This document shows, piece after piece, positions 1 to 64,000 of a DNA stretch of 64,000 nt (its first letter is position 1; each line of letters opens with the position of its first letter). Source of the DNA: Nitrospirota bacterium (GTDB lineage: Bacteria; Nitrospirota; 9FT-COMBO-42-15; HDB-SIOI813); assembly GCA_020851375.1 (NCBI GenBank), contig JADZCV010000047.1, positions 1-64,000 on the forward strand. The letters are read 5' to 3'. Position numbers and translations under genes: made by a program. The notes under the pieces are model-generated. The model saw nothing but the letters and a program-made list of their open reading frames with translations, was not told the DNA's origin and did no database searches.

Positions 1-125
1 GGGACAATATAACGGTGGAAGGTGATTTGATAACGCCAATAGCGATGTCCGAGGGGTTGAGGTTTGCAGTGCGTGAGGGCGGCAAGACAGTGGGCGCAGG
101 GGTTATAACAAAGGTAATTGAGTAG
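1..125 (+). CDS. tuf: Elongation factor Tu, C-terminal end (partial)
   Basis: The reading frame starting at base 3 gives the last 40 residues of EF-Tu, the GTPase that delivers aminoacyl-tRNA to the ribosome. The segment is the end of beta-barrel domain 3, with the family-typical [18 protein letters not shown] stretch and the terminal VITKVIE. The 5' part lies outside the window. Its place just before rpsJ matches the common fusA-tuf-rpsJ order of str and S10 operons. It could be either copy if the genome has two tuf genes. Confidence 0.95.
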
Positions 126-132
126 AAAGAAG

Positions 133-209
133 GCTGAAGGTTAGGAAGGCTGAAGACTGAAGGGTAATGTACCTTCTTCCTTCAGTCTTCTACCTTCCTC
201 ACCTTCAGT
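133..209. repeat. Imperfect inverted repeat between tuf and rpsJ
   Basis: Arms at 133-163 and 179-209 pair at 27 of 31 positions around a 15-base loop. Each arm is made of purine-rich units such as CTGAAGG and GGAAGG. It fills nearly the whole tuf-rpsJ gap and ends about 20 bases before the rpsJ start. No T-run follows, so it is not a standard intrinsic terminator. It could be an RNA-processing site, a ribosomal-protein target or a dispersed repeat. Confidence 0.75.
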
Positions 210-230
210 CTATTCTTAAAGGAACTTAAA

Positions 231-542
231 ATGGCAATGGGTCAGAAGATTAGGATACGGTTAAAGGGGTATGATTATAAACTGCTTGATCAGTCTGCGG
301 CTGAGATCGTAGATACAGCGAAGAGGACAGGAGCCAGGGTATCAGGTCCGATCCCCCTCCCTACGAGCATAAACAAGTTTACAGTTCTCAGATCGCCTCA
401 TGTAGACAAAAAGTCGAGAGAGCAATTTGAAATGCGGACGCATAAGAGGCTTATTGACATTTATGAACCTACTCCTGAGACAGCGGATGCATTGATGAAG
501 CTGGATATATCTGCAGGCGTTGATGTGGAGATAAAATTATAA
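231..542 (+). CDS. rpsJ: 30S ribosomal protein S10 (NusE)
   Basis: S10 sits in the head of the 30S subunit and also acts as NusE in transcription antitermination. The 103-residue length is normal. The motif RTHKRLIDI (about residues 68-77) and the [12 protein letters not shown]-terminus are typical of the family. The ATG at 231 has AAAGGA seven bases upstream; a second in-frame ATG at 237 is possible but worse spaced. It opens the S10 cluster. Confidence 0.97.
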
Positions 543-591
543 TAATTGGCTGATATCTGGTCAGCATGAACTAAGAAAGACAGAACTCAAA

Positions 592-1224
592 ATGATTAAT
601 GGATTGATTGGAATAAAACATGGTATGACGCAGATATTTTCAGCAGATGGCCGCGTAATACCCGTGACAGTGGTTGAAGCCGGACCATGCAGGGTAATAA
701 GAAAGAAGACTGTTGAAAAGGATGGTTATGAGTCTGCTCAGGTGTCCTTCAAAGATGCCAAAGAGAAGCATTTGACAAAAGCGGTCCTGGGGCATTTCAG
801 GAAAAACAAGGTGACGCCTTCAAGATATATAACTGAATTTGGCGGTGATATGTCTGCGCTGACCCCAGGGCAGGAGCTTACAGTGGAGATATTTCAGGAA
901 GGTGATGTGGTGGATGTAAGCGGAGTCACCAAGGGCAAGGGTTTTCAGGGGGTTGTAAAGAGGCATAAATTTGCAGGCGGCCCGGCAACTCATGGATCTA
1001 TGTTTCACAGGGCTCCTGGATCAATCGGAAGCAGTGCTTATCCATCAAGGGTCAGAAAGAACAAAAGGCTTCCGGGGCACATGGGGAACAAGAGGCGTAC
1101 GGTGCAGAATCTTGAGGTTGTTGGCGTGCGAAAAGAAGATAACCTGCTTTTAATAAGGGGGGCTATTCCCGGAAGCAAGGGATCGCTCGTATACGTAAAG
1201 AAGGCCGTCAAGGCGGGTAAATAA
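592..1224 (+). CDS. rplC: 50S ribosomal protein L3
   Basis: L3 is an early-assembly protein of the large subunit that contacts the peptidyl-transferase region through a long loop. The 210-residue product has the family signature around residues 105-115 (GVTKGKGFQG) and the HRAPGSIG loop near residue 143. The ATG at 592 has only a weak upstream ribosome-binding site. It follows rpsJ after about 50 bases and precedes rplD, the standard S10 order. Confidence 0.97.
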   Translation: MINGLIGIKHGMTQIFSADGRVIPVTVVEAGPCRVIRKKTVEKDGYESAQVSFKDAKEKHLTKAVLGHFRKNKVTPSRYITEFGGDMSALTPGQELTVEIFQEGDVVDVSGVTKGKGFQGVVKRHKFAGGPATHGSMFHRAPGSIGSSAYPSRVRKNKRLPGHMGNKRRTVQNLEVVGVRKEDNLLLIRGAIPGSKGSLVYVKKAVKAGK

Positions 1225-1250
1225 TCAGAAAAGTGAGTGTGGGTGATAAG

Positions 1251-1871
1251 ATGCAAGTGCCGGTAGTGGATCTGAACAATAATGTGGTTGGTAATGTAAG
1301 TCTTGATGATAAGATATTTGGTATTCCTGTAAACAGGGCGCTCCTTCATGAAGCAGTGACGCTGTCATTAAATAATCAGCGGCAGGGGACTCATGAGACC
1401 AAGACAAGGGCTGATGTCAGCGGCGGCGGGAAAAAGCCATGGAAGCAAAAGGGGTCAGGCAGGGCCAGATCCGGTTCTTCAAGATCTCCTGTCTGGAGGA
1501 GCGGTGGTATTGTGTTTGGTCCGCATCAGCGTGACTACTCCTATAGCATGCCAAGGAAGAAGGGCAGGCTTGCGTTGTTCAGTGCCCTTTCATCAAAACT
1601 AAAGGATAATAATCTTGTAGTAATTGATTCTTTTGGCATCAAGGATGGAAAGACCAGGGAGGTCGTATCACTTTTGCGCAGGCTGAATGTATCAGACAGC
1701 ACCCTGATTGTATGTGATGCCGGGAATGAGGCTCTATACAGGGGTGGGCGCAATGTAGCTGGAGTTGCTGTTATTGATGTTGAGCAAATTAATGTCTACG
1801 ATCTTTTAAAATTCAAGAACCTTATTATCACGAAGGATTGTATTGAGAAAGTGGCTGAGGTGTGGTCGTGA
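1251..1871 (+). CDS. rplD: 50S ribosomal protein L4
   Basis: L4 lines the peptide exit tunnel; in enterobacteria it also represses its own S10 operon, which cannot be judged here. The extended loop KPWKQKGSGRARSGS and the RSPVWRSGG segment are clear. I chose the ATG at 1251 (206 residues, MQVPVV...), preceded by GGGTGAT, over an in-frame GTG at 1233 that would add six residues and lacks a good ribosome-binding site. The gene overlaps rplW by four bases. Confidence 0.95.
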   Translation: MQVPVVDLNNNVVGNVSLDDKIFGIPVNRALLHEAVTLSLNNQRQGTHETKTRADVSGGGKKPWKQKGSGRARSGSSRSPVWRSGGIVFGPHQRDYSYSMPRKKGRLALFSALSSKLKDNNLVVIDSFGIKDGKTREVVSLLRRLNVSDSTLIVCDAGNEALYRGGRNVAGVAVIDVEQINVYDLLKFKNLIITKDCIEKVAEVWS

Positions 1872-2161
1872 ATATTGATATCCATGATATAATATGCTAT
1901 CCGATTATTACGGAGCGCAGTACAGTGCTTCGTGAGGAGATGAATAAGGTGCTGTTTGTTGTGAATGCCAGGGCGAATAAAATACAGGTAAAGCAAGCGG
2001 TTGAAGAATTGCTTAAAGTAAAGGTTGAGAAAATAAACCTGATCAGTGTGCATGGGAAAAAGAAGCGGCTTGGCAAGTTTGAGGGTGTCCGGCCCGGAAG
2101 GAAAAAGGCAATTGTAACCCTGAAAAAAGGGGAAAAACTCGAAATATTTGAGGGCGCGTAA
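1868..2161 (+). CDS. rplW: 50S ribosomal protein L23
   Basis: L23 lies at the tunnel exit and docks trigger factor and SRP. The protein has the family's IHDIICYPIITERS start and conserved basic C-terminal half. I placed the start at GTG 1868, where GTGA overlaps the rplD stop, because TGAGG lies seven bases upstream. An in-frame GTG at 1862 would sit almost on top of that site. The result is 97 residues, a normal length. Confidence 0.95.
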   Translation: MNIDIHDIICYPIITERSTVLREEMNKVLFVVNARANKIQVKQAVEELLKVKVEKINLISVHGKKKRLGKFEGVRPGRKKAIVTLKKGEKLEIFEGA

Positions 2162-2164
2162 GTT

Positions 2165-2986
2165 ATGGGGCTGAAAAAATTTAAACCAACATCTCCAGGA
2201 GTAAGGGGAAAGACAAGTCTTACATTTGATGAGATAACCAGGTCAAAGCCTGAGAAATCGCTTGTATCATCAAAGCAGCAGCATGGTGGCAGGAATAATA
2301 ACGGTCATATCACCGCTGATCATAAGGGGGGCGGTCATAGAAAGCTTTATCGTCAGATTGACTTTAAACGGGACAAGACAGCAGTCCCGGCAAAGGTTGC
2401 TGCTATTGAATATGATCCGAACAGGACTGCCCGGATCGCTTTATTGCATTACACAGACGGAGAAAAGAGATACATCATTGCTCCGGAAGGTTTGAGGGTG
2501 GGCGATCTCGTAAGCTCTGGTCCGGACAGCGAGATCAGGGTGGGAAATGCCCTTCCTCTGGCAAATATACCGCTGGGTACGGTTGTTCATAATGTGGAGT
2601 TGATGCCTGGCAGGGGTGCAAGACTGGCAAGAAGTGCAGGTGCAGCAGTTCAGTTGATGGCCAGGGATGGTGATTACGCGACAATCAGAATGGGGTCCGG
2701 TGAGATAAGGATGGTTAATTCGAGGTGTATGGCAACGCTTGGTCAGGTCGGAAATGTTGAGCATTTTAATGTTTCCATAGGAAAGGCCGGCAGGTCACGT
2801 TGGCTTGGAAAGAGGCCTCATGTGAGAGGTGTTGCAATGAACCCTGTGGATCATCCTCATGGTGGAGGCGAGGGTAAGACATCAGGGGGAAGGCATCCGT
2901 GTACCCCGTGGGGCAAACCGACCAAGGGTTATAAGACGCGCAGGAATAAGACTACTGGTAAATTGATTATAAAGCGGAGGAAGTAA
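2165..2986 (+). CDS. rplB: 50S ribosomal protein L2
   Basis: L2 is one of the most conserved large-subunit proteins and is needed for subunit joining and peptidyl transfer. The 273 residues include the hallmark [12 protein letters not shown] loop (about residues 223-234), containing the functional histidine region, and a basic C-terminal tail ending KLIIKRRK. It starts three bases after the rplW stop, consistent with coupled translation. Confidence 0.98.
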
Positions 2987-2991
2987 GGTAA

Positions 2992-3279
2992 ATGGCACGT
3001 TCCATCAAAAAAGGACCTTTTATAGACTCTCATCTTTCAAAAAAGATTGAGGTGATGAATCAGGCAGGTGAGAAGAAGATAATCAAGACATGGTCAAGAA
3101 GGTCAACTATAATCCCTGAAATGATAGGCCATACTATAGCTGTGCACAACGGAAAGAAATTTATTCCTGTCTATGTAACTGAGAATATGATCGGTCACAA
3201 GCTTGGAGAATTTTCCCCCACGAGGACGTTTAAGGCGCACTCCGGCGCCAAGACAGAGAAATCTACTGCATTAAAATAA
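2992..3279 (+). CDS. rpsS: 30S ribosomal protein S19
   Basis: S19 pairs with S13 in the head of the 30S subunit near the A-site tRNA. The 95-residue protein starts [10 protein letters not shown] and carries the conserved [15 protein letters not shown] and [12 protein letters not shown] blocks. A purine-rich AGGAAG lies just upstream of the ATG, overlapping the end of rplB. The rplB-rpsS-rplV order is canonical. Confidence 0.98.
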
Positions 3280-3311
3280 CAGGGTTATAAGACAGGGGAG
3301 TCGTAAACTAT

Positions 3312-3662
3312 ATGGAAGCGAAGGCTATATTAAGATATGCAAGGGTGGCGCCAAGGAAGGCAAGGCGCGTTATGAATCTTGTCCGCGGCAAAGATGTCGG
3401 TGAGGCGCTGAATATTCTCAAGTTCCTGCCGCAGCATGCGTCATTTACGATAGATAAGGTGCTCAAATCTGCTATAGCAAATGCGAAGCAAAAAAACATC
3501 GGAGATGTGGATGACCTGATCATTAGCAGCGCATATGTGGACCATGGACCGGCGCTAAAGAGGTTTAAGGCAGGACCAATGGGGCGTGGCATGAGCAGAA
3601 AGCGTCATATGAGTCATATAACTGTAGTGTTGTCTCCTAAAGAGGCAGTAAAAAGGCATTAA
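3312..3662 (+). CDS. rplV: 50S ribosomal protein L22
   Basis: L22 contributes a long hairpin to the exit tunnel, the site of macrolide-resistance changes in other bacteria. The product has 116 residues, with the APRKARRVMNLVRGK N-terminal block and the tunnel hairpin KAGPMGRGMSRKRHMSHITV near the C-terminus. It follows rpsS by 32 bases. Confidence 0.97.
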   Translation: MEAKAILRYARVAPRKARRVMNLVRGKDVGEALNILKFLPQHASFTIDKVLKSAIANAKQKNIGDVDDLIISSAYVDHGPALKRFKAGPMGRGMSRKRHMSHITVVLSPKEAVKRH

Positions 3663-3693
3663 TAAAACGTATTAAGTAAGGGAGGGGGTCAGC

Positions 3694-4350
3694 TTGGGAC
3701 AGAAGGTTCATCCGGTTGGGTTCAGATTGGGATATATTAAGTCATGGCAATCCAGGTGGTATGCAGAGCGCGGGTATGCTGCATTACTGCATGAGGACCT
3801 TAAGGTGAGAAGACTTGTCAAGAGTAAGCTGGCTCACGCAGGTGTTTCCACTATAGGCATTGAACGTTCTACCCAGACTGCAAAGGTTAATATTCATACG
3901 GCCAGGCCCGGAATCATTATAGGAAGAAAAGGGGCTGAGGTTGAAAAGTTGAAAAAGGACCTGGAGGCGCTTACTGGCAAGCAGGTCTTTGTAAATATAC
4001 TTGAGATAAAGAAACCGGAGATTGACTCACAGCTTGTTGCAGAAAATATCGCATCGCAACTGGTGAAGAGGATTGCCTTCAGAAGGGCAATGAAAAAGAG
4101 CGTTGCTTCTGCCATGAGGTTTGGTGCGCAGGGGATAAAGATACAATGTTCAGGCCGTCTTGCCGGCTCAGAGATTGCGAGGACAGAATGGTACCGTGAA
4201 GGTCAGGTACCACTGCACACCCTCAGGGCTGACATTGATTATGGATTTGCAGAGGCAAAGACTACATATGGGCAGATTGGCATTAAGGTATGGATCTACA
4301 AGGGAGAGGTACTTTCTGACAGGGAGGATATAGCAGGTGTTAGCGCCTAA
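3694..4350 (+). CDS. rpsC: 30S ribosomal protein S3
   Basis: S3 forms part of the mRNA entry channel. The 218-residue sequence starts [13 protein letters not shown] from a TTG codon with GGGAGGGGG about seven bases upstream. A KH domain is visible, with the GRKG loop inside [16 protein letters not shown] (about residues 70-85), and the C-terminal domain is complete. Its end overlaps the start of rplP by 14 bases. Confidence 0.97.
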
Positions 4351-4756
4351 GAAGATAAAACACAGGAAGCGTCACAAGGGACGCACTAACGGCAAGGCGA
4401 CGAGAGGGGCTGACCTTAGTTTTGGAACATTTGGCCTTAAGACTCTGGAGCCTGGGCTTATTACGGCAAGGCAGATAGAGGCTGCCCGTATTGCTATAAC
4501 AAGGCACGTCAAGCGCGGCGGAAGGGTATGGATAAGGATATTTCCCGATAAGCCTGTAACCAAGAAGCCGGCTGAGACGAGGATGGGAAAAGGCAAGGGG
4601 CCTGTTGAAGGATGGGTTGCAGTCGTGCTTCCCGGGCGCATATTATATGAGATGGATGGTGTTACAAAAGAGATTGCCAAAGAGGCATTGAGGCTTGCGT
4701 CACATAAGCTGCCTGTAGCGACTAAATTTATTGAAAGAGGCGGGGAGGTCATATGA
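4337..4756 (+). CDS. rplP: 50S ribosomal protein L16
   Basis: L16 stabilises the A-site region of the large subunit. The 139-residue product has the family core, including [14 protein letters not shown] and the basic N-terminus [14 protein letters not shown]. It starts with GTG inside the end of rpsC, consistent with translational coupling, and its own end forms an ATGA overlap with rpmC. Confidence 0.96.
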
Positions 4757-4950
4757 AACTGAAAGAGATGCTCGGCGCCACCCTGGAGGAGCTCGCAGGA
4801 CGTGAGACAGAATTGAAAAGAGAGATGTTTAATCTTAGATTCCAGCAGGCTGTTGGCGGAAGTCTTGAGAATCCAATGCGCATCAGAAACGTAAGGAAGG
4901 AAATTGCGAGGCTTAAGACTGTGGTTCAGCAGAGGAAGGCGGAGGGGTAA
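4753..4950 (+). CDS. rpmC: 50S ribosomal protein L29
   Basis: L29 is a small helical hairpin at the tunnel exit beside L23. The 65 residues show the family pattern, with LFNLRFQ-type spacing ([11 protein letters not shown]) and a C-terminal [11 protein letters not shown] helix. It shares ATGA with rplP and a single base with rpsQ, so three genes are tightly coupled. Confidence 0.96.
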
Positions 4951-5213
4951 TGGCTGTAAAGAGGCGGAAAGAATTCGTGGGCCGGGTGATAAGTGACAGG
5001 ATGAACAAGACGGTGACCGTGCTTGTTGAAAATCTGTACAGGCACCCGACATATGGAAAGATAGTTAAAAGGCGGATGAAATTCAAGGCACATGATGAAG
5101 ATAACAAGTGTCACACAGGCGATAAGGTAAAGATTATTGAGACAAGGCCTATAAGCAAAGATAAGCATTGGGCAGTTATTGACATACTTGAAAGCAGTCA
5201 GGCAGGGGAATAG
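4950..5213 (+). CDS. rpsQ: 30S ribosomal protein S17
   Basis: S17 is a primary 16S rRNA binder of the 30S body. The 87-residue OB-fold protein has [18 protein letters not shown] and the [11 protein letters not shown] block. Its ATG uses the last base of the rpmC stop codon. GGCGGAGGGG upstream gives a good ribosome-binding site inside rpmC. Confidence 0.97.
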
Positions 5214-5221
5214 GAACTAAC

Positions 5222-5590
5222 ATGATTCAGCCAAGGACAATATTAGAAGTCGCGGATAACTCAGGTGCAAAGAAGGTTATGTGTGTAAGGGTAATGGGCG
5301 GATCCAATAAAAGGTATGCCGGCATCGGCGATGTCATCGTTGTAAGTGTTAAAGAGGCGATCCCGGATGGAACTGCAAAGAAAGGCCAGGTTGCCAAGGC
5401 TGTAGTTGTAAGGTCAGTAGACAGCCTTCGCCGTGACGATGGTTCTTATATCAGATTTGACAAGAATGCTGCGGTTCTTATCAATGCCCAGGGCGAACCG
5501 GTAGGCACTAGAATCTTCGGCCCCGTGGCCAGAGAGCTAAGGTGGAAGAAATTCATGAAAATTATTTCTCTTGCTCCGGAGGTGGTCTGA
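5222..5590 (+). CDS. rplN: 50S ribosomal protein L14
   Basis: L14 sits at the subunit interface and forms bridges with the small subunit. The 122-residue sequence is typical: [21 protein letters not shown] at the N-terminus and a final SLAPEVV. The stop codon overlaps the next start as TGATG, coupling it to rplX. Confidence 0.98.
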
Positions 5591-5910
5591 TGCAGTTAAG
5601 AATCAGGAAAGGTGACACAGTTGAGGCCATTTATGGAAAAGAAAAAGGCAAGAGGGGCAAGGTCCTCAGGGTGTTGTCATCAAAGGGGAGCAGATTTGTG
5701 CTCGTCGAGAAGCTCAATATGATAAAAAAACATATGAAGCCTTCACAAAAGATCAAAGAGGGCGGCATACTTGAACGGGAAGGACCGTTGCATATATCCA
5801 ACGTATCCATGGTTTGTCCAAAATGCAGCAAGGCTACAAGGGTAGGAATGCAGGCAGGTGATGATAAGAAGATGCGTTATTGTAAGAAGTGCAGGGAGAT
5901 AATAGATTAG
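5590..5910 (+). CDS. rplX: 50S ribosomal protein L24
   Basis: L24 initiates large-subunit assembly. The KOW motif is visible near the start (GDTVEAIYGKEKGKRGKV), and the C-terminal half carries CPKC and CKKC pairs, a zinc-ribbon-like feature of many L24 proteins. I placed the start at ATG 5590, giving 106 residues, because it has CCGGAGG upstream and overlaps the rplN stop. An in-frame upstream start at 5542 would add 16 residues unlike any L24. Confidence 0.96.
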   Translation: MQLRIRKGDTVEAIYGKEKGKRGKVLRVLSSKGSRFVLVEKLNMIKKHMKPSQKIKEGGILEREGPLHISNVSMVCPKCSKATRVGMQAGDDKKMRYCKKCREIID

Positions 5911-5940
5911 TTAACTTTTTTTGTTGAATAAAGGTACATT

Positions 5941-6507
5941 ATGGGAAAAGGTGAAGCAAAAAAGAGTCAGCCAAGATTAAAGGAAAAATATCAAAAGGAG
6001 GTTGTTCTCGCACTGATTCAGGAGTTTTCTTACGAAAATCCCGTTCAGGCGCCTCATATTGAAAAGATTATAATCAATGCAGGTATTGGTGAGGCTGTTC
6101 AGAATGTTAAATTGCTGGATGGGGTAGTTGAAGAACTGAAACAGATTTGCGGACAGCAGCCACTTGTCAGGAAGTCAAAGAAGGCTATAGCGACTTTCAA
6201 GCTTCGCGCCGGGATGCCTATAGGTTGCAAGGTTACCCTCAGGGGCGACAGGATGTACGAGTTTCTTGACAGATTAATCAGCATTGCATTACCCAGGATA
6301 AGGGACTTCAGGGGGATTAACGGAAATGCATTTGATGGGCAGGGAAATTATACCCTTGGTTTAAAAGAGCAGATCATCTTCCCTGAAATTAAGTATGAGT
6401 CTGTAACATTCGTACATGGCTTTGACATTACAATAGTTACAAGCGCAGTAAATGACAATGAGGGTAAGGCTTTATTGAAGATGATGGGTATGCCGTTCAG
6501 AAATTAA
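5941..6507 (+). CDS. rplE: 50S ribosomal protein L5
   Basis: L5 binds 5S rRNA and contacts P-site tRNA. The 188-residue protein shows conserved [29 protein letters not shown] and [12 protein letters not shown] blocks. An N-terminal extension of about ten residues ([10 protein letters not shown]) is slightly longer than in many relatives. The gene follows rplX by 30 bases. Confidence 0.97.
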
Positions 6508-6526
6508 AGTAACTGATGGAGGGAAT

Positions 6527-6712
6527 GTGGCAAAGAAGTCTCTGATAGCAAAATCAAAACTGGAACCCAGGTTTAAGGTTCGAAAGTATAACAGGTGTCC
6601 GTTGTGCGGGCGGGCGAGGGCATTTTTACGGAAATTTCAGATGTGCCGTATATGTTTCAGGTCTCACAGCCTCCTGGGTGAAATTCCGGGAGTAATCAAG
6701 TCGAGCTGGTAG
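6527..6712 (+). CDS. rpsN: 30S ribosomal protein S14, zinc-binding type Z
   Basis: S14 completes the head of the 30S subunit. This is the short zinc form: 61 residues with Cys24-Cys27 and Cys40-Cys43 forming a ribbon. Zinc-free paralogues of about 100 residues lack these cysteines. The start is GTG at 6527 with GGAGGGAAT upstream. It lies between rplE and rpsH, as in most spc operons. Confidence 0.97.
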
Positions 6713-6728
6713 AAGGAGCGATTAAATT

Positions 6729-7127
6729 ATGGTAATGACAGATCCTATAGCAGACATGCTGACAAGAATAAGAAATGCGAGTAACCAAAAGCATTCTGTG
6801 GTTGAAATACCATTGTCCAAACTGAAACTTGAGATGGCAAGGATTCTCAAGGAAAGTGGTTTTGTTTCGGGTTATAGTGTTGACGGAGATGGAATAGACA
6901 GGAAGATCTCTGTTCATTTGAAGTATAGCAGGAATGACATTCCGGTACTTACTGGTATTAAGCGGGTCAGTAAACCGGGGTGCAGGGTTTATGTGGGCAA
7001 AGATGAGATTCCGCGCGTTGTGGGCGGGATCGGAGTTGCCATACTTTCGACATCCAGAGGGCTTCTGTCAGACAGGGAAGCACGGAGAGACGAGGTTGGC
7101 GGTGAACTGTTGTGTTATGTCTGGTAA
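6729..7127 (+). CDS. rpsH: 30S ribosomal protein S8
   Basis: S8 is a primary binder of the central 16S rRNA domain and, in enterobacteria, the repressor of the spc operon. The 132 residues include DPIADMLTRIRNA at the N-terminus and the terminal LLSDREARRDEVGGELLCYVW. AAGGAG lies about ten bases before ATG 6729; an in-frame ATG at 6735 is an alternative. Confidence 0.97.
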   Translation: MVMTDPIADMLTRIRNASNQKHSVVEIPLSKLKLEMARILKESGFVSGYSVDGDGIDRKISVHLKYSRNDIPVLTGIKRVSKPGCRVYVGKDEIPRVVGGIGVAILSTSRGLLSDREARRDEVGGELLCYVW

Positions 7128-7148
7128 CAATATCAAGGGGTAAATAAC

Positions 7149-7688
7149 GTGTCAAGGATTGGCAAGAAACCTATAGTAATCCCCAAAGGGGTGGAAGTCA
7201 GGATAGAAAGTAATATAGTGTCTGTTAAGGGGCCAAAGGGAAATTTACAAAAGGCATTCTCAGGAGACGTGAATATTTCGAAGGATGACGGTAATATCTC
7301 AGTTGCCGCTTGCGGCAATGAAAAACACTACAGATCTCTTCACGGACTTACACGGACACTTATATCCAATATGATAGAAGGTGTAACCAATGGATATGAG
7401 AAGGTGCTTGAAATTAGCGGTGTTGGTTATAAATCAGCGCTGCAGGGCAGGAATATCATGCTGAATTTGGGTTACTCTCATCAGGTTACTTTTCCGCTTC
7501 CTGCAGGCATAGATGCCACTATTGACAAACAGACTGTAATTACACTTAAGGGGTCTGATAAGGAGTTGCTGGGGCAGGTTGCCGCAAATATACGTGGAAT
7601 GCGCATGCCAGAACCTTATAAGGGCAAGGGTATTAAATATAAGAGTGAACGCATACTTAGAAAAGCCGGGAAGACCGGTAAGAAATAG
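7149..7688 (+). CDS. rplF: 50S ribosomal protein L6
   Basis: L6 lies near the factor-binding region of the large subunit. The 179-residue protein has two similar domains, begins [15 protein letters not shown] from a GTG codon, and contains the conserved [15 protein letters not shown] segment near the C-terminus. It precedes rplR in the usual order. Confidence 0.97.
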
Positions 7689-7699
7689 GGAGGATTAAG

Positions 7700-8047
7700 T
7701 TGTCTAAAGCAGATTCAAGGGAGAAGAGGCATAACAGGGTCAGGAAAAAGATCAGCGGAACAGAGGAGAGGCCAAGGCTGAGCGTATACAAGAGTAACCG
7801 CTTTATCTATGCCCAGCTGATTGATGACATGAAAGGTCACACCCTTGTTAGCGCATCCTCCATAGAGGAAGCGCTGCGAAGTGGCAATGTAAATTGTGAA
7901 CTCTCAAAGAAGGTTGGCCTGTTGATAGGAAAACGGGCAGTGGAGCGCGGTATAAAAGCGGTTGTCTTTGATCGCAGCGGCTACAGGTATCATGGTAATA
8001 TTAAGTCCCTGGCAGAAGGCGCCAGAGAAGGCGGACTGGAATTTTAA
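7700..8047 (+). CDS. rplR: 50S ribosomal protein L18
   Basis: L18 delivers and anchors 5S rRNA together with L5. The 115-residue protein has a basic N-terminus ([14 protein letters not shown]) and the conserved [20 protein letters not shown] block. The start is TTG at 7700 with GGGAGGA about six bases upstream. Non-ATG starts recur in this operon. Confidence 0.97.
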
Positions 8048-8073
8048 TGCACTGTATTTGTTAGGGGGGGGTC

Positions 8074-8571
8074 TTGAAGAAGATTAATGCGGACGAACTT
8101 ACTTTAAAAGATAAGGTTGTTTACATAAACAGAGTTGCCAAAGTGGTTAAAGGCGGGAGGAGATTCAGCTTCAGCGCACTCGTTGTGATAGGCGACGAGA
8201 ATGGTTGCGTGGGATTTGGCAAGGGCAAGGCTTCCGAAGTCCCGGAAGCTATACGCAAGGCAATGGAGCATGCCAAAAAGAATCTTGTAAAATTTCCTTT
8301 ATCTAATGCAACTGTACCGCATGAAATAATCGGACGTTTCGGCGCCGAGTCTGTGGTCATCAGACCTGCCTCATCAGGTACAGGGATAATTGCAGGAGGG
8401 GCTGTCAGGGCAATGATGGAGGTCGCAGGAGTGCAAAACGTATTGTGCAAGTCCCTTGGCAGTGGCAATCCTTTTAATGTGGTACGTGCAACTATAGAGG
8501 GTTTGAAATCATTACGTATACCTGAAGATGTGCTGAAAATGCGCGAGACTAAATCAGAGAGTGCATGCTGA
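8074..8571 (+). CDS. rpsE: 30S ribosomal protein S5
   Basis: S5 helps set decoding accuracy and unwinds mRNA at the entry site with S3 and S4. The 165-residue product has the N-terminal double-stranded RNA-binding fold ([16 protein letters not shown]-like) and the C-terminal block [17 protein letters not shown]. The start is TTG at 8074 after a run of seven G residues. Confidence 0.97.
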
Positions 8572-8607
8572 TCTGATTAAATAACCTCTGAATTTCCGGA
8601 GAATATA

Positions 8608-8799
8608 ATGAAAAAGATTGCGATAAGGCAGGTCAGGAGCGGGATAGGGACTCCTGTAAAACAAAGGTTAGTTATTAAAGGATTGGGTTTAAGGCGAATA
8701 GGGCACACTGTTATGCGGGACGATACACCTGAAACAAGAGGTATGGTCTGGAAGATCAGGCATCTTGTAGAGGTGGTGGAGGGGGCCGATGAAGCTTAA
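8608..8799 (+). CDS. rpmD: 50S ribosomal protein L30
   Basis: L30 is a small, non-universal large-subunit protein. The 63 residues include the family motif RLVIKGLGLRRIGHTV and the TPETRGMVWKIRHLV segment. TCCGGAGAAT upstream gives the ribosome-binding site. Its end overlaps rplO by 11 bases. Confidence 0.96.
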   Translation: MKKIAIRQVRSGIGTPVKQRLVIKGLGLRRIGHTVMRDDTPETRGMVWKIRHLVEVVEGADEA

Positions 8800-9232
8800 T
8801 GAATTAGGACCTGCAAAGGGTGCTAAAAAGAAACGCAAGATTGTTGGCAGGGGGCCCGGTTCAGGCCATGGCAAGACTTCTGCAAAGGGACACAAGGGAC
8901 AGCTTGCCCGTTCCGGTGGGGGGAAGGGGCCTGGTTTTGAAGGCGGTCAGATGCCGCTTCAGAGGAGACTGATCAAAAGGGGGTTTAAGAATCCCTTTAA
9001 GATAAAATATGATGTGGTTAATCTTGATACTCTTGATAAGTATTTTAAGGCTGGTGAAACCGTTACTCCGGATACCCTTTCTGGAAAGGGTATAGTTAAA
9101 AGATCTGCAGATGCCATAAAAATCCTCAGCCGCGGAGAGATAAACAAGCCGCTGCTGGTAAAGGCCAATAAATTCAGCAGGAAGGCTATTGAGATGATCC
9201 AGAGCGCCGGTGGAACTGCAGAGGTAATTTAA
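8789..9232 (+). CDS. rplO: 50S ribosomal protein L15
   Basis: L15 is a late-assembly protein of the large subunit. The glycine- and lysine-rich N-terminal half is characteristic (GRGPGSGHGKTSAKGHKGQ), and the 147-residue length is normal. It starts inside rpmD and its stop is directly followed by the secY start. Confidence 0.97.
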   Translation: MKLNELGPAKGAKKKRKIVGRGPGSGHGKTSAKGHKGQLARSGGGKGPGFEGGQMPLQRRLIKRGFKNPFKIKYDVVNLDTLDKYFKAGETVTPDTLSGKGIVKRSADAIKILSRGEINKPLLVKANKFSRKAIEMIQSAGGTAEVI

Positions 9233-10549
9233 GTGTTTGAAAGAATCGTCAATAGTATTAAAAATGTCTTAAAAATTGAAGAGCTCAGGAGCAGAATCCT
9301 CTTTACATTCGGACTACTCGCTATATACCGTCTTGGTGCTCACACGCCTACCCCTGGTATTGATGGCTCTGCATTAAGTAAGTTTCTGCAGGAAAAAGGC
9401 GGAGCACTGATGGGATTTTTTGATATATTCTCAGGTGGCGCCCTCTCAAAACTTTCGATATTTGCACTTGGTATTATGCCGTATATTTCGGCATCAATCA
9501 TTCTGCAACTGCTTACTGTAGTCATTCCTACACTGGCAAACCTTGCCAAGGAAGGAGAGAGCGGACGGCGTACAATTACGCAATATACAAGATATTTGAC
9601 TGTTCTGATCAGTGTAATTCAGTCATTTGGAATTGCGGTCGGTATTGAAGGAATGCAAAATGGGATGTTCGTTACGTCCCCGGGCTGGTCGTTCCGTATT
9701 ATGACTGTGCTGACACTAACTACAGGAACTATTTTTGTCATGTGGCTCGGTGAGCAAATTAATGAACGCGGTATTGGAAACGGCATATCAATCATTATCT
9801 TTGCAGGTATTATTGCCAATATTCCCAAAGCGGCGATTAATACCTTCAGGCTGTACGATGCTGGCCAGATCGGCACAATGCTGCTGATACTTGTTGGAGT
9901 CATGATATTGGTTGTTACTGCCGGTGTTGTATATATTGAGAGTGCAAAGAGGAAGATACCGGTACAGTATGCTAAAAGAGTTGTCGGGAGAAAGGTATAT
10001 GGAGGCCAGAGCACCCATATACCGCTTAAACTGAACACAGCAGGTGTTATACCGCCTATTTTCGCATCGTCACTTATTGCTTTTCCTGCAATGGTTGCAG
10101 GATTTATTACAGTTCCGTGGGTTAATTCAATAGCCAATCAGTTTGCCCCCGGTTCTTTTCTGTACACATTTCTTTATGCCGTGCTTATAATATTCTTTTG
10201 TTATTTTTATACAGCCGTTGTTTTAAATCCCGTTGACATGGCAGATAACATGAAAAAGTACGGTGGTTTTATTCCTGGCATAAGACCCGGGCAGAGGACA
10301 TCTGATTATATCTACAGAGTCATGTCAAGGCTGACGCTTGTTGGTGCTATCTATCTGACAGCTGTATCCATACTGCCAGAGCTGCTCGTCAGGTATGCAA
10401 ATGTCCCTTTTTACTTTGGCGGCACATCCGTGCTGATAGTAATAGTCGTTGCAATGGATACCGCACAGCAGATTGAGACTCATATGATAAGCAGGAATTA
10501 TGAAGGGTTTCTGAGAAAAGGGCGGGTCAAGAGTAAGGGGTCCTGGTAA
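9233..10549 (+). CDS. secY: Preprotein translocase subunit SecY
   Basis: SecY is the channel of the SecYEG translocon in the inner membrane. The 438-residue protein has about ten hydrophobic segments and the conserved GIGNGISIIIFAGI and RPGQRTSDYIYRVMSRLT blocks. It starts with GTG directly after the rplO stop, with no gap. The rplO-secY-adk order is typical of the spc operon. Confidence 0.97.
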   Translation: MFERIVNSIKNVLKIEELRSRILFTFGLLAIYRLGAHTPTPGIDGSALSKFLQEKGGALMGFFDIFSGGALSKLSIFALGIMPYISASIILQLLTVVIPTLANLAKEGESGRRTITQYTRYLTVLISVIQSFGIAVGIEGMQNGMFVTSPGWSFRIMTVLTLTTGTIFVMWLGEQINERGIGNGISIIIFAGIIANIPKAAINTFRLYDAGQIGTMLLILVGVMILVVTAGVVYIESAKRKIPVQYAKRVVGRKVYGGQSTHIPLKLNTAGVIPPIFASSLIAFPAMVAGFITVPWVNSIANQFAPGSFLYTFLYAVLIIFFCYFYTAVVLNPVDMADNMKKYGGFIPGIRPGQRTSDYIYRVMSRLTLVGAIYLTAVSILPELLVRYANVPFYFGGTSVLIVIVVAMDTAQQIETHMISRNYEGFLRKGRVKSKGSW

Positions 10550-10563
10550 ACGGAGAATCTGAA

Positions 10564-11202
10564 ATGAGATTTATATTGTTAGGACCTCCTGGTGTTGGCA
10601 AGGGTACGCAGGCATGGAAGCTTGCAGAGAAATACGGTATTCCGCAGATATCTACCGGGGATATGCTTCGAGGCGCCATACAGCAGGGAACTGAACTTGG
10701 TTTGAAAGCCCGATCATATATGGACAGCGGCAGTCTCGTGCCTGATGAGGTTGTTATTGGAATTGTGGAAGAGAGGCTTAAGATGAGTGACTGTGCTGCA
10801 GGCTGGATACTTGATGGATTTCCAAGGACTCTCCAGCAGGCTGGTGCATTGGATAAGGTGTTGAGCAGCATCAATTCAGGGATTGACCATGTCCTTAGTC
10901 TCGAAGTCAGGGAAGAAGAGGTCATAAAAAGGATCAGCGGAAGAAGAAGCTGTGAGGGCTGTCAGAAAACGTTTAATATTTACTTTAACATGCCCGGGAA
11001 AGACGGCATTTGTGACAACTGCGGCGGCAGGCTTGTTCAGAGAAAAGATGATATGGAAGAGACTGTACGGAACAGGATGAAGGTGTACAGGGAAAGTACG
11101 GCACCGCTTATTTCGTATTATAAAGGGCGCGGATATCTGAAGAGTATAGATGCTAATGGTGATATAGCAGGTGTATTTGATTTAATCTGTTCCGTGATTT
11201 AA
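10564..11202 (+). CDS. adk: Adenylate kinase with zinc-type lid
   Basis: This enzyme converts ATP plus AMP to two ADP. The P-loop GPPGVGKGTQ lies at residues 7-16 and the DGFPRT motif near residue 84. The lid carries four cysteines (Cys130, Cys133, Cys150, Cys153), the structural zinc site found in Gram-positive and many other bacteria but replaced by polar residues in enterobacteria. Length is 212 residues. It sits between secY and map as usual. Confidence 0.97.
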   Translation: MRFILLGPPGVGKGTQAWKLAEKYGIPQISTGDMLRGAIQQGTELGLKARSYMDSGSLVPDEVVIGIVEERLKMSDCAAGWILDGFPRTLQQAGALDKVLSSINSGIDHVLSLEVREEEVIKRISGRRSCEGCQKTFNIYFNMPGKDGICDNCGGRLVQRKDDMEETVRNRMKVYRESTAPLISYYKGRGYLKSIDANGDIAGVFDLICSVI

Positions 11203-11205
11203 AAT

Positions 11206-11952
11206 ATGATAATTATAAAGTCCCGGAAGGAGATTGAAAAGATCAGGGCATCCTGTATAATAGTTGCCCGGGCGCTTGAAGAGGTAAAGAAAAGGGTTAG
11301 TGCGGGGATCACAACTGGGGAATTAGACAGGATAGCAGAAGAGTATATTGTTAAAAATGGCGCTAAACCGGCATTTAAAGGATACAGGGGTTATCCGAGC
11401 GCGACGTGTATATCTGTAAATGATGAGATCGTACATGGGATACCATCTTACAGATGTTTAAAAGACGGCGATATCGTCAGCATTGATATCGGGGTTTTGC
11501 TTGACGGTTATTACGGTGATGCTGCGGTTACTGTGCCGGTTAACGGAATAGACAGTGAAAGCAAGCGGCTTCTGGAGGTAACTGAAGAGTCGCTGTACAA
11601 GGCATTAGATGTTGCAGTTGCAGGTAACAGGGTGTCTGATATCTCCTGTACCATTCAGGATTTTGTTGAGGGAGCGGGTTACTCTGTAGTAAGGGAATTT
11701 GTCGGGCATGGGATCGGGAGTTCTCTGCACGAAGATCCGCCGGTACCTAACTACGGTGAGAGGGGCAGGGGGCCCAGGTTGAAGGTCGGGATGGTACTGG
11801 CCATAGAGCCAATGGTTAACGCGGGCGGCTGTGAATTAAATATACTGGATAATGGCTGGACAGCAGTTACAAAGGATAAAAGCCGTTCAGCCCATTTTGA
11901 ACATACTGTGGCGATTACAGAGGATGGCCATGAAATTTTGAGTATGCTATAA
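11206..11952 (+). CDS. map: Methionine aminopeptidase, type I
   Basis: Map removes the initiator methionine from nascent proteins. The 248-residue pita-bread fold is complete, with the metal ligands visible in DIGVLLDGYYGDAAVTV (two Asp), FVGHGIGSSLHEDP (His), AIEPMV (Glu) and the final FEHTVAITEDG (Glu). It starts three bases after adk and precedes infA. Confidence 0.97.
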   Translation: MIIIKSRKEIEKIRASCIIVARALEEVKKRVSAGITTGELDRIAEEYIVKNGAKPAFKGYRGYPSATCISVNDEIVHGIPSYRCLKDGDIVSIDIGVLLDGYYGDAAVTVPVNGIDSESKRLLEVTEESLYKALDVAVAGNRVSDISCTIQDFVEGAGYSVVREFVGHGIGSSLHEDPPVPNYGERGRGPRLKVGMVLAIEPMVNAGGCELNILDNGWTAVTKDKSRSAHFEHTVAITEDGHEILSML

Positions 11953-11997
11953 TGTTTCAGATTCGGGATTAAAATAATATTTCCTTAGATCAGAGAG

Positions 11998-12216
11998 ATG
12001 GCAAAAGAAGATTCAATTGAGGTGCAGGGTACAATAGTGGAGACACTGCCTAATGCAATGTTTAAAGTAACATTGGACAACGGACATAAAGTGCTGGCAC
12101 ATGTGTCAGGCAAGATGAGGATGCATTTTATAAAAATACTGCCTGGCGATAAGGTAACGATAGAGCTGTCACCATATGACCTGACAAGAGGGAGAATTGT
12201 ATATCGCTTTAAGTAG
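11998..12216 (+). CDS. infA: Translation initiation factor IF-1
   Basis: IF-1 blocks the A site of the small subunit during initiation. The 72-residue OB-fold protein is highly typical: [20 protein letters not shown], then [17 protein letters not shown] and [16 protein letters not shown] precedes the ATG. It links map to rpmJ. Confidence 0.98.
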
Positions 12217-12239
12217 CTGAGGAGAGAGGAGCTTTAGTA

Positions 12240-12353
12240 ATGAAAGTCAGATCATCCATAAAAAAGATGTGCATTAAGTGCAAAATTATAAGACGAAGAG
12301 GGACGTTGAGGATTATTTGTTCTAACCCAAGACATAATCAGAGGCAGGGATAA
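12240..12353 (+). CDS. rpmJ: 50S ribosomal protein L36, zinc-ribbon form
   Basis: A 37-codon reading frame begins at ATG 12240 and ends with TAA at 12351-12353. The product [20 protein letters not shown]... has Cys11, Cys14, Cys27 and His32, the zinc-ribbon ligands of standard L36. GGAGAGAGGAG lies about nine bases upstream. The infA-rpmJ-rpsM position is canonical, which makes this tiny gene secure. Confidence 0.97.
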
Positions 12354-12367
12354 AAAGCAATCATCTG

Positions 12368-12387
12368 AAGCCGCGGGAAGCCGGCTT
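12368..12387. other. Hairpin between rpmJ and rpsM
   Basis: AAGCCG at 12368-12373 pairs with CGGCTT at 12382-12387 around an eight-base loop, then TAATAAAG follows. There is no T-run, so it is a weak terminator at best. It sits in the rpsM leader, where enterobacteria place the S4 autoregulatory pseudoknot, but I cannot show that structure here. Confidence 0.45.
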
Positions 12388-12408
12388 TAATAAAGAGGGG
12401 ATTATAAA

Positions 12409-12786
12409 TTGGCAAGAATAGAAGGTGTGGATTTACCGGGTGTTAAAAGAGTGGAGGTAGGCCTTACTTACATATATGGCATTGGCCGGAACGCATCAAG
12501 AAGGATACTTGCTGCGGCAAATGTTGATTTGAATAAAAAGGTCAAAGACCTTACTGAGGAGGAAGTAGTTAAGATCAGGGACGAGATAGACAAGAATTTT
12601 ACGGTCGAGGGTGACCTAAGGCGTAAGATTGCAATGAACATCAAGAGGCTTATTGATATCGGGAGTTACAGGGGAACTCGTCATAGAAGGGCACTTCCTC
12701 TGCGTGGTCAGAGAACGAGGACAAATGCGAGAACGAGAAAGGGACCACGCCGTACAATAGGTACAAAGAAGAAGGAAACAAAGTGA
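12409..12786 (+). CDS. rpsM: 30S ribosomal protein S13
   Basis: S13 lies in the head of the 30S subunit and bridges to the large subunit. The 125-residue product starts [15 protein letters not shown] from a TTG codon and carries the helix-two-turn-helix block [14 protein letters not shown]. The C-terminal tail is basic ([19 protein letters not shown]). It opens the rpsM-rpsK-rpsD-rpoA-rplQ group. Confidence 0.97.
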
Positions 12787-12796
12787 GGCTATAGAA

Positions 12797-13180
12797 ATGG
12801 CGAAGAAGACACCGAAGAAAAAGGAAAAAAAGAATATTCAAACCGGAGTTGCCCATATTCAGGCATCTTTCAACAATACGATAGTTACTATTACGGATGT
12901 TGGCGGAAATGTTATTGTATGGTGCAGCGCCGGATCAGAAGGATTTAAGGGGTCAAGAAAGAGTACACCATTTGCTGCCCAGAAGGCAGCGGAGGCAGCT
13001 GCCAGGAAGGGCATGGAACATGGACTCCGGCATGTTGAGGTACTGGTTACAGGTCCAGGCGCAGGAAGGGAATCAGCAATAAGGGCTCTTCAGGCTGCAG
13101 GGTTAAAGATTAATGCAATTAAAGATGTTACACCTATTCCACATAATGGCTGCAGACCGCCAAAGCGTAGAAGGGTGTAG
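12797..13180 (+). CDS. rpsK: 30S ribosomal protein S11
   Basis: S11 lies on the platform of the 30S subunit near the mRNA exit. The 127 residues contain the conserved [32 protein letters not shown] and the terminal [18 protein letters not shown] segments. It begins ten bases after rpsM. Confidence 0.98.
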
Positions 13181-13193
13181 GAGGGAGACTTAG

Positions 13194-13829
13194 TTGGCAA
13201 GATATATAGGGCCTGTCTGCAGGTTATGCAGAAGAGAAGGGATGAAGCTGTTTTTCAAGGGAAACAGATGCATGACGGAAAAGTGTGCATTTGAGAGGAG
13301 AGGTTATCCTCCCGGATTGCATGGTCAGAAGGGACAAAGAGGTTCAAAGGCGACCAACTATTCTATTCAGTTGAGGGAAAAACAGAAGGTGAAGCGCGTA
13401 TACGGTCTTCTGGAGACACAATTCAGGGGATTCTTTGAAAAGGCATCCAAAAGCAAAGGTGTTACAGGTGAATTGCTGTTGCAGATGCTTGAGAGAAGAC
13501 TTGATAATACGGTATTCAGGGCAGGGTTTGCCGAATCACGCAATGAGGCGAGGCAATTGGTAAGGCATGGACATTTTCTTGTAAATGGAAGGAAGGTCAA
13601 TCTGCCGTCATACCTCATTAAGGAAGGTGACATTATAGAGATAAGGGAGAAGAGCCGTGAGGACGTCAGATTAAAAGACGCCATTACTAACCTTGGGAAT
13701 AAAACTATCCCTTCATGGCTGGGTGTAGAGGGAGAGAATTTCAGGGCGCGTGTTACCGGACTTCCGGCACGAGAAGAGATTCTCCTGCCTATAAGTGAGC
13801 AGTTGATTGTAGAGCTCTACTCTAAGTAA
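13194..13829 (+). CDS. rpsD: 30S ribosomal protein S4, zinc-binding form
   Basis: S4 is a primary 16S rRNA binder and part of the mRNA entry helicase. The 211-residue protein starts with TTG at 13194 (TAGGAGGGAG upstream). Cys9, Cys12, Cys26 and Cys31 form the N-terminal zinc site of the C+ class. The S4 RNA-binding domain follows, with RLDNTVFRAGFAESRNEARQ near residue 100. It lies just before rpoA. Confidence 0.97.
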   Translation: MARYIGPVCRLCRREGMKLFFKGNRCMTEKCAFERRGYPPGLHGQKGQRGSKATNYSIQLREKQKVKRVYGLLETQFRGFFEKASKSKGVTGELLLQMLERRLDNTVFRAGFAESRNEARQLVRHGHFLVNGRKVNLPSYLIKEGDIIEIREKSREDVRLKDAITNLGNKTIPSWLGVEGENFRARVTGLPAREEILLPISEQLIVELYSK

Positions 13830-13877
13830 ATACGACCGCATGAGACAGGTTGTATTTACCCTGAGCGTAGCGAAGGG
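13826..13877. repeat. Two hairpins between rpsD and rpoA
   Basis: The first hairpin pairs 13826-13837 with 13848-13859 over 12 positions, with one G-T pair, and includes the rpsD stop codon. Adjacent bases 13859-13877 read CCCTGAGCGTAGCGAAGGG, a short imperfect palindrome of the kind dispersed in many bacterial genomes. No T-run follows either. The gap to rpoA is 82 bases, the longest within the alpha part of the operon. Confidence 0.6.
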
Positions 13878-13911
13878 ACTGATATAAGATAATATTATTC
13901 AGGGGGAGCTA

Positions 13912-14949
13912 ATGATAATAAGGACTAAAGACTTTCAGATTCCAAAGAAATTAGAAGTAAACAGCGATACACTGACACCGACATATGGTGAATTTTATGC
14001 TGAACCATTTGAAAGGGGATATGGTGTTACAATTGGAAATTCGCTGAGAAGAGTGCTCGTGTCCTCAATAGTCGGTGCTGCAGTAACATCTGTTAAGATA
14101 AATACAGTTCTGCACGAGTTTTCTGCCATACCAGGGGTAAAAGAAGATGTAACTGACATAATACTGACCTTAAAAAATCTCAGGCTGAAGATGTACACTG
14201 ATAAACCCAAGACGATTTACCTCCAAAAAAAGGGTGCCGGTACAGCTCTGGGACGGGATATTATTCATGATGCTGATGTGGAAATACTGACGCCTGATCT
14301 CGTGATAGCCACGATAGAGAAGGATGCGGCGCTTGACATGGAGATGACGGTTAAACCCGGAAGAGGTTACATTACATCGGAGCGAAATAAGGAGGAAGGG
14401 CTTCCAATAGGTGTAATACCTGTTGATTCAATTTTTTCGCCTGTTCAGCGGGTCAATGTCCGGATTGAAAATGCGCGTGTGGGGAAACAGACTGACTATG
14501 ACCGCCTTATCCTGGAAGTGTGGACTGATGGAAGTATAAGGCCTGATGAGGCCATTAATCATGCCGCAAGAATCCTTAAAGACAATCTGAACATATTTGC
14601 AGAGGGTGATAATGACGAGTCCGATGCAGATAATGAATCAAATGCAACTACCCTGCAGGCAGCAAAAGAGGAGACTACTGTAGAAGGGAAGAAGTCTGAT
14701 CTTGCCAGGAACCTTTACAGGAGTGTGGAGGAACTTGAGTTATCTGTAAGGTCTGCCAATTGCCTCAAGAATGCAAACATCTACACCCTTGCTGACCTCG
14801 TCAAAAAAACAGAAAACGAAATGCTTGAGACAAAAAACTTCGGCAGGAAATCACTCAATGAGATCAAAGAGCTTTTGATTGGCATGGGGCTGTCATTTGG
14901 CATGGATATCGACAGCATGGTAAAAAATGATGAAGGACAAAAGATATGA
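13912..14949 (+). CDS. rpoA: RNA polymerase alpha subunit
   Basis: Alpha dimerises to nucleate RNA polymerase assembly. The N-terminal domain shows EPFERGYGVTIGNSLRRVL (about residues 26-44), and the C-terminal promoter-binding domain shows ELELSVRSANCLKNANI and GRKSLNEIKELL. A hydrophilic linker (about residues 235-262) is rich in Asp, Glu and Asn. Length is 345 residues. GGGGGAGCTA gives the ribosome-binding site. It shares ATGA with rplQ. Confidence 0.98.
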   Translation: MIIRTKDFQIPKKLEVNSDTLTPTYGEFYAEPFERGYGVTIGNSLRRVLVSSIVGAAVTSVKINTVLHEFSAIPGVKEDVTDIILTLKNLRLKMYTDKPKTIYLQKKGAGTALGRDIIHDADVEILTPDLVIATIEKDAALDMEMTVKPGRGYITSERNKEEGLPIGVIPVDSIFSPVQRVNVRIENARVGKQTDYDRLILEVWTDGSIRPDEAINHAARILKDNLNIFAEGDNDESDADNESNATTLQAAKEETTVEGKKSDLARNLYRSVEELELSVRSANCLKNANIYTLADLVKKTENEMLETKNFGRKSLNEIKELLIGMGLSFGMDIDSMVKNDEGQKI

Positions 14950-15332
14950 GACACAAAAAAGCCGGAAAACAATTAAGCAGGGATACAAAACACAGAAGAT
15001 CATTATTAAGAAATCTTGTAACTGCGGCACTGGAGCATGGCAGGATAGAGACCACGCTTGTAAAGGCAAAGACTGTCAGGCCAATCGTTGAGAAGATGAT
15101 TACCATAGGCAAGAGGGGAAGCCTGCATGACAGAAGACAGGCCCTTTCCTACATCAGGAGTGAGTCGGTAGTGACCAGGCTATTTGATTCGCTGTCCCCC
15201 CGTTTTCTTGACAGGACAGGTGGTTATACAAGGATTATCAGAACCAGAAGAAGACTGGGTGATTCTGCTGAGATGGCCATATTGGAATTGATTAATACAG
15301 GAAAAGATACCGGTAAGAAAGAGACTACCTGA
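14946..15332 (+). CDS. rplQ: 50S ribosomal protein L17
   Basis: L17 borders the tunnel exit. The 128-residue protein begins MRHKKAGKQLSRDTKHRRSL and includes GGYTRIIRTRRRLGDSAEMA, both family signatures. It overlaps rpoA by four bases and closes the ribosomal superoperon. I see no convincing intrinsic terminator after it. Confidence 0.97.
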   Translation: MRHKKAGKQLSRDTKHRRSLLRNLVTAALEHGRIETTLVKAKTVRPIVEKMITIGKRGSLHDRRQALSYIRSESVVTRLFDSLSPRFLDRTGGYTRIIRTRRRLGDSAEMAILELINTGKDTGKKETT

Positions 15333-15361
15333 GTCTTCGCAGTTAATCCTCTCTCCAGGAC

Positions 15362-15418
15362 TTGCCGTTCGTTAAAAAGTGATTATATATCAACCTTGTC
15401 AAAGTATCATTGACAGGG
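15362..15418 (+). promoter_or_regulatory. Candidate groESL promoter and operator
   Basis: TTGCCG at 15362-15367 and TATATA at 15384-15389 make a modest sigma-70 promoter with a 16-base spacer. Just downstream, a dyad with TGTCAA and TTGACA half-sites seven bases apart (15397-15415, with flanking CC/GG extending it to 15394-15418) sits where a repressor would act. The standard CIRCE element (TTAGCACTC half-sites) is absent. The assignment is inference. Confidence 0.4.
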
Positions 15419-15458
15419 AGACTAAAATAACCATTTAACTAAGAAAGGAGGCGATAAA

Positions 15459-15746
15459 ATGTCAGGAGCAACAAAAATCAATCTGAAGTTCCGGCCCTTA
15501 AAGGACCGTGTATTTGTCAGTTATGCGGAGGAGGGTGAAAAGACAGCCGGCGGGATTTATTTACCTGAGACTGCCAAGGAGAAGCCGCAGAAGGGCAAGG
15601 TCGAGGCCGTCGGGAGCGAGGTAAAAGAGGTGAAAGTCGGGAATACGATACTTTTTGACAAGTATTCCGGATCCAAGACCAACATTGATGGCACTGAGTA
15701 TCTGATTATAAAGGAAGAAGATATTCTGGGAATACTGGAAGGTTAG
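15459..15746 (+). CDS. groES: Co-chaperonin GroES
   Basis: GroES caps the GroEL folding chamber. The 95-residue protein has KFRPLKDRVFVSYAEE at the start, the mobile loop EEGEKTAGGIYLPETAKEKP and the conserved GNTILFDKYSG. AAAGGAGG lies about seven bases before the ATG. It is followed by groEL after 34 bases, a standard bicistron. Confidence 0.98.
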   Translation: MSGATKINLKFRPLKDRVFVSYAEEGEKTAGGIYLPETAKEKPQKGKVEAVGSEVKEVKVGNTILFDKYSGSKTNIDGTEYLIIKEEDILGILEG

Positions 15747-15780
15747 TAAAAATACAAAAAAATAAAAGGAGGGATGTTGA

Positions 15781-17409
<1,629 letters not shown>

Positions 17410-17432
17410 GTCGTCTTGTCAGAATTGTTCAC

Positions 17433-17472
17433 AAAAAGCCTCCCGGATGAATTCCGCGGAGGCTTTTTTTTT
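17433..17472 (+). terminator. Intrinsic terminator after groEL
   Basis: AAAAAGCCTCC at 17433-17443 pairs perfectly with GGAGGCTTTTT at 17458-17468, with a further CGGA/TCCG inner stem, then the T-run continues to 17472. It lies 24 bases after the groEL stop and separates groESL from the following TPR gene. Confidence 0.93.
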
Positions 17473-17542
17473 GGCCTGTTTTTTGCTGCTAAAGAAAAAG
17501 CACCTCTCTTACGATTTATAATGATGAAAGTGAGGCCTATAC

Positions 17543-19801
17543 TTGTCATTGGATAAGAACAAAATATTAGTAGCAGCACAGCAATTCACTGTCAGAGGGC
17601 AGATACAGAAGGCTGTTGAGGAATGGAAGAAGTTAATCACAGACACCCCAAATGACGCAAATATTTATAATACAATAGGAGACCTGTGCCTGAAATATCA
17701 GGTGTCAGAGCAGGGAAAAGGCGAGGCAATATCAAACTACGTCAAAGCTGCTGAGATATTTGAATCATCAGGTTTTGCACTCAAGGCGATCGCCGTCTAT
17801 AAAAAAGTCCTTAAAATAGCCCCTTCCCGGAAGGACATTTACATAAAGCTTGGAAATCTTAATTGTGAGAGAGGGCTCATAGGTAACGCCCGTGAGGACT
17901 ACTTAGTCGCAGCCAAACTCCATACTCAGGAAGGCCAGATCCGTGAGGCGCTGGATGTTTACAGAAAGATAGCAGACCTGGATCCTTCTAATTTGAACGT
18001 CCGCCTCAAGATTGCGGACATTTTCATGAAAGAAGGTCTTAATAGTGAAGCAATAGAGGAATACAACAAGGTCGCCTCTGCCCATCTTCAGGCAGGAAGA
18101 AAGGAAGACGCAGAGAGTTTGTACAAGCTTATTTTACGTGTGGAGCCAAATGATGCAAGTGCTACATTAAATATTGGGAAACTACGGCTGGAAGACGGAT
18201 ATTGTGATGAGGCCATTGCATATGTGAGAAAGGCGCTGGAAAACTCTCCTGATTCTGAAGATGCCTTTTCATTACTTATTGACTCCTACAATAAGGCAAA
18301 AAAGTACGATGAAGCTGAAGAACTTATAAATAAACATATCAATGATTATCCTGATCAGATTGGATGCAGGGAAAAACTTGCGTCTATTCTGCTGAACAGA
18401 GGTGAGCTGCAGCGTGCGGCAGAAGAATATCTGAATCTGAGCAAAGAATATCTTAGCAGACACAATATTGAAAAGGCGTATGGGTTTGCAGAAAAGACTA
18501 TAGGCATTTCGCCGGAGTTAGTTTCCGCACATGAGATATTATTTGAAATGTCTCTTTCGTCCGGGAATAAAGATACTATTGAGCATAAAGGCTTGTTCCT
18601 TGCAAAATATTATTTTGACAGGGGGGATAAATCAAAAGCAGGGTACTATTTTAAGAAGATACTGGAGGTAAATCCATTCTCAGCAGAGGCTAAAGATGGC
18701 CTGAGTAATATAGAGCCGGTGAATGAATCTGAAATCCCCGCTCCTGTGGTTTTGCCTGAAACTGCGGACATTTCCAATCATATAACATCCGCTGATGCCT
18801 ATATGAAATATGGACTTGTTGAAAAGGCTGTAAATGAACTTAAGTCAGCATTGAGCATTGATCCTGATAATAAGATTGCCCATTCAAGATTGAAAGATGT
18901 CTATAAGACTACCGGAGATCTCGAAAAGGCTATTGATGAGTGCCTGATCCTTTCTGAAATATATGAGTCAGAAGGTGATGGAGACAGGATAGCTGAATTG
19001 ATTCAGGAGGCAGCAGTCATAAACCCTTCTGACAGAAGAATCCAGGAATACAGAGACCGGATGACCCCGAGCGCACAGGTTGATGTAAGTGAACTTCTTG
19101 AAGAGGCGGAATTTTATGCTCAGCAGGGCATGAATGATGAGGCCGTAAATGTGTATGAAAAGATCCTCCATGCAGACCCGGATAATCAGGAGGCTAAGGC
19201 GAAGCTGCTCCGGCTGAAAGGATCTCAGCCTGAGATAGTAAGACCAGCGGCAGATGCCGGCAGTAAAGATAAAGCGGTGTCATCCCCATTTTTTGATCTC
19301 GGAGAGGCCCTGAAAGAATCTGAAACAGAAGAGCCTGTAAGGACCTTTACTCAGGAAGATGGCCCGGCTACAAGGAGTTTTGAAGAGTTATTTCAGGAAT
19401 TTCAGGAAGGCATAAGATCGCAGTTAAGCTCAGAAGACTATGAAACGCACTATAATCTTGGCATAGCTTATAAGGAAATGGGCCTGTTTCAGGAAGCTAT
19501 TGAAGAATTCAGGCTGTGTCTCCCCGGAGAGCATAGAATCATTGATGCATCGTTTATGATTGCACTATGCTGCAAAGAAATTGGTCAATATTCAGAAGCC
19601 GCTGAAGTTCTTAAAAAGGCGGCTCAAAGCCCGCAGTTTAATGACCGTAACCACCTTGTTGTGAAATATGAGCTTGGTGCCTTATTGGAAATGTCGGGTA
19701 AAAAGGAAGATGCGCTTAGTGTTTTCAATGAAATCCACGATACTGATGCCACCTACCGCGATGTTTCCGAGAAGGTGATGACCCTCCAGAAAAGTCTTTA
19801 A
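17543..19801 (+). CDS. Large TPR-repeat protein, function unknown
   Basis: The 752-residue protein is almost entirely tetratricopeptide-like helical repeats, such as LKAIAVYKKVLKIAPSRKDI (about residues 78-97) and DEAVNVYEKILHADPDNQEA near residue 540. There is no signal peptide or membrane segment, so it is probably a cytoplasmic scaffold. An acidic, less regular stretch at about 560-630 precedes a last repeat block. The TTG start at 17543 has GTGAGG seven bases upstream. It has its own transcription unit after the groEL terminator. I do not recognise a specific family. Confidence 0.8.
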   Translation: MSLDKNKILVAAQQFTVRGQIQKAVEEWKKLITDTPNDANIYNTIGDLCLKYQVSEQGKGEAISNYVKAAEIFESSGFALKAIAVYKKVLKIAPSRKDIYIKLGNLNCERGLIGNAREDYLVAAKLHTQEGQIREALDVYRKIADLDPSNLNVRLKIADIFMKEGLNSEAIEEYNKVASAHLQAGRKEDAESLYKLILRVEPNDASATLNIGKLRLEDGYCDEAIAYVRKALENSPDSEDAFSLLIDSYNKAKKYDEAEELINKHINDYPDQIGCREKLASILLNRGELQRAAEEYLNLSKEYLSRHNIEKAYGFAEKTIGISPELVSAHEILFEMSLSSGNKDTIEHKGLFLAKYYFDRGDKSKAGYYFKKILEVNPFSAEAKDGLSNIEPVNESEIPAPVVLPETADISNHITSADAYMKYGLVEKAVNELKSALSIDPDNKIAHSRLKDVYKTTGDLEKAIDECLILSEIYESEGDGDRIAELIQEAAVINPSDRRIQEYRDRMTPSAQVDVSELLEEAEFYAQQGMNDEAVNVYEKILHADPDNQEAKAKLLRLKGSQPEIVRPAADAGSKDKAVSSPFFDLGEALKESETEEPVRTFTQEDGPATRSFEELFQEFQEGIRSQLSSEDYETHYNLGIAYKEMGLFQEAIEEFRLCLPGEHRIIDASFMIALCCKEIGQYSEAAEVLKKAAQSPQFNDRNHLVVKYELGALLEMSGKKEDALSVFNEIHDTDATYRDVSEKVMTLQKSL

Positions 19802-19895
19802 TTTAAAAATCCAGGCAAGCAGGGATGAAGTCCATTATCATTAGAAATAAAACTCTTTTGCCATTTATTATTCAATGTTAGAATAGCGAATAATT

Positions 19896-21929
19896 ATGCC
19901 AATAGTAATAATGATAATAGTCTTATTATCAGTGTTATCTCCGGTCATATCATCAGGAGAGAATCTTAATGTTTCCGGAATTAGTCCCGTTGAGGTCTCT
20001 GTGTTGCGTCAGCTTGATTCTGTTTTTGCCCACGATGCCAGTTCAGTAGCATTAAGCCGGGATCTTTTGTATGACAGTCAGATGCATGATGCAACAATGA
20101 CTGTAATGGACATAAGAATGCGATGGAATGAGTTCAGCCCTGAATTCAGAGAGATTGCTTCCGGCTATTTTTTATCGAAGACCGTTAATACAACATATCA
20201 ACTTCCGTCGCGGATGCTTGCGAAAGGTGTAAATATGGTTCGGGCAACGCATCTACTGCCCAACTGGATCGAGACTGAGCACTTCAATATTGAATGGGGA
20301 AATAATCTTATTAACAGCGACAGGGGAACAGATTCAGGTCATGTGACAGCATGCTCTTCAGCATATAATAATGGAACAGGTTGTTCCGGCATTCCGGACT
20401 CTGTGGATAAGTGGGCCGATTATCTTGAAGAGGTCTGGGCGTTTGAAACAGTGCAGCTTGGATATATCCGTCCAACTGGAACCGACACCTATCTCTATGA
20501 CGTCTATATCGCCAATACAAAAGACAATATATCCGGTAATTCCGATGATCTGACACCGGCGCTTGCAGGCACTTATCTTGGTCTCACAGTGACATACTGT
20601 GATAAGAACTATTTTCAGATATGCAAAGACGAAAACACACAGGAATCATACTCATATATTGTTGTAAACAACTCTTATACAGACGAGCAGACAATGAAGA
20701 TTACTGCCGCGCATGAGTTTTTCCATGCAATTCAGTTTGCTTATCCCTCCATTGATGAATGGTGGTATTTCCCTGATAACCACTGGTGGATAGAGGCAAC
20801 AGCAACATGGATGGAGGAAGTAGTATACGATGAATCCAATCATTATTACCCGAGGGTTTGGTCATGGTTAAGGAGTCCTCAATTATCGCTGAAGAATTCC
20901 GGTACATCATATTCAGGACATGAATATGGGGACGTAATATTTATTCTTTATATGACAGACGTCTATCTGAAAAACAGGGAGTTCGTCCGTGATGTCTGGG
21001 AGAATGGCAAGAGTGGAACTGAATCATTAAATACGGTCCTCGCAACAGACAAATATGGCCGGGGCGATTTTGAGTCTGCCTTCAGGGGGTTTGTAGCCTT
21101 AAATGCCGTGGCTGATATCGGAGAGCCGTCCGGCGGTTATGAAGAAGGTGAAAGCTACGGCAGGGCTGCTGCTGTCAGAGCAGTCGGTATCTACCCGGTT
21201 GCATCATCCGTGTCCCCATTGTCTGCACCCCATGAACTTGGATCAAACTATATACAATTCCTCCCGCAGGATAAAGAAAATAATACCCTTACAGTTGAGT
21301 TTGACGGCGCTGACGGCATAAACTGGGGAACAATGCTTGTAAAGGTCAGAGGTGATGGAACAGGTTTTGAGAGGAACGATATGGCAATTGATTTATCATC
21401 CGGTTCCAGCTGTCTGTCTGTTGATGGATTCGGATCTGATTACAGTGAGGTCTTTCTTGTGGCTTCAGTGCTTATTGAGCCTGGTCTCATGGAGACTGCC
21501 CCTTATGGTTATAAGGCTTCTCTGGGAAGCAAGTGTCCAGATACAGGTTCATCTCAGGCATTCTCAGTTGCGAGGATTAGTGAAGACTCTCCTGAGACGG
21601 CCGGTTCGTCTGATAAGAGGTGTTTTATAGCAACTGTTGCATTTGGTTCTTCTGACTCACCTTATGTGCTTATACTGCGTGAATTCCGGGACAGGTATCT
21701 TATGACTTCGATGTACGGGCGCCTGTTTGTTGCTGCGTACTACACCGTAAGTCCGTCAATAGCTGATTTCCTTGAGAATCACCATCCTGCCCCAATGATT
21801 GTCCGGTATGCACTGTTCCCATTTATTGGGATCGTATATCTTATATTGCATACATCAATATTTGCCCTGACTCTGTCAGTCGTTATCCTGCTTTCAATAC
21901 TTAGCAGGATAAAGCATGTATCCAGATAA
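19896..21929 (+). CDS. Exported HExxH metalloprotease with CFI-box C-terminus
   Basis: The 677-residue product has an N-terminal hydrophobic signal (about residues 3-20) and a zinc-protease motif His273-Glu274-x-x-His277, with Glu300 in WWIEATATWMEE as likely third ligand. The order (DVYIANT region, then AAHEFFHAIQFAY) resembles the MXAN_6640-type putative metalloproteases. From Cys576, CFIATVAFGS, LREFRDRYL and YYTVSPSIADFL match the CFI-box-CTERM pattern and are followed by a hydrophobic segment near the end. I infer secretion and C-terminal membrane association. No ribosome-binding site precedes ATG 19896. Substrate unknown. Confidence 0.75.
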   Translation: MPIVIMIIVLLSVLSPVISSGENLNVSGISPVEVSVLRQLDSVFAHDASSVALSRDLLYDSQMHDATMTVMDIRMRWNEFSPEFREIASGYFLSKTVNTTYQLPSRMLAKGVNMVRATHLLPNWIETEHFNIEWGNNLINSDRGTDSGHVTACSSAYNNGTGCSGIPDSVDKWADYLEEVWAFETVQLGYIRPTGTDTYLYDVYIANTKDNISGNSDDLTPALAGTYLGLTVTYCDKNYFQICKDENTQESYSYIVVNNSYTDEQTMKITAAHEFFHAIQFAYPSIDEWWYFPDNHWWIEATATWMEEVVYDESNHYYPRVWSWLRSPQLSLKNSGTSYSGHEYGDVIFILYMTDVYLKNREFVRDVWENGKSGTESLNTVLATDKYGRGDFESAFRGFVALNAVADIGEPSGGYEEGESYGRAAAVRAVGIYPVASSVSPLSAPHELGSNYIQFLPQDKENNTLTVEFDGADGINWGTMLVKVRGDGTGFERNDMAIDLSSGSSCLSVDGFGSDYSEVFLVASVLIEPGLMETAPYGYKASLGSKCPDTGSSQAFSVARISEDSPETAGSSDKRCFIATVAFGSSDSPYVLILREFRDRYLMTSMYGRLFVAAYYTVSPSIADFLENHHPAPMIVRYALFPFIGIVYLILHTSIFALTLSVVILLSILSRIKHVSR

Positions 21930-21943
21930 AAGTATTCAAATAA

Positions 21944-21972
21944 TTGACAATTATACCTCAATTCTGTATAAT
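21944..21972 (+). promoter_or_regulatory. Consensus sigma-70 promoter for the yceD-fab operon
   Basis: TTGACA at 21944-21949 and TATAAT at 21967-21972 are both perfect hexamers with a 17-base spacer. The promoter lies 15 bases after the metalloprotease stop and about 58 bases before the preferred yceD start. Confidence 0.88.
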
Positions 21973-21989
21973 TCCAATTTTGATTGGAA
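21972..21989. promoter_or_regulatory. Dyad at the transcription start of the yceD-fab operon
   Basis: TTCCAAT at 21972-21978 and ATTGGAA at 21983-21989 form a perfect 7-bp inverted repeat around TTTG. It begins on the last base of the -10 box, so a bound protein would block initiation. It may instead be a short hairpin at the 5' end of the transcript. It does not match the FapR operator sequence I know. Confidence 0.5.
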
Positions 21990-22029
21990 GGTTTATTTAT
22001 TCTTTCCCGGTAAGGCAGTATATACAGCT

Positions 22030-22545
22030 ATGAAGATAATAGTTAGTCAAATTCCGGATGAAGGCATTGAAATTCATAGCGTAGAAACAGCAAAGGGCAT
22101 GGGTATAGAACCAGCTGATCTGAAACTGAATGATGATGTCCGGATAGATGCAAGGGTCAGCCGGCAGGGAAGTGTTTTTTTTGTAGACGGTTCGCTGAGG
22201 ACTTCACTCTGTTTGACATGCAGCAGGTGTGCCGGTGAATTTAACCATCCGGTAAGGGCTGAGTTTTATTGCCAGGAAGAACCTGTCCGTGAAACTGACA
22301 CAGGGAAGGAAGCTGTGCTTCACAGAGGAGATATGGATATTGACCACTATGCCGGAGATGAAGTTGAATTAAATGACATCTTCAGAGAGCAGGTTATGCT
22401 GGCAATCCCAATGCATCCCTTATGTAAAGCTGATTGCAGGGGGCTTTGTCCGAAATGCGGACAGAATCTGAATATTAAAAAGTGTGATTGTACCGAAGAT
22501 AAGGCGCACAACCCGTTTAGTATAATTAAAAATCTATTTGAATAA
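22030..22545 (+). CDS. yceD: YceD/DUF177 family protein
   Basis: This family almost always precedes rpmF and is linked in other bacteria to 23S rRNA accumulation. Two cysteine groups are seen: CLTCSRC near residue 62, and CKADCRGLCPKCGQ plus CDC near the C-terminus, suggesting metal binding. I chose ATG 22030 (171 residues, MKIIVSQIPDEGIEI) because the upstream in-frame start at 21916 would run through the consensus promoter and add 38 residues unlike the family. The ribosome-binding site is weak. Confidence 0.88.
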   Translation: MKIIVSQIPDEGIEIHSVETAKGMGIEPADLKLNDDVRIDARVSRQGSVFFVDGSLRTSLCLTCSRCAGEFNHPVRAEFYCQEEPVRETDTGKEAVLHRGDMDIDHYAGDEVELNDIFREQVMLAIPMHPLCKADCRGLCPKCGQNLNIKKCDCTEDKAHNPFSIIKNLFE

Positions 22546-22558
22546 GGAGAGTAATACA

Positions 22559-22741
22559 ATGCCTAACCCAAAACATAAAATATCCAAATCCCGCGGAGCC
22601 AAGAGGCGGACGCACAAAAAACTTGCCATGCCGGGTTACGTAGTGTGTCCTGACTGCCGCGAGACCAAATTAGCCCACCATGTTTGTCCATCCTGTGGAA
22701 CATATAAAGGCAGGGAAGTAGTCGCCGTTATCGAGAAATAG
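22559..22741 (+). CDS. rpmF: 50S ribosomal protein L32
   Basis: L32 is a small zinc-ribbon protein of the large subunit. The 60 residues start MPNPKHKISKSRGAKRRTHK and carry CPDC and CPSC pairs about 13 residues apart. AAGGAGA at 22544-22550 sits eight bases before ATG 22559 and fixes this start over an in-frame TTG at 22538. The yceD-rpmF-plsX order is widely conserved. Confidence 0.97.
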   Translation: MPNPKHKISKSRGAKRRTHKKLAMPGYVVCPDCRETKLAHHVCPSCGTYKGREVVAVIEK

Positions 22742-22757
22742 CCGGTAGAAAACCAGT

Positions 22758-23774
22758 ATGAGGATTGCTTTAGATGCTATGGGTGGAGACAGCTCTCCGG
22801 CTGCTGAAGTCGAGGGGGCGATCCTTGCGGCAAAAGAGTTCAATACAGATGTGGTGCTTGTCGGCGAGGAAAACCTGCTCAGGAATGAGCTTGGTAAACA
22901 CAATGCATCCGGTCTCCCGATAACCATATGTCATGCTTCACAAAGGGTTGAAATGCATGAAAGCCCGGTCTCTGTTCTCCGTAAGAAAAAAGACTCATCT
23001 ATAATTGTCGCAACAAATCTTGTACGTGATGAAAAGGCGTCGGCTGTTGTCAGCGCCGGTCATACAGGCGCTGCAATGGCAGCCTCCCTTCTGATACTCG
23101 GGCCTGTAAAGGGTGTGGAAAGACCGGCTATTGCCACTATCCTGCCTACAATGGAAGGTGTTGCAATCATGCTTGATGTTGGTGCAAATGTGGATTGCAA
23201 GCCCAAGCACCTTTATCAGTTCGCTATCATGGGACATGCATATGCAGTGAAGATGCTGCAGAAAGAGAACCCGAAGATAGGCCTGCTGAGCATAGGCGAA
23301 GAGGACACAAAAGGGAATGTCCTGACCAGAGAAACATTCAGGTATCTGAAAAACAGTCCTCTTAATTTTATCGGCAATGTTGAAGGTAAAGATGTTTACA
23401 GAGGGAGTGCGGATGTTATAGTATGTGATGGTTTCATTGGGAATGTAGCTCTTAAGATCAGTGAAGCTGTTGCTGATACAATGGGAAAAATGCTGGCCCG
23501 GGAAATTAGAAAATCTTTAACAGGGAAAATAGGCTATCTGCTTTTGAAGAAGGCGTTTGCATCTTTCAAAAAAAAGGTTGATTATGCTGAGTATGGAGGT
23601 GCTCCGTTGCTTGGAGTTAACGGCGTCAGTATAATATGTCATGGCCGCTCTTCACCGAAGGCCATCAAGAATGCAATCGGGATGTCTGTCAGATTATCGG
23701 AAGTTCAGACTGTCCAGTATCTGCAAAGAGATGTATCAGAGTTAATGGCATTTTTCAGGGAGGAGACGAGTTAG
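22758..23774 (+). CDS. plsX: Phosphate acyltransferase PlsX
   Basis: PlsX makes acyl-phosphate from acyl-ACP, the donor for PlsY in the first step of phospholipid synthesis. The 338-residue product begins MRIALDAMGGDSSPAAEVEG and includes VSAGHTGAAMAA and VCDGFIGNVALK, family hallmarks. Its partner PlsY is encoded near 53000 in this window. It is soluble or membrane-peripheral. Confidence 0.97.
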   Translation: MRIALDAMGGDSSPAAEVEGAILAAKEFNTDVVLVGEENLLRNELGKHNASGLPITICHASQRVEMHESPVSVLRKKKDSSIIVATNLVRDEKASAVVSAGHTGAAMAASLLILGPVKGVERPAIATILPTMEGVAIMLDVGANVDCKPKHLYQFAIMGHAYAVKMLQKENPKIGLLSIGEEDTKGNVLTRETFRYLKNSPLNFIGNVEGKDVYRGSADVIVCDGFIGNVALKISEAVADTMGKMLAREIRKSLTGKIGYLLLKKAFASFKKKVDYAEYGGAPLLGVNGVSIICHGRSSPKAIKNAIGMSVRLSEVQTVQYLQRDVSELMAFFREETS

Positions 23775-23775
23775 G

Positions 23776-24759
23776 ATGTTTATCCGGTCAAGGATAGCAG
23801 GCACAGGCTCCTACCTGCCCCTGAGAGTCCTTTCAAACAAAGACCTTGAGAATATGGTTGACACATCGGATGAATGGATTGTCGAGAGGACAGGCATAAG
23901 CGAGAGGCGGATAGCGGCTGAGGATGAAGCGGCGTCTGACCTTGCATTCTTTGCCGCTGAAAAAGCCGTCAAAAACAGCGGAATTAAGCCTTCTGATATT
24001 GATTTCATAATAGTGGCTACTGTTACCCCGGATATGTTGTTCCCATCCACTGCCTGCCTTGTTCAAAACAGACTCGGAGCAAAGGGCGCCTTTGCGTTTG
24101 ATTTGTCCGCCGCATGTTCAGGTTTCATTTATGCACTCTCAGTTGCAGACCAGTATATAAAATCAGGTATGTACAGTACCGGGCTTGTCATTGGCTCTGA
24201 CGTGTTCTCAAAGGTGACGGACTGGACTGACAGAAATACCTGCGTCCTGTTCGGCGATGGAGCCGGTGCCGTGATACTGAAAGCTGACAGCGGTCCAAAA
24301 GGTGTTATATCAACACATCTCTACTCTGACGGGACATCATGGGATATGCTTTATGTTCCAGGCGGCGGGTCCCGAATCCCCCCCGGAGAGGATATGATAA
24401 AAAGCAGACTCCAGTTTGTTAAGATGCGGGGTAATGAGACATTCAAGGTGGCTGTAAACACAATGTGCAATTCAATTAATGAGGCATTAAAGAGCAACGG
24501 CCTTACGGCTGACGACATAAAGCTGTTTATTCCACATCAGGCAAATTTAAGGATAATTCAGGCAATCGGGAAAAAGCTTTGTGTACCGATGGAGCGGTTC
24601 ATGATAAACCTTGACAGGTATGGAAACACATCTGCTGCATCAATTCCTATAGCTCTGGATGAGGCTCTTAATGAAGGAAGGATATCAGACGGAGATAATA
24701 TCCTGCTTGAAGCATTTGGCGGGGGGCTTACATGGGGGGCAGTGCTGATAAAATGGTAA
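23776..24759 (+). CDS. fabH: Beta-ketoacyl-ACP synthase III
   Basis: FabH condenses acetyl-CoA with malonyl-ACP to begin fatty-acid synthesis. The Cys-His-Asn triad is visible: Cys in FDLSAACSGFIYAL (about residue 115), His in FIPHQANLRI (about 255) and Asn in RYGNTSAASIPIAL (about 285). Length is 327 residues. It starts two bases after plsX ends and overlaps fabD. Confidence 0.97.
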   Translation: MFIRSRIAGTGSYLPLRVLSNKDLENMVDTSDEWIVERTGISERRIAAEDEAASDLAFFAAEKAVKNSGIKPSDIDFIIVATVTPDMLFPSTACLVQNRLGAKGAFAFDLSAACSGFIYALSVADQYIKSGMYSTGLVIGSDVFSKVTDWTDRNTCVLFGDGAGAVILKADSGPKGVISTHLYSDGTSWDMLYVPGGGSRIPPGEDMIKSRLQFVKMRGNETFKVAVNTMCNSINEALKSNGLTADDIKLFIPHQANLRIIQAIGKKLCVPMERFMINLDRYGNTSAASIPIALDEALNEGRISDGDNILLEAFGGGLTWGAVLIKW

Positions 24760-25709
24760 GAAAAGTTGCGTTTCTATTTCCGGGACAGGGTTCTCAATAC
24801 ACTGGAATGGGTAAGTCTCTGTATGATAATTATGCATCTGCAAGGGAGGTTTTTGATGTTGCACAGGATATACTGAAGTGGGACATTAAGGGGTTATGTT
24901 TTGATAATACTGGAGACAAAATCAATTTGACAGAATATACTCAACCTGCTATTTTAGTCACGAGCATAGCGGCGTGGAGCATCCTGGCGAAGGAGAATGT
25001 AGTACCTGTTGTTGTTGCCGGTCATAGCCTTGGAGAGTACTCAGCTATTGTATCTGCCGGAGGCCTGGCCATTACAGACGCACTGCCTGTAGTACAAAAG
25101 AGGGGCAGGTTTATGCAGGATGCTGTACAGAAATACAGCGGCATGATGGCCGCAGTACTTGGATTATCAAGGCATGATGTTATTGAGGTTTGCAGGTCGG
25201 CTTCGTCCGGGGCGGAAGACATTGTCACACCTGCTAATTTTAACACTCCGGAGCAGATAGTTATTGCAGGCACAGCCGGGGCAGTTCAAAAGGCAATGGA
25301 GTTGGCTAAGGAAAAAGGTGCAAAGAAGGTAATCCCTCTTAATGTGAGTGTCCCATCTCACTCTCCGCTGATGGAACCGGCTTCGCAGAAGTTGTCAGAG
25401 GTGCTGGACAATATCAAATTTTCAAACCTGAATATTCCTTTAATTACAAATGTTGATTCAGTGCTTGTTAACGACTCAGATGCCATAAAGAATGCACTGG
25501 TCAGGCAGTTGACAAGTCCGGTGAAGTGGGATGATGCGATGCAGTCTCTGTTAAAGGATGGATTTAATACATTTGTGGAAGTAGGTCCGGGGCGTGTCCT
25601 GACAGGATTGCAGAAAAGGATAGCAAAGGAGTTGCAAACGGTTGCAGAGTTGTTTAATGTAGAAGATGCAGCAAGTTTTGATAAAACTTTAGAGGGATTG
25701 ACGACATGA
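24753..25709 (+). CDS. fabD: Malonyl-CoA:ACP transacylase
   Basis: FabD loads malonyl groups onto ACP. FPGQGSQYTGMG is at the N-terminus, the nucleophile Ser is in AGHSLGEYSAI (about residue 91), and the catalytic His is in VPSHSPLM (about residue 200). I use ATG 24753 (318 residues) rather than the in-frame ATG at 24732, which would add seven residues inside fabH. The gene shares ATGA with fabG. Confidence 0.95.
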   Translation: MVRKVAFLFPGQGSQYTGMGKSLYDNYASAREVFDVAQDILKWDIKGLCFDNTGDKINLTEYTQPAILVTSIAAWSILAKENVVPVVVAGHSLGEYSAIVSAGGLAITDALPVVQKRGRFMQDAVQKYSGMMAAVLGLSRHDVIEVCRSASSGAEDIVTPANFNTPEQIVIAGTAGAVQKAMELAKEKGAKKVIPLNVSVPSHSPLMEPASQKLSEVLDNIKFSNLNIPLITNVDSVLVNDSDAIKNALVRQLTSPVKWDDAMQSLLKDGFNTFVEVGPGRVLTGLQKRIAKELQTVAELFNVEDAASFDKTLEGLTT

Positions 25710-26449
25710 CCGGAGAAAACAGGGTAGCATTTATTACAGGGGCGAGCCGGGGTATCGGATATGCCATAGCTGAAACGCTTGCCAGGGACGGTGTTGATAT
25801 AGCTGGTATAGATATAAATATAGGCGAACTGCAGTCTGCAATGAAGGCTATAGGAGAGGCCACTGGAAGGCAGACACTGGCCCTGCAGGCTGATGTCGGA
25901 GATTTCCCGGGCATCGAGAGTGCAGTAGGTGAAGTGATAAAAAAATATGGCAGGATCAGTATACTTGTAAACAATGCCGGAATTACGAGGGATAATCTTA
26001 TACTTCGCATGAAAGACAATGAATGGGATGATGTAATAAGAATAAACCTGACAGGAACATTTAATTGTACCAGGGCGGCAATCAAGGGTATGGTAAAGAA
26101 CAGATATGGAAGGATAATCAGCATAGCATCTATAGTTGGTATGATGGGCAATACAGGACAGGCAAATTATGCTGCGTCAAAGGCAGGCATAATTGGACTT
26201 ACAAAAACAATTGCAAGGGAGTATGCCAACAGGGGTGTTACTGCCAATGCTATAGCGCCGGGATTTATTGAGACAGATATGACAAGGAAACTGCCGGAAG
26301 ATGTTACGAAGGCCCTTCTGAATCAGATACCGATGGGCAGGCTTGGCATGCCTGAAGATATCGCCAATACCGTGAAGTTTCTTGCATCAGATGAGGCAGG
26401 ATATATTACAGGGCAGGTTGTAAATGTAAATGGCGGGATGTACATGTAA
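25706..26449 (+). CDS. fabG: 3-oxoacyl-ACP reductase
   Basis: FabG reduces beta-ketoacyl-ACP with NADPH. This is a classical short-chain dehydrogenase: the nucleotide loop [27 protein letters not shown], the catalytic Ser in [12 protein letters not shown] and the YAASKAG Tyr-Lys pair. Length is 247 residues. It overlaps fabD by four bases. Confidence 0.97.
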
Positions 26450-26458
26450 ACAAACAAA

Positions 26459-26470
26459 AAGGAGGTGATG
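26459..26470 (+). promoter_or_regulatory. Near-maximal Shine-Dalgarno for acpP
   Basis: AAGGAGGTGATG spans almost the full anti-Shine-Dalgarno complement of 16S rRNA. It lies ten bases (counted from GGAGG) before GTG 26476 and confirms that non-ATG start. Its strength fits the high molar demand for acyl carrier protein. Confidence 0.85.
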
Positions 26471-26475
26471 TACCT

Positions 26476-26712
26476 GTGGCATTGTCAGTAGAGGAAAAGG
26501 TGAAAAAGATCGTTGGGGAACAACTTGGAGTTGATGAGGAAGAAATTACTCCTGATGCGTCATTCGTCGAGGATCTTGGCGCAGATTCACTGGATACAGT
26601 GGAACTGGTCATGGCCTTTGAGGAGGAGTTCAGCATCGAGATACCTGATGAAGATGCAGAGAAAATAATAACGGTTCAGAATTCAGTTGATTATATAAAA
26701 GAGAGGATTTAG
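26476..26712 (+). CDS. acpP: Acyl carrier protein
   Basis: ACP carries growing acyl chains on a phosphopantetheine arm. The attachment serine is in [13 protein letters not shown] (Ser38). The 78-residue acidic helical protein is of standard size. It begins with GTG behind an unusually strong ribosome-binding site and precedes fabF, as in most fab clusters. Confidence 0.98.
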
Positions 26713-26714
26713 TA

Positions 26715-27956
26715 TTGAAAAGGCGTGTAGTAGTAACAGGCATTGGACTTGTTACGCCACTCGGTACGGGGGTGAATAAAACATGGGAAGCCCTGTGTGA
26801 GGGAAGCCCCGGAATTGGCAGGATAACACGGTTTGATCCGTCAGAACTCCCTTCTCAGATAGCTGCTGAGGTTAAGGATTTTGACCCTGCCGATTTTATC
26901 GAGAAGAAAGAGATAAAGAAGATGGACCGGTTTATCCAGTTTGGCGTTGCTGCTGCAAAGATGGCAGTTGAAGACGCAAGGCTTGAGATTGCCGGGTCAA
27001 TGGCAGACAGGGCAGGCGTGTATGTCGGTGCCGGAATTGGCGGTCTGCCGGCCATAGAGTCTAATCATATCAAATTCCTTGAAGGGGGTATAAAGAAACT
27101 CACCCCATTTTTTATCCCAATGGTAATAATTAACCTTGTCTCCGGACACATTGCCATAATGGTTGGGGCAAAAGGACCAAATTCATCTGTAGTAACTGCA
27201 TGTGCAACAGGCACCCATGCTATAGGTGATGCATTTAAAATTATACAGCGTGGGGATGCGGACGTAATGATTGCAGGAGGTACTGAATCAACAATAAGTC
27301 CGCTTGCTGTCGCTGGATTTTGTGCCATGCGTGCATTATCTGTAAGAAATGATGAGCCTGAAAAGGCAAGCCGGCCTTTTGATGCTATGAGGGATGGGTT
27401 TGTGATGGGTGAGGGCGCCGGTGTGATGGTGCTGGAAGAACTGACGACAGCGTTAAAGCGGGGCGCCAGGATATATGCAGAGGTCTGCGGTTATGGCATG
27501 ACAGGTGATGCCTACCACATTACATCACCTGCTCCCGAGGGGGCCGGCGCCGCACGGTGCATGGGGCTTACTCTTAAAGATGCCGGATTATCGCCGGAAG
27601 ATGTTTCATACATCAATGCACATGGAACGTCCACCAGGTTCAATGATGAAAATGAGTCGTCGGCAATCAAGACAATATTTGGAAAGAAGGCGTATGATAT
27701 TCCGGTCAGCTCTACAAAATCCATGACAGGTCATCTGTTGGGTGCTGCCGGCGGTATAGAGGCGGTATTCTCTGTGCTGACTATTGATAAAGGTGTCATT
27801 CCTCCTACCATAAATTACGAGTTTCCGGACCCCGAATGTGATCTGGATTATGTGCCGAATAAGGCCCGGGCATCCAGTGTGGATGTTGCAATGTCCAACT
27901 CCTTTGGATTCGGCGGAACTAATGCATGTATCCTTTTCAGGAAATATTCAGGTTAA
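26715..27956 (+). CDS. fabF: Beta-ketoacyl-ACP synthase II
   Basis: FabF performs elongation condensations. The 413-residue thiolase-fold protein has the nucleophile Cys in [15 protein letters not shown] (about residue 163) and two His in [13 protein letters not shown] and [13 protein letters not shown]. It starts with TTG at 26715, two bases after acpP. No enoyl-ACP reductase or fabZ is present in the window. Confidence 0.97.
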
Positions 27957-27961
27957 AGTAA

Positions 27962-28663
27962 ATGAAAGAAGAACTGACAAGAGACCTTCAAAAGAGGCTT
28001 TCCTATCACTTTATTAACATTGACCTGCTCAGAGAGGCAATCACACATAAGTCGTACGTTAATGAGAACCCGGAGCTGAATGCCAAAGACAATGAGAGGC
28101 TGGAATTCCTTGGTGACGCAGTTCTGGACCTTTCCATAAGCTCATATCTTGTGGAGCACTTTCCTGATTATCAGGAGGGAGAGCTCTCAAAACTGAAATC
28201 AATGATGGTTAGTGAGCCGTCACTGTCCAGGATAGCCTCTGAACTTGACATAGGGGAATATCTTCTGCTTGGGAGGGGGGAAGAGCACACCGGTGGAAGG
28301 AAGAAAGAGTCATTACTTGCCAATGCCTTAGAGGCCATTATAGCTGCAATTTACCTTGACGGCGGCTTGCCGGCGGCTGATGGCTTTATAAGGATGGTAT
28401 TCGTTTCGCAAATTCAGGCTGTAACGCGCGATGGGATCAGCCTTGATTATAAGACGGATCTTCAGGAGTATTGTCAGGGACATAATCTTGAATTACCGTT
28501 ATACAGGGTCTCAAAGGAGACAGGCCCTGATCACAGGAAGACCTTTGAAGTTGAACTTCTCATTAACGGCGAGGTATTAGGTCTCGGCATTGGAAGGAAT
28601 AAGAAAGAGGCGGAGCAAAGGGCGGCAAAAGAGGCATTAAAATACTTGACAAGTAAATCTTAA
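27962..28663 (+). CDS. rnc: Ribonuclease III
   Basis: RNase III cleaves double-stranded RNA in rRNA maturation. The catalytic signature NERLEFLGDAVLDLSIS is at about residues 41-57, with acidic partners in ESLLANALEAIIAAIYLDGG. A double-stranded RNA-binding domain occupies residues 160-230. Length is 233. The acpP-fabF-rnc arrangement is common in many phyla. Confidence 0.97.
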   Translation: MKEELTRDLQKRLSYHFINIDLLREAITHKSYVNENPELNAKDNERLEFLGDAVLDLSISSYLVEHFPDYQEGELSKLKSMMVSEPSLSRIASELDIGEYLLLGRGEEHTGGRKKESLLANALEAIIAAIYLDGGLPAADGFIRMVFVSQIQAVTRDGISLDYKTDLQEYCQGHNLELPLYRVSKETGPDHRKTFEVELLINGEVLGLGIGRNKKEAEQRAAKEALKYLTSKS

Positions 28664-28684
28664 ACATGATAAGTTAGCACTCCC

Positions 28685-29827
28685 ATGAACAAGAAATACT
28701 TATTAGCTCCAGGTCCAACACAGGTGCCGCCTGAGGTGCTCCTCAGAATGGCCCATCCCATGATTCATCACCGTTCTCCTGATTTTACGCCTGTAATGGA
28801 GGAGGTGAGCGCCGGTCTTAAATGGTTATTCCAGACAAATAATGATGTGCTTATCCTTGCCTCAAGCGGTACAGGTGCAATGGAAGGTTCAGTCTCAAAC
28901 TTCCTCAGCCCGGGCGACAGGGTTATCACGGTAAATGGCGGAAAGTTTGGCGAGCGCTGGGGGAAGATTTGCAAGGCGTTTGGTGTAAATGCCGTTGAGA
29001 TAAAGGTTGAATGGGGTGATGCAGTTGATCCGTCAGTTATAGCAGATCATCTCAAAAAAGATCCCTCAATAAAGGCTGTTTATGTACAGGCAAGCGAGAC
29101 ATCCACAGGAGTAGCTCATGATGTAAAGACTATTGCCGGGATTGTCAGAAACTATCCTGATACTATGTTTGTCGTTGACGCCATAACTGCTCTTGGCGTT
29201 TTCGATATTAAACCAGACGAGTGGGGGATAGACATACTTGTTACAGGCTCTCAGAAGGCTTTAATGCTGCCCCCGGGCCTTGCCTTTGCCAGTGTCAGTG
29301 AAAAGGCGTGGAAAAAGAATGAAACTGCAAAATGTTCGAGGTTCTATATTGACTTTAAAAAGGAACGGGAGAATATAAGGAAGAATACTACTGCCTATAC
29401 ACCTGCAGTGTCTCTTATAATAGGACTTCAGCAGGTGCTAAGGATGCTTAAGGAAGAGGGTCTGGATAATATTTTTACAAGGCACCATATGCTGGCAGCT
29501 GCTACAAGAGAAGGTATGAAGGGTTTTGGGCTCGATTTGCTTCCACGCACGTCTCCGAGCGATGCAGTTACCGCTGTCCGGGCGCCTGAAGGTTTTGACG
29601 GCCAGCAGATATACAAGCGGTTGAGAGAAAGACACGGCATTACTGCCGCCGGCGGTCAGGATCATCTGAAGGGGAAGATATTCAGGATTTCCCACATGGG
29701 TTATTGTGATAAATTTGATGTGATAACGGCAATTGCCGCGACAGAGATGGTATTAAAGGAAATGGGCTATAATGGTGAACTCGGGAGTGGTTTGAGAAGG
29801 GCAGAGGAGGTCTTTCTTAAAATCTGA
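28685..29827 (+). CDS. Class V aminotransferase, serine/alanine-glyoxylate type
   Basis: The 380-residue PLP enzyme has the fold-type I pattern: LAPGPTQVPPEVL at the N-terminus, ASSGTGAMEGSVSNF for cofactor phosphate binding, FVVDAITALG with the PLP-contacting Asp, and the Schiff-base Lys in VTGSQKALMLPPGLAF (about residue 196). Sequence family alone suggests alanine/serine-glyoxylate aminotransferase. Its position 44 bases before serA suggests it may act as phosphoserine aminotransferase in place of SerC, as reported for the Methanocaldococcus enzyme MJ0959. That role is inference. Confidence 0.85.
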   Translation: MNKKYLLAPGPTQVPPEVLLRMAHPMIHHRSPDFTPVMEEVSAGLKWLFQTNNDVLILASSGTGAMEGSVSNFLSPGDRVITVNGGKFGERWGKICKAFGVNAVEIKVEWGDAVDPSVIADHLKKDPSIKAVYVQASETSTGVAHDVKTIAGIVRNYPDTMFVVDAITALGVFDIKPDEWGIDILVTGSQKALMLPPGLAFASVSEKAWKKNETAKCSRFYIDFKKERENIRKNTTAYTPAVSLIIGLQQVLRMLKEEGLDNIFTRHHMLAAATREGMKGFGLDLLPRTSPSDAVTAVRAPEGFDGQQIYKRLRERHGITAAGGQDHLKGKIFRISHMGYCDKFDVITAIAATEMVLKEMGYNGELGSGLRRAEEVFLKI

Positions 29828-29871
29828 GAGCCCGGATCACAGGTGACAGATTTGAGTTAGCAACAATTGCA

Positions 29872-31452
29872 ATGCGTGTACTGGTCAGTGACAACATATC
29901 TGATAAGGGCGTAGAGATACTTAAAAACGCCGGCCTCGATGTTGACGTAAAAACAAAATTAAGCCCATCTGAATTAATCAATATTATAGGTGAGTATGAA
30001 GGCCTTGTTGTGCGCAGCGCTACAAAGGTTACAGCAGAAGTAATCAGCGCTGCAAAAAAACTGAAGGTTGTAGGAAGGGCAGGGGCCGGACTCGATAATA
30101 TTGACGTACCGGCGTCTACCAAAAAGGGTGTGGTTGTAATGAATACACCCGGAGGCAATACTGTGACAACCGCAGAGCATGCTGTTGCAATGCTTTTGTC
30201 TCTGGTTCGAATGATCCCGCAGGCCACTGCATCTACAAAGAGCGGGAAATGGGAGAAGAACAAATTTACAGGTCAGGAGTTTTTTAATAAGACTTATGGC
30301 ATAGTCGGCATGGGAAGGGTTGGGGGGCATGTTGCCAAACTGGGACAGGGCCTTCTGATGAATGTGCTTGCCTTTGATCCATATTTATCACAGGAAAACG
30401 CTCAGAAAATGGGTGTTGAGCTTGTGTCTCTTGATGAAATTTACCGCCGTTCCGACTTTATAACCATACATACACCACTTACAGCCGAGACCAGAGATCT
30501 GATTGGAGCCGGTGCAATTGCCAGCATGAAGGATGGGGTTCTTATAGTCAATTGCGCGCGTGGCGGAATAGTTGATGAATCTGCGCTTTATGAAGGTTTA
30601 AAATCAGGGAAGATCGGCGGAGCGGCCTTTGATGTATTTGTGCAGGAGCCGGTGGATGCGCAAAATCCGCTTCTAACCCTTGACAATTTTGTATGTACAC
30701 CTCATCTTGGCGCGTCAACAATGGAGGCTCAGGAAAATGTTGCGCTTGCCATTGCAGAGCAGATAGTGGATTACCTTACAAAAGGGGTAATTCGCAACGC
30801 AGCTAATTTCCCTTCTGTATCCCCTGATGTCCTTCCAAGACTTCAACCCTATATATCACTTGCTGAAAAGCTTGGGGCATTTCAGGCATCAGTCTGCGAA
30901 GGTGCCATAGAAAAGGTTAACATTGAGTATCGCGGGAAGGTGGCGGACCTTACTGTAGCTCCGCTCACGATTGCAGCGCTCAAGGGATTGCTGACTCCCA
31001 TACTGGAGGACTCTGTAAATTATGTCAATGCACCGTCTATTGCGCAGGAGAGGGGAATCAGCGTAGAGGAGTCCAGAAATCGTGATGCAGGAGATTATAT
31101 CAGTCTTATTACAATTAAAGTCAGTACCAGCGCAGGTGCAAATGAAGCTAAGGGTGCGTTATTCAGCAGGAGAGATCCAAGAATAATAGAGATAAACGGA
31201 TACCCTCTGGAAGTGGTACCTGAAGGATACATGATTGTACTGTCTAATGTTGACAAACCAGGAGTAGTTGGAAACATAGGTTCAATACTTGGACAACATA
31301 ACATTAATATTGCCAGGATGCAATTTGGAAGAGATGTACCCGGTGGCAAGGTGTTGTCAGTTATTAGCATAGACTCTCCAGCCTCGCCTGAACTGATGGA
31401 GCAGATGAAGAGGCTTCCTAATGTTCTGTCAGTAAAGCAGATAAAACTCTGA
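29872..31452 (+). CDS. serA: D-3-phosphoglycerate dehydrogenase
   Basis: SerA oxidises 3-phosphoglycerate, the first step of serine synthesis. The 526-residue long form has the substrate and NAD domains (GRAGAGLDNIDVPAS, then GIVGMGRVGGHVAKLGQG near residue 145, the catalytic region INCARGGIVDE-like and TPHLGASTMEAQ), an intervening domain and a C-terminal ACT domain (about 453-526: MIVLSNVDKPGVVGNIGSIL). Serine feedback control is plausible from the ACT domain. Confidence 0.97.
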   Translation: MRVLVSDNISDKGVEILKNAGLDVDVKTKLSPSELINIIGEYEGLVVRSATKVTAEVISAAKKLKVVGRAGAGLDNIDVPASTKKGVVVMNTPGGNTVTTAEHAVAMLLSLVRMIPQATASTKSGKWEKNKFTGQEFFNKTYGIVGMGRVGGHVAKLGQGLLMNVLAFDPYLSQENAQKMGVELVSLDEIYRRSDFITIHTPLTAETRDLIGAGAIASMKDGVLIVNCARGGIVDESALYEGLKSGKIGGAAFDVFVQEPVDAQNPLLTLDNFVCTPHLGASTMEAQENVALAIAEQIVDYLTKGVIRNAANFPSVSPDVLPRLQPYISLAEKLGAFQASVCEGAIEKVNIEYRGKVADLTVAPLTIAALKGLLTPILEDSVNYVNAPSIAQERGISVEESRNRDAGDYISLITIKVSTSAGANEAKGALFSRRDPRIIEINGYPLEVVPEGYMIVLSNVDKPGVVGNIGSILGQHNINIARMQFGRDVPGGKVLSVISIDSPASPELMEQMKRLPNVLSVKQIKL

Positions 31453-31457
31453 CGACT

Positions 31458-31578
31458 TCTAAAATGGCCAGACGCGGTGTTGCGCTGCATCCTTCGTCAC
31501 TGCGGCGTACCTGAAAGTACGCATCATTCCTCAGGATTTGCGTGCCTTGCGCACGATTGCAATTAAACCTCTAAAATG
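31458..31578. repeat. Palindromic repeat element between serA and hisZ
   Basis: A unit of about 103 bases is flanked by identical 9-bp direct repeats TCTAAAATG (31458-31466 and 31570-31578), which look like a target-site duplication. Inside, GCGTAC-CTGAAA-GTACGC (31505-31522) and CGTGC-CTTGC-GCACG (31541-31555) are hairpins. The unit is more GC-rich than its flanks and has no reading frame. I infer a MITE- or REP-like dispersed element. Confidence 0.7.
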
Positions 31579-31638
31579 TTATTGTAATGTAATTTATCAG
31601 GGCAAATTAATCTTAATTTTCTATAGCATACATTGATC

Positions 31639-32937
31639 ATGAAAAAAAGCGTTCAGCCGTCCAGTACCTCTACCCCTCGCGGGATGGCAACACATTTACC
31701 AGCCAGCGCATTGCTGCGCCGTCATGTACAGGATACAGTGCTGGCAACTTTTTTTAAATGGGGCTACAGGGAAGTTATACCTTCTGTCTTTGAATACCTT
31801 GATGTTCTTGCCAGAGGTCTCAGCAGTATACTGCTCGAGAAAAGCTATAAATTTGTGGACAGGGACAGCGGAAGGCTGATGTTGCTGAGGCCTGATATCA
31901 CTCCTCAGGTTGCCAGGATGGTGGCAGGTATCCTGTCAGATGAACCAAAACCAATAAGGTTGTGTTATTACGGCAATGTCTTCAGGTATGAGGAGTCTCA
32001 TGCAGGACTGGAGCGGGAGATGTTTCAGGCGGGATGTGAGCTTGCAGGTGCGGCATCACCGGAGGCAGATGCGGAGATTATTGCTGTTGCAGCAGAGTCA
32101 ATAAAAAAGTTTGGGATAAGTGATTTCAGGATTGTAATAAGCCACGCAGGCTATCTTTCAGGGATGATGACATGCATCAGAGAGTCTTTGCCGGGGGCCC
32201 TGTCTCATGATTTTGAGCATGCCTTGCGGGATGCAATATCAAAAAAGGATGCGTGCCGGGCAGGAGAATTACTTGATAGTTCTGGAGCAGATCTTCCGGT
32301 AAGGGAAAACGTCCTGCAGGTATTGAAGTTATATGGCGAAGAAGATGTTTTTGAAAGGGCCGCCCGATTTATCAACAACCCTGAGTCAGATAATGCCTTG
32401 CGCAACCTCCGTGAAATTTATGAGTTGTTAAGTGTATACGGCCTTAAAGGACGGGTATTTATAGATTTGTGTGAGATGAGGGGAATTGATTACTATACGG
32501 GATTATTTTTTGAAATATTTCATGATGGTGTAGCCTATCCTCTTGGACGCGGAGGAAGATATGATAATTTGATCGGCAGATTTGGCCTTGACTGCCCATC
32601 TACAGGATTTGCAATTGATGTGGAATCAATAATTATGGCAAAAGAAAAGAGGTATGGTGTTTCTCTGCCTGATGAAAGCATCGGATATCTGGTTTATCTC
32701 TGTAATGAACAGGTGAAAAATAACATTGCGTTATCCGGGGCATTAAGAAGCGCCGGACACAGGGTAATTCCAGGTACGGGTTTGGAAACAATAGATGTGG
32801 CAATCGAATATGCAACAAGCAATAACATAGAGAAGATTATCACAGATGGAAAAGACTCCGGACATTATTTTGTGATTGATGTCAAAACAGGGAAGATGGA
32901 GCATATGGATCGAACCCGGCTGGTTTATAGTGATTGA
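31639..32937 (+). CDS. hisZ: ATP phosphoribosyltransferase regulatory subunit HisZ
   Basis: HisZ is a catalytically inactive HisRS-like protein that forms a complex with short HisG in histidine synthesis. The 432-residue product has class II synthetase blocks (RPDITPQVARMVAG, YYGNVFRYEES, GLEREMFQAGCELAG) and REMRGIDYYTG-like and PLGRGGRYDNLIGRFG segments, with no anticodon-binding C-terminal domain of HisS. I use ATG 31639; an in-frame TTG at 31633 adds two residues. No hisG is in the window. Confidence 0.88.
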   Translation: MKKSVQPSSTSTPRGMATHLPASALLRRHVQDTVLATFFKWGYREVIPSVFEYLDVLARGLSSILLEKSYKFVDRDSGRLMLLRPDITPQVARMVAGILSDEPKPIRLCYYGNVFRYEESHAGLEREMFQAGCELAGAASPEADAEIIAVAAESIKKFGISDFRIVISHAGYLSGMMTCIRESLPGALSHDFEHALRDAISKKDACRAGELLDSSGADLPVRENVLQVLKLYGEEDVFERAARFINNPESDNALRNLREIYELLSVYGLKGRVFIDLCEMRGIDYYTGLFFEIFHDGVAYPLGRGGRYDNLIGRFGLDCPSTGFAIDVESIIMAKEKRYGVSLPDESIGYLVYLCNEQVKNNIALSGALRSAGHRVIPGTGLETIDVAIEYATSNNIEKIITDGKDSGHYFVIDVKTGKMEHMDRTRLVYSD

Positions 32938-32950
32938 AATAAAGTGAGGC

Positions 32951-34330
32951 ATGACTATGGGTGCATATACAGCTGACATAGAAGATTCGACATTCAAGGT
33001 ACCTCCCCAGAATATTGAGGCAGAGCAATCTGTCCTTGGCGCTATACTGATTGAAAACAGCGCTATATACAAGGCTATTGAAGTTATTAATGCCAATGAT
33101 TTCTACAAAGAGGCGCATAAGAGGATATTTGTCTCGATGCTCGAACTGAATGAAAAGAACGAGGCAATAGACCTTGTAACCCTTACTGACTATCTGCGAA
33201 AAAAGAATGACATTGAGTTTGTGGGAGGAGTTACATATCTTGCAATGCTCTCAAATATGGTTCCTACTGCCGCAAATATCAGATATCATGCAAAGATTGT
33301 ATCTGAAAAATCATTGCTAAGAAGTCTGATAAACACTGCAACAGAGATTGTTACCAGGGGATATGAGAATCTTCAGGATATTGATGACCTACTCGATTTT
33401 GCTGAAAATGCCATCTTCAGCATATCTGAAAACAAGATTAAACGTTCGTTCATTCATATAAAAGATATTATTAAAGACAGTTTTGAGACTATAGAGAAAC
33501 TGTCGGAGAAAAAGGAACGTGTTGTTGGGGTACCTTCAGGATTTGTTGATCTTGATAGCATGACAACGGGATTTCATCCTGCTGATCTGATAATTATTGC
33601 AGGGCGGCCATCCATGGGCAAGACCGCGTTTTGTTTATCCATTGCCCAGCATGCCGGTATTGAAAAAAAAGAACCGGTAGCGATATTCAGTCTTGAGATG
33701 ACAAAGGAGCAGATAGTAACGAGATTATTATGTGCAGAGGCAAGGGTTGATGCGCACAAGTTACGCTCCGGATTCCTGAGTAAATCTGACTGGCCGAAAT
33801 TGACAAATGCCGCCGGACGCATATCTGAGTCTGCCATTTTTATAGATGATACACCGGCAATATCTGCACTTGAAATAAAGGCCAAGGCAAGACGGCTTAA
33901 AGCTGAACATGGTTTGAGTCTTTTAATTGTTGACTATCTTCAGATCATGGGAGGGAGGTCTGCCGGCAGGAGGGGAGGGACGGAAACCCGTGAACAGGAA
34001 ATATCTGACATATCAAGGTCCCTTAAGGCCCTTGCCAAAGAATTAAATGTGCCTGTAATAGCATTGTCTCAGTTAAACAGGGCTGTTGAGGCAAGGCATG
34101 ACAGAAGGCCTATGCTCGCTGACCTCAGGGAGTCCGGTGCCATCGAACAGGATGCAGATGTGATTATATTTATTAACAGGGAAGAGGTTTACAAGCAGAC
34201 TGAAGAAAACAGGGGGATTGCTGAGATTATAATTGGTAAGCAGAGAAATGGCCCGATAGGATCGGTTAAACTTGCCTTTCTTGATAAATATACAAAATTC
34301 GATAACCTCGAAAAGGTTCATGGTCAGTAA
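32951..34330 (+). CDS. dnaB: Replicative DNA helicase DnaB
   Basis: DnaB is the hexameric fork helicase. The N-terminal domain starts VPPQNIEAEQSVLGAIL, and the RecA-like C-terminal domain has Walker A GRPSMGKTAF (about residue 218), Walker B LLIVDYLQIM and SRSLKALAKELNVPVIALSQ. Length is 459 residues, with no intein. It follows hisZ by 13 bases. Confidence 0.97.
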   Translation: MTMGAYTADIEDSTFKVPPQNIEAEQSVLGAILIENSAIYKAIEVINANDFYKEAHKRIFVSMLELNEKNEAIDLVTLTDYLRKKNDIEFVGGVTYLAMLSNMVPTAANIRYHAKIVSEKSLLRSLINTATEIVTRGYENLQDIDDLLDFAENAIFSISENKIKRSFIHIKDIIKDSFETIEKLSEKKERVVGVPSGFVDLDSMTTGFHPADLIIIAGRPSMGKTAFCLSIAQHAGIEKKEPVAIFSLEMTKEQIVTRLLCAEARVDAHKLRSGFLSKSDWPKLTNAAGRISESAIFIDDTPAISALEIKAKARRLKAEHGLSLLIVDYLQIMGGRSAGRRGGTETREQEISDISRSLKALAKELNVPVIALSQLNRAVEARHDRRPMLADLRESGAIEQDADVIIFINREEVYKQTEENRGIAEIIIGKQRNGPIGSVKLAFLDKYTKFDNLEKVHGQ

Positions 34331-34375
34331 CAACATCTAACACTTGTCTTAATGTATGTGAAAGAAAGGAATGGA

Positions 34376-36190
34376 ATGGCCTTACGTTCAATAATCCTTG
34401 TGCTATCACTGGTAATAATGATTAATTCCTGTACGGCTGTGAAACAGGTTGCACCGGTTCAGCCGGAAGACGTTCTCACAGTTGAGACTGATGTTCAGGT
34501 CAGGACTTCTCCGGAGGCATATTATAATTTCATGCACGGATATATGGATGAGCAGGATGGTAATATCAGGGAGGCCCTTAAGAAATATGAAATGGCACTG
34601 TCTTATGACGAGAATTCACTGTTTATGCTGGCCCGGGTTGCGACACTTCAGGCCAAATTGGGACAGATTGAAAATGCCATTGAGAGCATGAAGAGGCTAA
34701 TTAATGTGGCGCCACGTCCGAATGCAGCAAAGTTCCTGCTGGCGGAGATGTATTTCAATGCAGGCGAATTTGAGAAGTCTGTTGAAACATTTGACCAGCT
34801 TATTGATAAGGAACCTGTTTCCGTCAAGGTATATTTAAACCGGGGGCTGGCTCTTGCTAACATGAAACGATTTGATGAGGCTGAGGAATCAATCAGCAGG
34901 GGAATCAGTCTTGATCCGGACAATCCCACCGGATATGTATTCATGGGTGATCTGTTTTTTGAGCAGGGCAAGACAGGGAAGGCAAGGAGATATTACAAGA
35001 AGGCAATCGCAAGGAAGAATAACTATGAGCAGGGATACCTTAAAGTGGCGTCCACTTACATGAAGGAAAAGAATTATGATAAGGCTGAGAAGACGTACGA
35101 GACGATACTGACAGAGGTCAATCCATACAGCCGTGATGCCGTTGCACAACTGACTCAATTGTATGTACAGGACAAGAGATTTGAAATTGCCATTTCGGTT
35201 TTGGAAAGGGCACTTGAGCACAATCCGAGGGATTATGATCTGCTTTTAAACCTGTCGTATCTCTATAAGGAAATTAAGGAATATCCCAGGGCCATCCAGA
35301 AGGCACAGATAGTAGTCGCTGCCAGATCAGGGGACACAAGGATGCATGCATATCTCGGATATTTGTATGAAGAGGCTGGCGATTATGACAATGCCGGAAA
35401 AGAGTACGAGAAAGTAATTCAGGCAGATCCATCAGACATTGATGCCCATCTTCACCTTGGTTTAATACTGATAAGAAAAGGTGAAAAAGGGAAGGCCGAA
35501 GAAATTCTAAAACATTGCATAGAACTTGATCCGAAACGTCCCAATAGTTATTTAATACTTGGCGTGCTTTACACTCAGGATAAAAGGTTCAGGGATGCAG
35601 AAAATGTGTACATTAGAGGTCTAGAGGCCGTACCTGACAACACGGGCATGCATTTCAATCTGGGTGTTGTATACGACAGGCTTGAGATGTTTGATGACAT
35701 GGTCATGGAGATGCGAAAAACCCTTGAGCTTGATCCTGAACATGACAATGCCTTAAATTATTTGGGATATAGTTATGCTGACAAAGGGATTAATCTCGAT
35801 GAGGCAGTTGAATTAATAACAAAGGCGCTCAGGGCGAATCCAGATAACGGCGCTTATGTGGACAGCCTTGGATGGGCATATTTCAAAAAAGGGATGGTAG
35901 AGCCTGCTTTGGAATATCTGAAGAGGGCTGCCCGGTTAATGCCTGATGACCCGGCGATCCTTGAGCATCTTGGTGATGTGTATCTTGAAAAGAACATGCG
36001 GGATGAGGCTAAGGCAGAGTGGATAAAGGCACTTGAATTGGATATAGCTAATGATAAACTCATTGCAAAATTCAGGGATGCAGGGTTTGGAGAGCCTGGA
36101 AATGAAGAGCTATTAAAGAATATATACAATGAATTAATGAACAAAAAAACCATCGAACAGCAAAAGCAAGAAAAATCAGCGCCCCGTTGA
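34376..36190 (+). CDS. TPR-repeat lipoprotein
   Basis: The predicted 604-residue protein begins MALRSIILVLSLVIMINSC, a lipoprotein signal with the modified cysteine at position 19. The rest is some fifteen TPR units, for example RFDEAEESISRGISLDPDNP and YDNAGKEYEKVIQADPSDID. ATG 34376 has AAGAAAGGA about six bases upstream; an in-frame ATG at 34352 would put eight charged residues before the signal. It is probably a periplasm-facing scaffold. The pilin genes follow, so a role in pilus assembly like Tgl/PilW is possible but unproven; those proteins are much shorter. Confidence 0.85.
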   Translation: MALRSIILVLSLVIMINSCTAVKQVAPVQPEDVLTVETDVQVRTSPEAYYNFMHGYMDEQDGNIREALKKYEMALSYDENSLFMLARVATLQAKLGQIENAIESMKRLINVAPRPNAAKFLLAEMYFNAGEFEKSVETFDQLIDKEPVSVKVYLNRGLALANMKRFDEAEESISRGISLDPDNPTGYVFMGDLFFEQGKTGKARRYYKKAIARKNNYEQGYLKVASTYMKEKNYDKAEKTYETILTEVNPYSRDAVAQLTQLYVQDKRFEIAISVLERALEHNPRDYDLLLNLSYLYKEIKEYPRAIQKAQIVVAARSGDTRMHAYLGYLYEEAGDYDNAGKEYEKVIQADPSDIDAHLHLGLILIRKGEKGKAEEILKHCIELDPKRPNSYLILGVLYTQDKRFRDAENVYIRGLEAVPDNTGMHFNLGVVYDRLEMFDDMVMEMRKTLELDPEHDNALNYLGYSYADKGINLDEAVELITKALRANPDNGAYVDSLGWAYFKKGMVEPALEYLKRAARLMPDDPAILEHLGDVYLEKNMRDEAKAEWIKALELDIANDKLIAKFRDAGFGEPGNEELLKNIYNELMNKKTIEQQKQEKSAPR

Positions 36191-36506
36191 ACCAACAAAC
36201 AGCTTCTCTAACCTTATCAGTTCGTCAAATAATCAACTATTGATGACAAAATTTGTCACTATCGAATGAATTACAGTGCGGTAATCTATAGTGTAATACA
36301 TTAAATAATACGCATATCTATCTGAATAATAAGTCATTAAAGGCTGCTTTTGACGAGCCGATAATATAGGCATGTAATATGCATTCTCATGTTGTCAAAC
36401 AAATAGAAAAATGACAGTAAAGAGAAGGAGGTGAAACAGATATAACGGTTTAACAATAACAATAACAATGCCGGACCTTTTGGCCGGTAAAAAGGAGGTA
36501 TTAGAG
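36191..36506 (+). promoter_or_regulatory. Upstream region of the pilin locus
   Basis: This 316-base AT-rich gap contains a perfect dyad TGACAAA-A-TTTGTCA (36244-36258), a smaller dyad ATTAC/GTAAT (36270-36285), a candidate sigma-70 promoter TTGACG-17-TGTAAT (36350-36378), an orphan Shine-Dalgarno AAGGAGGTGA (36425-36434) with only a four-codon GTG frame after it, and a hairpin at 36471-36487. I see no sigma-54 promoter and no c-di-GMP riboswitch core. Confidence 0.5.
36471..36487 (+). promoter_or_regulatory. Hairpin abutting the pilin ribosome-binding site
   Basis: CCGGACCTTTTGGCCGG folds into a six-pair stem with one mismatch and a TTTT loop. It ends five bases before AAGGAGG (36492-36498), the Shine-Dalgarno of the first pilin. 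It could stabilise the mRNA 5' region or tune initiation. Confidence 0.5.
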
Positions 36507-36992
36507 ATGTCAGTTTACAGAAAGATAGCAGGTAGGATTAAGATAGACAGAGAAAAGGGTTTTACCCTTATTGAATTGATGATCGTGGTTGCAATACTTG
36601 GTATATTGGCAGCCATAGCAATTCCTAATTTTATGAGGTTCCAGGCCAAGTCTAAGCAGAGTGAGGCAAAGACGAACCTGGGAGCCATCGGAACGACTGC
36701 GGAGGCATGGCGTACTGAAAACGATACATATATTGCCACGGTAGCTCAATTGGGTTGGGCCCCTCAGGGGAATACCCGTTATGGCTATTCGTATAATGCG
36801 CTGCTGTTAGCCGCCAACAATGTTGCCGGAAACTGTGCGACATCAGGGGCTGCAAACGCGGCTGCGGTTGCAGCGGCGGCCACATTTATTGCGATCGCCA
36901 ATGGGGATGTGGATAGCGATGCTACGTGTGATGTATGGCAGTATAATGAGCTTCGTGCATTGACTAACTCAACAAATGACGTTAGTGGTTAA
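36507..36992 (+). CDS. Type IV pilin, first paralogue
   Basis: The predicted 161-residue prepilin has an 18-residue leader ending in Gly, then Phe+1, Glu+5 and the hydrophobic helix FTLIELMIVVAILGILAAIA with Pro22. Prepilin peptidase would cut before Phe. Two cysteines near the C-terminus (AGNCATSG and DATCDVWQ) could close the usual disulfide loop. An Ala-rich stretch lies before the second. ATG 36507 is set by AAGGAGG eight bases upstream; an in-frame ATG at 36468 lacks such a site and breaks the leader pattern. A terminator follows. Confidence 0.93.
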   Translation: MSVYRKIAGRIKIDREKGFTLIELMIVVAILGILAAIAIPNFMRFQAKSKQSEAKTNLGAIGTTAEAWRTENDTYIATVAQLGWAPQGNTRYGYSYNALLLAANNVAGNCATSGAANAAAVAAAATFIAIANGDVDSDATCDVWQYNELRALTNSTNDVSG

Positions 36993-37022
36993 CAGATAAA
37001 ACAAAACGTCATGTTGTTTCAT

Positions 37023-37055
37023 AAAAGGGGCGTTCGTAATCAGCGCCCCTTTTTT
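37023..37055 (+). terminator. Intrinsic terminator between the two pilin genes
   Basis: AAAAGGGGCG at 37023-37032 pairs perfectly with CGCCCCTTTT at 37044-37053 over ten base pairs, followed by two more T residues. It lies 30 bases after the first pilin and 31 bases before the second. Downstream pilin and ABC genes would depend on read-through or a separate promoter. Confidence 0.92.
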
Positions 37056-37085
37056 ATACCCTGTGACTCTGGAAAAGGCAGGATT

Positions 37086-37544
37086 ATGGTTAGAAAAGTC
37101 AATCAAAATGGTTTTACACTCATAGAGCTGATGATTGTTGTAGGCATCCTCGGCATTCTTGCTACCCTGGCCCTGGGCAGTTTTCTAAGCTACCAGGCGA
37201 AGGCCAAGCAGGCTGAAGTGAAGGCAAATTTGGGCGCCATCGGAGAGATGGCCATTACATACAAATCGGAATACGATACCTATAATACAGACTGGGCTGG
37301 AATCGGGTGGGATCCCCGCAAAATAACCAGATATTGTTATTGGTATAATGGCATTGCTGCAGCCGGAACCCCAACAGCCCCGGAAGCCGGGGTTGACTAT
37401 TCTGATCCTGGTTCTGCAGCTGCCGCTAATTCTTTTTCTGCTGCTGGTGTGGGGAATATTGATCGTGATGTTTCTTCAGATCAATGGCTGTTCGATCAGA
37501 ATAGAATCTTTATTATTCAGCAGAATGATGTTACCACCCCATAA
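37086..37544 (+). CDS. Type IV pilin, second divergent paralogue
   Basis: This 152-residue prepilin has a nine-residue leader (MVRKVNQNG) and mature start FTLIELMIVVGILGILATLA. It shares the first pilin's body plan (NLGAIG, DTY, IGW and RY-x-Y-x-YN positions) but differs in key points: Gly replaces Pro22, the C-terminal disulfide pair is missing, and a lone Cys lies in RYCYWYN. It lies beyond a strong terminator and 11 bases before the next gene. It may be a minor pilin or a subunit of a separate filament. ATG 37086 follows AAAAGGCAGG. Confidence 0.9.
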   Translation: MVRKVNQNGFTLIELMIVVGILGILATLALGSFLSYQAKAKQAEVKANLGAIGEMAITYKSEYDTYNTDWAGIGWDPRKITRYCYWYNGIAAAGTPTAPEAGVDYSDPGSAAAANSFSAAGVGNIDRDVSSDQWLFDQNRIFIIQQNDVTTP

Positions 37545-37555
37545 CGAAGTAATAT

Positions 37556-38434
37556 ATGCATGTTCTCTTCTCAAGGTCTAAGCATACGGTTATTTTCTTA
37601 CTGATATCCGTTTTAGCTCTTTCCATATATATTGTCCAGCGTCAGTTATCAATCTATAAAGGGATGGGAAAAAAGATCGAAGGGTTTGCTGCACTCCCGA
37701 AAGGGGAATATCTTAAAGCCGCTGTTATAGGATATGAACAGTTGACTGCTGACATAATATGGCTCCAGGTAGTACAGGTTATAGGGGATGATACGGTTAC
37801 GCCGGATGGGTATGAGTGGATATATCATGCGCTTGATGTCGTAACTACGCTTGACCCAAAATTTGATTATGCCTATCAGCTTGGGGGGATAACCCTCTCA
37901 GCGCTTGGAAATGCGCCGGAGAAGAGTAATGCATTGCTCTATAAAGGTATGAGAGAAAATCCGGATGTATGGCAGATCCCTTTTTATATCGGTTTTAATA
38001 ACTTCTTCTATCTCAATGAATATGGCAAGGCTGCAGAGTATATGGCCAGGGCATCTGAACTTCCGGGTCACCCGGAGTATCTGCCAAAACTTGCGTCAAG
38101 GCTTTATGTACAGGCCGGAGACCCTGACGTTGCGCTCGACTTTTTATTGAAGATGTATAAGGAGTCAGGGGATGATAAAGTCAGGATAACTTTGGACAGG
38201 AGAATAAAAGAGGTGACAGTGGAGAGGGATGCGCTCTTCCTGGAAGAGGCAATAAAAAAATACAAGGCTGTATTCAAGGCATACCCTGAAAGATTGATAG
38301 AATTGGTTGAACGGGGTATTATTGTTGAATTGCCGGCTGAGCCTCTTGGAGGTTATTACTATTTTAATCCGGAGGATGGGCGGGTATACAGTAGTGTGGT
38401 CAAGGATAGGATGAAGGTTTATGGGAAGCAATGA
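37556..38434 (+). CDS. Membrane-anchored repeat protein of the pilin-ABC locus (PilG-like position)
   Basis: The 292-residue protein has one N-terminal membrane segment (about residues 10-28) and a periplasmic helical-repeat body with TPR-like pairs (SNALLYKGMRENPDVWQIPF, then YGKAAEYMARASELPGHPEY). It is placed between pilin genes and an ABC ATPase/permease pair, the position of pilG in Myxococcus pilA-pilGHI. I do not recognise firm sequence homology to PilG, so the role is inferred from position. A short CAATGAG repeat runs through its stop codon. Confidence 0.75.
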   Translation: MHVLFSRSKHTVIFLLISVLALSIYIVQRQLSIYKGMGKKIEGFAALPKGEYLKAAVIGYEQLTADIIWLQVVQVIGDDTVTPDGYEWIYHALDVVTTLDPKFDYAYQLGGITLSALGNAPEKSNALLYKGMRENPDVWQIPFYIGFNNFFYLNEYGKAAEYMARASELPGHPEYLPKLASRLYVQAGDPDVALDFLLKMYKESGDDKVRITLDRRIKEVTVERDALFLEEAIKKYKAVFKAYPERLIELVERGIIVELPAEPLGGYYYFNPEDGRVYSSVVKDRMKVYGKQ

Positions 38435-38456
38435 GAATTAAGCAATGAGCAATGAG
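38429..38456. repeat. Short CAATGAG repeat
   Basis: CAATGAG occurs three times (38429-38435, 38443-38449 and 38450-38456), spanning the stop codon of the upstream gene and most of the gap to the ABC ATPase. It is a minor simple repeat that may have reshaped the end of that gene. Confidence 0.6.
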
Positions 38457-38476
38457 TTATGAAGCGAGAGAGATAA

Positions 38477-39409
38477 ATGGGCAACGTTGTAATCAAAACA
38501 GTGAATCTTACAAAGGTTTTCAAGGCAGGTTTCAGAGGGAAGAATGCTCCAGCCCTTAAAGGTCTTAACCTTGAAGTCAATGAAGGCGAAATCTTCGGTT
38601 TTCTTGGCCCTAATGGGGCAGGGAAAACAACCACCATAAAGATACTTATGGGACTTATATATCCAACTACCGGAAATGCCTGGATATTGGATAAAGAAGT
38701 TACTGATATTGAAGTAAAGAATCGTATCGGTTTTCTTCCGGAGCAGCCCTATTTCTATGATTACCTGACCTCAAAAGAATTTCTGCGTTTCTATGGTCAA
38801 TTGTTTGGTTTGAAAGGAGATGAGTTAAGGACACGGATGAATGACCTCCTGACCCTTGTCGGACTTGAAGGCGCTGCAAACCTCCAGCTTCGAAAGTTTT
38901 CCAAAGGTATGCTCCAGAGGATAGGCATAGCCCAGGCGTTAATAAACCAGCCTGACCTTATAGTTCTTGATGAACCGATGTCAGGTCTTGATCCTGTTGG
39001 GAGGAAGGAGATACGGGATATTATCCTGCGGCTGAAAGAGGATGGTAAAACGGTCTTTTTCAGCACCCATATAATTCCTGACGTTGAGATGATATGCGAC
39101 AGGGTGGGCATATTGATGAAGGGTGAGCTTGTCAATGTAGGGAGGCGAGATGAGATTATAAATGCCAGTGTCAAATATGTAGAGATTATTACAGGGAATA
39201 TCAGTAAGGAGTTGATTGACCATATGGAAGCAATGGGGTTCATTGTTAATGAGACATGGGAGCATGTGTCCATAATGGTAAAAGATGAAAACAGGGTAGA
39301 TGCAGTATTGCAGATGGTAATGGATGGAAAGGGGAGGATTGTCTCTGTGGCGCCTCAGAGAGAGACGCTGGAAGAATACTTCATGAAAAAGATAGGAGGG
39401 ACTTCATGA
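38477..39409 (+). CDS. ABC transporter ATP-binding protein (PilH-like position)
   Basis: The 310-residue ATPase has Walker A FLGPNGAGKTTTIKIL (about residues 46-61), signature FSKGMLQRIG, Walker B LIVLDEPMSGLDP and the switch His in FFSTHI. A C-terminal extension of about 80 residues is typical of the multidrug/polysaccharide-type exporters. It overlaps the permease gene by four bases. The pairing and the pilin context resemble PilH of Myxococcus, required there for pilus assembly; function here is inferred. Confidence 0.85.
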   Translation: MGNVVIKTVNLTKVFKAGFRGKNAPALKGLNLEVNEGEIFGFLGPNGAGKTTTIKILMGLIYPTTGNAWILDKEVTDIEVKNRIGFLPEQPYFYDYLTSKEFLRFYGQLFGLKGDELRTRMNDLLTLVGLEGAANLQLRKFSKGMLQRIGIAQALINQPDLIVLDEPMSGLDPVGRKEIRDIILRLKEDGKTVFFSTHIIPDVEMICDRVGILMKGELVNVGRRDEIINASVKYVEIITGNISKELIDHMEAMGFIVNETWEHVSIMVKDENRVDAVLQMVMDGKGRIVSVAPQRETLEEYFMKKIGGTS

Positions 39410-40194
39410 AGGTGCTCACAATTGCCCGGAATACATTTAGAGAGGCTATAAGGGATAGGATTCTCTATAACTTACTCTTCTTTGCACTTCTCATGATTGC
39501 CATGTCTCTCCTTCTTGCAAGCTTAACCGTTGGGGAACAATCGAGGATTATTATAGATATAGGCCTTGGAAGCATCAATATTTTTGGCGTCCTTATAGCG
39601 ATATTCCTTGGTATAGGGCTAATTATAAAGGAGATTGACAGAAAAACGATCTATAACATACTTTCCAAGCCGGTTCCCCGTTATCAGTTTATTGCCGGTA
39701 AGTACTTAGGGCTACTCATAACAATTATTGTAAATTTAGCAATTATGGGGGCAGGACTTTATATTATCCTTATGGTAAATGAACTCAGGTGGGGAAACTA
39801 TATATTTAATGTTAATCTCGATGTCTGGAAAGCAATCTATATGATATTCATTGAATTAATGGTTGTGACTGCTATAGCCATGATGTTTTCTACATTCTCA
39901 AGCTCATCTACATTAAGCGCCATCTTTACAATAGCAGTCTACCTGATAGGCCATCTTACAGAAGAACTTAAACTAATAGGTGGAAAGTTCCAGGATTCAT
40001 TGATGGAGACAGTCATTAATATCTTTTATTATTTACTCCCGAATCTTGATAATTTTAATATCAAGGGTAAGGTGGTTCACGGTATCTATGTGTCACCAGG
40101 CTATATGATCATGGTTACATTATATGGTATTTTGTATATTGGCGCCGTGATGTTGATATCAGGAGTGATATTTCAAAGAAGAGATTTTAAGTAG
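39406..40194 (+). CDS. ABC transporter permease (PilI-like position)
   Basis: The 262-residue product has about six membrane segments and is an ABC-2 type permease, with an N-terminal cytoplasmic stretch TIARNTFREAIRDRILYNLL that is typical. It would form the channel for the preceding ATPase. Its end overlaps the convergent fmdB-type gene by eight bases, so no terminator fits between them. Confidence 0.83.
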   Translation: MKVLTIARNTFREAIRDRILYNLLFFALLMIAMSLLLASLTVGEQSRIIIDIGLGSINIFGVLIAIFLGIGLIIKEIDRKTIYNILSKPVPRYQFIAGKYLGLLITIIVNLAIMGAGLYIILMVNELRWGNYIFNVNLDVWKAIYMIFIELMVVTAIAMMFSTFSSSSTLSAIFTIAVYLIGHLTEELKLIGGKFQDSLMETVINIFYYLLPNLDNFNIKGKVVHGIYVSPGYMIMVTLYGILYIGAVMLISGVIFQRRDFK

Positions 40195-40501
40195 CAGGTT
40201 CTGTCTTGCCTGTGCTTGACGCAGGTGCAGCAGTCTCGGCCTTTTTTTCTTCCTTCTTGTCAGATGTCTTCTCATCAGCAGTCCCCTTCTTAGGTCTTGA
40301 TGGTTCTGAAGTCTGCTTTCCTTTTGTGGAATAGTCAGTTATATACCATCCGCTTCCTTTAAATTGCAGGCCGGCGGGTGATATTACTTTAGACATTTTA
40401 CCATCGCATTTATTGCAAGTTGTAACAGGCGGATCGCTTACTTTTTGAAGGATCTCAATCTTGTTACCACATTTGTTGCACCTGTATTCATAAATTGGCA
40501 T
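40187..40501 (-). CDS. FmdB-type zinc-ribbon protein
   Basis: The N-terminal 42 residues form the FmdB/CxxC regulatory zinc ribbon: MPIYEYRCNKCG with Cys8-Cys11, then Cys29-Cys32. Residues 55-104 are a low-complexity Lys/Glu/Thr/Ser tail, common in these proteins. The family name comes from formamidase regulation in a methylotroph; the real role is unknown. GGAGGT precedes the ATG by about ten bases. Confidence 0.88.
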   Translation of the reverse strand: MPIYEYRCNKCGNKIEILQKVSDPPVTTCNKCDGKMSKVISPAGLQFKGSGWYITDYSTKGKQTSEPSRPKKGTADEKTSDKKEEKKAETAAPASSTGKTEPAT

Positions 40502-40541
40502 CTAACCAGCACCTCCTGCATAATTTTGTTCCGGATTTCAT

Positions 40542-41738
40542 TTATTTAAGCACTTTTATTGCGGCTTCAAGCCTGTCGAGTCCCTTTTCTATTTTATCCA
40601 TGGAGGTTGCGTATGACAGCCTCATATAACCAGGGGCGCCAAATGCATCCCCGGGTACTGCCGCAACATTTGCCTCTCTTAAAAGGTATTCTGCCAAATG
40701 AACAGAGGTATCCAATACAGTACTATTGAATCTCTTTCCTAATATGCCTGATACATTTGGGAATACATAGAAGGATCCAACAGGCAGAAAACAGGAGACT
40801 CCGGGGATTGCCCTCAGTCTGTTAACGATATAGTGCCTTCTCTTATCAAAACGTTCTACCATCATGCTTATGAAATCTTCATATTTGCCGCTAAGCGCCT
40901 CAAGGGCAGCCTTCTGTGCAATTGAAGTAGGGTTGGAAGTACTCTGACTCTGAATATTCCCCATTGCCTCAATAAGCTTGCCAGGTCCGGCTGCATAGCC
41001 AATTCTCCATCCTGTCATTGCATATGATTTCGAAACTCCGTTTACAACTATAGTACGATCAAATATTTCTTTATTCAGGGAAGCGATACTTGTGTGTCTG
41101 AAACCATCATAAACTATTCCTTCATAAATCTCATCTGAAATGACATAGATATTGCTCCGTATGGCAATATCAGCTATCTTCTCGAGATGCTGCCTGTCGT
41201 ATGCTGAACCTACCGGGTTAGATGGCGTATTAAGGATCAGTGCCTTTGTTTTCCTGGTTATAATCCGTTTCAGTGAGTCAGCATCAAGGAGAAATCCGTC
41301 TTCTTCTGATGTTTCTGCAATTACGGGTTTTGCACCACTAAGCAGGACCAGTTCAGGATAGGTAACCCAGTATGGCGCTGGTACAATTACCTCATCCCCC
41401 TCCTCAAAAAGCGCCATGGCAATGTTATACAAGCTGTGCTTGGCACCGCATGATACAAGTATTTCTTCAGGTTTGTACATCAGTCCGTGTACTTTTGCGA
41501 GTTTGTCTGCTACAGCCCTTCTGAGTTCTATAATCCCGGATGATGCAGTATATTTTGTAAATCCCTCCCTGATGGCAGAAATTGCTGCATCTTTTATTCC
41601 GTCAGGGGTATCAAAATCAGGTTCACCTGCGCTAAAACTTATTACATCAATACCCTCTTTTATCATTGCCTTTGCCTTCGCCTCAAGCGCGAGGGTAGGT
41701 GAAGGCTTTATTAATGAAACGCGTTTTGTAAGATTCAT
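40542..41738 (-). CDS. aspC: Aspartate aminotransferase, class I
   Basis: This PLP enzyme exchanges amino groups between aspartate and 2-oxoglutarate. The 398-residue sequence has SFSAGEPDFDTPDGIKDAA, LNTPSNPVGSAYDRQ, the Schiff-base Lys in VNGVSKSYAMTGWRIGY (about residue 235) and the substrate-binding Arg in MRLSYATS. It is of the bacterial aspB-like subgroup rather than the enterobacterial one. It is followed four bases upstream by coaD. Confidence 0.92.
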   Translation of the reverse strand: MNLTKRVSLIKPSPTLALEAKAKAMIKEGIDVISFSAGEPDFDTPDGIKDAAISAIREGFTKYTASSGIIELRRAVADKLAKVHGLMYKPEEILVSCGAKHSLYNIAMALFEEGDEVIVPAPYWVTYPELVLLSGAKPVIAETSEEDGFLLDADSLKRIITRKTKALILNTPSNPVGSAYDRQHLEKIADIAIRSNIYVISDEIYEGIVYDGFRHTSIASLNKEIFDRTIVVNGVSKSYAMTGWRIGYAAGPGKLIEAMGNIQSQSTSNPTSIAQKAALEALSGKYEDFISMMVERFDKRRHYIVNRLRAIPGVSCFLPVGSFYVFPNVSGILGKRFNSTVLDTSVHLAEYLLREANVAAVPGDAFGAPGYMRLSYATSMDKIEKGLDRLEAAIKVLK

Positions 41739-41742
41739 CTAA

Positions 41743-42237
41743 TCAAAAGTCCTTTCTGTCCTTAAACTTATTCTTTAACATTGCATGAACATCTTTCGGA
41801 ACTAATGAGGAAATATCGCCATTTAAGCTACTCACTACCTTGATAATTGTAGATGTGAGATATGAATATTCTTCGCTTGGCATCAAAAAAACAGTTTCAA
41901 TTTTGTCATCAAGTTTTCTGTTCATTAAGGCCATCTGAAATTCATACTCGAAATCCGAAACAGCGCGCAGTCCCCTAATTATGACAGATGCCCCCTTTTT
42001 TCTGGCGAAGTCAACAAGAAGACCATCAAATGTTTCAACAGATACATTTGGCAGGTCTTTGATTGCCTCTCCTGCCATCTTTATCCGTTCATCAAGAGTA
42101 AACAGGGCAGTCTTCTTTGGATTAGGACCTATACCAAGAATAATATGGTTAAATAGTCTTAGGCTTCTTTGAAGAATATCGAGATGTCCGTTAGTTATCG
42201 GGTCAAATGTTCCCGGATAAATTGCTGTTATTGACAT
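41743..42237 (-). CDS. coaD: Phosphopantetheine adenylyltransferase
   Basis: CoaD adds AMP to 4'-phosphopantetheine in coenzyme A synthesis. The nucleotidyltransferase motif YPGTFDPITNGHLDI is at residues 7-21, and the second motif SSTII-like is seen as YLTSTIIKVVSSLNGDIS. Length is 164 residues. It overlaps rsmD by 35 bases, a frequent pairing in bacteria. Confidence 0.96.
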   Translation of the reverse strand: MSITAIYPGTFDPITNGHLDILQRSLRLFNHIILGIGPNPKKTALFTLDERIKMAGEAIKDLPNVSVETFDGLLVDFARKKGASVIIRGLRAVSDFEYEFQMALMNRKLDDKIETVFLMPSEEYSYLTSTIIKVVSSLNGDISSLVPKDVHAMLKNKFKDRKDF

Positions 42238-42790
42238 GCCTTCTGTAAACCGTTAAGGTTGTATCCCCGTAAACATATTTGCCATAATCTTCAAAGTTGG
42301 TCAATGCTTCCGGCATTGAAATCTTTGATGAGTGCTCAATTATCAGAAATCCGTAACCTGAAATATTAACATTATTGATTATCTTTGACAAGAGGTCAGG
42401 CCAATTATTGTAATTATAGGGAGGGTCAGCAAAAACAATGTTATACTGCATGCTGCCCCTGATAATTTCTTCTATAACAGTCATGACATCTCCAAATAAG
42501 ACAGTAATTTCCTTCTCATAACCGCAGGTCTTAATATTATCCTTAATTGTTTTTAAATGTCTGACATTGTTTTCAACTAATGTGGCATGCCTTGCCCCCC
42601 GGCTGACAGCCTCGATGCCAACTGCACCGGAACCTGAGAAAAGGTCCAGAAATGCTGAATTTACAATATATTCATGGCCTACAATATTGAACATAGACTC
42701 CCTTACCTTATCCGAGGTGGGCCTTATCCTGTCACCGGCTGGTACCCTGAGATGGCGTCCCTTTGATTTTCCTGATATTATTCTAAGCAT
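42203..42790 (-). CDS. rsmD: 16S rRNA (guanine966-N2)-methyltransferase
   Basis: RsmD methylates a guanine near the P site of 16S rRNA using SAM. It has FLDLFSGSGAVGIEAVSRGA for SAM binding and the catalytic DPPY in IVFADPPYNYNN. I chose the ATG whose first base is 42790 (195 residues, MLRIISGKSKG), because AAGGGG lies five bases upstream. An in-frame start at 42826 would add 12 residues not typical of the family. Confidence 0.94.
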   Translation of the reverse strand: MLRIISGKSKGRHLRVPAGDRIRPTSDKVRESMFNIVGHEYIVNSAFLDLFSGSGAVGIEAVSRGARHATLVENNVRHLKTIKDNIKTCGYEKEITVLFGDVMTVIEEIIRGSMQYNIVFADPPYNYNNWPDLLSKIINNVNISGYGFLIIEHSSKISMPEALTNFEDYGKYVYGDTTLTVYRRHVNNSNLSGNI

Positions 42791-42819
42791 TTTCCCCTTA
42801 CTAAAATGAATAACATATA

Positions 42820-42858
42820 TTGACAATCATCATAACATTATGCTAACAACATTGTTAG
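42820..42858 (+). promoter_or_regulatory. Candidate promoter and 16-bp operator of the Lrp-domain gene
   Basis: TTGACA lies at 42820-42825. Downstream, CTAACAA-CA-TTGTTAG (42843-42858) is a perfect 7-bp dyad at the expected -10 region, 18 bases before the ATG. A protein bound there would block transcription. The -10 hexamer itself is weak (for example TAACAA at 42844-42849 with an 18-base spacer). Confidence 0.5.
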
Positions 42859-42875
42859 GGTCAGGGAGGTAAAAT

Positions 42876-43118
42876 ATGACAAAAAATGAAGGCAGGATCT
42901 ACTTGTTAATAAATACTGAAATAGGCAGGGAAAGACACGTCAGAGATGAATTGCGTAAGTTGGATCATGTAAAGTATGCAGATATGATAACAGGGAGATA
43001 TGATATTATCGCAACCCTTGAAGGCGAGAGCGTTGGAGACATTTTTGCAACCGTAATTAGCAATATCAGGGCCATAAAAGGTATAATAAGAACCGAGTCA
43101 AATGTTGTCTTTGAATAA
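42876..43118 (+). CDS. Stand-alone Lrp/AsnC ligand-binding (RAM) domain protein
   Basis: The 80-residue product is a single alpha/beta RAM domain: IYLLINTEIGRERHVRDELR, then GRYDIIATLEGE and IRAIKGIIRTESNVVF. No helix-turn-helix precedes it, so it cannot bind DNA alone. Such proteins form oligomeric rings that sense amino acids or modify partner regulators. GGGAGG precedes the ATG. It is the only plus-strand gene in a minus-strand block and carries a clear dyad upstream. Confidence 0.88.
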   Translation: MTKNEGRIYLLINTEIGRERHVRDELRKLDHVKYADMITGRYDIIATLEGESVGDIFATVISNIRAIKGIIRTESNVVFE

Positions 43119-43132
43119 ACAGCAGGAGTCTT

Positions 43133-43303
43133 TTAAGCTTTAAATGGAATTAGTCCTCCCATCAGAATGAATGGTTTCTTGTTCTGGAGTATTGTGCTGT
43201 CAAGGAGTGTGCCGCAGTTCACGCATCTCCAGGCATAAAAGACAAGAGAATAATCAGTACACCTTTCTGTGACCATGAATCCACCGCATTTAGGACAATG
43301 CAT
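43133..43303 (-). CDS. 56-residue zinc-ribbon protein
   Basis: A minus-strand frame starts at the ATG with first base 43303 and ends with TAA at 43135-43133. The product MHCPKCGGFMVTERCTDYSL... has Cys3-Cys6 and Cys27-Cys30, a treble-clef or ribbon pattern, and a hydrophobic C-terminal segment. AAAAGGAGG (plus-strand 43310-43318) lies six bases upstream, an excellent ribosome-binding site. Similar small proteins occur in related phyla as hypotheticals. It may bind RNA or DNA, but nothing shows this. Confidence 0.82.
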   Translation of the reverse strand: MHCPKCGGFMVTERCTDYSLVFYAWRCVNCGTLLDSTILQNKKPFILMGGLIPFKA

Positions 43304-43729
43304 TATAGTCCTCCTTTTATTTGAATTGTTCGTACAACTGTATTAAGCATATTGAGCAAATTTAATGCCATATTTTTGACAATCAGAGTTGTGCATTGAT
43401 CCGATCGTGATTTATCCTAAATTATGATTATAATTCAATAAGATACATGGATTAAACCCGATAGTGGAGTGATGATGGAAGGATGATTTTATTCATAATT
43501 CAGGCAATAATATGAGTGTCGCAGCAGTCAAATTGTGCACATGGTGACAAAAAAATGGTCATGAGATAGATGGTGACTTGGTTGCCTGATTAAATGCAAC
43601 GTCTGATAAGAGATATTATGTAAACTCACCTTGATTAATGCCGTCTTGTGAGTTTACATAATATCAGTCTTAGTAATACCTGCCATGTTTATCGCAACGT
43701 GTGAGTTTGATGCAAAGGCAAAGGCCCCG
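43304..43729. other. Non-coding gap with degenerate sequence
   Basis: This 426-base gap between the zinc-ribbon gene and the RND pump holds no credible gene. It includes the upstream region of the zinc-ribbon gene, an AT-rich section, repeated ATGGTGAC words near 43540 and 43575, and the large inverted repeat listed separately. It looks like a decayed insertion. Confidence 0.6.
43612..43665. repeat. Perfect 18-bp inverted repeat
   Basis: The 18-base arm at 43612-43629 (GATATTATG then TAAACTCAC) is exactly complementary to 43648-43665, separated by an 18-base loop. Outer TAAGA (43607-43611) and TCTTA (43668-43672) extend the pairing across a two-base bulge. No T-run follows on either strand. 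It lies 65 bases beyond the RND gene stop. Confidence 0.9.
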
Positions 43730-46700
43730 CTATACCGGTAGGTTTTTCCTGCGCTTCCGGTAGATAACGTCCTGGAGGTCATCAAATAGGTCATAAACAA
43801 CAGGAACTACTACAAGTGTAAGAAACAATGAGGTAAGCAAGCCGCCGATTGTGGCTATTGCCATTGGCGAACGTGTTTCAGCCCCTTCGCCTATTCCTAC
43901 GGCGATAGGCATCATGCCAAGCACCATGGCAAAGGTGGTCATCAGGATTGGCCTGAGTCTGACAGGCCCGGCTGCAAGAATAGCCTCTTTCCGCTCCATT
44001 CCCCTTGCCCTTAGTGTATTTGTATAGTCAACGAGGAGTATTGCGTTCTTTTTAACGAGCCCCATAAGCAGGATCAGGCCGATAAATGTAAAAATATTTA
44101 GGGTCTTTCCGGTAATCAGGATTGCAAGAAATGCCCCTATAAACGAAAATGGCATTGAAAGGAGTACTGTTATGGGATGTATAAAGCTTTCATACTGTGA
44201 CGCAAGGACCATGTATGCAAGGATAACTCCGAAAACCAGGGCGAACATCAGGTAGCCAAAAGATTCACCCATCATCTCTGCCATTCCTTTATATCCAGTT
44301 GAGTAATCGGATGGAAGTATCCTTGCTGAGATTGCATCGAGTTCTGCCATTGCCTCGCCAAGTGGTTTTCCTTCCAGGTTGGCAAAAAGTGTTATTGCCC
44401 TTTGCCGGTCAACCCTGTTTATTATTCCAGGTCCCCCGGCAGGCTGGACTGTTACAATATTTGAAAGTTCTATGAGTCTGCCGTCATTGGACCTGGTGTA
44501 TAGTCTTTTAATATCTTCAGGAGAGTTCCTGTCATCGGGATTTAATTTCATTTTGACGTCATATCTTCTTCCGCGCGATTCATCCCTGTATTTTGTGGTC
44601 TCAACTTCACCACTTATCAGTAGGTTGATAGTTTCAGCCACTGAAGCAATATTGACACCAAGGTCTGCGGCTTTATCCCTGTCAATATGTACTCTGATCT
44701 CAGGTTTGCCTGTCTCAAGTGAAGAATCAACGTCAACTATTCCCGGCAATTTTGAAAACTCAGCAACTACATTTTCTGAATATTGCTGTAACCCTGTCAG
44801 GTCTCTTCCTTTGATCGTATACTGTATTGGAACCATCCTCTGTCCGCCGCCTACAAGAGACACGTCTTCAGCAAATCCCTTCAATCCCGGTGTCTTTCGC
44901 AGCCTGTTCCTTATCTCCGCCATTATCTCCTGCTGACTCCTGGTTCTTTCAGCCTTTGGTTTGAGGCCTACGAACATAGAACCTTTGTTAGTTTCACCGC
45001 TGGTACCCTGTCCGTAGAAAACTGTTTTTACCTCAGGTATAGTGAGGACAAACTCTTCTGCGCCTTTGAACAGTTTTTCTATCTCATCAATGGAATAGTC
45101 CCTGGGGGCCTCGAGTCTTACTATGAATCTTGACTGATCCTCAGACGGCAGGAATTCCTTGCCGATAAATTTGACTAAATACATGCTTATTATAAAGATG
45201 ATGCCTGCTGAGATGACTACGATGGCCCTGTGATTGAGGGCTACAGTCAGAATCCGTCTGTACCAGTCTTCAACCACCAAATATCCTGCCTCGAGCGATG
45301 ATGACAGACGTCCTGCAGGATGTCTGTGCATATTGGCGGTTGTGCCTTTTAAATAACGTGATGCGAGCATTGGAATTAAGGTAAAGGACACGAACAGTGA
45401 AACTGCAACAGCGAAGACAACAGTTAAGGCAAACTGAAAGAAAAACCGGCCGATTATCCCCTTCATAAAAGCGACGGGCAGGAATATTACTATGATTGCA
45501 AGTGTCGTAGCTGATACGGCAAGCCCGATCTCTGAGGTAGCGAACGATGCTGCCTCCCGTGGAGAAAGCCCCCTTTCAATGTGACGGTGAATGTTTTCAA
45601 TGACAATAATTGCATCGTCAATGAGAATGCCGACAGAAAGCGACAACGCGAGCATTGTCATGTTGTTAAAGGTAAAACCAAAGGCATTCATGATTGCTAA
45701 GGTCGAGATAATGGAGGTCGGTATGGCAAGCGCACTAAACAGCGTTATCCTGAGACTGCGAAGGAAGAACAGAACGGCAATTGTTGCAAAAATACCTCCA
45801 TAAATCAGGTGGTGCTGAACCTCGCTTATTGAACGCTTTATGAAAGTTGACTGATCAAAGCTGATTCCTATACTCATGCCTGGAGGGAGTGACTTCCCGA
45901 TATTTACAAGTTCCTTTTTGACTCTTTCAATTACTTCTACCGTGTTTGTTCCGGATTGTTTCTGTATCCCAAATCCAACTGCCGGCACCCTGTTGAACCT
46001 CGTTACAGACCTCTTTTCCTGCATCCCGTCTTCAATACGTCCGATGTCACGAAGCCGCACCGGGGCGCCATCCTTAAAAGTAATAACAAGGTCATTAAAG
46101 TCTGAGACAGCAGCAAATTCTCCCTTAATTTTTATTGAATACTCAGTAGTCCTGTCCTCTATCCTCCCTCCCGGCAATTCTATGTTTTCCCGCTGTAATT
46201 TATTCAGTACGTCGTGAGCAGTTATACCATATGCTGCCAGCTTATCTGAATCGAGCCATACTATAATTTCCCGCAACTGAAGTCCTGCCATGCGAACAGC
46301 TCCGACTCCGTCAATTTTCTGTAATTGTTCCCTGAGGATTTCATCAGCATAAGTGGACAATTCCCGGATTGTCTTATTGCCGGAAAGGGCTAACCATAGA
46401 ATGGGGTTTGCATCTGGGTCAACCTTCTCAATAACAGGCTCATCAATGTCCCTGGGAAGACTGCCTCTTATGACAGATATCTTTTCCCTGACGTCCTGAA
46501 CAGCAAGGTCAATATCCCGTTCAAGAACGAATTCAACAATTACCTGAGACCTACCTTCGGTGCTTGATGAGGTAATAGACTTTACCCCGTTGATTGTATT
46601 AATGGCGGCTTCAACCTTATCCGTTACATCTATATCCATTGTCTCGGCATTGGCGCCATTGAGTCTTGTTGATATATTGACAATCGGGAAGTCAACTTTT

Positions 46701-46813
46701 GGAAAGAGGTCAACACCAATACGGGGGTAGCTTACTGCGCCGAGCAGGACTAGACCGAGTATGACCATTGTTGCGAACACAGGTTTTCTGATTGATGTAT
46801 CAGCGAGCCACAT
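43730..46813 (-). CDS. RND efflux pump inner-membrane transporter
   Basis: The 1027-residue HAE1/AcrB-type antiporter has 12 expected membrane segments in two halves. The proton-relay residues are visible: the Asp pair in VGILIDDAIIVIENIH (about residue 400) and the Lys in LILLMGLVKKNAILLVDY (about residue 930). It uses the proton gradient to export drugs or lipophilic compounds from the periplasm. Its start overlaps the adaptor gene by 14 bases. Confidence 0.93.
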   Translation of the reverse strand: MWLADTSIRKPVFATMVILGLVLLGAVSYPRIGVDLFPKVDFPIVNISTRLNGANAETMDIDVTDKVEAAINTINGVKSITSSSTEGRSQVIVEFVLERDIDLAVQDVREKISVIRGSLPRDIDEPVIEKVDPDANPILWLALSGNKTIRELSTYADEILREQLQKIDGVGAVRMAGLQLREIIVWLDSDKLAAYGITAHDVLNKLQRENIELPGGRIEDRTTEYSIKIKGEFAAVSDFNDLVITFKDGAPVRLRDIGRIEDGMQEKRSVTRFNRVPAVGFGIQKQSGTNTVEVIERVKKELVNIGKSLPPGMSIGISFDQSTFIKRSISEVQHHLIYGGIFATIAVLFFLRSLRITLFSALAIPTSIISTLAIMNAFGFTFNNMTMLALSLSVGILIDDAIIVIENIHRHIERGLSPREAASFATSEIGLAVSATTLAIIVIFLPVAFMKGIIGRFFFQFALTVVFAVAVSLFVSFTLIPMLASRYLKGTTANMHRHPAGRLSSSLEAGYLVVEDWYRRILTVALNHRAIVVISAGIIFIISMYLVKFIGKEFLPSEDQSRFIVRLEAPRDYSIDEIEKLFKGAEEFVLTIPEVKTVFYGQGTSGETNKGSMFVGLKPKAERTRSQQEIMAEIRNRLRKTPGLKGFAEDVSLVGGGQRMVPIQYTIKGRDLTGLQQYSENVVAEFSKLPGIVDVDSSLETGKPEIRVHIDRDKAADLGVNIASVAETINLLISGEVETTKYRDESRGRRYDVKMKLNPDDRNSPEDIKRLYTRSNDGRLIELSNIVTVQPAGGPGIINRVDRQRAITLFANLEGKPLGEAMAELDAISARILPSDYSTGYKGMAEMMGESFGYLMFALVFGVILAYMVLASQYESFIHPITVLLSMPFSFIGAFLAILITGKTLNIFTFIGLILLMGLVKKNAILLVDYTNTLRARGMERKEAILAAGPVRLRPILMTTFAMVLGMMPIAVGIGEGAETRSPMAIATIGGLLTSLFLTLVVVPVVYDLFDDLQDVIYRKRRKNLPV

Positions 46814-47873
46814 TTACCCTGATCCCGTCAGAAAGGTTCTGCTGACCGGCAATTACTACATTTTCGCCGGACCGCAAACCATCTGTAATTTCCATCAAAT
46901 CACCATATTTACTCCCTATCTTTACAATGTGTTCTTCTGCCCTGTCATCGCTTACGGTGAAGACCTTTATAGTTTCACCTTCATAAAGCAAAGCGGTCGC
47001 TGGTATGAGCACTGTACCTTTTGCCGCGCCGGTAAAGAGCCTGATCCTTGTAAACAGCCCAGGTCTTAAAACGCCGTCTGGATTGGGAACCACAGCCTCA
47101 GCCATGAGAGTCCTTGTCTTCTCGTCAAGGCCAGGATAGATTATGTTAATCTTCCCATGGAATTCCCTGTCATGGAATGACTCTGCCTTGAACTGTAAAT
47201 CCTGCCCCTTCTTTAAGACGCCTGAGTCCTTTTCAGATACAGAGAAATTCAATTTCAGCGGGTCAACCTGTATGACGGAGCATACTGGACTTCCGCTGCG
47301 TATGAAATTGCCTCCGGATACCATCCTGCTTTTAACTACACCGGAAATAGGGGAGTATATCCGGGTTTTGGTCAGCCTGTGTTCGGCAATAGATAATGCT
47401 GCTCCGGCTTTTTCAGCATCTGACTCAGCTAAAGACAATTGTGATGAAACAGAATCGTAATCATGCTGAGAAAGGAGTCCATCACCGTAGAGGGATTTCT
47501 TGCGATTATACTCCAATCGTATATTTGAGAGACTTACTTCTGCCTGTTTCATGGCAGCCTTTGCCCTCGTGACCTCAAGCAGATAATCAGTATTGTTAAT
47601 TGCTGCAATCAGCATCCCGCTGGTTACAACTGTTCCCTCATCTATATAGATACTGTCCAATATTCCATCTACCTCAGCGCCAATGGTAACCTCTTCATAA
47701 GGATATAATGTACCAACAGTTTCAATAAATGGCCTTAATGATTTTGTCTCCGCCGGCCGTACAGCGACATTGATGCTTTTTACCTTATTGACAACGGTTT
47801 CTTTTTCACCGCACCCCGAATACATAAACATTGAAGCTGTGACAAGCATGGGGATTACAACGTACCTGCTCAT
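46800..47873 (-). CDS. RND efflux periplasmic adaptor, lipoprotein
   Basis: The 357-residue membrane-fusion protein links the pump to the outer-membrane channel. A lipoprotein signal ends at MYSGC (Cys21). The lipoyl halves VTIGAEVDGILDSIYIDEGT and RIYSPISGVVKSRMV-like flank a coiled-coil hairpin (about residues 95-155), followed by beta-barrel and membrane-proximal domains. It shares four bases with tetR. Confidence 0.92.
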   Translation of the reverse strand: MSRYVVIPMLVTASMFMYSGCGEKETVVNKVKSINVAVRPAETKSLRPFIETVGTLYPYEEVTIGAEVDGILDSIYIDEGTVVTSGMLIAAINNTDYLLEVTRAKAAMKQAEVSLSNIRLEYNRKKSLYGDGLLSQHDYDSVSSQLSLAESDAEKAGAALSIAEHRLTKTRIYSPISGVVKSRMVSGGNFIRSGSPVCSVIQVDPLKLNFSVSEKDSGVLKKGQDLQFKAESFHDREFHGKINIIYPGLDEKTRTLMAEAVVPNPDGVLRPGLFTRIRLFTGAAKGTVLIPATALLYEGETIKVFTVSDDRAEEHIVKIGSKYGDLMEITDGLRSGENVVIAGQQNLSDGIRVNVAR

Positions 47874-48499
47874 TTCAATACTCCCTTTAACGTACCATCT
47901 GCAAATATGCCGGCAAACTGGCTTATGGTCCGCTTTATCTCATTTTTCCCCACGTTTCTCTCTTTTATAATTTCCTCTATATGAAAAAAAGAAAATATCA
48001 TGCCGAGAAAAGCCCTGGCAGCTACTTCAGATTGAAACTGTCTTATTTGTCCCTGACTCCGCCTGACATTTAAATAGCCGGCAAGAAGCCGCACCATCTC
48101 ATCTATAAATCTGCTGTGAACGACCTTCACTTTTTCAGGATATACATGAATTTCACATGTTATGATACGGACTAAAGATTTTCTTTCCTTAAGCGTCTCG
48201 AAAAAACGTGTTCCAATTTTACTGAGGCCGTCTTTATAATCAGAAGAGTTGTTTTCAAGTTCAGGAAGAAGTTCTCTCAGCCTTGGGAGAAATGAATATC
48301 TCTTCAGCATCTCCTCAAATAGATTTTCCTTGGAACCAAAGTGCCGGAAAAGGGTGACTTCAGTAACGCCTGCTTCAGACGCTATCTCTCTGGTAGATGT
48401 GCCTGGATATCCCTTCCTTGAGATGAGTTTTAGTGTCGCTGCAAGCAGTCTCTGACAGGTTTCTTCAGGTCTGGGTGTCAATTTACGCACAGGCCTCAT
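47870..48499 (-). CDS. TetR-family regulator of the efflux operon
   Basis: The 209-residue protein has an N-terminal helix-turn-helix (about residues 30-65: TSTREIASEAGVTEVTLFRH, then SKENLFEEML) and a helical ligand domain. It is encoded inside the operon, between tolC and the adaptor, with four-base overlaps on both sides. It is the likely repressor of the whole unit through the dyad at 49880-49895. Confidence 0.9.
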   Translation of the reverse strand: MRPVRKLTPRPEETCQRLLAATLKLISRKGYPGTSTREIASEAGVTEVTLFRHFGSKENLFEEMLKRYSFLPRLRELLPELENNSSDYKDGLSKIGTRFFETLKERKSLVRIITCEIHVYPEKVKVVHSRFIDEMVRLLAGYLNVRRSQGQIRQFQSEVAARAFLGMIFSFFHIEEIIKERNVGKNEIKRTISQFAGIFADGTLKGVLK

Positions 48500-49821
48500 T
48501 CATGACTCCTGATATCCTGTCCGGGCTCCACTGGAGATACTTCATCAAGGATCAATCCCATCTTCTTCTTTAAATCTATTATTGCAAGCTGGAGATCAAT
48601 GATGCTGTTGGAATAAGACTTTTGAGCTGACACAAGAGTTGAGTTTGCATCTATTACATCAGCATTGGCCGCTAATCCGTATGAGAATTGTTTGAACACA
48701 GTATTATAATTTTCTTCTGCAAAGGAAACCTGGGTCTTGTAAAATACTATAGCTGAATTGATGGCGTCAATATTGTAGGAGGCATCGCGTACCCCTAGTT
48801 CTATCTCCTTTGCCAGGCTTAGTTTCCTTAACTCAGTTTCCCTGTATTTACTTTCTGCCTCACGCACCTCTGCAATCCGTAATCCTCCCTCATAAAGCGG
48901 ATATGATAATGTAAGGGAGGCATAGATGCTTTCCTTGTTATAAAAGGAAGAAGAGACCGGATCCTGATCCCTGCCTGAATACACCCCGTCCAGTCTGAGG
49001 GTGGGCATAAATCCTCCCTTTGCATAACGAATCCCCTCTTTTGCGGTCTCAACCTCGGCCCCGGTCTTTCTATAATCATTTCTTTTACTGAGAGCTGTCC
49101 GGATAAATTCCTCAACAGTGCCATCCGGCGCCTGTTTACCGGCAGGCTCGGATACAGAAAAACCTGACGGAATTCCGAGCAGTCTGGCCAGCATGTCTTC
49201 TGCAATGCGGAGCTCCTTATTTACTCTTGACAGATCAGCCTGTATGCCTGCTGTTTCGGCATCAGCCCTCAGAACTGCTGTCCTGGTTACCTCCCCAACC
49301 TTAAACCTTGCAGAGGCCACCCTGCTTCTTTCCTCGGCCCTCTTCAGATCAGCCTCCTTAATCTCCTTTTCCCGTTGAATCCTTATCAACCCGAAGTATG
49401 AGTTCGCTACAGCCGAGACAATATCCTCTTTCGTTATTCCAACGCCTCTCTCACCGGCGTCAACCATATACTTTGCCTGTCTGAGCGCACTCCATTCCCT
49501 TCCGCCCCTGTATATTGGGAGGGACAATATCAAACTGTAATTCAGGCTGTAGTCAGGCTGAATTACAGTGACAGCTGAGCTCTTTTCTTCTGAATACTTT
49601 GTGTAGCTTCCTTCAGCAGTCAGCGAAGGAAGTATACTGGACACCGCTTTCTTCCTTGTCTGTTCAAGCTGATACAAACCTTCTCCAGCAATCCTGACGG
49701 CCTCATGATTTTTCAATGCAAGGTTATACGCCTCCTGCAGCGAAACAGTGCGATCAGCTGCAGCGGAAGGCGTGACGGAAAGAAATAATACGTAAAATAA
49801 TGATACAAGAATTAAGTACAT
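48496..49821 (-). CDS. TolC-family outer-membrane efflux protein
   Basis: TolC-type proteins form the outer-membrane exit duct. The product has a signal peptide (MYLILVSLFYVLFLSVTPSAAA) and two repeated helical/beta halves, with the family pattern NALLTVVSAQ-like seen as DANSTLVSAQKSYSNSIIDL. I chose the ATG whose first base is 49821 (441 residues) because GGAGGT lies six bases upstream; an earlier start at 49863 would add 14 residues before the signal peptide. It is the first gene of the efflux operon. Confidence 0.92.
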   Translation of the reverse strand: MYLILVSLFYVLFLSVTPSAAADRTVSLQEAYNLALKNHEAVRIAGEGLYQLEQTRKKAVSSILPSLTAEGSYTKYSEEKSSAVTVIQPDYSLNYSLILSLPIYRGGREWSALRQAKYMVDAGERGVGITKEDIVSAVANSYFGLIRIQREKEIKEADLKRAEERSRVASARFKVGEVTRTAVLRADAETAGIQADLSRVNKELRIAEDMLARLLGIPSGFSVSEPAGKQAPDGTVEEFIRTALSKRNDYRKTGAEVETAKEGIRYAKGGFMPTLRLDGVYSGRDQDPVSSSFYNKESIYASLTLSYPLYEGGLRIAEVREAESKYRETELRKLSLAKEIELGVRDASYNIDAINSAIVFYKTQVSFAEENYNTVFKQFSYGLAANADVIDANSTLVSAQKSYSNSIIDLQLAIIDLKKKMGLILDEVSPVEPGQDIRSHE

Positions 49822-49879
49822 AATCTGACCTCCATATTTCCATAATGTCCGGATTTGAACCAAACCTGATTATATGATT

Positions 49880-49929
49880 GTAAGTGATTACTAACACTAT
49901 TACAGAAAAAATATATTGTCAACTGTCAA
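49880..49929 (-). promoter_or_regulatory. Candidate efflux operon promoter and TetR operator
   Basis: Read on the minus strand, two TTGACA hexamers (49929-49924 and 49922-49917) precede TGTAAT (49904-49899). Just downstream, 49880-49895 matches GTnAGTnATnACTnAC with 12 of 16 symmetric positions. TTAGT/ACTAA-like dyads are common TetR-family operators. The spacer from the outer TTGACA is 19 bases, so the exact promoter is uncertain. Confidence 0.5.
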
Positions 49930-51110
49930 TAAACATCATCATGCGTCGAGGCCACCCTGTCTTTGCCGGTGCTGTACAGCCTGTAACTCCAGGATGCCTT
50001 GTCAACGGGATATTTATCATAAATGAATTTATTCCCCCATGCATCATAAATTATTCCCGCTTCAAGATAATTTTGAGAGATTAATATTGATAAAGATTCA
50101 GGAGAACTGCCATTATCCAGATAGTAGTATCCGATAGCCCTTTTAAGGTACTGCAATCTGGTCATTGTCTCCTGATTTCTGAGAAAATCAGAGACCCCTG
50201 TCAGTTCATTCATGCCGGCCATTTTACCTGCCGGAAACAACAGAAGAATAAAAATTAAAATGAAAATCAGCGCTGCGATCTGAAAGGCATACTTAAGTCT
50301 GATGCTGGATCCTGTATTCTCCTCAGGAGTTATGTCCGTAGCAGCAGGCGCATCATCCGGCGCCTGATTATTTTCATAAATAATATCCTTCTTTAAAGAT
50401 CTCTGAGTTATCAATCCTGACATCAGCAGGGTGAGCATTATCCTGTAAAGCGGAAATTGTGGCATTTCAGCCACATTGAGTATATCCGTTATGTCTCGAC
50501 TGCCGTCTACAAGGTTGTACACTGTTATTTCATCAGGGCTCAATCTGGAGAAAAGATGCTCTATTTCAGCTCCTCTCTCAGTTTGTGAAAAGACTATGTT
50601 TGATGAAGGGATCCTGGCCTCAATAAGACCCCATTCATCAACCATCCTTGAGCCTTCCATCAAAATGAAATCAGTCTGAACGGTTATTTGAAATTCCCTG
50701 TCATAATCTATCTCACAGGCGGTAAACTTATAATAACCATCCTTCCATCGTAATACATGGAATATGACTTCCATAAGTTGCTGCTGCAATGCCTCTTTTA
50801 CTTCATCTGTTGAAACATGGCCTGATGATACGAATACATTCCCTATCCTTTCCTTTGTTATTTCCTGCTTACGCAATGACTCCGCAACCTGGTCTTCAGT
50901 CATTTTACCGGCACTTTTCAGGATTTCCCCAAGGCGTTTTGTTTCTCCTCCGCTTATTGCCGTAGCAAACACAAGCTGGCCATTATCAAAATGCAGTTTT
51001 GTTGATTCACTCTTATGTGATATGGACACGACTCCGCTCTTTTTCTGCATGGATATGAGCTGCAGTATTTCAGCCAGACCAAATTCCTTTATGGAACCTT
51101 CAAGAGACAT
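49926..51110 (-). CDS. DUF4388 protein with membrane segment and GspG-like C-terminus
   Basis: The 394-residue product starts with a DUF4388 domain (about residues 1-105; MSLEGSIKEFGLAEILQLIS and KLHFDNGQLVFAT), then a second helical region, a hydrophobic membrane segment (about 272-292), and a C-terminal section ending in IIYDAWGNKFIYDKY and YRLYSTGKDRV, resembling the calcium-loop end of type II pseudopilin GspG. DUF4388 is frequent in gliding and two-component proteins of delta-like bacteria. The start overlaps the plsY-fusion stop by 11 bases. Role unknown. Confidence 0.8.
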   Translation of the reverse strand: MSLEGSIKEFGLAEILQLISMQKKSGVVSISHKSESTKLHFDNGQLVFATAISGGETKRLGEILKSAGKMTEDQVAESLRKQEITKERIGNVFVSSGHVSTDEVKEALQQQLMEVIFHVLRWKDGYYKFTACEIDYDREFQITVQTDFILMEGSRMVDEWGLIEARIPSSNIVFSQTERGAEIEHLFSRLSPDEITVYNLVDGSRDITDILNVAEMPQFPLYRIMLTLLMSGLITQRSLKKDIIYENNQAPDDAPAATDITPEENTGSSIRLKYAFQIAALIFILIFILLLFPAGKMAGMNELTGVSDFLRNQETMTRLQYLKRAIGYYYLDNGSSPESLSILISQNYLEAGIIYDAWGNKFIYDKYPVDKASWSYRLYSTGKDRVASTHDDVY

Positions 51111-53523
51111 TTCTTCCTACCATCTGGCCGGAGCGGAATGGACGGATACCGGTAAAAAACACCAGTATATAAGACAGGATGATTAATGAAATCCAGAAAA
51201 TGGATGGCCATTCAGGCATATAATATGCTGTATTCCATGTGGCGGCAGTCTGTTCAGATATTATTCCTGCAATACCTGTACTGAATATAATGCCCAAAAT
51301 TATCCCTTTGGCGGTTTGTCCTCTGATCATGTGCCACAGGCCAGGTATTATATAATAAATACGGCTGCTGCTCACAGATAGCAGGCTGCCATCCTGCTCC
51401 CTGGATTTACATGTTCTGCAAACACCTCCAAATATTTTTGAGCCTGTGCACCTCCCACATACGCTGCGGTTACAGGCAGGACAATAATACGCCATTGGCG
51501 TTCGTGGTTTGATATAAGAAATGACTGATAGTATTATGGCAATACTTATTCCCAGAAAGAGAAAGCTCTCAGCAGGTATTCTGATTAAAGCTTTAATAAT
51601 TCCGCCGGATAATGTGCCGGTATCATTTGAAGTCGTTAATGCAACACGCCACATATCACGTTTAGCAACCGGATATTCAATAACACGGTATCCGCTTCCC
51701 TTTGCCGACAACGCCGTAAAACGTTCCACATCGTGCAGGTTTATACTACTGGCTTTATTATAGGTCTCCTCTGCTTCAGCAAACAGGAGTTTTTCTCTGT
51801 AAACCTGACTTAAATTATATACTGGGATGGGAGATTCGGGAGATTCACGTATCGCATCAGTATAATATTTGATAGCCCTGTCATAGTTCCCCCTGTAGAA
51901 ACTGATGTTTCCGAGCGAATTAATTGCATTGATCCTGATAGTTCTGTTGCCTGAGTTTATTAGCCTCTCAAAGTATTGCTGCGATTCATCAATCTTTCCA
52001 TCTTTATTGGAAAGAAAGGCAATCCCAAAAGTTATATATTCGTTGCCTGGCTCAATTTTAAGATAGTCCTTTAAATGTTCAATAAGTTCCGGCTCGCCAT
52101 ATCCCCTCTCTGCGGCAACGAGTCCCCTGAGGATGATGTTGTTATGTGCAGTAGCAAAGATCGAGCTGTATTTGAGCAATACCGGTAAAAAGAGGAAAAA
52201 TATGATACAGATAACAGCAAGGATCTTGTCCTTCCTGCTCATATATATCCATGACAGGACTATCCATATCAGAACAAACCATGCAATTCCAAACAGGAAC
52301 GGGATAAAGGCAATTATAAGAAAGAAGATAATGTTAAAAGGACTGGTTACAAAGCCGGCAGTCAGCTCTTTAAATGTATGAAAAAATAACGGATATGTCC
52401 TGCAGCAAAGCGAGGCTGTAAATATAAGTATAGTAAAGCCAGCTCCAAGAAGAATTATTGAGTACAATCTCCCAGCCAGGTTAAATGATGTCCAGAAGTC
52501 TCTGAGAGTTGCCTTCACCCCTCCTGTGTATTCATAAAATATCTGTCCGATGCCGGCCCTGGACATATGGCGAAGCGCCTTTGCCGACAGGTAATAGGAT
52601 GGAGCATAATCAGGTGATAAATCCCTTGCAACAAGGCTTAGATGATAGGCATTATCAGGCGCACCCTTTTCCATAGACATATATCCCTCACGTACAAGGA
52701 GGGCGGCGATGTCATCAATTCTGTTGATCCCCAGCCTGTACCTGGTCCTGACAATTTCTTCAAGTATAAGGTCAGCAGAATTTGTATTACCGGCATTAAT
52801 TGCATTCTGTCTCTCTATCCATAATTTTTCTATCTCCACCGGGACCAGCCTGTCATGAGCGGCTTGTGTTTCTGCATAAGCCATTCCGGATGAAACAAGA
52901 ATTATTGAGGCAAGGATAACAGCCTTCATACCCCCTGCGCCGATCTTTCCCTCCGTACCTGCGACAAGTCTCCTGATGTTTTCAATATGCCTGAAATAGA
53001 GGAGGGAAGAAATAATCAGGGAGAAAATAATAAATAATATATGTCTTTCCCCTATGGCAGTGATAACCGGAAAGAAACCGAAGGATATAAGCGCGGCAAG
53101 TGATGAATACTTCCAGAGAAACATGCTTCCTATCCATATACCTATTGTGATCAGCCCTATATAGGGCCATAAGGAAAAGATGACGCCCATGCTTGTGGCT
53201 ACCCCCTTGCCCCCCCTGAATTTCAGAAATACAGTGTAGTTGTGACCAATGATGGCGGCAAAGGCAATTACAAGAGTCCACATATCAAGCCCCCATAATG
53301 ATTTGGCTATCAATACCGGTACAGCCCCTTTAAGTGCATCAAACAATAATGTCATGGCACCTCCTAATTTTCCCGTTGTCCGTAAGACATTTGTTGCCCC
53401 GATATTACCACTACCCTTTTGTCTTATGTCTCCGGCCCCCATCATCTTTGCAATAATCATCCCGAACGGTATTGAACCGGACAGGTAACCGAAGAAAATC
53501 ATGAATATCCTGAATGCAGTCAT
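51100..53523 (-). CDS. plsY: PlsY glycerol-3-phosphate acyltransferase fused to a TPR/zinc-ribbon membrane protein
   Basis: Residues 1-198 are a full PlsY, which moves acyl from acyl-phosphate to glycerol-3-phosphate: GYLSGSIPFGMIIAK, KGSGNIGATNVLRT and KFRGGKGVATSMG are the three family motifs. The frame continues without a stop into MKAVILASIILVSSGMAYAE (from residue 199), which looks like a former signal peptide. Then come helical repeats, several membrane segments, TPR units, and a cysteine cluster near residues 681-707 (CPAC, CGRC, CRTC). Total 807 residues. The start is the ATG overlapping the pgsA stop. Confidence 0.85.
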   Translation of the reverse strand: MTAFRIFMIFFGYLSGSIPFGMIIAKMMGAGDIRQKGSGNIGATNVLRTTGKLGGAMTLLFDALKGAVPVLIAKSLWGLDMWTLVIAFAAIIGHNYTVFLKFRGGKGVATSMGVIFSLWPYIGLITIGIWIGSMFLWKYSSLAALISFGFFPVITAIGERHILFIIFSLIISSLLYFRHIENIRRLVAGTEGKIGAGGMKAVILASIILVSSGMAYAETQAAHDRLVPVEIEKLWIERQNAINAGNTNSADLILEEIVRTRYRLGINRIDDIAALLVREGYMSMEKGAPDNAYHLSLVARDLSPDYAPSYYLSAKALRHMSRAGIGQIFYEYTGGVKATLRDFWTSFNLAGRLYSIILLGAGFTILIFTASLCCRTYPLFFHTFKELTAGFVTSPFNIIFFLIIAFIPFLFGIAWFVLIWIVLSWIYMSRKDKILAVICIIFFLFLPVLLKYSSIFATAHNNIILRGLVAAERGYGEPELIEHLKDYLKIEPGNEYITFGIAFLSNKDGKIDESQQYFERLINSGNRTIRINAINSLGNISFYRGNYDRAIKYYTDAIRESPESPIPVYNLSQVYREKLLFAEAEETYNKASSINLHDVERFTALSAKGSGYRVIEYPVAKRDMWRVALTTSNDTGTLSGGIIKALIRIPAESFLFLGISIAIILSVISYIKPRTPMAYYCPACNRSVCGRCTGSKIFGGVCRTCKSREQDGSLLSVSSSRIYYIIPGLWHMIRGQTAKGIILGIIFSTGIAGIISEQTAATWNTAYYMPEWPSIFWISLIILSYILVFFTGIRPFRSGQMVGRNVS

Positions 53524-54071
53524 GTTTTTTTCATGCCGGACCAGAACCTGATGGTATAGTCCCCTCCTGATATTATTGCGAGAATAGCTGAATACCAAAG
53601 CATAACAGTTCCGATTTCATGTAAATCAATGACCCTCGAACCCAGTGAAACCGGATAATCAAGTATGAGTAATACCAATGCAACAATTTGCACGAGGGTT
53701 TTCATCTTACCCATATCCCTGGCAGCAATCACCACACCAATGGATGAGGCTATAGCCCTTAGGCCAGTTATGGCGATATCTCTCCCCACAATCACTATGG
53801 CGAGCCACGACGGCACCCTGTGCAGTTCAACGAGCATGATCAGGGCTGACAATACAAGTAGCTTATCGGCAACAGGGTCAAGGAGCTTGCCTGATAACGT
53901 GACCTGTTTAAACTTCCTTGCAAGGTATCCGTCAAACCAGTCTGTTAAGGATGCGACTATAAAAATAAGTGCAGCCCAGCCGGACCTTGATGCAGATGGC
54001 ACTGCAAAGACTATTATAAAAAAAGGTATAAGTAATATTCGCAGAGTGGTAAGGATATTGGGTAGATTCAA
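53520..54071 (-). CDS. pgsA: CDP-diacylglycerol-glycerol-3-phosphate 3-phosphatidyltransferase
   Basis: PgsA makes phosphatidylglycerol phosphate in the inner membrane. The CDP-alcohol transferase motif is intact: DWFDGYLARKF followed by SGKLLDPVADK. I chose the TTG with first base 54071 (183 residues, MNLPNILTTLRI), six bases after AAAGGG. The TTG at 54077 would sit directly on that site. It shares four bases with plsY and lies just after a kdsC remnant. Confidence 0.92.
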   Translation of the reverse strand: MNLPNILTTLRILLIPFFIIVFAVPSASRSGWAALIFIVASLTDWFDGYLARKFKQVTLSGKLLDPVADKLLVLSALIMLVELHRVPSWLAIVIVGRDIAITGLRAIASSIGVVIAARDMGKMKTLVQIVALVLLILDYPVSLGSRVIDLHEIGTVMLWYSAILAIISGGDYTIRFWSGMKKT

Positions 54072-54073
54072 AT

Positions 54074-54178
54074 TCAACCCTTTGCCTTAAGTATGAAATC
54101 CGTAAGAATTCCGTCAACATGCAGCAGGAACCGGATATTACTGGCCTTTTCAGTCAGAGATTTGATATCAGGCAATTC
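54074..54178 (-). pseudogene. kdsC: Truncated kdsC remnant (KDO-8-phosphate phosphatase)
   Basis: Directly after the kdsD stop and in its frame, 34 codons read ELPDIKSLTEKASNIRFLLH then VDGILTDFILKAKG and stop. This matches the N-terminus of KdsC, whose HAD motif is LDVDGVLTDG. The nucleophilic first Asp is His here, the Gly after LTD is Phe, and the remaining roughly 130 residues are gone. No ATG opens it. I read it as the remains of kdsC after a deletion reaching pgsA. Confidence 0.72.
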
Positions 54179-55153
54179 TTAAACTAGTCCCTTCTTTAAC
54201 AGATCATGAAGGTGTATTATACCTGCTACTGTCATGTCTTTATTTACAACAGCAAGAGATGTTATTGAATGTTTTTCCATAATCTGGACTGCCGATGCTG
54301 CAAGCATGTCCTGGTGAATTATCTTCGGATCCTGAGTAGCTGCCTCAGCGGCAGTACGACTGAATATATCACTTGCGCTGACGGACTCGCGCTCGAGCAA
54401 TCTTCTTAAATCTCCATCTGTAATTATCCCAAAAAGCCTGTTATTTTCATCGAGAACAGTCGTCACCCCCAGCTTCTTTGATGTCATTTCAAAAAATACA
54501 TCCTTCATAGGTGTGTCTTTGTACACAACAGGTATATCCAAGCCTGTATGCATAATATCCTCTACACGAAGAAGAAGGCGTCTGCCAAGTGCCCCGCCAG
54601 GATGAAACAGTGCAAAATCTTCCTCCCTGAATTTGCGTTTTTCGAGAAGGGTAACTGCAAGTGCGTCTCCCATTGCAAGTGCCGCAGTGGTGCTGGCTGT
54701 AGGCACTAAATTCATAGGGCACGCCTCCTCCTTAATACTGACATCCAGGACTGCATCGCTATTTCTGGAAAGAGTGGAATCAGGTTTTCCGGTAAGGCAT
54801 ATCATACGCAGGCCCATCTTCTTAAAAACTGGCAATAAGGCGAGTATTTCGTCCGTTTCACCACTGTTTGATATGGCTATTATTATATCCTCATGAATGA
54901 TCATACCTATGTCCCCATGTATACCTTCGGCAGGATGAAGAAAAAAAGCAGGGGTGCCGGTACTTGCCAGTGTAGCAGCTATTTTTCTGCCTATCAAGCC
55001 TGACTTGCCCATTCCTGTAACAACAACCCTCCCCTTACAGTTGTAGAGAAGGGTAATTGCATCTGAAAAGCTCTGGTTCAGTCTTGCCTTTAGAGTGTCA
55101 ATGGCCTTAGCTTCAATATCGAGAACCCTGCGGCCTGTTTCTATGTCACCCAC
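54179..55153 (-). CDS. kdsD: Arabinose-5-phosphate isomerase
   Basis: KdsD converts ribulose-5-phosphate to arabinose-5-phosphate for Kdo synthesis. A SIS domain (GKSGLIGRKIAATLASTGTP and ISNSGETDEIL) is followed by two CBS domains from about residue 200. I chose the GTG with first base 55153 (324 residues) because GGAGG lies ten bases upstream; a TTG at 55180 would overlap kdsA but has no ribosome-binding site. It lies between kdsA and the kdsC remnant. Confidence 0.94.
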   Translation of the reverse strand: MGDIETGRRVLDIEAKAIDTLKARLNQSFSDAITLLYNCKGRVVVTGMGKSGLIGRKIAATLASTGTPAFFLHPAEGIHGDIGMIIHEDIIIAISNSGETDEILALLPVFKKMGLRMICLTGKPDSTLSRNSDAVLDVSIKEEACPMNLVPTASTTAALAMGDALAVTLLEKRKFREEDFALFHPGGALGRRLLLRVEDIMHTGLDIPVVYKDTPMKDVFFEMTSKKLGVTTVLDENNRLFGIITDGDLRRLLERESVSASDIFSRTAAEAATQDPKIIHQDMLAASAVQIMEKHSITSLAVVNKDMTVAGIIHLHDLLKKGLV

Positions 55154-55172
55154 TCGAATATATCCTCCATGA

Positions 55173-55991
55173 TCAGGCAAGTCTTAAAAAGTCACTAAGA
55201 CTGCAGAGGTCTTTTATCAGGGACCTGACATCTTTGAGCGGCACTTGTGTGGCGCTGTCTGACAGGGCCCTTGCAGGGTCAGGATGAACCTCCATAAAGA
55301 CGCCGTTGCATCCTGCAGCAACAGCAGCCATTGAGAGCGTTTTGATGAATTCACGCTGACCACCTGATGCCGTACCTGTACCACCCGGAAGCTGGACACT
55401 ATGAGTTGCATCAAATATAACCGGATAACCAAATGACTTCATTACAGGTATGGACCTCATGTCAACTACAAGATTATTGTATCCCAGCATAGTGCCACGC
55501 TCTGTAAGCATAATATTATTGTTTCCTGTGGATTTGATCTTGTCTACCGCGTTTTTCATATCCCACGGAGAGAGAAACTGCCCTTTTTTTATGTTTACAG
55601 CTTTTTGTGTCATGGCTGCCGATAATAAGAGATCTGTTTGCCTGCAAAGAAATGCCGGTATCTGCAATACATCAAGCACTTCTTTAACTGTGTTGACCTC
55701 TTCAGGGGTGTGTATATCAGACAAAACAGGCAGGCCCGTTTCAGTCCTGATCCTGCCAAGGATATCTATCCCCTTTTCGATTCCAGGCCCTCTGTAAGAG
55801 TTGACCGATGTCCTGTTGGCTTTATCATACGATGCCTTAAAAATGATGAAGACATCATATTCCCTGGCTATGTCCCTGAGTTCAGAGGCAATCTCAAGCG
55901 TTATGTCATAATCTTCAATTACGCATGGTCCTGCAATAAAGAAGAGCCGGCTGGTGCTGTGTATGGATTTTGTCCCTATCTGAATACTCAT
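55173..55991 (-). CDS. kdsA: 3-deoxy-8-phosphooctulonate synthase
   Basis: KdsA condenses phosphoenolpyruvate with arabinose-5-phosphate. The 272-residue barrel contains [24 protein letters not shown] and the metal/substrate region [11 protein letters not shown]. The conserved MEVHPDP loop is present. It overlaps pyrG by four bases, a widely conserved pairing. Confidence 0.97.
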
Positions 55992-57598
55992 TTAACTTTT
56001 CTGACTGCCGCTCCAATGAATGACGCAAAGAGTGGATGCGGGGCAATAGGTCTTGATTTGAATTCAGGGTGAAACTGGGTGGCCAAAAACCACGGATGAT
56101 CCTTGATCTCTACTATTTCAACGAGGTCTTTTTGGGGATAGAGGCCGCTTATGACAAGTCCGGCCTTTATAAGGTTATCCCTGTATATGTTATTAAATTC
56201 ATATCTGTGGCGGTGACGCTCACTTATCCTTGCGCTCTTATATGCTTTATAGGCGGCAGTATCCGGCATGAGGACGCATGGATATGCACCCAATCTCATC
56301 GTCCCGCCCTTATCCTTTCCCTCCTGATCAGGCATGATGTGTATTACCGGATAAGCGGTTTTCTCATCGAATTCAGTGCTGTTTGCGTCACTGAACCCTG
56401 CCATATTCCTTGCAAATTCAATAACAGCGCATTGCATCCCGAGACATATGCCGAAAAATGGTATCTTGTTTTCTCTGGAATATTTTATCGCTGCAATCTT
56501 CCCTTCAATTCCACGGTTCCCGAACCCGCCTGGAACAAGAATCCCGTCTGCATCCGAAAGAACAGCATCTGGTCCCTTTCCCTCTATCTCCTCTGCATCA
56601 AGCAGTCTCAGGCTGACGTCAACATTATTCGCAAGTCCTCCATGTATCAGTGCCTCGCAAAGGCTCTTGTAGGAATCCCTCAGATTAACGTATTTACCAA
56701 CAATGGCTATTGTGACCTTACCCGATGGATTTCTGATCTTTTTGACAATCTCAGTCCAGCGGCTGAGATCTGGTTTTCCCACATTCAGATTCAGCTTCTT
56801 GATAAGTATCCGGTCAAGTCCGTCATCATTAAGCATAATCGGGATTTCATAGATATTTTCAACGTCCCTCGCAATTATTACAGCCTCAGCCTCGACATTA
56901 CAAAAAAGGGCTATCTTCTTTTTTATCTCATCGGAGATTGGCCTGTCGGTTCTGCATACAAGGATGTCAGGCTGAATGCCTATTTCTCTCATCTTATTGA
57001 CACTATGCTGGGTGGGTTTTGTCTTGATTTCATCTGCGGCCTTGACAAATGGTATCAGAGTCAGATGCATATAGAGGGTTTTGTCGCTTCCCATGTCAAA
57101 ACGGAACTGCCTGATAGCTTCCAGGAAAGGAAGGCTTTCAATATCTCCGACAGTGCCCCCTATTTCAACTATAACGATATCCTTTTCATTGGCAGCCTCG
57201 AGTATGCACCTCTTGATTTCATCTGTTATATGAGGGACCATCTGGACTGTACCGCCAAGATATTCACCGCGGCGCTCCTTTGTGATGACGTTAAAGTATA
57301 TTTTACCTGTAGTATAATTATTTTTAGCTGATGTTGTTACAGTTGTGAATCTTTCGTAATGGCCAAGATCCAGATCCGTTTCTGTACCGTCGTCAGTAAC
57401 AAAGACCTCTCCATGCTGAAACGGGTTCATCGTGCCAGGGTCCACATTTATGTAGGGATCAAATTTCAGAAATGTAACCTTCAGGCCGTAACATTCAAGC
57501 AGGCTTCCTGCTGCTGCCGCTGCCACACCCTTGCCAAGCGATGAAACTACCCCGCCTGTGACAAAAATAAATTTGGCCTTTACAGTATCATTTCCCAT
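55988..57598 (-). CDS. pyrG: CTP synthase
   Basis: PyrG aminates UTP to CTP with glutamine; CTP is needed for CMP-Kdo made by its neighbour KdsB. The synthetase domain begins [20 protein letters not shown], and the glutaminase domain has the nucleophile Cys in FGICLGMQ. I chose the ATG with first base 57598 (536 residues), preceded by AGAGGGG at seven bases, rather than an in-frame start at 57616. Confidence 0.96.
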
Positions 57599-58340
57599 GG
57601 ATAAGCCCCTCTTCAAGTTTGTTCAGGTCTTCGGGTGTATCTATCCTGAAAGATTTATGCAGGGTTTTTTTCAACTTAATCCTGTAACCTGATTCCAATG
57701 CCCTGAGCTGTTCGAGTTTTTCGAGCTCCTCAAGACCGGAAGCAGGAAGAGAGCTGAATAAAAATAAGAAATCACGCCTGTATGCGTAGATGCCAAGGTG
57801 TTTAAAATAAGTCCCAGGCGGAAAAACTGTGTTGTCTCTCCTGTCGCGAATATGTGGAATCGGAGAGCGTGAAAAGTATAGTGCGAAGTCATTGCAATCT
57901 GTAACCACTTTTACAACATTTCTATCCATTAATTCATCCGGTGAGGTGATCTCAGATTTTAAACTGCCCATCATAATAGTGTCATCCTCTTCCATCAGAT
58001 GAATAAGCTCATCAATCATTTGAGGTCCCTGAAGGACTTCATCAGCCTGAAGATTGATTATAATTTTGTTTTCAAGATGCCTGGCTACTTCAGCACAGCG
58101 ATCAGAACCGGTCCTCAGAGCGGATGACGTCATAATCACATCTCCGCCAAATCCCCTGACCGTATCATATATCTTCTGTTCGTCTGTTGCAACAATAACA
58201 TTACCGGCATTAACTGACATCTTTGCTGCATTGTATATCCACTGAATAAGTGGCTTTGAACCGATGGAAACGAGCGCCTTTCCAGGAAATCTGGTAGAGC
58301 TGAACCGCGCAGGTATGATTACGGCTGCCTTATTATTCAT
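57588..58340 (-). CDS. kdsB: CMP-Kdo synthetase
   Basis: KdsB activates Kdo with CTP for LPS core assembly. The 250-residue nucleotidyltransferase starts [17 protein letters not shown] and includes [16 protein letters not shown], where the metal-binding Asp lies, and [12 protein letters not shown]. It overlaps pyrG by 11 bases and the heptose kinase by eight. Confidence 0.96.
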
Positions 58341-59307
58341 AATTTAATGCCATGATAAGTTGATCCGGCCGAACCGTAGCCGTGCCAACTATGCCTACTG
58401 CTATGCCACCGGCATAATTTGCAAGTATAGCTGCGTCCTTAAGTGAAGCCCCTGCTGCAACAGACAATGCAAGGGTGCTTACCACCGTGTCTCCTGCACC
58501 GGTAACATCATAAACCTCTCTTGCAGCCGCAGGAATATGAATTACATCCTCGTTTTTTTGAAAAAGGCTCATACCGTGCTCACTGCGGGTTATAAGAATG
58601 GCATCTGCGTTTGACTGCTTAAGGAGTATATTTCCTGCCTTTATAAGTGATTCATCGTCGGAGACAGGCATACCTGATGCCATTGACGCCTCAGATGTAT
58701 TGGGCGTTATAACTGTTGCCCCGGTATAAAAATTGAAATGTTTGAGTTTCGGGTCAACGATGACACACAAATCATTTTCCAGGGAGACCTGCAGGATGGA
58801 CTGTACGAGATTTCTCGTTATAACTCCTTTTGCATAATCAGAGATGACTATTACTCTTATATCATTTATGTGAGTCCTTATATATCCAATTATCAGGTCC
58901 TGTGATTGGGATGATATTTCTCCGCGGCTCTCATGATCAAACCTTACAACGTGCTGATTGTGAGCTATAACGCGGGTCTTCTTTGAAGTTGGCCGGTCTT
59001 CTTCAATGATAATTCCGTCAGTGCATATATTTTCAGTAGAAAGGCGGTTGATAACCCAGCGGCCGATATCGTCCCTGCCGACTACTCCGCATATCCTGAC
59101 CCTGCCACCAAGAGAAAGGATGTTAGCGGCTACATTCCCTGCTCCGCCGAGCATAAAGCTTTCCCTTTGGACATCAACAATCGGAACAGGCGCCTCCGGT
59201 GAAATACGCTCAACCTTGCCCCATACATAATGGTCAGCAATAATGTCACCGACAACAAGTACGGTTCTGTCCCGATATTTATTTATGTATTCAGTTAATC
59301 TCTTCAC
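58333..59307 (-). CDS. rfaE1: D-glycero-beta-D-manno-heptose-7-phosphate kinase (kinase domain only)
   Basis: This PfkB-family kinase phosphorylates heptose-7-phosphate at C1 in ADP-heptose synthesis. The 324 residues have GGAGNVAANILSLGG at the substrate end and the ATP/catalytic motif DVTGAGDTVVSTLAL near residue 265. The adenylyltransferase domain found fused in HldE of enterobacteria is absent, so a separate gene is expected elsewhere. GTG start directly after lepB. Confidence 0.92.
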   Translation of the reverse strand: MKRLTEYINKYRDRTVLVVGDIIADHYVWGKVERISPEAPVPIVDVQRESFMLGGAGNVAANILSLGGRVRICGVVGRDDIGRWVINRLSTENICTDGIIIEEDRPTSKKTRVIAHNQHVVRFDHESRGEISSQSQDLIIGYIRTHINDIRVIVISDYAKGVITRNLVQSILQVSLENDLCVIVDPKLKHFNFYTGATVITPNTSEASMASGMPVSDDESLIKAGNILLKQSNADAILITRSEHGMSLFQKNEDVIHIPAAAREVYDVTGAGDTVVSTLALSVAAGASLKDAAILANYAGGIAVGIVGTATVRPDQLIMALNYE

Positions 59308-59940
59308 TTATTTTATCCGCATCCCGATCCTGTTCCACCTGACCCAGCTGTCTTCGCCATCCCATGACCAGTATATTATAAACGCCTTTCCCCTTATCTT
59401 GTTCAATTTAACAAAACCCCAGTACCTGCTGTCAAGACTGAAATCTCTGTTGTCTCCCATGACAAAATAAGAATCCTGTGGAACGACAACAGGTCCAAAA
59501 TTATCCCTCGGCTGTATAGCTGCCGGATAGAACATTGGATCGCTGTGGGCGGTAAATTGTTCATCAGTCAGATGACCGTTGATATATAACTTCTTATCTT
59601 TAATTTCTATGGTATCTCCCGGTTGTCCAACAACACGTTTTATGAAATCCTTTTTTTCATCCTCGGGAAACTTAAATACTATTATGTCGCCGTAAACCGG
59701 CTTATTAAATGGAATAATAATTCTGTCTGTCAAGGGTATCTTTACACCGTACATGAATTTATTCACCAGTATGTGATCGCCTATTTTAAGTGTAGGAATC
59801 ATTGAACCGGATGGTATCTTAAACGCCTGGACAATAAATGCCTTGATTATCAGGGCCATAATTACCGCAATGAGTATGGACTCGATATACTCCCTTACAA
59901 TGTGTTTCTTCTTTTTTGTGCCGGATGTTTCCATATTCAC
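59308..59940 (-). CDS. lepB: Signal peptidase I
   Basis: LepB removes signal peptides at the outer face of the inner membrane. One N-terminal membrane anchor (about residues 19-38) precedes the catalytic Ser46 in KIPSGSMIPTL, and the general base is Lys101 in FIKRVVGQPGD. Box E reads MGDNRDFSLDSRYWG. The 210-residue length is typical of the compact class. The GTG start shares one base with the lepA stop; ATG at 59934 is an alternative. Confidence 0.95.
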   Translation of the reverse strand: MNMETSGTKKKKHIVREYIESILIAVIMALIIKAFIVQAFKIPSGSMIPTLKIGDHILVNKFMYGVKIPLTDRIIIPFNKPVYGDIIVFKFPEDEKKDFIKRVVGQPGDTIEIKDKKLYINGHLTDEQFTAHSDPMFYPAAIQPRDNFGPVVVPQDSYFVMGDNRDFSLDSRYWGFVKLNKIRGKAFIIYWSWDGEDSWVRWNRIGMRIK

Positions 59941-61742
59941 TATTCTTTCACCTGAAGTATCGCAAGAAATGCCTCCTGCGGGATTTCAACTCTGCCAAAC
60001 TGTTTCATACGTTTCTTTCCTTTCTTCTGTTTTTCCAGTAGCTTCCTCTTCCTGGTAATATCACCGCCGTAGCACTTTGCAATAACATTCTTCTTGAGCG
60101 CCCGTACGGTTTCACGTGCAATAATCTTTCCGCCGATTGCCGCCTGAATGATTACCTCAAACATCTGTCTCGGTATCAGCTCCTTAATCTTTTCGGCAAG
60201 CATTCTTCCCCTGGATTCAGCCTTGTCCCTGTGTGTAATGACAGAAAGCGCGTCCACTATTTCACCATTCAGGAGTATATCAAGCCGTATAACATTTGAA
60301 TCCCTGTAGCCAAGTAATTCATAGTCAAGCGATGCGTACCCCTTGGATATGGATTTGAGCTTATCATAGAAGTCGAGGACAATTTCATTGAGCGGGAGTT
60401 CATATGTCAGCATCATACGCTCTTTACTGACATATTTCATATCCCTCTGAATACCTCTGCGTTCCTGACACAGACCTATAATACTCCCGACATATTCAGC
60501 AGGGGCAATTATAGTGGCAAGAATGAAGGGCTCTTCAAATATAACTATGTTTTGCATCGGCGGCAGATCAGCCGGACTGTCTATTGTCAGGTGTTCTCCT
60601 GCTGTTGTCGTTATTTTATATACGACAGTTGGTGCAGTGCTGATAAGGCTTAAGCCGAACTCACGCTCAAGCCGTTCGTGAATTATTTCCATATGCAGAA
60701 GCCCCAGAAATCCGCACCTGAAACCAAATCCGAGCGCCAGAGAGCTTTCCGGTTCAAAAGTGAAGGAAGAATCATTCAGCCTGAGTTTCTCTACGGCCTC
60801 TCTAAGCTCTTTGTAGTTATCCGTGTCTGAAGGATAGAGGCCGGCAAAGACCATAGGTTTGACCTCCCGGTAGCCTGGAAAAGGCGATGCAGTCGGATTC
60901 GCCGCATCTGTCATAGTGTCTCCAATCTTTGTCTCGCCCATCTTCTTTATGCCTGCGACAACAAATCCCACTTCACCTGCTGTCAGTTCATTGACCTGGA
61001 CCGGCTTGGGTGTAAAAGTGCCAAGAGATATGACCTCATATACATTCTTTGTGGACATCATCATAACCTGCTGGCGGGGACGTATAACACCGTCAATTAT
61101 ACGTATTAATACAACGACCCCCTGATAGTTGTCATACCATGAGTCGAACATCAGGGCCTTTAACGGTTTGTCAGGATTGCCTGACGGTGAAGGGATTTTT
61201 GATATGACTGACTCCAGGATCTCGACAGTGCCGATACCCTCTTTTGCGCTGGCAGGTATTGCCTCACTGTCATCAAGGCCAAGAACATCCCTGATCTGTC
61301 TCTTTGTGTCGTCGATATCCGCTCCCGGCAGGTCTATCTTGTTAATTACCGGTACGATCTCAAGTTGATTATCAACGGCGAGATAGGCGTTTGCTATCGT
61401 TTGTGCCTCTACACCCTGGGATGCATCAACGACAAGCAGGGCACCCTCGCATGCGGCAAGGCTTCTTGAGACCTCATAAGTAAAGTCTACATGACCTGGT
61501 GTGTCAATCAGGTTCAGTATATATTGATTGCCGTCTTTTGCCTTATAATTCAGCCTGACTGCGTGCGCCTTAATGGTTATTCCCCGCTCACGTTCGAGGT
61601 CCATGGCATCAAGCACCTGTTCCTTTAAGTCCCGTTGAGCAATGGCGCCGGTATGTTCGAGAAGCCTGTCGGCAAGCGTGGATTTACCATGGTCAATGTG
61701 TGCTATGATTGAGAAATTCCTGATTTTGTTCTGAATAGCCAT
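59940..61742 (-). CDS. lepA: Elongation factor 4 (LepA)
   Basis: LepA is a ribosomal GTPase that remodels stalled or assembling ribosomes. The G domain has [24 protein letters not shown] and [10 protein letters not shown]. The family-specific C-terminal domain ends with [20 protein letters not shown]. Length is 600 residues. The lepA-lepB pairing is common. Confidence 0.97.
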
Positions 61743-61807
61743 TTTATTTATATGTTTTTATTAAACTATTAATTATAGGGGAAAATAAGAAGTGATGTCA
61801 AATGGAG

Positions 61808-62059
61808 TTACCTGGCATCTGAGCTGCTTTTTTTCATCTTGTGACAGTACAGACACTTGTCCCTTGCCGCATGCCCTGACGGCAATGGTCTAATATTTGC
61901 GTTTAAATGACAATTGATACATTCACTGATATTTATGACAGAAACATGAATGTCATCTACTGGTACATCAGGGATTATTCTATTGATCCTGGGGATTACA
62001 AATATGGTAGTTACAGCAAGAATCGTTATTATTGCAAAGGCAAGCCACTTGAATTTCAA
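61808..62059 (-). CDS. Small membrane-anchored diheme c-type protein
   Basis: The 83-residue product has an N-terminal membrane helix (about residues 6-22), a short linker and two heme c sites, Cys47-x-x-Cys50-His51 (CINCH) and Cys69-x-x-Cys72-His73 (CLYCH). It resembles a reduced NapC/NirT-type or cytochrome c7-like module facing the periplasm. It overlaps scpB by four bases, an unusual place for an electron carrier. The partner is unknown. Confidence 0.8.
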   Translation of the reverse strand: MKFKWLAFAIITILAVTTIFVIPRINRIIPDVPVDDIHVSVINISECINCHLNANIRPLPSGHAARDKCLYCHKMKKSSSDAR

Positions 62060-62682
62060 TTCTCCTGAGTCTCCATGACTGTCTTATTATCTGAATCATC
62101 AAAAGAGGCAGTTGACTCCTGGATGCCCTCTTCATTAATTTGTTCACTATCCTCCTGAATGAGTTCTGTGAATTCCTTTAACGTTGGCAGGTCTGATATA
62201 TCTCTTAAACCAAAGTACTGCAGAAATTCCTTAGTAGTGGCATATAATATAGGCCTTCCTGCCACATCCCTGCGTCCTATAATCTTTATCATGTGTTTGT
62301 CCAGAAGGCCCTTCAGAACGCCTGATGAGTCAACACCACGAATATCCTCTATCTCGGCTTTTACAATGGGCTGCTTATAGGCAATGATAGCCAGTGTCTC
62401 CAGTGACGGTTTTGAAAGACGGCTCGATTGTTTTACCTTCTTTAATCGCCTTATCCACTGGGCTAATTCCGGTCTTGAGGCAATCTGAAACCCTCCTGCG
62501 ACCTCTACTATCCTCAGGCCAGACAGGCGCATATCGTATTCATTCTGAAGCTCCAGTAACATGTCCTGAATTGCCCTCTTATCCTCATCTTCGAGTATGG
62601 TTTTAATCCTGTCGGGGGACAAGGGTTCCCCTGCAACAAAAAGTAACGCCTCAATTATACCTTTGAGTTCACTCTGTTCCAC
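62056..62682 (-). CDS. scpB: Segregation and condensation protein B
   Basis: ScpB is the winged-helix partner of ScpA in the SMC condensin. The family core is clear: IEALLFVAGEPLSPDRI, then SRLSKPSLETLAIIAYKQPI and IEDIRGVDSSGVLKGLL. Length is 208 residues, with an acidic Ser/Glu-rich tail. The GTG start shares one base with the scpA stop. Confidence 0.95.
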   Translation of the reverse strand: MEQSELKGIIEALLFVAGEPLSPDRIKTILEDEDKRAIQDMLLELQNEYDMRLSGLRIVEVAGGFQIASRPELAQWIRRLKKVKQSSRLSKPSLETLAIIAYKQPIVKAEIEDIRGVDSSGVLKGLLDKHMIKIIGRRDVAGRPILYATTKEFLQYFGLRDISDLPTLKEFTELIQEDSEQINEEGIQESTASFDDSDNKTVMETQEN

Positions 62683-63434
62683 TATAGTGTCTCCTTGATT
62701 TCAGCCGGATCTACCCTGTTGTCTTCATTTCTGTAGACCCTTATAGTTTCTGAGCTCCCAGCCTGCATTAATTTAATCAACCGGATCCTGGCGAGTTCCA
62801 GCAGGGCAAGGAAGGTGACTACAATAGTGCGTCTTGTACATTCCCCTTCGAGCAGCGACATGAGCGTTACACCTTCATTTGCCGCCACATCAAGCTGTTC
62901 TATTATGTCTGTCATTCTTCCACGTACGGTTAATTCATCAGGAACTATTTCAAGCGAGGTTTTCTGAGGGGTTTTAGCTATGATATCACGAAACGCCTCC
63001 AGGAGGTCAAACAACCCTACCTCTATAAACACCTCCTCATCTCCTTCTATTGATTTATCAGGCGGATTATAGAAAATATCCCTCCACGTATCTTCTCTCT
63101 GTCCAAGCTCCTCAGCAACTTCTTTAAAACTTTTATACTCAAGGAGTTTACGTATCAGTTCTGCCCGCGGATCTTCGACTTCCTCATCTTCAATAGCCTT
63201 CTCATCCCGGGGCAGCAACATCTTTGATTTTATATGGGTGAGCGTGGCAGCCATCAGCAGAAATTCCCCTGCTATCTCTAAATTCAAATCCTTCATAAGA
63301 TCAACATATTCAAGGTACTGCCGGGTTACAAGAGAAATCGGGATATCATATATGTTGACCTCATTCTTCTTTATGAGATGCAGCAGGAGGTCAAGCGGAC
63401 CTTCAAATATCTCAAGTTTGACTTCATAAGACAT
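62682..63434 (-). CDS. scpA: Segregation and condensation protein A
   Basis: ScpA is the kleisin that bridges SMC heads. The N-terminal SMC-binding block YEVKLEIFEGPLDLLLHLI and the C-terminal winged helix (about residues 190-250, VVTFLALLELARIRLIKL) are present. Length is 250 residues. No smc gene is in the window. Confidence 0.95.
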   Translation of the reverse strand: MSYEVKLEIFEGPLDLLLHLIKKNEVNIYDIPISLVTRQYLEYVDLMKDLNLEIAGEFLLMAATLTHIKSKMLLPRDEKAIEDEEVEDPRAELIRKLLEYKSFKEVAEELGQREDTWRDIFYNPPDKSIEGDEEVFIEVGLFDLLEAFRDIIAKTPQKTSLEIVPDELTVRGRMTDIIEQLDVAANEGVTLMSLLEGECTRRTIVVTFLALLELARIRLIKLMQAGSSETIRVYRNEDNRVDPAEIKETL

Positions 63435-63461
63435 AGCCGTCTCCTATATGCGAAGAGTATA

Positions 63462-64000
63462 CTACAATTTCCTCTTAAAGAGAACAAAGAACCGCTCCTT
63501 CATCCGATCTGACAGAGGCCTTTTTCCCCAATCTTCTTCATTTATCTCCAATGAACTTTCCATGTCTTCTTCAAACATAGTTATCATTTTCCTCCCGAAT
63601 CCTTCATCGAGGATCCCAACGTTACCTTCGTCATTTCTGCGCAGGGAAAGAAAATCCAGGTTTGCGGAGCCAACAATGCTCCAGCAGCCGTCAAAAACAT
63701 AACTCTTTGCATGAAGGACTTCACCATGATAGTTATATATCCTGACACCTTTTTTTAATAGCCATGAAAAGAATGCACGCCCTGCATAATGGGCAGGAGG
63801 AACATCGCTCTTGCCTGACAGCAGCAACTTTACAGTTACCCCCCTGTGTACGGCCATCTCCAGTGTGTGGAGCATTCTTATCGTCGGAATAAAGTATGCA
63901 GTTGTGATGAGTATACTATTCTTTGCATGGTTGATACTGTAGTATAGCAGTTTCCTGAACATCCTTCTGCCCCTGGCTGAAGAGGCGAAAATGGGTATGA
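63462..64000 (-). CDS. Cardiolipin synthase-type phospholipase D protein, C-terminal part (partial)
   Basis: The frame stays open to the window edge (IPIFASSARGRR precedes Met at 63962), so the gene continues beyond it. The visible half has one PLD catalytic motif: LHAKSYVFDGCWSIVGSANL (His, Lys, Asp and the GSxN end), plus ILITTAYFIPT. This is the second active-site half of a cardiolipin synthase, which joins phosphatidylglycerol units in the inner membrane. It suits the nearby pgsA. Confidence 0.88.
   Translation of the reverse strand, partial: IPIFASSARGRRMFRKLLYYSINHAKNSILITTAYFIPTIRMLHTLEMAVHRGVTVKLLLSGKSDVPPAHYAGRAFFSWLLKKGVRIYNYHGEVLHAKSYVFDGCWSIVGSANLDFLSLRRNDEGNVGILDEGFGRKMITMFEEDMESSLEINEEDWGKRPLSDRMKERFFVLFKRKL

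Follow-up and report, generated by a model that had tools for sequence, protein, structure and literature searches.

A kdsC remnant between kdsD and pgsA points to recent loss of the Kdo-8-phosphate phosphatase gene in a Nitrospirota bacterium

The Kdo locus of a Nitrospirota bacterium (assembly GCA_020851375.1) carries, between kdsD and pgsA, a short reading frame that is, judged from its sequence and position, a genuine remnant of kdsC. The product of kdsC carries out one step in the synthesis of Kdo, a sugar destined for the outer membrane. It is very probable that kdsC was deleted recently in this species, that a small in-frame stub was left behind, and that Kdo synthesis continues by means of another phosphatase. 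The window analysed comprises 64,000 nucleotides (contig JADZCV010000047.1), and the genome is a single draft assembly of 49 contigs that is 98% complete. The features of the locus, all of them on the minus strand, are the following.

53520-54077, minus strand: pgsA-type CDP-alcohol phosphatidyltransferase (PF01066, 154.5 bits), whose start overlaps the stop of the remnant
54074-54175, minus strand: kdsC remnant as a 33-codon frame with its stop, identified by translation, profile match (E=1.1e-5) and alignment with congener kdsC genes
54098-54105, minus strand: join left by the in-frame loss of 396 bp, TTACGGAT, placed by alignment with the congener G002
54119-54121, minus strand: His codon CAT, probably left by a 3-bp deletion, from alignment (CTTGAT in G002)
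54179-55180, minus strand: intact kdsD, a KpsF/GutQ-family arabinose-5-phosphate isomerase (TIGR00393, 352 bits, cut-off 203.7)
55173-55991, minus strand: intact kdsA (TIGR01362, 378 bits, cut-off 314)
57588-58340, minus strand: intact kdsB (TIGR00466, 198.6 bits, cut-off 155.2)

The frame between kdsD and pgsA, at 54077-54178, translates as ELPDIKSLTEKASNIRFLLHVDGILTDFILKAKG, followed by a stop. It has 33 codons, from a TTG start at 54175-54173, which aligns with the kdsC start codon of G002, a GTG, to a TGA stop at 54076-54074, and is bordered by the stop codon of kdsD (54179-54181). Seven KdsC proteins from the taxonomic family to which the window's genome belongs were made into a profile, and the window was searched with it as 1758 stop-to-stop frames, the complete set of those with 20 residues or more; the remnant was the sole match (E=1.1e-5), the next best frame reaching an E-value of 3.8. 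A congener KdsC used as query against the whole genome gave two hits: one was a KdsC-like protein encoded on contig C44, and the other was the remnant itself, with 67% identity and E=0.009. The curated Pfam and NCBIfam profiles gave no match to the remnant and, since these models miss the fragment, the case for kdsC rests on the family-specific profiles together with position.

Position is informative here. Both congeners, G001 and G002, and five other members of the family (G004, G006, G007, G008 and G009) have a full-length kdsC directly in front of their pgsA orthologue, and these seven genes score 168-181 bits on TIGR01670, above cut-off. The pgsA orthologues of the congeners are 78-81% identical to that of the window. 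In G002 the kdsC stop and the pgsA start overlap by 4 bp, and in the window the stop of the remnant likewise meets the pgsA start. The remnant, as a pseudogene, combines significant similarity to KdsC with an intact orthologue at the same position in relatives, and the initial annotation, which had placed a decayed kdsC between kdsD and pgsA, is confirmed by family profile and synteny. Its description of kdsD, kdsA and kdsB as intact is borne out by the scores listed above, although kdsD, which passes the KpsF/GutQ model, falls below the narrower KdsD model NF008141.

Alignments of both DNA and protein resolve the remnant into the first 25-26 or so codons of kdsC joined to the last 7-8 (DFILKAKG-stop). 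The window DNA matches kdsC of G002 and G001 at both ends; the N-terminal part extends to GILTD, and the C-terminal part, (D)FILKAKG, is followed by the pgsA start. With KdsC (YrbI), the Kdo-8-phosphate phosphatase, a type C0 HAD described by TIGR01670, the remnant shares the N-terminal helix, the VDGILTD that follows the nucleophile and the C-terminal FILKAKG, as well as the operon place of the intact gene in relatives, and it differs in having lost 132 codons and the catalytic Asp. The initial annotation had matched thirty-four codons to the KdsC N-terminus and taken the rest to be deleted. The first part of this match holds, but the final 7-8 codons come from the C-terminal end of KdsC, which rules out a stub made of the N-terminus alone and makes the lesion an internal deletion rather than a truncation.

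In comparison with G002, the missing internal stretch measures 396 bp, or 132 codons, a multiple of three that leaves the frame intact. Its ends are marked in G002 by TTACTGAT and TTACAGAT, where the window has the single TTACGGAT. The deletion is flanked by imperfect TTACNGAT repeats, and it was probably produced by replication slippage between these short direct repeats; because the two 8-bp copies differ in G002 and the repeat is less pronounced in other relatives, slippage is put forward as a probable mechanism and not as an observed one. A second lesion lies at the nucleophile, where KdsC reads LLLDVDG and the remnant LLHVDG, so that the first Asp of the catalytic DxD motif is missing. 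G002 has CTTGAT (Leu-Asp) at this site and the window CAT (His); the DNA alignment shows a 3-bp gap here, and in the protein alignment the stub lacks one residue at the same place. For this reason the His is best explained by the loss of 3 bp, which fused two codons into one (CTTGAT to CAT), and an Asp-to-His substitution appears less likely; the earlier statement that the nucleophile is His was right about the loss of the catalytic Asp, but fits less well as a substitution. Under either reading the alignment leaves no catalytic Asp, the later HAD-core motifs (ISGR and GDDLID) are gone with the 132 codons, and a 33-codon stub of this makeup could not function as a phosphatase.

Substitution rates bear on the timing of the loss. 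Compared with G002, the remnant shows dS of 1.12 and dN of 0.14 over about 31 codons, a comparison of little statistical power, while the corresponding values are 1.12 and 0.116 for pgsA, 1.62 and 0.114 for kdsD, and 1.12-1.87 and 0.066-0.125 across the intact neighbours. On these 31 or so codons the remnant still looks like a gene on which purifying selection has acted, and such a coding-like pattern implies either that most of the divergence predates the loss or that the stub is still selected. Together with the intact kdsC of the congeners, this makes a recent loss well supported. The initial annotation had proposed recent loss with replacement; its first half stands, whereas replacement by a specific enzyme finds less support, the only KdsC-like protein left being a neuB-linked HAD that scores below the KdsC cut-off.

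Loss of the whole Kdo pathway is ruled out by the presence of kdsD, kdsA, kdsB and waaA, the last on contig C19. A second full kdsC was looked for with TIGR01670 and with the congener KdsC query, and none was found above cut-off in the 98% complete genome, a copy within the missing 2% or so being possible. Since the four pathway genes are retained and no other kdsC was found, another phosphatase presumably now serves the Kdo-8-phosphate step; the earlier assertion that another enzyme must do so is, in this light, a reasonable inference. Among the 41 genomes examined, KdsA exceeds its cut-off in 36 and KdsC likewise in 36, and KdsA occurs without an above-cut-off KdsC in two, the window's genome and G039. 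A search of G039 did not find the kdsC-linked pgsA either, and its lack of kdsC is therefore likely an assembly gap. The generic HAD sets of the window's genome and G002 are similar in an inventory of PF00702 and PF08282, so that no further phosphatase candidate stands out, and the search of the genome leaves one protein to be considered.

C44:212075-212629, minus strand: KdsC-like HAD of 185 residues, a TIGR01670 match below cut-off

That this protein took over the Kdo-8-phosphate phosphatase step and thereby permitted the loss of kdsC is a possible reading, though short of a probable one. The KdsC family model matches no protein of this genome but this one (102.6 bits on TIGR01670, against a cut-off of 106.95), the congener KdsC query finds it with 33% identity (E=1.5e-21), and it has no counterpart in the two congeners, where its best matches are their own kdsC (32-33%). 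The KdsC profiles (117.1 and 102.5 bits) also outscore the KDN-9-P phosphatase equivalog NF058599 (88.6 bits, cut-off 180). However, it remains below both curated KdsC cut-offs, that of the equivalog being 208 (for the 117.1 bits). Among solved structures the one closest to it is 3mmz, a putative HAD hydrolase, and the KdsC structures come after that. The gene adjoins neuB, with genes for a cytidylyltransferase, a transketolase, an aldehyde dehydrogenase and a short-chain dehydrogenase nearby. In the alignment its residues at the two specificity positions are Glu and Lys (SKEKN...RKL), against Arg and a residue other than Lys in KdsC; the Glu/Lys pair is a mark of KDN-9-P phosphatases and, with the adjoining neuB, may fit a nonulosonate-9-P phosphatase. 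Furthermore, G009, G025 and G030 each have a weaker second match besides their intact kdsC, which indicates that such a gene alone does not lead to kdsC loss. The C44 protein is a candidate backup phosphatase for Kdo-8-phosphate. The sugar gene cluster that holds neuB and this HAD corresponds to L069:5507-13720 (G000 contig C44).

It is unlikely that selection maintains the stub itself, whether for a small peptide or for a bridging role in translation from kdsD to pgsA. Both deletions are in frame, the start codon, the stop and the pgsA overlap are retained, and dN/dS of the stub is low; with frame and stop kept, the remnant still reads into the pgsA start. The pgsA gene is expected to be essential, and preservation of the frame may keep translation running from kdsD into pgsA. 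Against this, chance alone would put two such events in frame about 1 time in 9, a recent loss predicts the low dN/dS just as well, and some 31 comparable codons offer little statistical power. The two proposals taken together, with the stub as translational bridge and the neuB-linked HAD substituting for kdsC and working in nonulosonate as well as Kdo synthesis, have only a slim chance of both being right. An assembly artefact in an organism with an intact kdsC here is very improbable: the source is a draft in 49 contigs, but short-read assemblers do not usually collapse at an imperfect 8-bp repeat, the junction preserves the frame exactly, and the separate 3-bp lesion at the nucleophile codon is not producible by an assembly join.

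The preferred reading, a recent deletion with the stub left in frame, can be laid out as a sequence of events. The ancestor of the species would have had a normal kdsC between kdsD and pgsA, like its congeners; the 396 bp would then have been lost between the short imperfect repeats, and 3 bp separately at the catalytic Asp codon, and either deletion could have come first. As the stub retains the frame, the stop and the stretch before pgsA, translation from kdsD to pgsA could continue, and this is perhaps why preservation of the frame was favoured. The hydrolysis of Kdo-8-phosphate would fall to a different phosphatase, which may be the KdsC-like HAD encoded beside neuB or a HAD phosphatase of general function.

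Comparable situations have been described. In E. coli, KdsC is non-essential, and isozymes or nonspecific phosphatases have been proposed to act in its stead, a dedicated replacement being left open (PMC4086706), while kdsC insertions are tolerated only as long as the downstream lptC stays expressed (PMC5821084). The likeness lies in a loss that is tolerated and in a downstream essential gene that must stay expressed; the E. coli cases, however, are laboratory mutants with lptC downstream, whereas here the loss is natural and the downstream gene is pgsA. Rickettsia and other bacteria have a CMP-Kdo pathway that is otherwise complete and lacks KdsC, another phosphatase being assumed (PMC5615194); there the authors infer that the lineage never had the gene, in contrast with the recent loss and visible scar of the window's genome. 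Since E. coli can do without kdsC and Rickettsia has none, the remnant, though well preserved, represents a kind of gene loss that is already known, and it is otherwise ordinary. Its value lies in showing how a Kdo pathway that is complete in every other respect comes to lack KdsC: the deletions are small, stay in frame and leave the downstream gene unharmed. The genome, with a single KdsC-like HAD left, also offers a concrete candidate for the backup phosphatase.

Elsewhere in the window, a PlsY-type glycerol-3-phosphate acyltransferase at 51100-53598 occupies one frame with a long C-terminal TPR-repeat part (PF02660 and TPR). The same fusion, of 827 aa, is carried by the congener G002, so it is not a sequencing error.
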